A stretch of 43,651 bases of DNA, from NCBI RefSeq assembly GCF_023255755.1, contig NZ_JAGDVS010000084.1, positions 1-43,651 on the forward strand. Reading direction: 5' to 3'. The notes under the pieces are model-generated. The model worked only from the letters and a program-made list of their open reading frames with translations, ran no database searches and was not told where the DNA came from. This document shows, piece by piece, positions 1 through 43,651 of this stretch; within the stretch, counting starts at the first letter, position 1, and every line of letters begins with the position of its first letter. This stretch comes from Acidithiobacillus sp. Its GTDB lineage: Bacteria; Pseudomonadota; Gammaproteobacteria; Acidithiobacillales; Acidithiobacillaceae. The position numbers and the translations under genes are program-made.

Positions 1-175
1 CGGCCCAATGCGCCCGTGCAGCCGCCGTCATTTTCTTGGAATCATCCAGACCATAAAGGGGTGCGCGCAGAATCACCGCCGCAGCCACCAGCGGCCCCGC
101 CAGGGGCCCCCGCCCGGCTTCGTCCACGCCCGCACACCGGGGACCCCAGTGTTCGAGGATTGGCGCGCTTTTCAC
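1..175 (-). CDS. rnhB: Ribonuclease HII, N-terminal part (runs off the window)
   Basis: RNase HII cleaves the RNA strand of RNA-DNA hybrids and nicks at misincorporated ribonucleotides in the cytoplasm. Translating the minus strand gives a typical N-terminus with the catalytic DEAGRG motif, followed by PLAGP and, further on, a DDSKK motif, all hallmarks of type II RNase H. I chose the GTG at 173-175 as start, because no ATG lies in this frame near the conserved block; the ribosome-binding site is weak. The gene follows lpxB by 13 bases, the same lpxB-rnhB order as in E. coli. Only about 58 codons are inside the window, so the 3' end is missing. Confidence 0.88.
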
Positions 176-188
176 GGATTCACCGGCT

Positions 189-1316
189 TCACGCCAGCAT
201 CTCGCGGAGTACCTGCTGCAATTGCTCGGGAGGATTACCTTCCAGCAGACCGCGCAGTTTTTGCAATTTCGCCACCTGTTCGGAGCCCGCCGGACCCAAA
301 AGCGCCGCCAATGCACCGGCCACCTGGGCGGGCACGAAGGCATCCTGCAGGAATTCCGGGTATACGGCCTCTTTGAGCAGAATATTGGGCATGGCCACGA
401 AAGGGGTCTTCACCAGTCTTCGGACGAAAGCAAAAGTGAGAGCGTTCAAAATATAGACGACCACTGCCGGGCGCTGCATGAGTGCGGTTTCCAGTGTGGC
501 GGTACCGGAGGCGACCAGCACCACATCAGCGGCCGCTAGCACAGTTTGCGTCTGAGCGACCACCAGCCGTGCATCTTCCGGCCCGGCACCCTGTTTCCAG
601 AGCCGCTCCCAGAGGGGGCGTAACTCCTCCCTGGCCAAGGCCACCAGAATCCGCAGATCCGGCATTTGTTCGCGCAAACGTCGCGCCGTTTCGGCATAAC
701 GCAACGCCAGCCGTTCCAGCTCACCACGTCGACTCCCGGGTAAAAGCGCAAGCACCTGGCCATCTGCCGCCATGTTCAGCCTTGCCCGCGCGTTTTCCCG
801 ATTTGGCGCTGCTGCAGTCTGCGCCAACAGAGGATGTGCCAGCACATGCACCGGCACCCCCGCCTGTGCATAAATGGGCACCTCAAAGGGAAAAAGAACC
901 AGCATGTGGTCCACCACGCGCTTGATCTGATGAATCCGCTGCGAGCGCCAGGCCCAGATCTGTGGACCCACCACGTAGAGCACCCGAATACCCAGCTTTT
1001 TAGCCATCTTGGCGATGTGCAGATTGAAAGCCGGATGGTCAATCAGCACCACACAATCCGGTCGTTCCGTCTGCAGATGCTGCCGAATCTGCCCATAGAG
1101 CCTGCGCAGGCGGCTGTAGTGTCGCAGGACTTCGACCAACCCGATCATCGCCAGCACTTCACCATCGGCAATGTTTTCCACTCCCGTTGCCTGCAGGCGG
1201 GATCCAACCACCCCCGACCATTGCAGATCGAGTCCGGCCTGCGCTGCATTCGCCATGATTTCCAGCCCGAGATTTTCGCCGGAACGCTCTACCGCGAGGA
1301 TAAAGGCCTTGCTCAA
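189..1316 (-). CDS. lpxB: Lipid-A-disaccharide synthase
   Basis: LpxB (GT19) condenses UDP-2,3-diacylglucosamine with lipid X to form the beta-1,6 lipid A disaccharide at the inner face of the cytoplasmic membrane. The 375-aa length is normal. Conserved features are IDHPAFN around residues 92-98, which keeps the aspartate equivalent to E. coli Asp98 (here D93), VGPQIWAWR near 116-124, LPGSR near 192-196 and ASGTATLE in the C-terminal half. Two motifs deviate: the usual AGExSGD near the N-terminus reads AVERSGE (E10, S12, E14), and the usual GHxxxD block reads AHPLLAQ. It lies 4 bases after gnnB, so its substrate probably carries GlcN3N with amide-linked chains, which may explain the drift. 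Confidence 0.95.
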
Positions 1317-1320
1317 GGCC

Positions 1321-2430
1321 TTAGCCGTGCAGGGTGCGACGGATCACGGTAGCGATCCTGGCAATCTGCTCCTCACGCAGTTCCGGAAACATGGGCAACG
1401 AGAGTACCCGCTCCGCCAGACGTTCTGCCACCGGACAATGGGCGTGGGCCTGGTGCGCAAACATCTTCTGCTGATGTCCTGGAATTGGATAATAAATGGC
1501 GCTGGCAATGCCTTCAGCATGGAGGGCGGCCTTCACCGCATCCCGCGCGTTCAACTGAATCGTAAACTGATGGAATACGTGGTGATAACCTGCTGGAGAT
1601 TCCGGCAATTGCAGGTCGAGACCCGCCAGATGCTCGGCGTACCACCCTGCCGCCTGCCGCCGTCCGGTGTTATAGGCCGCCAGATGCGGGAACTCCGCCC
1701 GCAGAATCACCGCCTGCATTTCGTCGAGGCGGCTGTTATAGCCCAACACGTCATGGTGGTAGGTCTGCCAGGAACCATGGTTGCGCAGTCCGCGCAGTTT
1801 ACGTTCCAGCTCCGCATCCGCCGTCACCACCATGCCACCATCTCCGGCAGCACCGAGATTTTTGCTGGGGAAGAAAGAAAAACAGCCGATATCGCCAAAA
1901 CTGCCCACCCCCTGTCCGTTAATTTCGGCACCAATGGCCTGAGCACAATCCTCAACCACCCGTAAACCATGCTTCTGAGCGAGCGCCATGATGGCGGGCA
2001 TATCCGCGGGCAAGCCGTAGAGATGTACGGGGATGATCGCTTTGGTCCGCGACGTAATGGCGGCCTCGATACCGGCTACGGTCATGGCGTAAAAACGATC
2101 ATCCACATCTACAAAGACCGGCGTAGCACCCACATAAAGCACGGCTTCCGCAGTCGCAATGAACGTAAAGGTGGGGACGATCACCTCGTCGCCGGGCCCG
2201 ATTTCCAGGGCACGCAGGGCCAGCATCAGGGCATCCGTACCGGAAGCGCAGCCCACACCATGGGCAACACCGGAGAGGCATGCCAGCTCCGTCTCCAACG
2301 CACGTCCATGATTTCCCAGGATAAAACTGGCATCGTCCAGAATTTTCCCTATCCCCGTCAGAATCTCATCCCGCAGCGGCGCAAAGTGCGCGCGCAAATC
2401 GACCATGGGAATTGTTATATTTTGAGTCAT
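1321..2430 (-). CDS. gnnB: UDP-GlcNAc 3-ketosugar aminotransferase GnnB (DegT/DnrJ/EryC1 family)
   Basis: This is a PLP-dependent sugar aminotransferase of the DegT/DnrJ/EryC1/StrS family. In A. ferrooxidans GnnB transaminates UDP-3-keto-GlcNAc, using glutamate, to UDP-GlcNAc3N, the precursor of lipid A with an amide at position 3. The 369-aa protein has SGTDAL near 63-68 (phosphate contact), EDCAQAIG at 160-167 with D161 for the PLP ring nitrogen, and FFPSKNLGAAGDGG with K190 as the expected Schiff-base lysine. It lies between gnnA (45 bases upstream) and lpxB (4 bases downstream) inside the lpx operon. The family signature is certain; the exact substrate is inferred from the lpxA-gnnA-gnnB-lpxB context and from published work on Acidithiobacillus. 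Confidence 0.9.
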   Translation of the reverse strand: MTQNITIPMVDLRAHFAPLRDEILTGIGKILDDASFILGNHGRALETELACLSGVAHGVGCASGTDALMLALRALEIGPGDEVIVPTFTFIATAEAVLYVGATPVFVDVDDRFYAMTVAGIEAAITSRTKAIIPVHLYGLPADMPAIMALAQKHGLRVVEDCAQAIGAEINGQGVGSFGDIGCFSFFPSKNLGAAGDGGMVVTADAELERKLRGLRNHGSWQTYHHDVLGYNSRLDEMQAVILRAEFPHLAAYNTGRRQAAGWYAEHLAGLDLQLPESPAGYHHVFHQFTIQLNARDAVKAALHAEGIASAIYYPIPGHQQKMFAHQAHAHCPVAERLAERVLSLPMFPELREEQIARIATVIRRTLHG

Positions 2431-2475
2431 GCATCACCGTCCAAAAAAAAGTCAAAACCTGCACCGGCATTACGC

Positions 2476-3417
2476 TCAATGCTGCAGAAAAGCCTCCACG
2501 GCTATCCGCACCTGCAGCGCCGCCGCCAGCACCCGCCGACCCGCGATGCCATCACAAAACACCGGCCGGTGCGCTACGATGGCGCTCAGAAAATCCTCAA
2601 TCTCCGCCGCCAAGGCATCCCGTTTGGGTAACTCCACGGCCTCATCACGCACACCGGGAATTCCCGGCACTGTTCCCGCACCGCGATGGTAGATATGCAG
2701 GGTGTTGTTGAGAAAATCCACCGAGGCATAACGATCCTGCCAAAAGATACGCATGCGCCGCGCTGGCTCCCGCACTACCCGGGAGGCCGCCAGGTTGGCC
2801 ACGGTGCCATTGTTCAGCGTCATCCAGGCATTGGCCATATCCGCCTTGTCCGTTACTGCCGCGACACCCACGGCGCGCACGTCCACGGGTTCGGCGCCAG
2901 TCAGCAGTAAAGTCAGGTCCAGATCGTGAATCATCAGATCCATGATCACGTCGATATCCAGCGAGCGTGGCTTGAAAGGCGCCAAGCGCTCTGCCTCCAG
3001 GTAGCGGGGCGCTCCGTAGCCAGCCCGCCGCAAATGCTGAATAGCCGGATGTACCCTTTTGATGTGACCAACCGCCAGCACCAGATGGCGCTCCTGTGCC
3101 ATGCCGATCAGCGCGTCCGCTTCTTCGGTATCCAGGGTAAACGGCTTTTCGACCAGGCAGTGTACACCGGCCTGCATGGCCGCTTCCGCTGCCGCGAAGT
3201 GGGTAGAGGTGGGAGTGGCAATGGACACAGCATCCACTTCAGCCAGTAATGCACCAACGCTGGAAAAAGCACGGCACCCCAATTCGGCGGCAACCTCCGT
3301 GGCCCGTTCCCCATTCTCGTCAAAAACACCTGCCAGTTGTGAGATTGCGGCATATTTCTGCGCATGAAAGCGGCCAAGATGGCCGACACCAATAACGCCG
3401 GTTCGTATATTGATCAT
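2476..3417 (-). CDS. gnnA: UDP-GlcNAc 3-dehydrogenase GnnA (Gfo/Idh/MocA family)
   Basis: This 313-aa NAD-dependent oxidoreductase belongs to the Gfo/Idh/MocA family. GnnA of A. ferrooxidans oxidises the 3-hydroxyl of UDP-GlcNAc so that GnnB can aminate it. Visible features are the Rossmann motif GVIGVGHLGRFHAQ near residues 8-21, the STHF segment near 72-75, and EKPFTLD near 90-96, the family's catalytic EKP. The C-terminal half is the usual alpha/beta substrate domain. Its ATG overlaps the TGA of lpxA (ATGA, bases 3414-3417), so it is translationally coupled to LpxA, the acyltransferase that would use the product. A generic dehydrogenase with another sugar substrate cannot be excluded from sequence alone, but the neighbourhood argues strongly for GnnA. 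Confidence 0.9.
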   Translation of the reverse strand: MINIRTGVIGVGHLGRFHAQKYAAISQLAGVFDENGERATEVAAELGCRAFSSVGALLAEVDAVSIATPTSTHFAAAEAAMQAGVHCLVEKPFTLDTEEADALIGMAQERHLVLAVGHIKRVHPAIQHLRRAGYGAPRYLEAERLAPFKPRSLDIDVIMDLMIHDLDLTLLLTGAEPVDVRAVGVAAVTDKADMANAWMTLNNGTVANLAASRVVREPARRMRIFWQDRYASVDFLNNTLHIYHRGAGTVPGIPGVRDEAVELPKRDALAAEIEDFLSAIVAHRPVFCDGIAGRRVLAAALQVRIAVEAFLQH

Positions 3418-4196
3418 GGTCGGGTAATTCCGCGATGCGTATTACGAATAAAATCCAAAAGGTAGGCCACCTCTGGAGCAGTCAGTCCGCGCTGCAGCAC
3501 TTCATCCATCGCGTCTTCCAGGCGCCGCCCTGAGCGAAACAACAGGCGATAGGCGCGCTTAATCTGCAAAATGGTCTCCCGGGAAATCCCGCGCCGGGCC
3601 AGACCGCGCACGTTAATGCCATGCAAACTGGCATGATTACCTGCCGCCATCATATACGGCGGGATGTCCAGGGGTGCCATGGTACCGCCGCCGAGAATCG
3701 CGTGAGCCCCCACCCGCGCATACTGATGCACCGCCGACAGGCCGCCGAGGATGGCGTGATCTTCGACACTAACATGGCCGGCGAGCGTTGCTGCATTGGC
3801 CATCACCACCTGATCGCCAATACAACAGTCGTGCGCCACATGGCAGTAAGCCATGAGGAGGTTGTGATGACCAATCCGCGTTATTCCACCACCTTTCACG
3901 GTGCCACGATTGATGGTCACAAACTCACGTATCGTATTGTACGAGCCGATTTCGAGCGCAGTAGGTTCACCTGTGTAGCCAAGGTCCTGCGGAGCAGTGC
4001 CGACAGATGCAAACTGAAAGATATGGTTATGGGTTCCCAAGCGGCTGGGACCCTCAATCACTGCATGCGCACCAATTTGACAGTGATCGCCGATTTCCAC
4101 CTCTGCACCAATGACCGCAAAAGGCCCGATTACGCAATCATCGCCGATCCGTGCCAAGGGATCGACGATGGCCTGCGGATGAATCTGTGCGATCAT
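3414..4196 (-). CDS. lpxA: UDP-GlcNAc(3N) acyltransferase
   Basis: LpxA transfers a 3-hydroxyacyl chain from ACP to position 3 of the UDP-sugar, the first step of lipid A synthesis, in the cytoplasm. The 260-aa protein has a long left-handed beta-helix of hexapeptide repeats (residues about 1-185) and a helical C-terminal domain. The CHVAHDC segment carries H119 and H122, the latter matching catalytic His125 of E. coli. The GNHA motif and a RRG(I/F)SRE block typical of LpxA follow. Because gnnA and gnnB lie directly downstream, it probably prefers the 3-amino substrate and forms an amide, as shown for A. ferrooxidans LpxA. It overlaps fabZ upstream and gnnA downstream by 4 bases each. Confidence 0.97.
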   Translation of the reverse strand: MIAQIHPQAIVDPLARIGDDCVIGPFAVIGAEVEIGDHCQIGAHAVIEGPSRLGTHNHIFQFASVGTAPQDLGYTGEPTALEIGSYNTIREFVTINRGTVKGGGITRIGHHNLLMAYCHVAHDCCIGDQVVMANAATLAGHVSVEDHAILGGLSAVHQYARVGAHAILGGGTMAPLDIPPYMMAAGNHASLHGINVRGLARRGISRETILQIKRAYRLLFRSGRRLEDAMDEVLQRGLTAPEVAYLLDFIRNTHRGITRP

Positions 4197-4639
4197 TGGG
4201 CATGCTCGCGTAGCGTCGCCATCAGCAGCGCAGAGGCCACTTCCGCGCCATTAACCAGCGCCACCGTTTCCATCTGCCACATACCGGAACGCCGGCGGCT
4301 CACATTGGCGATGAGTTCCAGCTGATCGCCGGGCGTCACCGGCTTGCGGAAACGTGCCTTATCGATCCCGGCAAAATAAACCGCTGCATTCTCGCCATAC
4401 TTGTCTTCGGAAACAAAGGCGAGAAGGGCCGCCGCCTGGGCGAGCGCTTCAATGATGAGGACACCTGGCATAACCGGAAATCCTGGGAAATGCCCCTGAA
4501 AATGCGGCTCATTCATGGTGACATTTTTCAAAGCACGTAAACGCTTCCCAATCTCTATTTCAACCACCCGATCCACCAGCAGAAATGGATAGCGATGTGG
4601 CAAGCGTTTAAGAATATCCTGAATATTCAGCTCATTCAC
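4193..4639 (-). CDS. fabZ: 3-hydroxyacyl-ACP dehydratase
   Basis: FabZ dehydrates 3-hydroxyacyl-ACP in fatty acid elongation and competes with LpxA and LpxD for the 3-hydroxyacyl-ACP pool. The 148-aa protein is a single hot-dog domain. [13 protein letters not shown] near residues 13-25 is the family's N-terminal signature. [20 protein letters not shown] at 49-68 contains the catalytic histidine H50 and glutamate E64. The start overlaps the end of lpxD by 8 bases and the stop overlaps the lpxA ATG by 4 bases, the usual lpxD-fabZ-lpxA order. Confidence 0.98.
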
Positions 4640-5693
4640 GATCAGACGGCTCCCCGTTTGTAGATAAATCCTGCCCGACTTTACGCTCGATTCGCTTCAC
4701 CCGACGGAACAGTGCATCCAGCCCGTCGAGACGCGCGACGACACGTCTCCAGCGGTTCACTTCCTGTGCAGGGATCACCCCTGAATAAACACCGGCACGA
4801 CGCAAAGAATGAGTCACAGCGCTCTGTCCAGCGATCATACAGCCATCGGCAATTTCTATGTGACCGCTAATCCCTACCTGACCACCAATACGGCAATGAC
4901 GGCCAACCCGCGAACTTCCCGCAATACCTGTCTGTCCGGCAACAACCGTATGCGCGCCGATCTGGACGTTGTGCCCGATCTGCACCAGATTGTCTATCTT
5001 TACCCCATCTTCAATCACCGTGTCTGCCAGTGCGCCGCGGTCAATGCAGGAGTTGGCACCAATCTCCACGTCATTTCCAATAAGTACACGACCCACCTGC
5101 GGTATCTTCAGAAACCGGCCACCTGCCTCGGCAAAACCAAAACCATCGGCACCAATCACTGCGCCCGCATGGATGATGCAATCGGCACCCAACTTGCAGC
5201 CCGCATAAACTTTAACACCGGGATAAAGATGTGACCCACGTCCCACCTCCGCGCCCGCACCGATAAAGGTGCCGGCCTCCAGCCAGACACCTGCCGCGAT
5301 CACCGCTCCAGCCTCTATCTGCACGTAGGCATCAATGCGGGAATCAGGATCCACCTGCGCGTCTCGCGCCAGTTGTGCGGTATGATGCAGTCCAGGCTGA
5401 AGGGCGCCCTGCGGATAGATGTACTGCATAATCCGCGCAAATGCCGCGTAGGGATTGTCCGTCAACAGACAGTTCCCGGAAAAATTCTCCGCATCCTGCG
5501 GAGTAATAACCACAGCTCCTGCCTTACTCGCTTTTAACAGAGTTCGCAAATGCGGGTCCTGATAAAAAGTGAGCTCCCCACTGTCGGCCGTATTGAGCGG
5601 TGCCACTGCACTAATCTGATACCCCGCATCGCCACGCAATTGGGCGCCAGCCACTTGCGCAAGATCACCGAGGAGATACAAGCCACGCGCCAC
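4632..5693 (-). CDS. lpxD: UDP-3-O-(or 3-N-)acyl-glucosamine N-acyltransferase
   Basis: LpxD adds the second 3-hydroxyacyl chain, to the 2-amino group, after LpxC deacetylation. From the GTG at 5691-5693 the protein is 353 aa, close to the usual length of about 340. It has the N-terminal uridine-binding domain (LTFYQDP near 44-50) and then a hexapeptide beta-helix. IGHNVQIG carries the expected catalytic histidine, and a helical, Arg-rich C-terminus ends the protein. The frame stays open upstream to 5834, but that part overlaps skp and lacks LpxD similarity. The GTG is one base past the skp stop with a GGCGGT ribosome-binding site, so I prefer it. A TTG four codons later is possible. Confidence 0.95.
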
Positions 5694-5694
5694 G

Positions 5695-6231
5695 CTATTT
5701 ACCGCCAGCCGACTGAACTGGAACTGGTTTATTCGCCATCGCTGCCACCACCTGCGAGGTAATATCAATGGCGCCATTGACATAAAGCACAGATTTATCA
5801 TTGAGGATGACCGTATAATGCCCGGCGCGCCCAATCCTGCTCACCACTTTGACCAATTGATCCTGTATATTTTTCAGAATCTGATTACGTTGATAGTTCA
5901 AACCATCCTGGGCCTGTCGCTGGAACTGCTGCAAATTGAGAATCATACTTTGCAACTGCGCCTCTCGTTCCTGTCTTTGTGCATTGGTCAGATGCGGAAA
6001 ATCTTTTTCCAGGGTCTTTTGAAAGGTGTCGACCTGTTGCCGCCTGGCCTCGATTTCCTTCTGCTTCGCTTCTACCTGTTTGTTGAGGCTGATCGCACCG
6101 GCCTGCGCCTCAGGCAATTCGCGCAAAGCGCGGTCGAGATCCACAAAGCCGATCTTCAGCGGGTCTGCCCACGCCACCGCCGAAGTTAGCATCAATAGAA
6201 GAACGATCCCAATACGCAGTTGCCAATTCAT
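5695..6231 (-). CDS. skp: Periplasmic chaperone Skp/OmpH family
   Basis: Skp captures unfolded outer-membrane proteins as they leave the Sec channel and delivers them to the BAM complex. The 178-aa precursor has a clear signal peptide (hydrophobic residues 7-20, likely cleavage after AWA at 22). A beta-strand, [11 protein letters not shown], is followed by a long charged coiled-coil region (about 45-115) rich in K, E and Q, the tentacle of the Skp jellyfish fold. It lies between bamA and lpxD, the standard bamA-skp-lpxD order, 17 bases after bamA. Confidence 0.95.
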
Positions 6232-6248
6232 ACCCTAACACCGCACCA

Positions 6249-8579
6249 TTAAAAGTTATTACCCACGGTGAACTGCAAGGGCTGGGTCAAATCGTTCGGT
6301 TGCTTGTTGAGCGGTACGGCGACAGACAGGCGTAGCGGTCCCATCGGGCTGATCCACAGGAACCCGACACCCGCCGTCGTCCGCATTTGACCTAAATTCG
6401 GAAAATAATTATTTGACGAAGAGCCATCTGCATTGACCCCATAAACCCATCCACTGGCCGTAAATAGGGACATCCGGAAATTGTTATTGTCTGCGAGGCC
6501 AGGAAGCGGGAAATACAAACTGGCATTAAACAGTAACTCGCGAGTGCCGCCCACAGGATAGCCACCTACCTGTGGTCCTAACGAATAGGTCTGATAACCC
6601 GGCAGGGTGGTCGGACCACCCAGGTAGTAGTTATTAAAGAATGGTACATTTAGGCCACCATAACCGTTGATAAAGCCATAGCGCCCGCTCAACCCACCCG
6701 TTAACCAGGAAGTGATGGGATGATAGTAGTCCGCCTTAATCTCCGCCTTGTACCAGCGTAGCTTCGCGGGGGGCACCGCCGCCTTCAGCGCCAGACTTCC
6801 GTAAAAGCCTTTAGTGGGAAATATCGGGGAATTCCGGCTGTCGTAAGTCAGGTCATTCCCAACCGTCAACGCCGTGGCCGTACTACCAAATGTATTGACG
6901 TAGTTCTGGTAAATTGCTGGTGGATTGGTAAACAGATTAATCGTCGTGTTACTAAAGCCCAACGACATATAATCATAGACATACTGCATCACCGGGATAC
7001 CCAGCGTGGCGGTTCCGCCGTAATCAATTTCCTGATAAGGGGCTACGGACAGAATGGAAAGATTGGTGTTGTTCCGATATAAGCTGAAGCCGAGACTGAT
7101 GCCGTCCGGCGTAAAATACGGGTCTGTAAAGGAGAGATTGTATGCCGTCCCCAGGCCGCCCACATTCGCCGAGAACGACAGGGCGTTACCCGTACCCATA
7201 AAGTTGTTCTGACTGATCGAACCGTTGAACAAGATACCCTGGGCATTGGAGTAGCCGACACCGATACTAAAACTGCCCGTAGGCCTTTCGCTCACATGGA
7301 CATCCAGATCCAGTTGATCTGGATGCCCAGGAACCGGTATGGTTTTGGTATCAATCTTGTCATAAAAACCCGTTTGCTGCAGACGCAGCTTGGAGCGTCG
7401 GATCAGCGCACCATCATAAAGTGCGCCCTCCATCTGCCGGAATTGACGCCGTACCACATAGTCCCGGCTTTTATCATTACCGGTGATCTCAATGCGGCGA
7501 ATATAGACCTTGCGACCAGGATCCACCGCAAAGGTCAGAGCCACTTCGTGGGTTTTTTCATCCACTTTAGGCACCGGCGTGGTATTGGCAAAAGCGTAGC
7601 CCAAGTCTCCCAGCTTATCTGCAATAGCGCTATTGGTGTCGTTGATTTTGGCTCGGGAAAACACTTGTCCCGGCTTGATCTCCACCAGTTTTTCCAGTTC
7701 CGGCTTCGGTACGACTAAATCACCACTCAGACCTACCGATTGGATATGATAGAGATCCCCTTCGTTCACATTGACAGTGATATAGACAAAGCGTCGATCT
7801 GGAGACACTTGTACCTGGGTGGACTCGACATCAAAATTCAGATAACCGCGATCCAGATAATAGTTATGGAGTTTCTCCAGACCCTGCATAAGTTTTTCAC
7901 GCGAATAACGATCATTTTTGGTAAAGAAGGAAAAAGCATCCGGCGCACCGATACTGAAAAGACCGCGCAGACGACTTTCAGTGAAGGCATGATTACCAAC
8001 AATGGTCACCTGCTTGATGGTCGCTTGCTCACCTTCCTTCGCGTCAATATGGATGGCTACCCGGTTACGCGGCAACTTTTCTACTCGCGCATGAATCTTG
8101 GCATTGTAATAGCCCATGCCTTCATACTGTTCCTGCAGACCATGCACCACCTGATCGAGGATCGAACGATTAAAGATGTGCCTGTCCACTAGGCCGACAC
8201 CCTTGAGCGTGCCGTTCACATCGCTTTTGGAAAAAGCCTTGATGCCCTCCATCTTGATACTGGAGATGATGGGCCGCTCTTGCACGATGACCAGCAGATT
8301 GTCGCCAGAACGGGCAATGGTCACATTCTTGAAGAATCCCGTGGAATAGAGATCCTTGATGGCCTGCTGGGCCTTCTGGTCATCCACCTGCTCGCCAATA
8401 TGGATGGGCAGGTAGTTGTAAACCGTACCAGGCGCGATATGCTCCAGCCCACGAATTTCTATATTCCTGACTGTAAAGGGCGTAAATGCCCAGGCTGGTG
8501 CCGCCCAGGCGGCGGTAACACAAGCCACACTGGCAGCGAGGAGAATGGGGGAGGCCGAACTGAGGCTGAATTTTTTCAC
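6249..8579 (-). CDS. bamA: Outer membrane protein assembly factor BamA
   Basis: BamA is the core Omp85 protein that folds and inserts beta-barrels into the outer membrane. The 776-aa precursor has a signal peptide (cleavage likely after AWA, residue 31). About five POTRA domains follow up to roughly residue 430, the first beginning TVRNIEIRGLEHI. The rest is a 16-strand barrel ending in phenylalanine, as expected for the C-terminal beta-signal. The barrel contains a VGFLW(I)SPMGPLR segment near the end, matching the conserved GxGxxxxSPxGPxR block. It starts with GTG at 8577-8579, overlapping the rseP stop (GTGA), so translation is coupled to rseP. Confidence 0.98.
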   Translation of the reverse strand: MKKFSLSSASPILLAASVACVTAAWAAPAWAFTPFTVRNIEIRGLEHIAPGTVYNYLPIHIGEQVDDQKAQQAIKDLYSTGFFKNVTIARSGDNLLVIVQERPIISSIKMEGIKAFSKSDVNGTLKGVGLVDRHIFNRSILDQVVHGLQEQYEGMGYYNAKIHARVEKLPRNRVAIHIDAKEGEQATIKQVTIVGNHAFTESRLRGLFSIGAPDAFSFFTKNDRYSREKLMQGLEKLHNYYLDRGYLNFDVESTQVQVSPDRRFVYITVNVNEGDLYHIQSVGLSGDLVVPKPELEKLVEIKPGQVFSRAKINDTNSAIADKLGDLGYAFANTTPVPKVDEKTHEVALTFAVDPGRKVYIRRIEITGNDKSRDYVVRRQFRQMEGALYDGALIRRSKLRLQQTGFYDKIDTKTIPVPGHPDQLDLDVHVSERPTGSFSIGVGYSNAQGILFNGSISQNNFMGTGNALSFSANVGGLGTAYNLSFTDPYFTPDGISLGFSLYRNNTNLSILSVAPYQEIDYGGTATLGIPVMQYVYDYMSLGFSNTTINLFTNPPAIYQNYVNTFGSTATALTVGNDLTYDSRNSPIFPTKGFYGSLALKAAVPPAKLRWYKAEIKADYYHPITSWLTGGLSGRYGFINGYGGLNVPFFNNYYLGGPTTLPGYQTYSLGPQVGGYPVGGTRELLFNASLYFPLPGLADNNNFRMSLFTASGWVYGVNADGSSSNNYFPNLGQMRTTAGVGFLWISPMGPLRLSVAVPLNKQPNDLTQPLQFTVGNNF

Positions 8580-9934
8580 GGTGTCAACAATCTCATAATA
8601 TCATTGTAGAAGGCGAAGGACATGAGCATCAGAAGCAGCACTATACCGATCTGCTGCGCTTTTTGCACCACCGCCGCAGGGAGTGGTTTACCACGCACCA
8701 TCTCCACGGCATAAAACACCAAGTGGCCCCCATCCAGAATCGGAATGGGCAGAAGATTAAGCACTCCCAAACTGATGCTGATCAGCCCCAGAAAAGATAA
8801 AAATGGCGCCAGGCCGGCTTGTGCAGACTGCCCGGCAAATTCCGCGATGGCAATCGGACCGCTGATATTATCCGGAGATACAAAACCCTGCACCATCCGC
8901 ATGATCATCTCGACGGTCATGAGCGACATCTGCCAAGTCGTTCGCACCCCATAGATCAGGCCCTCCAGAGGGCCTCGCTCGCGCAGGACGATCAAATTTT
9001 TGGGCAAGGGTGCCATGATGACGCCGATGCGGCCTACCGGCTTTCCGGCCTTGTCCAGAAACATCTGCGGGGTGAGACTTACGGCTTTTGTAAGCCCTTG
9101 TGCTGTCAGATAGCGCAACTGGATGACTTTATCGGGGTGCGACTCGACATGCCGGGCCAGACTCTCCCAACTGGGAATCGGATGACCATCCATGGCGACA
9201 ATGCGGTCCCCTGCCCGCAACCCGGCCAGTTGTGCCGGGCTATGCGGCTCTACGGCACCGATGACGGCGGGCAGGTAGGGCTCCATTCCAATGACTTTAC
9301 TGATAAAGTCTGGCCCCACCGTGTCAGCGGTAAGCGTCTGCAGAGACAGCACGTGGGTCGCCTGAGCACCGTCACTGCGCATCGTCTGCAGGGTCACCGG
9401 GGTGCGTGCAACCGCTGCTGAGAGGAGCCCCATACGCATATCTTCCCAGGTATAGACAGGCCGCCCGTCGAGCATCGTGATACGTTCGCCCGGATGCAAT
9501 TGCGCCTGAGCCGCAAGGGAATGATCCTGTACCAGACCGACGATGGGTGCCAATCCCGGGATACCGAGCCATGCCACTCCCGCATAAGCCACTATGGCAA
9601 ACAGGAGATTGGCCATCGGTCCCGCCAAGGCAATCAAAAAGCGTTTACCGGGCGCAAGGTTATCAAAGGCCCGTTTACTGTCTTCGGCCGGGACTGGCTC
9701 ACCACTCTGTTCGCCAAGCATTTGAACGTAGCCGCCCAGGGGTAGTGCGGCAATCACATACTCCGTCTGATCCCGCCCCCAACGGCGACTGATCAGGGTC
9801 GGCCCAAAGCCTATACTAAACCTAAGCACCTTAACGCCCATCCATTTGGCGACCGCAAAATGACCAGATTCGTGGATCAGCACGAGGATGCCGATAGCCA
9901 GAATAAAGGCCCCTATGGTCTCAAGAATCTGCAT
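8576..9934 (-). CDS. rseP: Site-2 intramembrane zinc metalloprotease RseP
   Basis: RseP cleaves membrane-embedded anti-sigma factors (RseA in E. coli) and leftover signal peptides in the inner membrane. The 452-aa protein has the zinc-binding HESGH at residues 21-25 in the first transmembrane helix. Two PDZ domains lie in the middle (one around LVQDHSLAAQAQLHPGERI, one around HSPAQLAGLRAGDRIVAM). The second active-site motif, LLPIPILDGGH, is near residue 395 and is followed by a final membrane helix. It precedes bamA with a 4-base overlap, as in most gammaproteobacteria, which links it to the envelope stress response. Confidence 0.97.
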   Translation of the reverse strand: MQILETIGAFILAIGILVLIHESGHFAVAKWMGVKVLRFSIGFGPTLISRRWGRDQTEYVIAALPLGGYVQMLGEQSGEPVPAEDSKRAFDNLAPGKRFLIALAGPMANLLFAIVAYAGVAWLGIPGLAPIVGLVQDHSLAAQAQLHPGERITMLDGRPVYTWEDMRMGLLSAAVARTPVTLQTMRSDGAQATHVLSLQTLTADTVGPDFISKVIGMEPYLPAVIGAVEPHSPAQLAGLRAGDRIVAMDGHPIPSWESLARHVESHPDKVIQLRYLTAQGLTKAVSLTPQMFLDKAGKPVGRIGVIMAPLPKNLIVLRERGPLEGLIYGVRTTWQMSLMTVEMIMRMVQGFVSPDNISGPIAIAEFAGQSAQAGLAPFLSFLGLISISLGVLNLLPIPILDGGHLVFYAVEMVRGKPLPAAVVQKAQQIGIVLLLMLMSFAFYNDIMRLLTP

Positions 9935-9949
9935 TTGCTCTCAGGAACG

Positions 9950-11125
9950 TCACTGCATACCCGATCTATGCCGGCTAAGATGGCGGACTGCGGCTTCCCG
10001 TGCGCACTGATCGATGGCCAGCACCGCATCCAGATGATCCGGGGCAGCAGGCTGTAATTCGCTGAGTGTGTCTTCAACAACGGCCGCAATACGCGAGAAT
10101 GGCAGGGCGCCATCCAGGAAGGTCTGCACCGCCACCTCATTAGCCGCATTCAGCACAGTCGCTGCGGCTCCACCCGCCCGCAGGGCGTTAAAGGCCAGCG
10201 CCAGACAGGGGAACCGCTGCAAATCGGGTTCTTCAAACTGCAAGTTCGGCCCGCGTGTCAGGTCCAGCGAAGAAACCCCACTTTCCATGCGCTCCGGATA
10301 GGCCAGGGCATGGGCAATGGGGGTGCGCATATCGGGGTTACCCAATTGCGCCAGCACGGAGCCATCCACATATTCCACCATGGAATGGATGATGCTCTGC
10401 GGGTGGATCAGTACATCAATCTGGGATGCGGGGAGATTAAAGAGCCAATGCGCTTCGATGACCTCCAGACCCTTATTCATCATGGTCGCGGAGTCTACGG
10501 AAATTTTCCGGCCCATGACCCAGTTGGGATGTGCGCAGGCCTGATCCGGTGTTACGGACGCCAGGCGTTCCACGGGCCAGGTCCGGAAAGGTCCCCCGGA
10601 AGCCGTCAGCAGAATGCGGCGCACGCCTTTGCCTTCGGCAAAGCACTGGAATACGGCATTGTGCTCACTGTCGATGGGGAGCAGTGTCACCCGGTGATGC
10701 CGCACCTGCTCCATGAACAGACTACCCGCCATCACCAGACATTCTTTGTTGGCTAAATAGACTTTTTTGCCAGACTCCACCGCCGCCAGGGTCGGTAACA
10801 AACCGGCGGCACCCACAATAGCCGCCATCACTTCATCGACACCTGGCATACGCGCTGCCTCTGCCAGCGCTTCCCGGCCGCTTTCCACACAGATATGCTT
10901 CAGGCCCGCATCACGCAGGGCGACGCGCAACTGCTGCGCGGCTTCCGGAGCGACCATCACCACCAACTCAGGATGATGCTGCTCGCACAGCACCTGCATC
11001 TCTGCGACACGGTGATTACCCGTGAGCGCAACGATCCGGAATTGATCGGAGTGACGCGATACCACATCCAGGGTGCTCTTGCCGATGGAGCCTGTAGCCC
11101 CGAGTATGCAGATGCCTCGTGTCAT
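9950..11125 (-). CDS. dxr: 1-deoxy-D-xylulose 5-phosphate reductoisomerase
   Basis: Dxr converts DXP to 2-C-methyl-D-erythritol 4-phosphate with NADPH, the first committed step of the MEP isoprenoid pathway. I start at the ATG at 11123-11125, which overlaps the cdsA stop as ATGA and gives 391 aa; an in-frame TTG three codons upstream would only add VE. Motifs: [15 protein letters not shown] (NADPH binding, near 5-19), [23 protein letters not shown] (metal and substrate acids) and LTASGGPFR. In E. coli dxr lies between frr and uppS; here it is after cdsA, a rearranged order. Its polyprenyl product line feeds UppS, two genes upstream. Confidence 0.97.
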
Positions 11126-11934
11126 TTCCACCAACCCAGATAATAAAGTCCGGCTACAAACGCCGGAATGCCCGCACTCATGCTGTCCAAGCGATCCAGC
11201 AGGCCACCATGCCCTGGCAACAACTGGCCACTATCTTTGCAATCGGCGCGGCGTTTTAGAAAACTCTCGGAAAGATCTCCCAAGACCGCGAAAGCGCCCG
11301 TAAGCAAGCCCAAAACAGCGCCGGAAAGAAGGCTCTGGACTGCCGCACCTATCCACACCCAAGCGCCCAGTGTGCCCATAATGGCGCTGGCAAGCAAGCC
11401 GCCCAGCAAGCCCTCCCAGGTCTTGCCAGGGCTGATGCGTGGTACTAATCGATGACGCCCCCAGATTTTACCAAAAGTCATCGCACCCACATCATCCGCG
11501 CTGATGACCAGAATCACCCATAACAAAAACTGTGGGGCACGCTGCTGCAAGGACAGACTGAACAGCAGTGCAGGTAAAAGCACAGGAAACACCGTCATAG
11601 CGCTCACCGGGCGCTGCCAGGCCGCGGCCTCGCGTAACAGCGATGGCGGCATCAGCATCAGCAACGCCGCGAGCAGCGCCCACCAGATCACGCTGCCCTG
11701 TGCCAGCGCAGACCAGGGAAGATGCTGCGAGAGGATGAGCATCGGAAGCAGCGCTGCCAATAGCAGGGCCAACCCGTTTGGCCAGACTATCAGACTGAGA
11801 TGACCCCACTCCCGTCCTGCCAGGAACGTCAGCAGCATGAGGAAAACAAGAAAAACCCAGAAAGGCGCCCAAAAAATCAGCACAAGAACCAGCAGGAATA
11901 ACAAGGAGGCGGTAATCAGTCGCTGGCGGAGCAA
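11122..11934 (-). CDS. cdsA: Phosphatidate cytidylyltransferase (CDP-diacylglycerol synthase)
   Basis: CdsA makes CDP-diacylglycerol from CTP and phosphatidate in the inner membrane, feeding PssA and hence the psd-pssA pair elsewhere in this window. The 270-aa protein is very hydrophobic, with about seven or eight membrane segments. The signature near the C-terminus is clear: [15 protein letters not shown], then [14 protein letters not shown], which supplies the metal-binding aspartates. [11 protein letters not shown] is also typical. The start is a TTG inside the end of uppS (19-base overlap), preceded by GGAGG with close spacing. It overlaps dxr by 4 bases. Confidence 0.96.
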
Positions 11935-12677
11935 TCGTCCTCCAGAACTTGATCGCCCGTCCGTCCGAAGCGCCGTTGCCGATGCGCGAAAGATTGCAGG
12001 GCGTACTCCAAGGCCGTACGGTCAAAATCCGGCCAAAGCGTATCACTGAAATAAAACTCGGTGTAAGCCAACTGCCAAACCAGGAAATTACTGATGCGCT
12101 CCTCGCCACCGGTACGAATCAACAGGTCGGGCTCGGGAATGTCTGCCAGGCAGAGATACCGGGCAATATGTGCCTCAGAGAAGTCTTCAAGGGCGAGTTC
12201 TCCCGCCAGCACTGCCGCCATGGCGGCACGTGCTGCCTGCGCAATATCCCAATGTCCGCCGTAATTCACCGCAAGATTGAGCTGGAGTCGCCTATTGTTA
12301 CGGGTAAGCGCCTCAGCCTCTTCGACGAGCTGGCGTATATCACGGTCCAATGCACTGCGATCGCCGATAATGCACAAGCGAACGCCATTCTCATGGAGTT
12401 TACGGGCTTCTCGCCGTAACAAAAGACGGAAGAGATTCATCAACAAACGCACTTCGAGGACCGGACGCCGCCAATTCTCGGTGCTGAAGGCAAAAAGCGT
12501 CAGGTAGGGAATGCCGAGATCCACGCAGGATTGCACCATTTCCCGCACCACTTCCGCACCGCGCCGATGGCCAGCCACCCGCGGCAAGTGCTGACGGTAA
12601 GCCCAGCGGCCATTGCCATCCATAATGACGGCAATGTGGCGTGGCATAGCAGGCAAGCTTTCGTCAGCGGAAGACAT
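11916..12677 (-). CDS. uppS: Undecaprenyl diphosphate synthase
   Basis: UppS adds isopentenyl units in cis to farnesyl diphosphate to make the C55 carrier lipid used for peptidoglycan and LPS. The 253-aa protein has all family blocks: HIAVIMDGNGRWA near 14-26 with catalytic D20, GHRRGA, FAFSTENWRRP, and PDLLIRTGGEERISNF with WQLAYTEFYF and WPDF near the C-terminus. It lies 4 bases after frr and overlaps cdsA, the common frr-uppS-cdsA arrangement. Confidence 0.98.
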   Translation of the reverse strand: MSSADESLPAMPRHIAVIMDGNGRWAYRQHLPRVAGHRRGAEVVREMVQSCVDLGIPYLTLFAFSTENWRRPVLEVRLLMNLFRLLLRREARKLHENGVRLCIIGDRSALDRDIRQLVEEAEALTRNNRRLQLNLAVNYGGHWDIAQAARAAMAAVLAGELALEDFSEAHIARYLCLADIPEPDLLIRTGGEERISNFLVWQLAYTEFYFSDTLWPDFDRTALEYALQSFAHRQRRFGRTGDQVLEDDCSASD

Positions 12678-12681
12678 GAGA

Positions 12682-13964
<1,283 letters not shown>

Positions 13965-14843
13965 TCAGGACCCCCGGACTTGTGCCATAACCTCGGTGGC
14001 AAAATCCGCGGTGGGGGCCTTCTCAATCCCCTCACCCACCTCGAAACGCACAAACTCCAGCACCTCGACATCTGGGAATCCCTGCACCAGTTGACCGACA
14101 CTGCGATCAGGATCCTTGACGAAGGGCTGCCCGGTGAGGGCGATTTCGTTGAGCAATTTGTTCAGGCGTCCGGAGATCATCTTCTCAATGATGTCGGCGG
14201 GCTTACCACTGTCTGCCGCCTGCGCAATGAGAATTTCTTTCTCACGGGCCAGACGCTCAGGAGAAACCTGGCTGGGGTGAATCACCTCGGGACGTGCCGC
14301 CGCCACATGCATGGCCACATCGCGACCAAGTTCATTGGTAGCCGCCTGGCCCTCCAGAGCCACGAGCACACCGATGCGGCTGCCATGAATATACGCGCCG
14401 ACCACACCCTCTTTGACCTGCAGATGCTGCAGGCGGCGCAGGCTGATGTTCTCGCCGAGTTTGCTGACCAGCCCCTTGCGGCGTTCTTCCACTTCCGCGT
14501 CGGCCAGTAAGGCGTCCGCTTCCTTGAACCCCTGCGCCAGAGCCTGCTCAGCACAATCTTTCGCCAGCGCCAGGAAATCTTCATTTTTGGCGACAAAATC
14601 GGTTTCACAGTTCACTTCGAGCACTATGCCCCGCTTCTGGTCGCCACTGAGGGCGGTGACAATGACCCCCTCCGCAGCTACCCGACTCGCCTTTTTGTCG
14701 GCCTTGGCCAGACCACGCGCGCGCAGGAGGTCGATAGCAGCCTCCAAATCACCATCGGCTTCGGTCAGCACCGTTTTACATTCCATCATGCCGGCGCCGG
14801 TGCGCTCGCGCAGTTCTTTGACCTGTTGTGCACTGATAGCCAT
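13965..14843 (-). CDS. tsf: Translation elongation factor Ts
   Basis: EF-Ts is the nucleotide exchange factor for EF-Tu. The 292-aa protein begins with the UBA-like N-terminal domain containing LRERTGAGMMECK and the ADKKASR segment. NCETDFVAKNEDF is the conserved EF-Tu contact region, followed by the dimerisation core and an AQVRGS end. It is separated from rpsB by 27 bases, with an upstream GGAGC ribosome-binding site. Confidence 0.98.
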   Translation of the reverse strand: MAISAQQVKELRERTGAGMMECKTVLTEADGDLEAAIDLLRARGLAKADKKASRVAAEGVIVTALSGDQKRGIVLEVNCETDFVAKNEDFLALAKDCAEQALAQGFKEADALLADAEVEERRKGLVSKLGENISLRRLQHLQVKEGVVGAYIHGSRIGVLVALEGQAATNELGRDVAMHVAAARPEVIHPSQVSPERLAREKEILIAQAADSGKPADIIEKMISGRLNKLLNEIALTGQPFVKDPDRSVGQLVQGFPDVEVLEFVRFEVGEGIEKAPTADFATEVMAQVRGS

Positions 14844-14870
14844 GAATGCTCCTTGGTTCTGGTGAATGTT

Positions 14871-15623
14871 TTAGTCGGCGTCGATTTCGATCGTTTCTTC
14901 GTCCACCTCGACAAATTCGTCGAGCAGCGCAGATTCCCCACCGTGACGGCCATCAAGAATGGCATCGGCCACCAACGCGGCATACAAACGGATAGCACGG
15001 GTGGCGTCATCATTACCGGGGATGGGATAGTCAATGAGCAACGGATCACAGTTGCTGTCTACCACGCCGATCACCGGAATACCCAGTTTGCGGGCTTCCA
15101 GCACGGCAATGTTTTCATGACCGACATCAATCACAAAGATGGCGTCCGGCAGACCGCTCATGTCCTTGATACCACCGAGACTGCGCTCCAGCTTGTCGCG
15201 CTCGCGGGTCAGGGTGAGCACTTCTTTCTTCGTCAGCTTGTCCATGGTGCCGTCGGCCGCCATCTGATCTAATTCATCAAGACGACGAATGGACTGACGG
15301 ATGGTCTTGAAATTGGTCAGGGTACCACCCAACCAGCGCTGGTTGACAAAGAAGGCGCCGCTGCGGCGGGCTTCCTGCTCGACCGCCTCACGCGCCTGGC
15401 GCTTGGTGCCGACAAAAAGGACACGGCCATGCTTGCGGGAAATCTGCTCGATAAAACTCAGCGCGGTGCGCAGCATCGGCAGGGTGTGCTCAAGGTTGAT
15501 GATGTGAATGCGGTTACGCTCACCAAAGAGATACGGCGCCATCTTCGGATGCCAGTAACGGGATTGATGACCAAAGTGGACGCCGGCTTCCAGCAGGGCG
15601 CGCATGGTTACATTGCTGCTCAT
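14871..15623 (-). CDS. rpsB: 30S ribosomal protein S2
   Basis: S2 binds the small subunit between head and body and is needed to recruit S1. From the ATG at 15621-15623 the protein is 250 aa, a normal length, and starts [20 protein letters not shown]. The upstream GGAG is well spaced, so I reject the longer open frame to 15689. [18 protein letters not shown] and the PD.(I/V)FVIDV segment, plus a final acidic tail ([11 protein letters not shown]), are typical. It begins the long translation, isoprenoid and envelope run on this strand. Confidence 0.98.
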
Positions 15624-15738
15624 AGGGTTTCTCCAGTTTTCAAGGGTTATGATCCGCCACGCGCCCCAGGCAGCCATCCTCGCGGACACCCGGCTGACCT
15701 GTATCGGTGCGTGTGAGTATTAGGCCGAAGCCCAGCGC

Positions 15739-15753
15739 GTTTTAGCATAAAAC
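15739..15753. repeat. Short AT-rich inverted repeat upstream of rpsB
   Basis: GTTTTA and TAAAAC form perfect 6-base arms around a 3-base centre in the 209-base gap between the DedA gene and rpsB. An outer AGCCC/GGGCT pair flanks it less tightly. It lies about 115 bases before the rpsB ATG, in an AT-rich patch, so it could be part of the rpsB promoter or leader. No U-tract follows on the minus strand, so it is not a convincing terminator. I found no clear -35/-10 pair in the rest of the gap. Confidence 0.35.
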
Positions 15754-15832
15754 CGGGCTCTCTGGCAAATCGCAGTAAAGTTCAGATGGCCTGAAATGGC
15801 TGTTTTTCCCTTCGTGATGCGGCCACCGCGCG

Positions 15833-16510
15833 TCATTTACTGTGCCCATGCCACCACCAGTACACCCCCGCCCCCACAATTAACACTAGCAGCAGCACGA
15901 TCTGCACATGCTGAACGCCTTGCAACAGGCTCTGTAGCGAGGCGCCGAGGCCATAGCCAATCCCGGCGATGGACGCCGCCCACACCGCCGCGGCAGCCGG
16001 GTTCATCCACAGATAACGCCGCGCTGGATAGCGATGGACCCCCAGCAGAATAGGAGTGATGGTGCGGGTGCCATAGATGAACCGGAAGAGCAGCGTCACC
16101 CAGTCACCAAAGCGGCGAATCATATCCTCTGCCTGGTTCACATGGCGGCGCAGAAAGCGCGGCAGGATATTCAGCAGGCGTTCGCCATAACGATAACCGA
16201 GTTGGTAAAGCACCTGATCGTTTAGGGTGCTGCCCAGCCAGGAGATAAATATCACCATGGGAAGATCCAGGACGCCGGCATGCGCCAAGGCACCGGCAAC
16301 AATCACCACAGCCTCCCCTTCCAGCAGGGTGCCAACAAAAAGGATCCAGTAACCATACTGGCGCAGGAAGGCAATAATCACCACTAACGTAATAGGTTGA
16401 AGATGCAACCAGCTCAGCACCTCGTTGATCACATCAATGGTTGCGTCCTCCCCTTCTGCCGGAAGCAGCTCCGGCAAGCGCAACAATAGCAAAGGTGCTG
16501 GCAGACGCAA
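15833..16510 (-). CDS. DedA/SNARE-associated family membrane protein
   Basis: DedA proteins are inner-membrane proteins; several act as flippases or transporters for undecaprenyl phosphate or phospholipids. This protein has about five hydrophobic segments. Motifs match the family: WILFVGTLLEGE near 50-60, then GDW..LLFRFIYGTRTITPILLG and a GIGYGLG stretch. The start is uncertain: a TTG at 16508-16510 gives 225 aa with an odd proline-leucine N-terminus. A GTG at 16430-16432, or an ATT at 16436-16438 placed 8 bases after GGGGAGG, would give a more usual N-terminus. It follows the glycosyltransferase by 17 or more bases and could be the last gene of the phosphate cluster. Function beyond family is not shown. 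Confidence 0.85.
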   Translation of the reverse strand: MRLPAPLLLLRLPELLPAEGEDATIDVINEVLSWLHLQPITLVVIIAFLRQYGYWILFVGTLLEGEAVVIVAGALAHAGVLDLPMVIFISWLGSTLNDQVLYQLGYRYGERLLNILPRFLRRHVNQAEDMIRRFGDWVTLLFRFIYGTRTITPILLGVHRYPARRYLWMNPAAAAVWAASIAGIGYGLGASLQSLLQGVQHVQIVLLLVLIVGAGVYWWWHGHSK

Positions 16511-16527
16511 ATTGGTTTTGAGGCGGG

Positions 16528-17664
16528 TTAAGAAACGCTATCCAGGCTATTTCGGTACTCCTCGAGGAGCGTATCGATAATATGCGTCCAGGTTTGTCCT
16601 TCTGCACGTTGCCGGGCACGCTGGCCCATTTCCCGTAAACGCGCACGATCCATAAGCAGCTTGCTTATGGCGCTGGCGAAATCACCATCCAGGGGAAGCA
16701 GGACACCTTCATCCGGCGAACGAAAATGTTCATTGACGCCGGAGGCGTCATAGGCCAGTACCGGCAAGGCGCTGGCCATAGCCTCCAGCACGACATTACC
16801 AAACGTCTCGCTACAGGAGGGGAAACAGAACAGATCCGCACTCGCATACCATCGCGCCAGATCCTCACCCTTTTGTATGCCCTCCAGGGAAAAACCGGCG
16901 AGGCTCTGCCGGATGAGACCAGCCGCCAGGGGGCCGTCACCGATCAGGGCGAGATGCAACTTGCCCGGCCCTTGCCAGGTTTTCCGCAAGCGTTCGTAAG
17001 CGTTCACCAGAACAGATAGATTTTTTTCATGAGCTAGGCGCCCAACATAAATCAAGAGCGCGTCGTCCCCATCCAGCCCAAGTTGCGCGCGTAGCGCCGC
17101 GCTGCGCCGGCGGGGGTTGTAGAGCGTCGTATCCACCCCACGTCTCCACATGGCGAGGTTAAGGAAGCCCTGCGCCTGCAGGTGAGCGAAAGTTCCCCAA
17201 CTGGGTACCAGGGTTTTGCGGGTAGCATTGTGGAAATACCGCAGATAGCACAACACTAGCCCTTGCAGGAATTGCAGGCGATAATGCCGGGCATAGCTGT
17301 CAAAATTCGTGTGAAAACTGCTCACTACGGGGATTTTAAGGTGACGGGCTGCCCAAAGTCCGGCGAGGCCCAGCGGGCCTTCCGTAGCAATATGTACCAG
17401 ATCGGGGCGCAAGGCCCGCAATCTTTGACCGATGTGGCCAGACAGACTGTATCCCACCCGAACCTGCGAATAGAAAGGTAAAGACAGGGCATGAAACAGG
17501 TCGTCCCCTGCCCTTTCACCCGTCTGCCGCGGGCGCAACACGGTGACCCGATAACCGCGTGCGCGGAGATGCTCTACCATACGCTGCAGCGTATGGGCTA
17601 CGCCGTTCACCTCTGGTGGATAGGTTTCCGTGATGAGGGCCAGGTGAGCAAAACCTTCTGACAT
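16528..17664 (-). CDS. GT4-family glycosyltransferase, probably lipid- or envelope-directed
   Basis: This 378-aa protein is a GT-B fold retaining glycosyltransferase of family GT4. The N-terminus (LALITETYPPEVNGVAHTL near 7-25) is characteristic of the MgtA/SqdX-like alpha-mannosyl- and glycolipid-synthase branch. HIATEGPLG and SSFHTNFDSYARHY follow in the acceptor domain. The donor domain has YVGRLAHEKN and the EX7E motif within SCSETFGNVVLEAMA. It has no signal peptide and should act at the cytoplasmic face of the membrane. It lies 44 bases after ppx and before a DedA gene in the pst-pho cluster. A role in phosphate-free glycolipid synthesis under phosphate starvation is my inference; a capsular or LPS mannosyltransferase is the main alternative. 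Confidence 0.85.
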   Translation of the reverse strand: MSEGFAHLALITETYPPEVNGVAHTLQRMVEHLRARGYRVTVLRPRQTGERAGDDLFHALSLPFYSQVRVGYSLSGHIGQRLRALRPDLVHIATEGPLGLAGLWAARHLKIPVVSSFHTNFDSYARHYRLQFLQGLVLCYLRYFHNATRKTLVPSWGTFAHLQAQGFLNLAMWRRGVDTTLYNPRRRSAALRAQLGLDGDDALLIYVGRLAHEKNLSVLVNAYERLRKTWQGPGKLHLALIGDGPLAAGLIRQSLAGFSLEGIQKGEDLARWYASADLFCFPSCSETFGNVVLEAMASALPVLAYDASGVNEHFRSPDEGVLLPLDGDFASAISKLLMDRARLREMGQRARQRAEGQTWTHIIDTLLEEYRNSLDSVS

Positions 17665-17708
17665 GCGTGACCCACGCCTCGCGTCGATAAAACAAATGGT
17701 TTAGAGGA

Positions 17709-19220
17709 TTACCATTGCAGGCAAAAATCTGGCGTGATCCACTCCTGCTCCTGCTCCAGATCGGCAGCCATCAGCGGCATTTCTGTCAGCCATTTCAGTG
17801 GTAATGCCAGCACCAGTTTTTTACCGGACACAGTCAAACCCGGCGGTGCCGTCAGTGGCGTCGCGCCACGATGAAACAGGATAGCCAAGCGGAGCAGGAT
17901 CGCCAACTGCTGCAACACCGCCACATCTTCAGCCGCGATACCCAGAGCACGTAACTGAGCAAGGCCCGGAAGGCGTTTACGCTGGGCGCGCACGAGCGCG
18001 GCAACAACGCCCTGCTCACGACGAGAGAATCCCGCAATATCGGCATTCCGCCAGACGTATTCACCATGTTTGTGAAATCCCGAATGGGCGATGTCGAGGC
18101 CGATATCATGGGTCAGAGCGGCCCAATGCAGCCATTGCTTATGCCCGCCGTGGAGCGGCCAGGATACGGCTGCCGTCTTGAAAAAATGCTCCGCCCACTG
18201 CGCTATGCCCTGGTTACGCCGCACCTGGCTGTGAAAGCGTTCCTGCAGGCTGCGGATGCTCATTTCCCGGGTGTCTTCCTGATGGATGCGCCCGAGCAAG
18301 TCATAAATGGCCCCCTCGCGCAAAGCGCCCTCAGAAAAACGCATTTCCTGCAGACGCAAGGACTCGAAAAGCGCGAAGAGAATGATGAATCCACCCGGAA
18401 AAACGGCGGCACGATCCGCCTTCAGGCCTTTCAGTTGGGTCAGCGCACGTACTGAACCGAGACGCGTCATTTGCTCGCGCAGCCAGTGCATGCCAGCGTG
18501 GGTGATGCGCGAACCCTGACCGTTCTCCGCGAGGACACGGGCAATCGCCTTGATGGTACCCGAAGAACCCACCGCCTGATCCCAGCCATGGCGGATAAAA
18601 TCATCAAGCATGGGTTCTACCGCCATACGCACCCGTTTTTCAAGACGCTCACAGGCGCCCGCCGTAATCAGTTCATCGGGAAAGTAGGCCCGGGTAGAGG
18701 CCACACAGCCAAAATGCAGGCTTTCCCGCAGATCGGGGGTAAAGCCCTGGCCCGCAATCAACTCCGTACTGCCCCCCCCGATATCCGCAACCAAACGCCG
18801 TTCACGCGCGTCTACCGCCAAGCTGTGCGCCACGCCGAGGTAAACCAGACGCGCTTCTTCGCGGCCAGCCACGATTTCCACCGGGTAACCGAGCGTTTTT
18901 TCGATGGCATGCACAAAGTCTTCTCCAGCACTCGCATCGCGCAAGGTATTCGTGCCGATCACCCGCACCCGCTCCGGGCGGATACCGCGCAGACGCTGTC
19001 CGAAGCGCGCCAGGCAGTCCAGTGCGCGCTGTTCTACCGCAGGATCAAGGCTACCGTCATCGCGCAAACCTTCAGCCAGACGAACGCCCTCACGCAAACG
19101 ATCATGCAGACGGATATCAGAGCCAATTTCTTCTGCAACCACCATATGAAAGGAGTTGGAACCCAGGTCCACGGCCGCCAGAAAGTTTTTGAGTTCTGCT
19201 GTGGCTGTGGATTCCACCAT
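17709..19220 (-). CDS. ppx: Exopolyphosphatase (Ppx/GppA family)
   Basis: Ppx releases phosphate from the ends of polyphosphate chains; the related GppA hydrolyses pppGpp. The 503-aa protein has the actin-like domain with AAVDLGSNSFHMVVAE near residues 15-30, ADIGGGSTELI near 141-151 and GSSGTIKAI. A C-terminal HD-type helical domain contains LTHDIGLDIAHSGFHKHG, as in long Ppx proteins. It starts 2 bases after phoU, so it is probably co-transcribed with the phosphate uptake genes. Ppx rather than GppA is favoured by that context, not by a decisive residue. Confidence 0.92.
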   Translation of the reverse strand: MVESTATAELKNFLAAVDLGSNSFHMVVAEEIGSDIRLHDRLREGVRLAEGLRDDGSLDPAVEQRALDCLARFGQRLRGIRPERVRVIGTNTLRDASAGEDFVHAIEKTLGYPVEIVAGREEARLVYLGVAHSLAVDARERRLVADIGGGSTELIAGQGFTPDLRESLHFGCVASTRAYFPDELITAGACERLEKRVRMAVEPMLDDFIRHGWDQAVGSSGTIKAIARVLAENGQGSRITHAGMHWLREQMTRLGSVRALTQLKGLKADRAAVFPGGFIILFALFESLRLQEMRFSEGALREGAIYDLLGRIHQEDTREMSIRSLQERFHSQVRRNQGIAQWAEHFFKTAAVSWPLHGGHKQWLHWAALTHDIGLDIAHSGFHKHGEYVWRNADIAGFSRREQGVVAALVRAQRKRLPGLAQLRALGIAAEDVAVLQQLAILLRLAILFHRGATPLTAPPGLTVSGKKLVLALPLKWLTEMPLMAADLEQEQEWITPDFCLQW

Positions 19221-19222
19221 GG

Positions 19223-19936
19223 CTATTTCCTCTGGATACTTTGTTCTACCTCGTCTAATGGAAGATGCCGGACACTTTTCCCTTTAGCAAGATAAATGAC
19301 GTATTCGCAGATATTCCGGGCATGATCGCCAATACGCTCAATGGCCTTGGCGATAAAAAGCGCATCAATGGCCGGGGTGATGGTGCGCGGATCTTCCATC
19401 ATGTAGGTAATCAGACGGCGCAAGGCAGAACGGTATTCCTGATTGAGCACCTCATCGCCTTTGGCGACGGCAATGGCTTCCTCCGCATCTGCACGGGCCA
19501 GGGCGTCCATGGCGCGGCGCAACATATTCAGGGCATAGTCGGCCATGACGCCCACGTCTCTGAGAAAGGCCGGATTGTCGTTACGCGCGCCATGTCCCAT
19601 GGCCAGGGCCATGTCGGCAATTTTGCTGGCCTTGTCGCCCATCCGCTCCAGATCCGCGATGGTCTTGATCAGGGTCATCACCAAACGCAGATCACTGGCG
19701 GCAGGCTGACGCGTAGCCAGAATATTGATGCACTCTTCTTCAATACGCACCTCGTAACCATTCACCTCATGGTCACGGCCAATCACCTCACGGGCCAGTT
19801 CGGCATCTGACTCCTGCAGTGCCCTGACAGCATTCGTGATCTGCTCCTCCACCACCCCCCCCATGGCGAGCACCAAGGCGTGGACCTCGTGGAGTTCTTC
19901 ATCAAAACGCTGGGAAATATGTGGTTCTTTGTCCAT
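19223..19936 (-). CDS. phoU: Phosphate transport system regulator PhoU
   Basis: PhoU connects the Pst transporter to PhoR and keeps the Pho regulon off when phosphate is abundant. The 237-aa protein is all-helical with two similar three-helix repeats. Each repeat has the metal-binding type of acidic motif: EVRIEEECINIL and DLERMGDKASKIADMA in the first, and AIERIGDHARNICEYVIY in the second. It lies 11 bases after pstB and 2 bases before ppx. Confidence 0.97.
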   Translation of the reverse strand: MDKEPHISQRFDEELHEVHALVLAMGGVVEEQITNAVRALQESDAELAREVIGRDHEVNGYEVRIEEECINILATRQPAASDLRLVMTLIKTIADLERMGDKASKIADMALAMGHGARNDNPAFLRDVGVMADYALNMLRRAMDALARADAEEAIAVAKGDEVLNQEYRSALRRLITYMMEDPRTITPAIDALFIAKAIERIGDHARNICEYVIYLAKGKSVRHLPLDEVEQSIQRK

Positions 19937-19947
19937 AGCTGCACTCC

Positions 19948-20715
19948 TTAACCGTAGCGACCCGTGATGTAGTCTTCTGTCTGTTTTTTACCGGGATTGG
20001 TGAATAACTGATTGGTAGGCCCAAATTCCACCATCTCGCCGATATACATAAATGCCGTGTAATCAGAGACTCGCGCTGCCTGCTGCATGTTGTGGGTGAC
20101 GATCAGAATCGTAAACTGATTGCGCAGTTCACTCACCAGCTCTTCAATCTTGAGGGTAGCAATAGGATCCAGCGCCGAAGTCGGCTCATCCAGCAGGATC
20201 ACCTCTGGTTGCACCGCCACTGCGCGTGCAATACACAGGCGTTGCTGCTGCCCGCCGGACAACCCCAGCCCGCTAGTCTTGAGTTTGTCCTTCACCTCTT
20301 CCCAGAGAGCTGCCTGGCGCAACGCCTGCTCCACCCGCTCGTCCATCTCCACCTTGCGTAATTTTTCATAGAGCTTGATGCCAAAGGCGATATTGTCATA
20401 GATGGACATGGGAAAAGGCGTTGGTTTCTGAAATACCATACCGATTTTAGCGCGCAGCATATTCACATCCATGCCGGGAGCGAGAATATTCTCGCCATCC
20501 AGCAGTACCTCGCCGGTCGCCCGTTGCCCAGGGTACAGAGAATACATGCGATTAAACACCCGCAGGAGCGTCGACTTGCCGCAACCCGATGGCCCGATGA
20601 ACGCTGTCACCTGATTCTCTGGCATTTCCAAGTTGATATCTATGAGGGCCTTGTTGCTCCCGTAAAAAAAATCCAGGTGGCGGACGGATATTTTGGTTTT
20701 CTGAGGTTCCGACAT
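19948..20715 (-). CDS. pstB: Phosphate ABC transporter ATP-binding protein
   Basis: PstB powers high-affinity phosphate import. I start at the ATG at 20713-20715 (MSEPQKTK), which shares one base with the pstA stop and has AGGAG upstream; this gives 255 aa, the usual length. The open frame continues upstream into pstA, but that extension is not PstB-like. Motifs are Walker [10 protein letters not shown], the ABC signature LSGGQQQR, Walker [14 protein letters not shown], and the switch histidine in [11 protein letters not shown]. Confidence 0.98.
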
Positions 20716-21569
20716 TAACGCGGACTCCTGTCTTTGATAAGAAAGCGAGAAACGAGGCCCAAGACTAGCACAGCCATGGCAGCTATCAACGCACCCGCCC
20801 AGGCCAGATGCTGCCATTCCGGATAAGGACTCATGGCAAATTGAAAAATGACTACGGGGACATTGGCAATCGGCTTGTCCAGATTCATGCTGAAGAACTG
20901 ATTATTGAGCGCCGTGAACAACAGCGGTGCGGTCTCGCCGCTAATCCTTGCCACCGCCAGCAGAACCCCGGTGAGTATACCAGAACGCGCAGCCCGATAA
21001 CTCACCTGAACGATCATCTTCCAGTGGGGCGCCCCCAGGGCCAGGGCCGCCTCACGCATGGTGCCGGGGACCATGCCCAGCATCTCATCCGTGGTGCGCA
21101 GGACGACGGGCAAAAGCAAAATAGCCAGTGACAAGGCCCCGGCAAGACCCGAGAAGTTCCCCATGGGTACCACCATGACTGCGTAAATAAACAGGCCGAT
21201 CACGATGGAAGGCGCGCTGAGCAGAATATCATTAAAAAAACGGATGACCCCCGCCAGGCGGCTGCCTTGCGCAAACTCGGCGAGATAGGTGCCGGCCAGG
21301 ATTCCCACAGGGGTACCGATCAGCACCGCCACGCCGATCATCAGCAGGCTGCCCACGAAGGCATTGCGCAGCCCGCCAATGCTGCCGGGCGCGGGCGTGT
21401 CACCGGTAAACAGTTCCAGGTTCAGGGCGGTAGCGCCATAAGAGAGGGTGGTCCAGAGAATCCAGACCAGCCAGAAGAGGCCAAACAGGGTCATGGCGAC
21501 CGCCATGCCCAGATTGAAAATATTCCAGAAGCGGCGGCGCAGATAACGGACGTTCATAGCCGCACTCAT
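20715..21569 (-). CDS. pstA: Phosphate ABC transporter permease PstA
   Basis: PstA is one of two permeases of the PstSCAB importer in the inner membrane. The 284-aa protein has six predicted membrane helices. The EAA-type loop that contacts PstB is seen around [30 protein letters not shown] and [13 protein letters not shown] are typical PstA segments. It overlaps pstC by 4 bases (ATGA) and pstB by 1. Confidence 0.97.
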
Positions 21570-22588
21570 AGGCCCGCTTTCCCTTGTCCCTGACCGAGAT
21601 GCCAGAGCATCAGTTTGGCCAGCACCAGCACCACGAAGGTAATGATGAAAAGAATGAAACCCAAGGCCATGAGCGCCGACTTGTACATGGGTGAAAAAGC
21701 CTCGGCAAACTCGTTCGCCAGCGCTGCGGCGATAGAGTTTCCGGCGTCGAGCAAAGAGATATGGAGGTCCTGGGCATTACCGATCACAAAAGTTACCGCC
21801 ATGGTTTCACCAAGGGCACGACCCAGACCGAGGAACACCCCGCCGACTACCGCCGTACGGGTATAAGGGAGAACCACATGGCGCGCCACTTCCCAAGTCG
21901 TGGCACCGAGGCCATAGGCCGACTCTTTGAGCATCGTTGGCACAACCAGAAAAACATCGCGCATGATCGCGGAAATAAAGGGGATCACCATGATGGCCAG
22001 AATAATACCGGCAGTCAGCATACCAATGCCCATCGGCGGGCCGCGAAACAGCGCACCAATACCGCGCAGGGCACCCAGATGATCATTGAGCCAAGGCTCT
22101 GCGCTGCCCAAAACCGGCGCAAAGACGAAAAGACCCCACATGCCGAAGATGATACTGGGGATACCCGCCAGCAGTTCAATGGCGCTGCCGACCGGTTGGC
22201 GCAACCATTCGGGTGCGAGTTCACTGATAAATAAGGCGATGCCGAAACTGATGGGCACGGCGATCAGCAGGGCGATCAGAGAGCTGACCAAAGTCCCGTA
22301 AATCGGTACCAGAGCGCCGAAGTTCTCCGTAACCGGATCCCAGGCATCGCTCCAGAAAAAAGCGAAGCCAAAATGATGAAAGGCTTCCCACCCGCGCAAA
22401 AAAAGGGACAACGCCACCCCAACCAGCAGGAGCAGGACCAAAAAGGCGAGCCCACCCGTCAGCCAGCGGAAGCCCCGGTCCATGACATGCAGGCGTCGTG
22501 ATCGCGCCGGGCTGATGCGAGATGGCACAGCGGGGGACGGCACCGCCGCCTTCCGCATTCCCAACTCTGCGTCGCGGGTATCGTCCAT
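21566..22588 (-). CDS. pstC: Phosphate ABC transporter permease PstC
   Basis: PstC pairs with PstA to form the transmembrane channel. The 340-aa protein has a roughly 35-residue basic cytoplasmic N-terminus, then six membrane helices. YGTLVSSLIALLIAVPISFGIALFISE and GIPSIIFGMWGLFVFAP are strongly conserved PstC segments, and the PstB-contact loop is LKESAYGLGATTWEVA. GRALGETMAVTFVIGN matches the family's C-terminal block. It begins 8 bases after pstS. Confidence 0.97.
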   Translation of the reverse strand: MDDTRDAELGMRKAAVPSPAVPSRISPARSRRLHVMDRGFRWLTGGLAFLVLLLLVGVALSLFLRGWEAFHHFGFAFFWSDAWDPVTENFGALVPIYGTLVSSLIALLIAVPISFGIALFISELAPEWLRQPVGSAIELLAGIPSIIFGMWGLFVFAPVLGSAEPWLNDHLGALRGIGALFRGPPMGIGMLTAGIILAIMVIPFISAIMRDVFLVVPTMLKESAYGLGATTWEVARHVVLPYTRTAVVGGVFLGLGRALGETMAVTFVIGNAQDLHISLLDAGNSIAAALANEFAEAFSPMYKSALMALGFILFIITFVVLVLAKLMLWHLGQGQGKAGL

Positions 22589-22596
22589 ATCTTAGT

Positions 22597-23616
22597 TCAC
22601 TGGCCCAGAGTCCTTTTCCAGTACGCCTCAATCTGCGTCACCGTAGTTTTTGGTAATGGCACATAATCCAGGCTCCTGGCTTCTGCTTGCGCCTGCGGGG
22701 CTGTCAGGAACCAGCGCGCAAACTTCAGGACTCCGGCATTAGCCGTCTTATCGGCGTCCTTGCGCATAAGGATGTAAGTCGCAGCGGAAATGGGCCAACT
22801 TTGGGCACCCGGCTGGTTGGTGAGAATCATGTAGAAATCCTCTACCTTGGTAAAGTCCGCATTCGCCGCGGCGGCCTGGAAAGTGGCCAGATCAGGGGTC
22901 ACCACTTTGCCCGCAGCATTGATCATTTTGCCGTAAGCCATGTGATTTTCCTTGGCATAGGCATATTCCACGTAGCCGATGGCACCGGGAATCCGCTGTA
23001 CATATGCAGCGACGCCCGCATTACCCTTGCCACCCACACCAACAGGCCAGGAAACAGCAGTGTTATCGCCCACCCGTTGCTTCCATTCCGGGCTTACTTT
23101 GGCCAGATAATTGGTAAAGTTGAAGGTAGTGCCGGAGCCGTCAGAACGATGGACCACGGTAATATTCATATCCGGCAGCTTAACGCCCTTATTGAGGTCG
23201 GCAATGGCCGCGTCGTTCCATTTCTTGATCTTACCCAGGTAAATACCGGTGAGCACAGTGCCGTTGAAGGTCAGTTCACCGGGCTTTATACCGGGGACAT
23301 TCACGACGGGGGTAATGCCAATAATCACTGCCGGAAACTGAACGAGCTGGTCTTTGCTGAGATATTCAGGCTTGAGGGGCATGTCGCTGTTGGCGAAAGC
23401 GACGGTTTTGGCCTTGATTTGGGCAATCCCGCCACCAGAACCGATAGCCTGATAGTTCACCATGGTGCCCGTTTTCTGTTTGTAGGTTTCTGCCCATTTG
23501 GACAGGACGGGATAAATGGCCGTGCCGCCTGCGGCGGAAATGGTTTCCGCCTGCGCCAGCCCTGCTACGCCCAAGCTCATCACGCCCAACATAAAAGCCA
23601 CGCCATTGAACTTCAT
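22597..23616 (-). CDS. pstS: Periplasmic phosphate-binding protein PstS
   Basis: PstS captures phosphate in the periplasm and hands it to PstCA. The 339-aa precursor has a signal peptide with likely cleavage after AQA (residue 23). Ligand-site motifs are ISAAGGTAIYP near 26-36, GSGGGIAQI, the FANSDMPL block, and HRSDGSGTTFNFTNYL, which supplies the phosphate-binding serine, arginine and aspartate side chains. It is the first gene after the Pho box at 23676-23694 and should be the most phosphate-responsive of the cluster. Confidence 0.98.
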   Translation of the reverse strand: MKFNGVAFMLGVMSLGVAGLAQAETISAAGGTAIYPVLSKWAETYKQKTGTMVNYQAIGSGGGIAQIKAKTVAFANSDMPLKPEYLSKDQLVQFPAVIIGITPVVNVPGIKPGELTFNGTVLTGIYLGKIKKWNDAAIADLNKGVKLPDMNITVVHRSDGSGTTFNFTNYLAKVSPEWKQRVGDNTAVSWPVGVGGKGNAGVAAYVQRIPGAIGYVEYAYAKENHMAYGKMINAAGKVVTPDLATFQAAAANADFTKVEDFYMILTNQPGAQSWPISAATYILMRKDADKTANAGVLKFARWFLTAPQAQAEARSLDYVPLPKTTVTQIEAYWKRTLGQ

Positions 23617-23660
23617 AATATCCCGCCCCTTATACAGGTTTAGTTAAAAGCTGCACAGAA

Positions 23661-23666
23661 ACTATA
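23661..23666 (-). promoter_or_regulatory. -10 element of the pstS promoter
   Basis: On the minus strand the hexamer reads TATAGT (5 of 6 matches to TATAAT). It starts 9 bases after the end of the Pho box, near the spacing in E. coli pho promoters, where the Pho box replaces the -35. The predicted start site would lie about 38 bases before the pstS ATG. Confidence 0.65.
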
Positions 23667-23675
23667 GCAAGATTT

Positions 23676-23694
23676 TATTACAATTTTATGACAC
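23676..23694 (-). promoter_or_regulatory. Pho box (PhoB binding site) for pstS, overlapping the phoR stop codon
   Basis: Read on the minus strand, TGTCATA and TGTAATA occur as two 7-base direct repeats separated by four bases (11-base period), closely matching the PhoB consensus of CTGTCAT repeats. The first repeat is built from the last codons of phoR: its TCA-TAA is the final serine and stop (stop at 23686-23688). PhoB-phosphate bound here would recruit RNA polymerase to the -10 at 23661-23666. The call rests on pattern plus position directly upstream of pstS; binding itself is inferred. Confidence 0.8.
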
Positions 23695-25017
23695 TGCGGA
23701 GTCGGGGGGGAAACTGCGGGCGAGATGAAGCGGAAAATGCGCAGTAAAAGTGGTTCCCTTACCCACTTCACTGGCTACTTCCAGATGCCCCTGATAACGC
23801 TCGACAGCGTGACGGACAATGGCCAGCCCCAACCCCGTGCCCCCCATGCGTCGGGAGCGACCTTTGTCCACCCGGTAAAAACGCTCGGTGATACGCTGCA
23901 AATGCTCGGCAGCGATACCATCGCCGGTATCCTGCACCACGAAAAGCAGCTCGCCGGGGCGACGCTCCCAGCGTACGCTGACGGCGCGGTCTGCCGGGGT
24001 ATATTTGATGGCGTTTTCTAATAAATTGCGAATGATACTGGTCAGGTCGATGGTTTCTGCGAAAAAGCCCAAGTCGCTATCCAGCGCTGTGTCGATCTGC
24101 AACCGTTTTTGCATTATCGCGGGCGCCAGGGTGTCCAATGTGTTGTGTATCATGTCCGCGAGCATCAGTGTTTCGCAGTGTTCCGGATTCGCTTCGGCGG
24201 CCTCCATGCGTGCCAGAGACAGCAGGTCTTCGACCAAAGACTGCATGCGCAGTGTCTGCTGTTCCATGAGACGGAGTTGACTGCTCACCTCATCGTCGGC
24301 GGCGATGGGACTGTCCAGCATGTTTTCCAGGAAACCGCGCACCACCGTCAGCGGGCTGCGCAACTCGTGGGAGACATTAGCCACGAAGTCCTGACGGACC
24401 TGTTCAAGCTGGCGGATACGGGTCACGTCCCGGAAGATGACCAAAGCGCCGGCATCGGCGAGGGGATAGCGCATACCCTCCAAAATCTGTTGTGCATCTG
24501 CCGGGGCGGGGAGTTGCAGGCTGGGCGGCCCTTCGCCAGCGAGAAAGGCCCGCAGATGCGGGGTACGCAGCCAGAAGGCCAGCGGCTTGCCCGCGTCATC
24601 GGGCCACTGCAGTTGCAGCAAGCGGATACCGGAAGGATTCACCCAAAGTAACTGACCGCGCTCATCCATGAGCACCACGACGTCGGGCATGGCCTGCAAG
24701 GCGTCACGCAATTGTACAATCTGGGCACTCAGCAGACGGTGCTGTGCCTCCTGATCACGTCGCCAGTGGTAGCCCTCGGCAAAAGTCTCCTCCCACATCC
24801 CCCCCGCCAGCGGTGGCAGTAAGGTGTCCGGGTTGCGGAACCAAGCGCTGAAACTCTGGGATTGCTGGCGATGCCAGCCGACCCAGAGCGCCAGCAAGAG
24901 AGCGATGATCACCGGTGGGAGGTAGGACCAGGCGCGCAGATCATCGTCGGCGGCCAGAAAAATCGGAATCAGTGACCAGAGCACTACGGGGTAAAACCAG
25001 GCACGGAGGTACTTCAC
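23686..25017 (-). CDS. phoR: Phosphate regulon sensor histidine kinase
   Basis: PhoR autophosphorylates and passes phosphate to PhoB when phosphate is scarce. The 443-aa protein has two N-terminal membrane segments (about 7-23 and 33-48) and almost no periplasmic loop, as usual for PhoR. A PAS domain (about 100-200) follows, then HisKA with FVANVSHELRSP and phospho-acceptor H217. The HATPase domain has NLLENAIKYTP, DTGDGIAAE and GGTGLGLAIV. The lack of a large sensor loop fits signalling from the Pst-PhoU complex. It lies 61 bases after phoB, and its stop codon is part of the pstS Pho box. Confidence 0.96.
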   Translation of the reverse strand: MKYLRAWFYPVVLWSLIPIFLAADDDLRAWSYLPPVIIALLLALWVGWHRQQSQSFSAWFRNPDTLLPPLAGGMWEETFAEGYHWRRDQEAQHRLLSAQIVQLRDALQAMPDVVVLMDERGQLLWVNPSGIRLLQLQWPDDAGKPLAFWLRTPHLRAFLAGEGPPSLQLPAPADAQQILEGMRYPLADAGALVIFRDVTRIRQLEQVRQDFVANVSHELRSPLTVVRGFLENMLDSPIAADDEVSSQLRLMEQQTLRMQSLVEDLLSLARMEAAEANPEHCETLMLADMIHNTLDTLAPAIMQKRLQIDTALDSDLGFFAETIDLTSIIRNLLENAIKYTPADRAVSVRWERRPGELLFVVQDTGDGIAAEHLQRITERFYRVDKGRSRRMGGTGLGLAIVRHAVERYQGHLEVASEVGKGTTFTAHFPLHLARSFPPDSAVS

Positions 25018-25078
25018 GTCGAAAAGAGATGCTGACGTGCGCTGCGGTATGCTGAACGCGCAAAAGCCGCCGTACCAG

Positions 25079-25813
25079 TCATCGCCCGCCGCCCACCACT
25101 TCGCGCTGGGACCCCAAGGCGCTACAGCGATAGCCTTCGCCCCTTACTGTTTCGATGATATGCGCATAACCATGGTGGTCCAACCCCCGCCGTAAGCGGC
25201 GAATGTGAACATCGACCGTCCGCTCTTCAATAAAACTCTGCCGCCCCCAGATCTGATCGAGCAGCATGTCCCGCGAAAAGACCCGTTCTGGATTGGTCAC
25301 AAAGAGACGCAAAAGACGGAACTCGGTAGGGCCGAGATGGATCTGCACTTCACCGGCGTACACCCGATGCGCGCGCAGGTCCACATGCAGATCACCGAGC
25401 CGCACTCGGCCTGCTGCCGTACCGCCATAACTGCGTCGTAACAGGGCATTGACCCGCGCCACCAACTCCCGCGGAGAAAAAGGTTTGGCCAGGTAATCGT
25501 CCGCGCCCGATTCAAGACCATGCACACGGTCACTTTCCTCACCGCGCGCCGTGAGCAAAATGATAGGCAGTTTCTGGGTCTCTTCACGCCGGCGCAGAGT
25601 ACGGCACCATGCCAGGCCATTCTCGCCAGGAAGCATCCAGTCAAGAACGAGCAACTGCGGCCCCCAGGTCAGGAGTACGGCTTCCGCAGATTCGACACTT
25701 CCCTCACAGCGCACCTCAAAGCCATGACGCTGCAGGGTGACGCGCAGGAGTTCCTGGATGCCTTCCTCATCCTCCACCACCAGGACGCGGGAGGATGCCT
25801 TGTCTTCGTCCAT
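25079..25813 (-). CDS. phoB: Phosphate regulon response regulator
   Basis: PhoB is the OmpR-type regulator that binds Pho boxes. From the ATG at 25811-25813 (MDEDKASS) it is 244 aa, and an AAGG ribosome-binding site precedes this start. An in-frame ATG at 25838-25840 would add nine residues. The receiver domain has the acidic pocket EDEE and phosphorylation site D58 in LVLDWMLPG, with K in LAKPFSP. The C-terminal winged helix includes LGPTEFRLLRLF, the recognition region RTVDVHIRRLRRGL and a final TVRGEGYR. I see no Pho box upstream, so autoregulation is not evident. Confidence 0.96.
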   Translation of the reverse strand: MDEDKASSRVLVVEDEEGIQELLRVTLQRHGFEVRCEGSVESAEAVLLTWGPQLLVLDWMLPGENGLAWCRTLRRREETQKLPIILLTARGEESDRVHGLESGADDYLAKPFSPRELVARVNALLRRSYGGTAAGRVRLGDLHVDLRAHRVYAGEVQIHLGPTEFRLLRLFVTNPERVFSRDMLLDQIWGRQSFIEERTVDVHIRRLRRGLDHHGYAHIIETVRGEGYRCSALGSQREVVGGGR

Positions 25814-25932
25814 ACCTGCCTTTTGCTCGGACACACTCATCGTCCGCTTATTGTGGCGCAAGCCCTGGCGGGATGCCAAGACACTGCGAACAAAGATAAC
25901 CCGGTCAGTGCGGGATGGGAAGGATCAACCTC

Positions 25933-27189
25933 TCAGGCGCGGCGGGCACGACCCGAAGGCGCCACTCCTGACCCGGGCCGACCCCGCCCTGCGGCCTGAG
26001 CCGGACGGCGCGGAGCCGATGACGGCGCATGGCTGGAGAAAGACTGTCGCGGCTCAAAACCGACGACGATCTCCCGGTCAAAGGAGCGACGCAGCAGCTT
26101 TTCCACATCCTGCAACTGCTTACGCTCCTCGCTGCTTACCAGCGATACGGCTTGGCCATTATTGCCAGCACGACCGGTCCGTCCGATGCGATGGACATAG
26201 TCCTCGGGCACATGGGGGAGTTCAAAATTAACTACGTGGGGCAACTCGCTGATATCGATGCCGCGGGCAGCGATGTCCGTCGCGACTAAGACCCGCACCT
26301 TGCCTTCCTTGAACTCCGCCAGAGCGCGGGTACGGGCACCCTGACTCTTGTCGCCATGGATGGCCATAGCCTGCATGCCATCCTGGGACAAATGCCTGGC
26401 GAGGCGGTCGGCACCATGCTTGGTGCGGGTGAAGACCAGCACCTGCCCCCATTGATGTTCTTCAATCAGATGGGCGAGGAGTTCGCGTTTGCGATCCTGA
26501 TCGACGGCAAAAACCCGCTGCGCGACATTGTCGGCAGTGGCATTGCGCGTCGCGACTTCGACGCTGGCCGGGTTATTGAGCAGGCCATCGGCCAGACCGC
26601 GGATTTCTGGCGAAAACGTCGCCGAGAACAGCAGATTTTGGCGTTTTTTCGGCAATACCGCAAGGATGCGTCGGATGTCACGGATAAAGCCCATGTCGAG
26701 CATGCGGTCGGCTTCGTCGAGCACCAAAATTTCGACGTGAGAGAGGTCGACGCTGCGCTGCTGGATATGATCCAGCAGGCGACCGGGGGTAGCGACCAAT
26801 ACGTCTACACTGCGGCGTAGTTTCTGCATCTGCGGATTGATCTTGACACCACCGATGAGCACCAGCGAACGCAGGGAAAGATAGCGCCCGTACAACTGCA
26901 CGCTCTCCTCTACCTGCGCCGCCAGTTCACGGGTGGGAACCAGAATCAGCGCGCGCACACTAGAAGGACCACGCGCCGCGGTATCTGCGGTGGCGGACAG
27001 TTTGTGCAGAATGGGCATGGCAAAGGCAGCAGTCTTGCCGGTACCTGTCTGCGCACCGGCCAACAGGTCGACGCCGGACATGACCACTGGGATGGCCTGC
27101 TCCTGAATGGGGGTGGGGGTAGTGTAACCGCGCTCGGCCGCAGCACGCCAAATGGGCTCAGAAAGCCCAAGGGATTCAAAAGATGACAT
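25933..27189 (-). CDS. DEAD-box ATP-dependent RNA helicase, RhlE-like
   Basis: DEAD-box helicases remodel RNA in ribosome assembly and mRNA decay. The 418-aa protein has the Q motif (F at 4, TPTPIQ near 24-29), AQTGTGKT (46-53), VPTRELA, TPGR, DEAD, SAT, then the helicase C-domain with [11 protein letters not shown] and [10 protein letters not shown]. The C-terminus is a short basic, glycine/arginine/alanine-rich tail of about 45 residues, as in RhlE. It is upstream of phoB on the same strand with about 90 bases between, so co-transcription is possible. The RhlE assignment within the family is moderate. Confidence 0.92.
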
Positions 27190-27276
27190 AATTTTTTACT
27201 CCGAAAACACCGGCCTCGCCACAGGGGCGCCAGTCTATGGCAGACGCTTCATCAAGGTGGGGACCAATGCGACGCG

Positions 27277-27300
27277 CGTCATGCAGACTGAGGCATGACG
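27277..27300. repeat. Perfect 8-base inverted repeat between the divergent helicase and pyruvate-kinase-like genes
   Basis: CGTCATGC and GCATGACG are exact complements separated by eight bases. The repeat lies about 90 bases before the helicase start and 130 before the pyruvate-kinase-like start, in the 242-base divergent gap (27190-27431). It could be an operator or a hairpin in the helicase 5' leader. Elsewhere in the gap I see only weak promoter-like elements (TTGCCG with a poor -10 on the minus strand, TACACT at 27407-27412 on the plus strand). Confidence 0.5.
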
Positions 27301-27431
27301 GCAGGCGCACTTTAACAGAACATACCGATCATTACGAGCGATAACGCATTCAGTCGGCAAACTTCGCTACCTGGCCGGATGTCATCATACTGAAATATTC
27401 ACCTGCTACACTCAGGGCATGACCAGGCGGA

Positions 27432-29276
27432 ATGAAGCATATGAATAAGGCATGGCAAGACCTTCAGGAAGCCCTTGAAGGGCTGCACACGCGGATTGTC
27501 CAGAGTGAAGCAACCCAACTCACTCTTTTGGAGCAGCAAGATCCCAGTCTTCCCTGGCATCCCGGTATCCGTAACATGCTGCACTACCTGGCCCTGCGTA
27601 GCGTCGATTTGCGTCCCCTGCAAGATGCCTTGTCAGATGCCGGACTCTCCTCTCTCGGTCGCGCAGAAAGTCATGTACTTGACAGCGTGCAGTGTACCTT
27701 GCAGATATTACGCGCCGCCCTGCAAATGCCGCCTGCCGACTTCAGCGGAACCACGGCCATCACGCGAGGGCAAGGCCAGCAGGCCCTTACGAACAACACG
27801 CTGGCCCTGCTCGGCAGTCCGCCCCACCAACGCAGCACCCACATCATGGTGACGCTATCCGGCGATCGCGTTGACGATTCTGATTTTTTCCGCAATTTAT
27901 TAACTGCCGGCATGAACATCGCGCGTATTAACTGCGCCCATGATGACCAGGCCATATGGCAACGGTTGGCTGAGCAAGTCCGCACCGCGAGCCGGGACAC
28001 TGGTCAGCCCTGCCGGATTCTCGCCGACCTCGCCGGGCACAAGATTCGCACCGGCCCGCTTCCCGAAGTTCCGGGAGTGATCCATTTGAGTCCTGAACGT
28101 GACCGCCTCGGTCGCCTGCAAACGCCAGCACAAATGACCGTGCTGGCCTGCCATAAGGAGGTAGCGCTTAGTCCCGCAGGGATAGATTGCCTACTCCTTA
28201 TGGCATCCGGCAGCGCCATGCCGCAGCAAGGCGAAGACTTGCTCTGCCACGATGCCCGCGGCAAGGAGCGTGTACTCGTGGTTGAACGCATTGAAGGTCA
28301 GATCATCACCTTACAGGCCATGCAGGGCTGCTACTTCACTGCGGGGAACCCCTGGCAAAGCCGGCGTCGCCGCCATGTGCAAGGACACTTTGTGGGCATT
28401 CCGCAAAGCGCACTCCCTCTGCATCTGGAAGTCGACGATCAGCTCCTGCTGCAAAGCCAACCAGGGCCCGGGGCACCGGCACAGAAGAGTCGCCCGGCAC
28501 GCATCGCCTGCACCCTCCCGGAAGTCGTTGCGCAACTGCCCGTCGGCCAGGCGGTGTGGATGGACGACGGCAAAATTGCCGCCATGGTCATGGAACAGGG
28601 TCCTGAAGGTGCCTTGCTGCGCATCACCAAAACCAAACCAGGGGGTGCCCGCCTGCAAGCAGGCCGTGGTCTCAATTTTCCCGGACTAGCACTGAATCTT
28701 CCGGCCCTCAGTGCCAAGGACCTGGAGGATCTGGACACCATTATTCCTTTGGCGGATCTCATCGGTTTTTCTTTCGTAGAGAGCGCCGAACACATGCGTG
28801 GCATGCTGGAAGCCCTGCGTCAGCGGCAAGGTGAACACCTGGGTGTTATCGCGAAAATAGAAACCGCTGGCTCCTTTCACAAACTACCGGAGATACTGCT
28901 GGCCGCCCTCGGACGCCAACCGATGGGTGTAATGATCGCGCGCGGCGATCTGGCTGTAGAAGTGGGCCCTGAACGACTGGCGGAAGTACAGGAAGAGATT
29001 CTCTGGCTGGCAGAAGCGGCGCATTTGCCCGTCATCTGGGCCACCCAGGTGCTGGAACAACTCACCAAAAAGGGCATCATCTCCCGGCCCGAATTCACCG
29101 ATGCGGCCATGGGTGTGCGCGCCGAGTGCGTGATGCTCAACAAGGGTCCTTATGCGGTGGAGGCCGTGCATACGCTGAACGACATTCTCATCCGCATGCA
29201 GGCGCATCAACACAAAAAATTCAGTCGGTTACGTGCCCTGCATTGGGGTGCATCCACAGTATCGGCAAGTCAGTGA
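27432..29276 (+). CDS. Divergent pyruvate-kinase-like protein with N-terminal extension
   Basis: This 614-aa protein has a recognisable pyruvate kinase core. Seen: TAGMNIARINCAH (158-170, in place of RxNFSHG), LADLAGHKIRTG (199-208, for DTKGPEIRTG), MDDGKI (377-382), IAKIETAGS (473-481), MIARGDLAVE (501-510, the metal/substrate KIE and RGD motifs) and ATQVLEQLTKK. It differs from normal enzymes (about 470 aa). There is an extra helical N-terminus of about 130 residues, and the B-domain region (about 210-375) is much longer than usual. The protein ends soon after the barrel, without the C-terminal allosteric domain. The ATG at 27432 or the one at 27441 may be used. It overlaps pssA convergently by 7 bases. 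Whether it is an active pyruvate kinase is unproven. Confidence 0.8.
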   Translation: MKHMNKAWQDLQEALEGLHTRIVQSEATQLTLLEQQDPSLPWHPGIRNMLHYLALRSVDLRPLQDALSDAGLSSLGRAESHVLDSVQCTLQILRAALQMPPADFSGTTAITRGQGQQALTNNTLALLGSPPHQRSTHIMVTLSGDRVDDSDFFRNLLTAGMNIARINCAHDDQAIWQRLAEQVRTASRDTGQPCRILADLAGHKIRTGPLPEVPGVIHLSPERDRLGRLQTPAQMTVLACHKEVALSPAGIDCLLLMASGSAMPQQGEDLLCHDARGKERVLVVERIEGQIITLQAMQGCYFTAGNPWQSRRRRHVQGHFVGIPQSALPLHLEVDDQLLLQSQPGPGAPAQKSRPARIACTLPEVVAQLPVGQAVWMDDGKIAAMVMEQGPEGALLRITKTKPGGARLQAGRGLNFPGLALNLPALSAKDLEDLDTIIPLADLIGFSFVESAEHMRGMLEALRQRQGEHLGVIAKIETAGSFHKLPEILLAALGRQPMGVMIARGDLAVEVGPERLAEVQEEILWLAEAAHLPVIWATQVLEQLTKKGIISRPEFTDAAMGVRAECVMLNKGPYAVEAVHTLNDILIRMQAHQHKKFSRLRALHWGASTVSASQ

Positions 29277-30022
29277 CTGGAACTACCGCGCCGACGCTGG
29301 GTACGGCGGCTGCGGATTTGCCACAGGGTCAGCAACAGTCCCATCACCACATAGGAAATCACGGCGATAAACAGTACCAGCGGCGGATGCACGGCAACCA
29401 GGGCAACAGCCAGCACCACCAGAATGGCTAACGCAAAAGGCACCCGCCCATGCAGGTCGAAATCCTTGAAACTGCGGAAGCGGACATTACTGACCATCAA
29501 CAGGCCCAACGCGTAGACCAGTCCCAGCGCCAGATATTCACTAATCTGCGTCAGCCAGGGGTAACCCTCCCCTACCGCCACCCAGACCAGACTAGCCAAC
29601 ACGGCCGCTGCCGTAGGTATGGGCAAACCCTGGAAGTAGCGCTTGGATGCGCTATGTATCTGGGTATTAAAGCGGGCCAGACGCAGGGCACCACAGGCGG
29701 TATAAACAAAGGCCCCCAGCCAGCCAAAATTGCCGAAATCCCGCAGCCCCCACAGAAACACCAAAATGGCCGGTGCCATACCAAAGGCAATCACATCCGC
29801 CAATGAATCATATTCCGCGCCGAACGCGCTTTCCGTATGGGTCATCCGTGCCACACGCCCATCCAGCCCATCGAGAATCATAGCGATGAAGATCACGATG
29901 GCCGCCACCCGGTAATGTCCGTTAATGGAAGCGATGATAGAGTAGAAACCCGCAAAAAGGCTGGCCGTAGTAAAGAGGTTGGGCAGGACATAAACGCCAC
30001 GGCGCGGATATCTGGGATTCAT
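29270..30022 (-). CDS. pssA: CDP-diacylglycerol-serine O-phosphatidyltransferase
   Basis: PssA makes phosphatidylserine from CDP-diacylglycerol and serine in the inner membrane. The 250-aa protein is the integral-membrane type with about seven helices. The CDP-alcohol phosphatidyltransferase motif DGx2ARx8Gx3Dx3D is exact: D54, G55, A58, R59, G68, D72 and D76. A basic, Arg/Ser-rich tail ends the protein. Its ATG overlaps the psd stop by 4 bases, so product passes to the next enzyme in the same operon. Confidence 0.96.
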   Translation of the reverse strand: MNPRYPRRGVYVLPNLFTTASLFAGFYSIIASINGHYRVAAIVIFIAMILDGLDGRVARMTHTESAFGAEYDSLADVIAFGMAPAILVFLWGLRDFGNFGWLGAFVYTACGALRLARFNTQIHSASKRYFQGLPIPTAAAVLASLVWVAVGEGYPWLTQISEYLALGLVYALGLLMVSNVRFRSFKDFDLHGRVPFALAILVVLAVALVAVHPPLVLFIAVISYVVMGLLLTLWQIRSRRTQRRRGSSSH

Positions 30023-30684
30023 GCCTGCTGCTGCACACCCAAGGTCGCAATATACTGGGCGCCCGAACGCACCCGCTCCCCTATAGCCACCAAAGGCTGG
30101 GCACTGAGCGGCAAGTAGGTATCCACCCGCGAACCAAAACGGATAAAGCCGAAGCGCTGGCCCGCGGTCACTACACTGTCCGCAGCGACATAGCAGACAA
30201 TCCGCCGCGCGACCAAGCCCGCCACCTGCACAACAGTCACGTCACTACCATCACTCGCCTTGACCCAAAGGGCATTGCGTTCATTCTCCAGCGACGCCTT
30301 GTCAAGCGCCGCATTGAAGAATTTTCCCGGAAAATACCAGGTTTTTCGCACTTGCCCCCCGACCGGCATGCGATTGACATGCACATCAAAAACATTCATG
30401 AAAATGCTGATCTTGAGCGCGGGACGGGACAGATAAGGGTCTTCAACCTGCTCAACGGCGATCACCTTACCATCCGCCGGACACAGCACCGATCGCTCCG
30501 ACAAGGCAGGCAAAGGTCGCCGCGGGTCGCGGAAAAACTGGAGGCTGAAGAGGAACAACAGATAGAAAGGCAATGCCCACCAGCCATTCGTAAATATCTG
30601 GAGCACGATGGCCACGCCCAGAAAGAGCGCGATAAAAGGCCAGCCCTCGCGCGCCAACAAAGGATAAGGATAGTCTGTTTTCAT
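30019..30684 (-). CDS. psd: Phosphatidylserine decarboxylase proenzyme
   Basis: Psd decarboxylates phosphatidylserine to phosphatidylethanolamine using a pyruvoyl group formed by self-cleavage. The 221-aa length places it in the short, archaeal-type subgroup. N-terminal membrane segments (about 15-50) are followed by LCPADGKV and FMNVFDVHVNR, both typical. The cleavage site is the FGS near the C-terminus (G184-S185 in RFGSRVD). It couples to pssA by a 4-base overlap. A strong terminator precedes it, so its own promoter must lie in or near the 30,685-30,801 gap, or expression depends on readthrough. Confidence 0.95.
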   Translation of the reverse strand: MKTDYPYPLLAREGWPFIALFLGVAIVLQIFTNGWWALPFYLLFLFSLQFFRDPRRPLPALSERSVLCPADGKVIAVEQVEDPYLSRPALKISIFMNVFDVHVNRMPVGGQVRKTWYFPGKFFNAALDKASLENERNALWVKASDGSDVTVVQVAGLVARRIVCYVAADSVVTAGQRFGFIRFGSRVDTYLPLSAQPLVAIGERVRSGAQYIATLGVQQQA

Positions 30685-30711
30685 GCGCAGAGCGTATCAG
30701 GAGCCGGACAA

Positions 30712-30779
30712 CGATAAAAGGGCAGAATCACCACAGGCGCATTGCTTTTTGCGCACAGCCATTCTGCCCCCTGCAGATT
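30712..30779 (-). terminator. Intrinsic terminator after ilvC
   Basis: Read on the minus strand, GGGCAGAAT (30771-30779) pairs exactly with ATTCTGCCC (30720-30728) and is followed by TTTTAT. An inner GCGCA/TGCGC hairpin (30737-30754) extends the structure. It lies between the ilvC stop and the psd start and should end the ilvBNC transcript. Confidence 0.75.
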
Positions 30780-30801
30780 GTCGCCAATCCCTGTCGCGAA
30801 C

Positions 30802-31842
<1,041 letters not shown>

Positions 31843-31866
31843 TTATTGCAAAACAACGTTTATTAC

Positions 31867-32352
31867 TTATATCGCCTTGGCACCACGGCTGATGGCGCTG
31901 GCACCGCTGCGTACTACTTCAATGACCATACCGGGGTCCAGAGCATGGATAAAGGCATCCAGCTTCTCGCCAGTACCGGTCAGCTCCATGGTGTAGGAGC
32001 GGTCCGTCACATCAATGATGCGCCCCCGGAAAATATCCGACAGCCTTTTGACTTCCTCACGATCCGGCCCCACAGCATGGACCTTGATAAGCATCAGCTC
32101 CCGCTCAATATGTGGGCCCTCTGTCAGGTCCTGCACGCGAATGACCTCCACGAGCTTATTCAACTGCTTGAGGACCTGCTCCATGATCTCTTCGGAGCCA
32201 CGGGTGGCCACGGTCATCCGCGAGATACTCGGATCGTGGGTCGGCGCGACGGTCATCGCTTCAATGTTATAACCACGCGCTGAGAACAGCCCTGCCACTC
32301 GTGACAAGGCGCCCGCTTCATTTTCCAGCAAGATAGAGATGATATGGCGCAT
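31867..32352 (-). CDS. ilvN: Acetolactate synthase small (regulatory) subunit
   Basis: IlvN binds valine and activates the large subunit. The 161-aa protein has the N-terminal ACT domain starting MRHIISILLENEAGALSRVAGLFSARGYNIEAM, the diagnostic pattern, and a second ACT-like domain with RSYTMELTGTGEKLDAFI. It lies 5 bases after ilvB and is presumably expressed in fixed ratio with it. Confidence 0.97.
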   Translation of the reverse strand: MRHIISILLENEAGALSRVAGLFSARGYNIEAMTVAPTHDPSISRMTVATRGSEEIMEQVLKQLNKLVEVIRVQDLTEGPHIERELMLIKVHAVGPDREEVKRLSDIFRGRIIDVTDRSYTMELTGTGEKLDAFIHALDPGMVIEVVRSGASAISRGAKAI

Positions 32353-32357
32353 GGGGG

Positions 32358-34103
32358 CTACACCAGAATCATTTCAGAGAGGGCCGCACCCGCGGGCACC
32401 ATGGGGTAGACGTTTTCCTGCGGGTCCACCTGGAAGTCCATGAACACCATGCGATCTTTAAGGCGCAGTGCCTCACGGATCACCGGCTCCACATCGGCGG
32501 GCGTATCCGCGCGCAGGCCGATATGGCCGTAGGCTTCGGCCAATTTGACGAAGTCCGGCAGGGCATCCACATAACTCATGGCGTAACGATTCTCATAGAA
32601 GAACTCCTGCCACTGCCGCACCATCCCCAGATAATGATTGTTGAGACATGCCACCTTGACAGGCAAATGATGCTGCAGACAGGTGGACAACTCCTGAATA
32701 TTCATCTGGATGCTGCCATCGCCCGTAATACAGACCACCGTCGAATCCGGTTCGGCGACCTGCGCGCCCATGGCCGCCGGGAGCCCGAAGCCCATGGTAC
32801 CCAGTCCACCGCTGTTGACCCAACGCCGTGGCCGGTCGAAACCATAAAACTGCGCCGCCCACATCTGGTGCTGTCCCACATCCGAGGTAACGATGGCGTT
32901 ACCTCCCGTCAGTTCATAAAGTTTCTGCACCACAAACTGCGGCTTGATGATGCGATCGTCCTGCTTGTAGTGCAGGCAACCACGCTGCCGCCATTCCTCA
33001 ATTTGTGCCCACCACGCCTGCATCGCCTGGGGATCATTGCGCTGATCGCTCTCCGCCAGCACCTGATTCATCTCCAGCAGTACCTGCTGCAAATCGCCGA
33101 CGACAGGCACATCCACCCGCACATTCTTGGAGATGGAGGACGGATCGACGTCCACATGCACAATCCGCGCGTGTGGCGCAAATTTGGCGAGGTTACCCGT
33201 GACGCGGTCGTCAAAACGCGCCCCCAGGGCCACCAGCACGTCACAGTGCTGCACCGCCATATTGGCTTCATAGGTGCCGTGCATGCCCAGCATTCCAAGG
33301 AACTGGCGATCCGATGCCGGATAAGCGCCCAGTCCCATGAGGGTATGGGTAATGGGTGCGCCCAGCGTGCGCACCAGTTTGCGCAATTCCGCGGAGGCGT
33401 TACCGAGGACAATACCGCCGCCGGTATAGAACATCGGCCGCTGCGCACTGGTAATGAGTTGCATGGCTTTACGCACCTGCCCAGGATGGCCTTTCACCGT
33501 CGGTTTGTAGGAGCGCAGACTGATTTTTTCCGGGTAGTGATAATGGGTTTTGTGGCTGGTAATGTCCCTGGGGATGTCTACCAGCACCGGTCCGGGCCGC
33601 CCCGTCGCCGCCAGATAAAAAGCCGTCTTCAGGGTGCTCGCCAGATCGCGGACATCCTTCACCAAAAAATTATGCTTCGTACAGGGGCGCGTAATACCTA
33701 CCGTATCCACTTCCTGAAAGGCGTCATTGCCGATGAGCGCAACGGGCACCTGCCCGGTGATCACCACCATGGGCACCGAGTCCATATACGCCGTGGCAAT
33801 ACCGGTCACCGCATTGGTGGCACCCGGCCCGCTGGTGACCAGCGCCACACCCACCTTGCCGGTGACCCGGGAATAGGCATCCGCTGCATGCACCGCTGCT
33901 TGCTCATGGCGCACGAGGATGTGCCTGACGGCATCCTGCTGCGCCAGCTCGTCGTAAATGTAGAGCACAGCGCCGCCCGGATAGCCGAAAACATATTCTA
34001 CACCTTCATCACGCAACGCACGGACTACAATCCCCGCACCCGTCAGCTCTTCTGTTTCCAGCTCGGGACTTGGGCGATCTTGCGTAGTCGTCGGGGACGT
34101 CAT
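32358..34103 (-). CDS. ilvB: Acetolactate synthase large subunit
   Basis: The catalytic subunit uses TPP to condense two pyruvates, or pyruvate with 2-oxobutyrate. The 581-aa protein has the three expected domains. FGYPGGAVLYIYDEL and RHEQAAVHAADAYSR (with TPP-activating E67) come first. A FAD-binding middle with LGARFDDRVTG follows, then the TPP-pyrophosphate motif GDGSIQMNIQEL...NN in the C-terminal domain. A GAGGAG site lies 7 bases before the ATG. The gene starts the ilvB-ilvN-ilvC run. The family could be called ilvI or ilvG in other systems; pairing with ilvN makes ilvB reasonable. Confidence 0.96.
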   Translation of the reverse strand: MTSPTTTQDRPSPELETEELTGAGIVVRALRDEGVEYVFGYPGGAVLYIYDELAQQDAVRHILVRHEQAAVHAADAYSRVTGKVGVALVTSGPGATNAVTGIATAYMDSVPMVVITGQVPVALIGNDAFQEVDTVGITRPCTKHNFLVKDVRDLASTLKTAFYLAATGRPGPVLVDIPRDITSHKTHYHYPEKISLRSYKPTVKGHPGQVRKAMQLITSAQRPMFYTGGGIVLGNASAELRKLVRTLGAPITHTLMGLGAYPASDRQFLGMLGMHGTYEANMAVQHCDVLVALGARFDDRVTGNLAKFAPHARIVHVDVDPSSISKNVRVDVPVVGDLQQVLLEMNQVLAESDQRNDPQAMQAWWAQIEEWRQRGCLHYKQDDRIIKPQFVVQKLYELTGGNAIVTSDVGQHQMWAAQFYGFDRPRRWVNSGGLGTMGFGLPAAMGAQVAEPDSTVVCITGDGSIQMNIQELSTCLQHHLPVKVACLNNHYLGMVRQWQEFFYENRYAMSYVDALPDFVKLAEAYGHIGLRADTPADVEPVIREALRLKDRMVFMDFQVDPQENVYPMVPAGAALSEMILV

Positions 34104-34139
34104 CGTCGTACTCCTCAGGGAATAAAGTATCAGCGCAGA

Positions 34140-34168
34140 AAGCTAGACATTTTTTGTGGCGAGGTCAA
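34140..34168 (-). promoter_or_regulatory. Candidate sigma-70 promoter of ilvBNC
   Basis: On the minus strand TTGACC (34163-34168) is 17 bases from TAGCTT (34140-34145). The -35 is strong and the -10 weak. The transcript would start about 30 bases before the ilvB ATG, leaving no room for a leader-peptide attenuator. A TGCCAAGGCA palindrome followed by T-rich DNA just upstream could weakly terminate mutS2 transcription. Confidence 0.45.
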
Positions 34169-34232
34169 ATAAAAATGCCTTGGCACATATGGATCGTCAT
34201 CTATGGTACACCGCGGCACCCAGCTTTCTGGC

Positions 34233-35771
34233 CTAGTGGCTGTGCAGGGACTCCAGATAACCCCGTGCCTTGCTGACCAGCTCCTCGGGCAGCCCTCGCC
34301 GAGCCGCGATGACCAGCCCCATGGAACGCCCCGGCACCCCGATCTGCAGCTCATAGGTGGGTTCCAGCCGCTCCTGATCAAAGCGCATGGAGGCGTTACG
34401 CAGGCAGGAGTGGGTATCAGCAAAGGCCTTGAGCGGTGTGAGATGGGTGGTCACCATACCCCGCACCCCGCGTCCCGCCAGATGATCGAGCACCGCCATC
34501 GCCAGCGCCGCCCCCTCTTCCGGGTCGGTGCCGGTACCCAGCTCATCCAGCAGGATCAGCGTGTGGTCATCGGCTTCCGTGAGCAGTCTTTTGAGGACCT
34601 CTACATGCCCAGAATAGGTGGACAACGCAAAGGCTACACTCTGCGGGTCACCCATGTCGACAAAAATACGGGTAAAGTTACCGACCACGGCGCGCCCGTT
34701 TACCGGGATATGCAAGCCGCAATGGGCCATCACCGTGAGCAATCCAACCGTCTTCAGCGAGACACTCTTACCACCGGTGTTTGGTCCGGTCACCACCAGA
34801 ATCGGGCACTCGGCATCAATATGCACGGAGAGCGGTTTGGGCTGCGGACCTCGCTTCTCCGCATAGGCGAGGAGCAGTTGCGGGTGATATGCCTCTTCCA
34901 GTACCAGCACCGGCTCATCCACCATCTCCGCCGCTTTGCCGTGCAGATGGATGGACAGTTGCGCACCCGCGATGGCCAGATCCAGCCAGGTGAGTGACTC
35001 CACCAGATGCTGCAGGCCGTTCAGACGCGCGCGCGCGGCATCACTGAGGGCGCGAAGGATGGCCTGGTTTTCCTGATCGATACGGCCAGCGAGCTTTTCC
35101 AGATGGTTATTGCCCGCCACCATCTCCATCGGCTCAACCAGAGTGCCGTGCCCACCCGGACCTGTGCCGCGCCGCACACCGCGAATATTGTCCACTGCCC
35201 CATCGGGCAAATGCACGCAGGCGCGCTGGCCGGACCAGTGGACCTTCGCTCCCGGCGCACGCAGATGCCCCTGCAGGGTTTTCTGAATCTGCTGGCGCTC
35301 CGTCTTCAGCTCACCATGCAACTGGCGCAGGGTATCATTACCATCTTCGCGCATACTGCCGTTGGGCATCAGAACAGCGTCAATCCGCGGCAGCAGGTCC
35401 GCTGCCGCGTCCAGATGCTCCGGTCCGGCGGGCAAAAGCGCGGGGCGCTTCTCCACATAAGGACGCAACTGCGCACCGACACGCAGCACCAGCGCGAGAT
35501 TACGAAAGGCGGTGCCTGCCAGCGCAGCACCGGGAGAGGCCACCTGGCGGATGGCGGCTCGCACATCCGGCAGCTCCGGGAGGATCGGCCCCTCGCCCGA
35601 CTCCAGACCAAAGCGGGCGGCGGTAATGGCCGCCTGCAACTGGCGGGCGACAGCCGGTGTGGGGGCGGGTGCAAGATTGCGCGCCGCATCGGCCCCAAAG
35701 GGCGTCGCGCAGAGTTTTTCGAGCAACCGGCGGATGCCCTCGAATTCCAGGGGCTTGAGGTCAGCTTCCAT
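34233..35771 (-). CDS. mutS2: MutS2-family ATPase lacking the Smr nuclease domain
   Basis: MutS2 is a MutS-like ATPase that acts in recombination control or on collided ribosomes rather than mismatch repair. From the ATG at 35769-35771 (AGGA upstream) it is 512 aa. The N-terminal core and clamp (about 1-290) include LEFEGIRRLLEKLC, and the ATPase has Walker A GPNTGGKS (329-336), DMGDPQSVAFALSTYSGH, Walker B LILLDELGTGTDP and the TTH motif near 441. NASMRFD and PTYELQIGVPGRS end the ATPase. Full-length MutS2 (about 780 aa) continues with a coiled region and a C-terminal Smr nuclease domain; this protein stops about 30 residues after GVPGRS. The stop at 34233 is a clean TAG, with no Smr remnant downstream. 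Confidence 0.9.
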   Translation of the reverse strand: MEADLKPLEFEGIRRLLEKLCATPFGADAARNLAPAPTPAVARQLQAAITAARFGLESGEGPILPELPDVRAAIRQVASPGAALAGTAFRNLALVLRVGAQLRPYVEKRPALLPAGPEHLDAAADLLPRIDAVLMPNGSMREDGNDTLRQLHGELKTERQQIQKTLQGHLRAPGAKVHWSGQRACVHLPDGAVDNIRGVRRGTGPGGHGTLVEPMEMVAGNNHLEKLAGRIDQENQAILRALSDAARARLNGLQHLVESLTWLDLAIAGAQLSIHLHGKAAEMVDEPVLVLEEAYHPQLLLAYAEKRGPQPKPLSVHIDAECPILVVTGPNTGGKSVSLKTVGLLTVMAHCGLHIPVNGRAVVGNFTRIFVDMGDPQSVAFALSTYSGHVEVLKRLLTEADDHTLILLDELGTGTDPEEGAALAMAVLDHLAGRGVRGMVTTHLTPLKAFADTHSCLRNASMRFDQERLEPTYELQIGVPGRSMGLVIAARRGLPEELVSKARGYLESLHSH

Positions 35772-35833
35772 GGGTGTTCCTGATGGTTGGTTCGCCCAAG
35801 GGTACAAAAGGCCGGGCGATAATGCCAACCCAA

Positions 35834-36259
35834 TCAGTTTTGGAAAATTTCCCGCCACCAGCGCTTGCGGCCTTCGGGCACCACAAACTCCCCCAAAGGT
35901 TCGGGGGGGTCCCGGGAGAGTATCCAGCCAGCCGGAACCACTTTTCCGCTGCTGCCACAAGACGCTCCCAAATTGTTGGGATCGTAAATCTTGATCAGTT
36001 GCGGATATTCAAAATCATCCACATAGACGATGCCGAGATATTTCTCTTTGTGGTCGTGATGCAACAGCACATCGATCGCGCCCAACACCTTGCGGAAGGT
36101 CGCCGCATCCAGCGGCGCCTGTGGAAAATTTACCCCGACGAAGTACACATACCAGCCATTATCCGACTGTTCCGCAAGGGTTTTCTGAAAATCGTCCCAG
36201 CGCGCCCAGTCCCGAATGCCGCGCAGCATCCCGTTGTATAACGTCATAAATTCCGACAT
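35834..36259 (-). CDS. Conserved-looking hypothetical protein, 141 aa
   Basis: I do not recognise the family. The 141-aa protein is soluble, with no signal peptide or membrane segment, rich in aromatic residues (many W, Y, F) and acidic in the middle. Notable stretches are NGWYVYFVGVNFP near 34-46, YLGIVYVDDFEYPQLIKIYDPNNLG near 74-98 and a CGSSG motif near 101-105. Its ATG shares one base with the yjbQ stop (TGATG), so it is real and translationally coupled. The mutS2 start follows about 60 bases later. The codon choice resembles its neighbours. No function is offered. Confidence 0.8.
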   Translation of the reverse strand: MSEFMTLYNGMLRGIRDWARWDDFQKTLAEQSDNGWYVYFVGVNFPQAPLDAATFRKVLGAIDVLLHHDHKEKYLGIVYVDDFEYPQLIKIYDPNNLGASCGSSGKVVPAGWILSRDPPEPLGEFVVPEGRKRWWREIFQN

Positions 36260-36690
36260 CAGACCGCCTCCACAACGCCCTGAAAACTGACCAGCACCCG
36301 GCGGCTGACTGGCCGCAGCCGGTGTTCAAACAGAAAAACCCCCTGCCAGACCCCCAGCGCCGCCCGCCCCTCCCGCACCGGAATGATCAGACTATTCTGG
36401 GTCAGCGCACTGCGCAGGTGCGCCGACATATCATCCGGCCCTTCATTGCAATGACGAAAACCGGCATCACCATCGGGAACCAAGCGTGCAAAATAATCAA
36501 GAATATCTCTTTGCACATCCGGATCGGCGTTTTCCTGCAGCAACAGACTGGCTGAAGTGTGGGGGACGAAGAGATTCACCCATCCCTCCTTGGCACTCGC
36601 CTCCCGTAACCACTCCTGCAATTTCTGAGTGAGTTCATATAGTCCGCGCCCGCCATTGTTCATCTGCCATTCACCACTGTACTGCTTCAT
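36259..36690 (-). CDS. yjbQ: YjbQ / UPF0047 family protein
   Basis: This 143-aa protein matches the UPF0047 (YjbQ) family, small trimeric beta-rich proteins with reported weak thiamine-phosphate synthase activity. Family marks are NLFVPHTSASLLLQENADPDVQRDI near 43-67 and FRHCNEGPDDMSAHLRSAL, which holds the conserved histidines and aspartates, then LGVWQGVFLFEHR near the end. It overlaps tadA by 4 bases upstream and the 141-aa gene by 1 base downstream. The physiological role is not settled in the literature. Confidence 0.93.
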   Translation of the reverse strand: MKQYSGEWQMNNGGRGLYELTQKLQEWLREASAKEGWVNLFVPHTSASLLLQENADPDVQRDILDYFARLVPDGDAGFRHCNEGPDDMSAHLRSALTQNSLIIPVREGRAALGVWQGVFLFEHRLRPVSRRVLVSFQGVVEAV

Positions 36691-37229
36691 TCCCCTTCCT
36701 CCTGCTCAGCAGCCCCGGTCCCGGTGAAACGTGCCTTTCCTGCCCGCTTAACGCGCCGTCGTACCTGAAAAAAATCCCTTAGCAAAATCGCGGATGACGC
36801 CGCCAGTAAACCGCCCTGCGCTATGATACGGTGATTTAATCGATCATCTTCCAGCAGATGGTAAAGACTTTCCACCGCGCCCGCTTTGGGGTCGGTAGCA
36901 CCATATACGAGCCGCCCTACCCGCGCATGCAGCAGTGCCCCCGCACACATCACACAGGGTTCCAGCGTGACATAGAGGGTCGTCCCAGTCAGCCGGTAGT
37001 TTTGCTGGGAGCGTGCCGCCAAACGCAACACGCGCACTTCTGCATGGGCGCTGGGGTCGTGTTCCTGCACCGGCATATTGTGCGCCGCCGCCAGCAGATG
37101 CCCGTCCGCATCCACCAGAACAGCCCCCACTGGCACCTCACCGTGCCCCGCCGCCCGCGCCGCGTAGTCCAGCGCCAGCGTCATCCACGCCACGTCCCGG
37201 GGATCAAAATCCGCTTCTGTCAATGTCAT
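36687..37229 (-). CDS. tadA: tRNA-specific adenosine deaminase
   Basis: TadA deaminates adenosine 34 of tRNA-Arg to inosine, a zinc enzyme of the cytidine/deoxycytidylate deaminase fold. From the ATG at 37227-37229, preceded by GAGGAG, it is 180 aa. An in-frame TTG four codons upstream is less likely. Zinc and catalytic residues are H62 and E64 in HAE and the PCVMC motif with C92 and C95. GATDPKAGAVESLYHLL is typical of TadA rather than other deaminases. It is the first gene of the tadA-yjbQ-unknown-mutS2 minus-strand set and is divergent from pilM. Confidence 0.95.
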   Translation of the reverse strand: MTLTEADFDPRDVAWMTLALDYAARAAGHGEVPVGAVLVDADGHLLAAAHNMPVQEHDPSAHAEVRVLRLAARSQQNYRLTGTTLYVTLEPCVMCAGALLHARVGRLVYGATDPKAGAVESLYHLLEDDRLNHRIIAQGGLLAASSAILLRDFFQVRRRVKRAGKARFTGTGAAEQEEGE

Positions 37230-37321
37230 GGAACTCCTCAATTCACCTCACTAAAAGCCGGATGCTCTCGCAGCGCCACCGGATTCCGGGCGCATTGTAA
37301 CAATTTCCGCTGCTGCCCGCC

Positions 37322-37349
37322 TTGACAGAATCGGGAATGCTACTAATTT
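37322..37349 (+). promoter_or_regulatory. Candidate sigma-70 promoter for the pilM operon
   Basis: A perfect -35, TTGACA (37322-37327), lies 16 bases from TAATTT (37344-37349). It would give a leader of about 95 bases before the pilM GTG. A second AT-rich patch with TAATAT (about 37420) is closer to the gene but lacks a good -35. The divergent gap (37230-37452) also holds a short ATTGTAACAAT palindrome at 37294-37304. Confidence 0.45.
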
Positions 37350-37452
37350 CTCCCTCACTTGCCCAAAGACCTCGTACTTTGCGCAACTGTTGTTGCTTTT
37401 TTGCAAACCGCATTGATGTAATATTTGTCAGACTAAAAAAAAGGGAGTAAAC

Positions 37453-38517
37453 GTGCTGCGCTTACCAAGTCCTCCTTTGCTCGGCCTGGATATTAGTCCG
37501 GACGCGGTAAAACTCGTTGAACTCTCGCAGTCCCGAGGGAAGCTTCGCGTCGAACACGCAGACTCCGAGACGCTTCCGCCAGGCGCCGTCAATGATCGCG
37601 ACATCCAGGACGCTGAAGCGGTCAGGCGTGCGCTGCGCACCATTCTTGAACGATCCCGCATCCGGACCAAGGCCGTGGCGACCGCTTTGCCGGCCAATAC
37701 GGCCATCGTCAAGGTCATATCGCTTCCGGGCGATTTGGATGAAGTGGCTATAGAAGAGCAGATTCGCTTTGAAAGTGGCCAGTACATTCCCTACAGCATT
37801 GATGCCGTCAATTTTGATTTCGCGGTGCTTGGGCCGGACGCCATCAGAAAAGGGTATAACCATATATTGCTGGTGGCGTGCAAAAAAGAAGCCGTCGAAG
37901 ACCGCGCTGCGGTGCTTGAAGAGGCGGGCCTCAAGCCCAGAATTATTGACGTCAAGCCTTTTGCGCTCTGGTTATTGCATGAGCACCTCGCCAGAGTGTC
38001 TCCACAGGAACGCAACATCCCGGGCGGAGCGGTCGTCCTGGTGGAGATGGGTAGCGCCACCACGAATATTTACGTCTTTCAGGAAGGTCATCCGGTTTAC
38101 TCCCGTGAACATAATTTTGGCCTCAGTCGTCTGATTGAAGAAATCCAGCGCCGCTATGGCCTCGACATCAACGACGCACAACGCATGGAGCGCTTCGGCG
38201 GATTACCGCCGGAATATGGGCGTGATGTGCTCAGCCCCTTTGCCCGGAGCATGGCACAGGAACTGTTTCGCTCCCTGGATTTCTTTCAGGCCAGCATGCC
38301 GGACATTCCGGCGGGATCGGTGCATCTCTTTGGTGTCGGAGCCCGGATTCCGCAACTTGCCGAACAATTGCGCCAGCTCGTGAACTTTCCGGTTTACGTG
38401 CCTGATCCTTTTGTGGGCATGGAAATGGCTCCTCAGATCAGTCGTCGCTTTATGGATGCAGACCGATCGTCTCTGGCTGTTGCCTGCGGGCTGGCGTTAA
38501 GGAGGATTCCGGCATGA
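37453..38517 (+). CDS. pilM: Type IV pilus assembly ATPase-like protein PilM
   Basis: PilM is an actin/FtsA-like cytoplasmic protein that binds the N-terminus of PilN at the inner membrane. The 354-aa protein starts with GTG, preceded by AGGGAG at good spacing. LLGLDISPDAVKLVEL near 9-24 is the first nucleotide-binding block, VVLVEMGSATTNI the second, and GVGARIPQL in the C-terminal half the third. It is the first gene of the pilMNOPQ operon, and its stop overlaps the pilN ATG. Confidence 0.97.
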   Translation: MLRLPSPPLLGLDISPDAVKLVELSQSRGKLRVEHADSETLPPGAVNDRDIQDAEAVRRALRTILERSRIRTKAVATALPANTAIVKVISLPGDLDEVAIEEQIRFESGQYIPYSIDAVNFDFAVLGPDAIRKGYNHILLVACKKEAVEDRAAVLEEAGLKPRIIDVKPFALWLLHEHLARVSPQERNIPGGAVVLVEMGSATTNIYVFQEGHPVYSREHNFGLSRLIEEIQRRYGLDINDAQRMERFGGLPPEYGRDVLSPFARSMAQELFRSLDFFQASMPDIPAGSVHLFGVGARIPQLAEQLRQLVNFPVYVPDPFVGMEMAPQISRRFMDADRSSLAVACGLALRRIPA

Positions 38518-39107
38518 TCCGTATCAACCTACTGCCCTATCGGGAGGCCCAGCGCACCCGGCGCAGCCAGCTTTTGGCGCTAGCTCTCGTCGGCATCCTG
38601 TTGCTGGCCGCCCTGTTCTACTACGGTATTTACAGCATTTTCAGTGCGCGCGTCTCTGCTGAGCAGAAAAAAGTGCAATATCTGCAGAACGTCACCACCC
38701 AACTGGACAAAAAAATCGCGTCCATTGCCGACCTGCGTAAGAAACGTGATCAACTGCTCGCCCGTGAAGGCATCATCACCGACCTGCAAGACCAGCGGGA
38801 TATGGTAGTGCGTCTCTTCAACACCCTGGCCAGCGTTACGCCCAACGGCGTGTTCCTGACCCACCTCAAACAGGTGGGCAACGCTATTACCGTCGACGGC
38901 TATTCCCAGGCGAATGATCAGGTCGCGGCATTTATGCGCAACATTGAAGCCTCAAAGATTTTTGAGAAGCCAGAACTGAATATCATCAGTAAATCCAGGC
39001 TAGGTAATGAAGAGGTGGGGCAATTCACGCTGCAGATGAGCATCCGTACGCCAACTGCCGCGAATAAAAGTGGCGCATCCGCGCAGAATAAGGATACACA
39101 GCCATGA
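38514..39107 (+). CDS. pilN: Type IV pilus assembly protein PilN
   Basis: PilN is a bitopic inner-membrane protein of the pilus alignment complex. Its first residues, MIRINLLPYREAQR, are the hallmark INLLP motif that docks in PilM. One membrane helix follows (about 20-42), then a coiled coil (about 45-100) and a periplasmic ferredoxin-like domain with the typical pattern around GVFLTHLKQVGNAITVDGYSQAND. The 197-aa length is usual. It overlaps pilM and pilO by 4 bases each. Confidence 0.97.
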   Translation: MIRINLLPYREAQRTRRSQLLALALVGILLLAALFYYGIYSIFSARVSAEQKKVQYLQNVTTQLDKKIASIADLRKKRDQLLAREGIITDLQDQRDMVVRLFNTLASVTPNGVFLTHLKQVGNAITVDGYSQANDQVAAFMRNIEASKIFEKPELNIISKSRLGNEEVGQFTLQMSIRTPTAANKSGASAQNKDTQP

Positions 39108-39757
39108 CCTTTGATGAATTCCGCAACCTGCAAATCGATGACGTCATCCGTTGGCCGGTCAAAACCAAGCTCATCGTCGTCGCCATCATCGTCCTGGTTC
39201 TCGGTATCCTGGCTTGGTTTGAGTTCATTTCACCAGAAAATAACCTGTACAATCAACTAAAAACCCAGGAAGGTAGCCTGAAGATCCAGGTGCGGCAAAA
39301 GCAAATGCTGGCCGCCTCCCTGCCCGCCTACCAGGCTCAGATCAGGGAGATGAATCGGCGTTTCCAGGACTTTCTGCAGCAGTTGCCCAATCGCACCCAG
39401 ATCCCTTCTTTGCTGGATGATGTGACTCTGGCAGGACGCAGCCGCGGGCTGGACTTTGAACTCTTCCAGCCTACCGGCGAGGTCAACAAAAACTTCTACG
39501 CGAAGATACCGGTCAAGCTTAAAGTGGTTGGTACCTACAGTGATATCGGGCGCTTCGCCGCTGCGGTCGCCGCCATGCCCCGCATTGTCACCATCAACAA
39601 TATCGACATTGCCCGGATGCCTGATGCGGGTGCAACCAATATCGCCAAGGCACAGGCCGCCCAGAAACTGGTGATGCAATGCACGGCAACTACTTATCAC
39701 TATCTGGACGGCAGTGACAGTGCCGATGCTCAAAACAAGGACGGGGGCAAGCCATGA
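39104..39757 (+). CDS. pilO: Type IV pilus assembly protein PilO
   Basis: PilO pairs with PilN in the periplasm. The 217-aa protein has a short cytoplasmic start, one membrane helix (about 22-44), a coiled coil (about 50-95) and a C-terminal domain with VKLKVVGTYSDIGRFAAAVAAMPRIVTINNI, which is the typical PilO core. The last residues are polar and variable. It overlaps pilN and pilP by 4 bases each. Confidence 0.96.
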   Translation: MTFDEFRNLQIDDVIRWPVKTKLIVVAIIVLVLGILAWFEFISPENNLYNQLKTQEGSLKIQVRQKQMLAASLPAYQAQIREMNRRFQDFLQQLPNRTQIPSLLDDVTLAGRSRGLDFELFQPTGEVNKNFYAKIPVKLKVVGTYSDIGRFAAAVAAMPRIVTINNIDIARMPDAGATNIAKAQAAQKLVMQCTATTYHYLDGSDSADAQNKDGGKP

Positions 39758-40302
39758 AACGCTCTCTCAGTATCATGATGATGCTTACCGGCATGGCGCT
39801 GCTGGGCGGTTGCTCGGACGCTGACAACCTCAGCCATCTTCAGGCTTTTGTCGCCGATGGCCCGAAAAGCAACACGCACATTACACCACTGCCCAAGCCC
39901 CCCGCCTACGCGCCAAAAGCTTATGAGAATCCGCTCAACCGTGACCCCTTCACGAGCTTCTCAGAGCTGCTGTTGCGCAAGGAAGCTGCTGCCGCCAGTA
40001 GCGGACCACGTCCCGCCAGTCATGGACCCGTCCAGCCGCTGGAAAAATACGCCCTTTCCAGCCTGAGCGTAACCGGCCTTGTCCGGGATAACCAGGGCAA
40101 GCTCTGGGCCGTAGTCCTTGCGCCGGATAAAAAAATCTATCGCGCGACGATCGGCAGCTACATTGGCACCCATAATGGTCGCATCGTGCGCATTGATGAC
40201 GGCATGACGAAGCGGTCGGTCACCGTCGAACAATACATGCCCAACGCCTTCGGCGGATTTCAGAAAGAACAGACTGTTTTGCAGATGCAAAACGGCAACT
40301 GA
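39754..40302 (+). CDS. pilP: Type IV pilus assembly lipoprotein PilP
   Basis: PilP is an inner-membrane lipoprotein that links PilNO to the PilQ secretin. The 182-aa precursor has a lipobox LLGGC with the lipidated cysteine at residue 20. A disordered, proline-rich linker is followed by the PilP beta domain with the YALSSLSVTGLV and KLWAVVLAPDKKIYRATIGSYIG stretch, typical of the family. NRDPF near 64-68 is also typical. It is 2 bases from the first pilQ ATG. Confidence 0.95.
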   Translation: MKRSLSIMMMLTGMALLGGCSDADNLSHLQAFVADGPKSNTHITPLPKPPAYAPKAYENPLNRDPFTSFSELLLRKEAAAASSGPRPASHGPVQPLEKYALSSLSVTGLVRDNQGKLWAVVLAPDKKIYRATIGSYIGTHNGRIVRIDDGMTKRSVTVEQYMPNAFGGFQKEQTVLQMQNGN

Positions 40303-40304
40303 AC

Positions 40305-42707
40305 ATGACTTGCCTAACCCCAAAGAATACAGAGGATAGCGAAAAGATGAGCACAGCATCCAATACCGTCCGCCACATCCGCAGTGTCACTGCAAGCCGG
40401 CAGTCCCGCCCTCCGGTACTGAGGCCAGCAACCATTGCCATCATCGCGGCAACGCTCTGCCTGAGCTCCGGCACCGCCTGGGCCGAGAGTCTGATCAGCA
40501 GCGTTACGCCAGTAGCGGATCAGCATGGTACGGTGTTCCTGATCCGCAGTGACAGCCGCCCTGCCTACGACGTGAACACCCTGAATGGCGGTTATCGGGT
40601 GCGCATCGACTTCAGTGACGCCCACTTCCTGGCCTCCGTGGGTACCGTCGCCGGCAGCGGCGCCGTGCAGAATGTGCTCACCGAAAATGTTGGTCATCAC
40701 GCCCGCCTTGATCTGCTGCTGAAGTCACCGCAGGCGATCATGATGGAGCCGGCGCCCGGCGGTTATCGGCTTGCCCTGGTAGCCGATCAAAGTAAAGCCG
40801 CAACGGCACCAGCGTTGGCCATGGCGAGCATACCGACCAGCAGCACGACAGAGGTCCCCGTAACCTCTGCGCCGCCCGTGCCCGCCCCAGCCATCACTTC
40901 CGGCACACAAATCAACGATCTGAGTTTTACGCGTGGTAAGGACGGTGGTGGGGTTCTGAATCTTTCCATCTCCGGCCCGCAACCGCAGATGAACGTCACT
41001 CGTGAGAATGGCGCCCTCATCGTCGAGCTCAAAGACACGGGCATTCCGTCCAGCTATACTCACCGCTTCGGGGTCAGCCAGTTCGGCACCCCGGTTCAGT
41101 ATGTGGACGGTTACCCGCTGGGGCGCAACACCCGGCTGGTGTTTGCCATTCACGGTCCTTACGAGTACTCGGCCTACCAACTGGGGCAACACACGTTGAT
41201 TGATGTACATCCCAAAACCACTGAGGCAGACAGCAATCCCGACGCCGGTGCGCGCCTGAGTATGGACTTCCAGAACATCAGCGTGCGCGATGCCCTGCAG
41301 GTCATTGCCGACTTTACCCATCAGAATATAGTCGTCTCTAACAATGTGACCGGCAGTCTTTCCATCCGCCTCAAGAACGAGCCGTGGGAACAAGCCCTGC
41401 AAGTGATTCTGGAGTCTCAGGGTCTGGCGGTAAAACATATCGGCAACATTCTCTGGGTGGCTCCGGCCAACCAGATTACCAGTCAGGAAGAGGCGCAACT
41501 GAAGGCCGCTGCCAGTAAGCGCAAGCTCGAACCGCTGGAGACGGAACTGATCCAGATCAAATATGCAAAAGCCTCGCAGATTGCCTCGCTGCTGCAGGGT
41601 TTCGATCAAAACCAGCAACCCGGAGTTGCAGGGGCCGACAATGGCATGAGCATGAATCCCGCACAGAATGCCGCTCTGGCCAGTGCATTGGGCATTCCGA
41701 GCTCCAGCCTTATTGGCAACTCGTTGCTCGGTCCACGCGGCTCGGTAGCGGTAGTAACCCGCACCAACAGCTTGCTGGTCCGTGACACCCCGCAGGATAT
41801 TACCAACATCAAAAACCTGATCACTAAAATCGATCGTCCGGTCCCGCAGGTACTGATTGAAGCGCGCATTGTGCAGATCACTACCAATGCCGCACAGTCC
41901 CTCGGTGTACAGTGGGGCGGAACCTATACCGGCGGCGGCGGCGGTGGCGTCGTCAACCTGTCGGGTACTGGTGGTACGGGGGTTACATCGACACAGGGTG
42001 GCTCCTACCCGATGTCTGGAACTTCCACCACCAGCGGAACCGGCTTCACCACCCCGGCACTGGTAAACCTGACGCCCTCCACCGCAGGCAGCGCCCTCGC
42101 GGGCACCAATCCAGCATCGCTGGGCTTTGCTCTGGGCACCGCCGCTGGCAATCGCATCCTGAATCTGCAATTACAGGCACTGCAAGCGAACAACCGCGCC
42201 AAGATTATCTCCAGCCCCAAAGTCCTCACCCAGGACAACGAAAAGGCGGTCATCGAACAGGGTCAGGAAATCCCCTATCAGCAATCCACCAGCAGCGGTG
42301 CAACGTCAGTATCCTTCAAGAAAGCGGTGCTCAGCCTGGACGTCACGCCGCACATCTCGCCCAACGGCAAGATTACCCTGGATGTGGATGCGCGTAATGA
42401 CCAGCCCAACTACGCTCAGGCCCTGCCTTCCGGCATTCCCATTGATACCCAGCAGGTCAAAACCAAGCTGCTGGTTAATAATGGGCAGACGGTGGTCATC
42501 GGCGGCATTTACACCGACTCGACCACCCAGAACGAAACCGGTGTTCCATTGCTCAGGGATATTCCCCTACTGGGCTGGCTCTTCAAGAGCCATATCAACA
42601 ATGTGGCGAAAACGGAATTGCTGGTTTTTCTGACCCCCAAGGTGATTGGCGGCGATGCCCCAGATGGCCTGGGGGGGTCACCTGGTAGCGCTAATCTCGG
42701 GCAATGA
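40305..42707 (+). CDS. pilQ: Type IV pilus secretin PilQ
   Basis: PilQ forms the outer-membrane gate for the pilus. The 800-aa precursor has a delayed signal peptide (hydrophobic about 43-58, cleavage likely after AWA near 61). Starting at the second ATG (40347) would give a more compact signal and a possible AGAGGA site. AMIN domains cover about 62-150 and 205-310, with a proline/alanine-rich linker between them. The STN domain is about 318-390 (MDFQNISVRDALQVIADFTHQNIV), secretin N0/N1 repeats follow, and the secretin ring ends in VVIGGIYTDSTTQNETGVPLLRDIPLLGWLFK. A Gly/Ser/Thr-rich stretch (about 542-600) lies before the ring, with a GGC triplet run at 41931-41942. It overlaps aroK by 4 bases. 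Confidence 0.97.
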   Translation: MTCLTPKNTEDSEKMSTASNTVRHIRSVTASRQSRPPVLRPATIAIIAATLCLSSGTAWAESLISSVTPVADQHGTVFLIRSDSRPAYDVNTLNGGYRVRIDFSDAHFLASVGTVAGSGAVQNVLTENVGHHARLDLLLKSPQAIMMEPAPGGYRLALVADQSKAATAPALAMASIPTSSTTEVPVTSAPPVPAPAITSGTQINDLSFTRGKDGGGVLNLSISGPQPQMNVTRENGALIVELKDTGIPSSYTHRFGVSQFGTPVQYVDGYPLGRNTRLVFAIHGPYEYSAYQLGQHTLIDVHPKTTEADSNPDAGARLSMDFQNISVRDALQVIADFTHQNIVVSNNVTGSLSIRLKNEPWEQALQVILESQGLAVKHIGNILWVAPANQITSQEEAQLKAAASKRKLEPLETELIQIKYAKASQIASLLQGFDQNQQPGVAGADNGMSMNPAQNAALASALGIPSSSLIGNSLLGPRGSVAVVTRTNSLLVRDTPQDITNIKNLITKIDRPVPQVLIEARIVQITTNAAQSLGVQWGGTYTGGGGGGVVNLSGTGGTGVTSTQGGSYPMSGTSTTSGTGFTTPALVNLTPSTAGSALAGTNPASLGFALGTAAGNRILNLQLQALQANNRAKIISSPKVLTQDNEKAVIEQGQEIPYQQSTSSGATSVSFKKAVLSLDVTPHISPNGKITLDVDARNDQPNYAQALPSGIPIDTQQVKTKLLVNNGQTVVIGGIYTDSTTQNETGVPLLRDIPLLGWLFKSHINNVAKTELLVFLTPKVIGGDAPDGLGGSPGSANLGQ

Positions 42708-43243
42708 CCAGAAGTATTATCCTCATCGGTCCCATGGGATCGGGTAAATCGACCATAGGGCGGCTTCTGGCCGCCCGTTTGCGCCTTCCTTATGTGGATA
42801 GCGACGCACTCATTGTCAGCCATACCGGTGTAGGTATACCCACTATTTTCGAGATTGAGGGGGAATCGGGTTTCCGCGAGCGGGAGCGCAAAATCATCGC
42901 CGATCTCTCCACCCGGAGTGAGCCGATCGTACTGGCCACCGGCGGCGGCGCCATACTCGACCCGGCTAATCGCCATCATTTGCGACGCATGGGCAGGGTC
43001 ATCTATCTGGATGTTAGTGTCGACGAGCAGCTCAAACGTATCCGCCATGACCGCAACCGTCCCCTGCTGCAAAATACCGACCTCAATACACGGCTACAGA
43101 CCCTTGCCGGGCAGCGTAATGCGCTTTATCAGGAGACCGCGCACTGGCGGGTACTGGGAGATGGTCTGCGCTCGGATCAGGTCTTGCGCCGGATACTGCG
43201 ACATCTCCAACAGCGGGCGGGGCAAATCCCTACACGGGGATAG
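42704..43243 (+). CDS. aroK: Shikimate kinase
   Basis: AroK phosphorylates shikimate in aromatic amino acid synthesis. The 179-aa protein has Walker A GPMGSGKS at 9-16, the shikimate-binding DSD near 34-36, the FRERE block, GGG near 81-83 (ATGGGA) and the lid arginine in DRNRPLLQ. It follows pilQ with a 4-base overlap, the well-conserved pilQ-aroK-aroB order. Confidence 0.97.
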   Translation: MTRSIILIGPMGSGKSTIGRLLAARLRLPYVDSDALIVSHTGVGIPTIFEIEGESGFRERERKIIADLSTRSEPIVLATGGGAILDPANRHHLRRMGRVIYLDVSVDEQLKRIRHDRNRPLLQNTDLNTRLQTLAGQRNALYQETAHWRVLGDGLRSDQVLRRILRHLQQRAGQIPTRG

Positions 43244-43347
43244 CCGGTCAAACAAGCTCAGAACGGCCGCAATGACGGCGGTGCACTTGCCTCAACGTAA
43301 AAGAACCACAACAATGGGGTATAAATCGGTCTATAAGAGTAAACATT

Positions 43348-43651
43348 ATGCATAGTCTTCGCGTCGATCTGGGTCCGCGCAGTTACCCCATCCACATAAG
43401 CACCGGCATCCTCTCCGATCCGACTCTTTTCGCTCCCGCCCTGAGCAAAGGTCCGGTCGCGATTATCACGGACAGCAATGTCGCTCCACTCTATCTGGAG
43501 ACGCTGCAAAAAACCCTGCAGAAACTCGAAAAAGACTTGCTGGTCATCATCCTGCCGGCCGGCGAGGAGAGCAAATCTCTCGCGAATATCCAAGAAATCA
43601 CCGGGCGCCTGCTGAGCGCAGGTTACGGCCGTGGCTGCACCCTCTGCGCCC
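43348..43651 (+). CDS. aroB: 3-dehydroquinate synthase, N-terminal part (runs off the window)
   Basis: AroB cyclises DAHP to 3-dehydroquinate, the second step of the shikimate pathway, using NAD+ and a metal. The ATG at 43348-43350 starts a protein with LRVDLGPRSYPIHIS, then ITDSNVAPLYLE and ILPAGEESKSL, both conserved in AroB. About 101 codons are present and the 3' end is missing. The 104-base gap after aroK has TATAAA at 43320-43325 and TATAAG at 43332-43337, without clear -35 partners. Confidence 0.93.
   Translation, partial: MHSLRVDLGPRSYPIHISTGILSDPTLFAPALSKGPVAIITDSNVAPLYLETLQKTLQKLEKDLLVIILPAGEESKSLANIQEITGRLLSAGYGRGCTLCA

Follow-up and report, generated by a model that had tools for sequence, protein, structure and literature searches.

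The window, a stretch of 43,651 nucleotides from an Acidithiobacillus sp. (contig C23), carries on its minus strand the gene order phoB-phoR-pstS-pstC-pstA-pstB-phoU followed by a Ppx/GppA-type gene, and its nearest phoR relatives are those of Acidithiobacillus ferrivorans and its neighbours. The response regulator gene phoB lies in an open reading frame at 25079..25879 (TIGR02154, 300.6 bits, cut-off 296.2), and its actual start is probably inside this frame. The sensor histidine kinase gene phoR (23686..25017) encodes 443 amino acids from a presumed GTG start and scores 398.3 bits with the NCBIfam model TIGR02966 (cut-off 334.2) and 321.9 with a second PhoR model, NF008235, which is under the cut-off of 390. 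The first gene of the operon behind the Pho box described below is pstS (22597..23616; NF008171, 388.2 bits, cut-off 339), and profile matches assign the remainder of the operon, pstC, pstA, pstB, phoU and the Ppx/GppA-type gene, to 17709..22588, with the last of these genes falling under every curated cut-off. An E. coli-like PhoB DNA-binding domain, which a PhoB-activated promoter calls for, is encoded in the window: it aligns with E. coli PhoB with an E value of 3.5e-31, and the two proteins have in common the stretch RTVDVHIRRLR, which we take to be the recognition helix. The same gene order is described for the phoBR-pstS1C1A1B1-phoU-ppx (pstI) operon of A. ferrooxidans, on which PhoB-binding sites are marked according to the legend of Figure 6 (PMC10322971); unlike the window, the pstI section of that text makes no mention of an overlap with the phoR stop.

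Direct reading of the minus strand shows that phoR ends in ...GCA GTG TCA TAA, with the stop codon at 23688..23686. The first 11-bp repeat of the Pho box, TGTCATAAAAT (23693..23683), has 8 of its 11 bases in phoR codons or the stop; the overlap (23686..23693) consists of the last two bases of GTG, then TCA and the TAA stop. The second repeat, TGTAATAAAAT (23682..23672), is followed by a 5-bp spacer, CTTGC (23671..23667), and by TATAGT (23666..23661), the -10 element of the predicted PhoB-dependent pstS promoter, which fits TATNNT at the spacing seen in the family. The box and the -10 together occupy 23693..23661, and 44 nt lead from there to the pstS ATG. The 18-mer starting at 23694 agrees at 16 of 18 positions with CTGTCAT-N4-CTGTCAT, a consensus that is E. 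coli's own as given in PMC3465305, and the two 11-bp direct repeats of a PhoB-activated promoter are thus present. The overlap of the phoR stop with a Pho box, proposed in an earlier note on this DNA, is therefore real; the box is present as that note had it, and its "TGTCATA repeat" is more exactly one member of a pair of 11-bp direct repeats. Since the phoR end and the box share bases, changes in the last codons of phoR would alter the predicted operator too.

The site resembles the pstS-type PhoB promoters of E. coli in repeat length and consensus (PMC4415409, PMC3465305), in its place before pstS and in the PhoB DNA-binding domain; it differs from the E. coli pstS promoter in that repeat 1 sits in the end of phoR and contains its stop codon. 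Among the titles and abstract openings listed from an open-licence library, none describes a Pho box over a phoR stop or the A. ferrooxidans Pho box, which is not proof of their being unpublished. No RNA structure was detected at the phoR/pstS junction (z = -0.77), and a generic sigma-70 promoter and terminator scan between phoR and pstS returned none, at a low power reflected in yields of just 0.5 and 0.8 from shuffled sequences.

A search with a degenerate 21-mer at up to three mismatches finds one match in the window, a mismatch-free one at the phoR/pstS site; among 100 shuffled windows, 12 contain a match at this threshold (mean 0.12). In the whole genome of the window, at up to two mismatches, there are 4 matches, compared with 0 for the reversed control. 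The Pho box at the end of phoR is more than chance. A chance resemblance was rejected by the shuffle test and the reversed control. Among the 17 genus genomes, 14 yield the phoR-linked box with this pattern, and the reversed control gives one match in G006 and 0 in the remaining 16. The three genomes missed are G002, G004 and G012; in the first two the boxes (L006, L009) escape because repeat 2 is degraded, and G012 has no phoR match.

Orthologues of phoR were collected from 16 of the 17 genus genomes and from 11 of 12 genomes of the other genera of Acidithiobacillaceae, giving 27 loci; none was found in G012 (81% complete) or G019 (71% complete). The box and the -10 are kept in 25 of these loci, with TATNNT always 27 bp from the box start, a fixed spacing such as a PhoB-activated promoter would have. 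The retained boxes match 15–20 of 20 specified positions, and the two excluded loci, L038 and L039, match 11. The phoR stop falls within the box in 23 of 25 loci, in repeat 1 in 13 and in repeat 2 in 10, although these rows are related and do not represent 23 separate events. Relative to the box start, the stop ends 8 bases in at 13 loci, 16 at one and 19 at nine, and the repeat 1 stops (13 of the 25 boxes) read TCA-TAA. The box is also kept in the two loci where phoR ends before it: in L031, which matches the isolate A. sulfuriphilus CJ-2, the stop is 30 nt upstream, and in L037 it is 7 nt upstream, a provisional position in a 69%-complete draft. On the PhoR tree, loci with offset 8 are present in each of the two main genus clades, and those with offset 19 in one of these clades as well as in the sister genera, a spread which suggests that the phoR frame changed more than once on a tree that has 13 of 24 inner branches poorly supported and is read without formal reconstruction. 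The two offsets differ by one 11-bp repeat, which amounts to a frame shift of two, so that different repeats catch different frames.

Conservation follows the DNA elements. Across the 25 loci the mean entropy comes to 0.25 bits in repeat 1, 0.70 in repeat 2 and 0.36 in the -10, versus 1.62 in the phoR tail and 1.79 downstream, where indels inflate the figures of this ungapped alignment. Within the window's own clade (nine loci) the order is different, repeat 2 at 0.61 bits exceeding the phoR tail at 0.44. In 24 of 27 loci phoR has TCA as its last sense codon, and TCA is the rarest phoR serine codon (22 of 580), a count over related rows to which no probability is attached. The phoR stop is TAA in 25 of 27; the 12 window genes counted end in TGA (7), TAA (4) and TAG (1). 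One DNA read in differing frames gives the PhoR ends VS, LS, VIKR, VIKRS, VIKPS and VIKVS. The earlier note had proposed to check whether relatives keep the C-terminal VS-stop; the check came out favourably, with the box DNA kept and the PhoR peptide not, and the conserved entity is, to judge from these alignments, operator DNA.

The opposite reading would have kinase function preserve the C-terminal peptide (VS or VIKVS), with the likeness to a Pho box secondary; in its favour, PhoR proteins of several genera end in VIKVS or a variant of it. This reading is nevertheless extremely improbable, as the same DNA yields different PhoR ends in several frames, L031 and L037 have the box without the peptide, conservation continues beyond the stop through repeat 2 and the -10, and a copy of the box in G009, discussed below, has no phoR. 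A conserved PhoR peptide was rejected on the differing ends and frames and on the retained box DNA, and VIKVS-like PhoR ends call for caution before they are taken as protein motifs. In eight loci (L032–L037, L040 and L041) the TGTCATA of the genus is replaced in repeat 1 by TGTCATC or TGTCATT, a difference in the eighth-base region. In the VIKVS frame these variants put ATC or ATT in place of the ATA isoleucine codon, and they are possibly a trace of coding on the operator.

PhoB sites over coding sequence are known from E. coli (PMC10294691, PMC3465305), and many of these intragenic sites are inert, so the site at the end of phoR could likewise be a transcriptionally inert PhoB-like sequence. 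The E. coli sites are, however, described as mostly inert, unconserved and promoterless (PMC10294691), whereas the site in the window is conserved, joined to a -10 at fixed distance in 25 of 27 loci and placed before pst genes. Induction of the pstI operon of A. ferrooxidans ATCC 23270 by phosphate limitation, cited as a personal communication (PMC10322971), also speaks against inertness, which is judged very unlikely.

The site is most probably an ordinary PhoB-activated promoter packed against phoR, with the operator supplying the phoR stop. The overlap, its conservation, the differences in frame and the separability from phoR are seen in the sequences; that PhoB binds and activates, where transcription starts, and that drift is the cause are what we infer here. 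The two 11-bp repeats would hold tandem PhoB monomers, which would replace a -35 and stand 5 bp ahead of the -10, and under phosphate shortage PhoB would drive pstS-pstC-pstA-pstB-phoU from this promoter. Selection would keep the operator as DNA while the sequence, length and frame of the phoR tail before it drift, and the phoR frame would end at the first stop met, often one from the operator. TCATAA is possible in each repeat, and the period of 11 is a multiple of three plus two, so repeat 2 can stop frames that repeat 1 misses; with this two-repeat geometry the operator supplies the phoR stop in two of three frames. As a by-product of the operator, PhoR would then end in VS, LS or VIKVS. 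When tails are drawn at random in a simulation, a tail of 12 codons has its stop in the repeats 42% of the time (69%, 50% and 8% by frame), compared with 23 of 25 in the family; this high share needs inheritance or selection, and inheritance must account for much of it. The neutral simulation was rejected as a sole account on this comparison. In L038 and L039 most of the box is gone and TCA-TAA is retained at the phoR end; a reading of the site as operator alone has no use for this, and it counts against that reading. The arrangement is a clean example, found in nature, of operator DNA doubling as a stop codon.

The box is separable from phoR and from pstSCA. In G009 a second copy of pstS1C1A1 lies on a contig other than that of its phoR, at L195 (G009:C22:1-7000, reverse complement 1843-4897), with no phoR in front. 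It covers 3060 bp at 89% identity to the window, and the homology runs from one base before the Pho box to about 75 bases into pstB. This phoR-free copy has the look of a module that was transferred or rearranged, and may be a contaminating contig, the stated contamination of the genome being 1%; the phoR locus of G009 is identical over 160 bases to that of A. marinus SH. Of 16 genus loci, 9 lack pstSCA and have a pstB-like gene as the next one after the box, and relics of pstA were found in 7 of 14 phoR-pstB stretches tested. These relics are C-terminal and lie between phoR and pstB in L002, L004, L006, L010, L012, L013 and L014. From such remnants it appears that pstSCA was lost from the operon and the Pho box stayed. 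Most Acidithiobacillaceae are reported to have two pstSCA copies, with A. thiooxidans and an A. ferriphilus-like strain as exceptions (PMC8886135), and these exceptions are consistent with the losses found in the genus loci. The frame changes, the deletions and the phoR-free copy separate DNA constraint from protein constraint.

Outside Acidithiobacillaceae a class sample of 120 phoR-like loci was used, with orthology by best hits alone; it was made up of 59 of 78 non-own matches, one locus from another search and 60 further genomes of 162 matched, best scores first. G056, G167 and G274 were skipped (match at a contig edge), and L135 and L161 are shortened by contig ends. With a box defined as up to 2 of 12 mismatches within -30 to +100 of the phoR stop, 42 of the 120 loci have one beside the stop, compared with 3 on the other strand and 1 in a control at +250 to +380. 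These boxes start at a median of 14.5 bases past the stop, and 11 of the 42 overlap it, in eight families by label, at offsets of -8 (5), -19 (2, plus L141 read from sequence), -16 (1) and -5 (2). Register statistics for this sample were set aside as post hoc and as drawn from related genomes. The sister family within the order is represented by two loci, L075 and L076, and neither shows a box near phoR. In G054, G079, G053 and G303 one TGA is reported inside or at the phoR-like match.

The recurrence of the overlap in eight other families, together with the phoR-pstS interval in which the weak scan found no terminator, could suggest selection for the fusion itself: PhoB sitting on the box would block polymerase arriving from phoR, phoBR transcripts would end before the stop and PhoR would be lowered. 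There is little probability that this feedback, which requires the box to be on the stop, operates, because boxes slightly past the stop are equally common in the outside sample, L031 manages without overlap, and roadblock by intragenic PhoB sites is disfavoured in an E. coli study (PMC10294691). An operator on the stop is hardly likely to be a control device reached repeatedly in Gammaproteobacteria, in which polymerase halted in the phoR tail leaves stop-less phoR messages; if it were one, strong pst induction would lower PhoR. The class-wide controls suggest tight packing, the fusion need not have a function, and a regulatory role of the stop/operator fusion itself is unsupported. The ordinary promoter packed against phoR appears from these comparisons to be a compact, recurrent arrangement of the PhoB type, and the recurrence in 11 of 42 boxes suggests a simple rule by which A/T-rich operators end upstream genes.

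Of the four 21-mer sites in the genome of the window, one is the phoR/pstS box; the others precede a second pstS, an ExbB/TonB cluster and an open reading frame without Pfam match. The second pst operon, whose genes judged by look are pstS, pstC and pstA, is preceded by four tandem 11-bp Pho repeats (L052, G000:C129, box at 1949). Three-repeat boxes lie upstream of the ExbB/TonB cluster (L073, G000:C163, box at 620) and, on the minus strand, upstream of the frame without Pfam match (L074, G000:C198, box at 3115). These last two boxes point to a possible phosphate-controlled, TonB-linked uptake.
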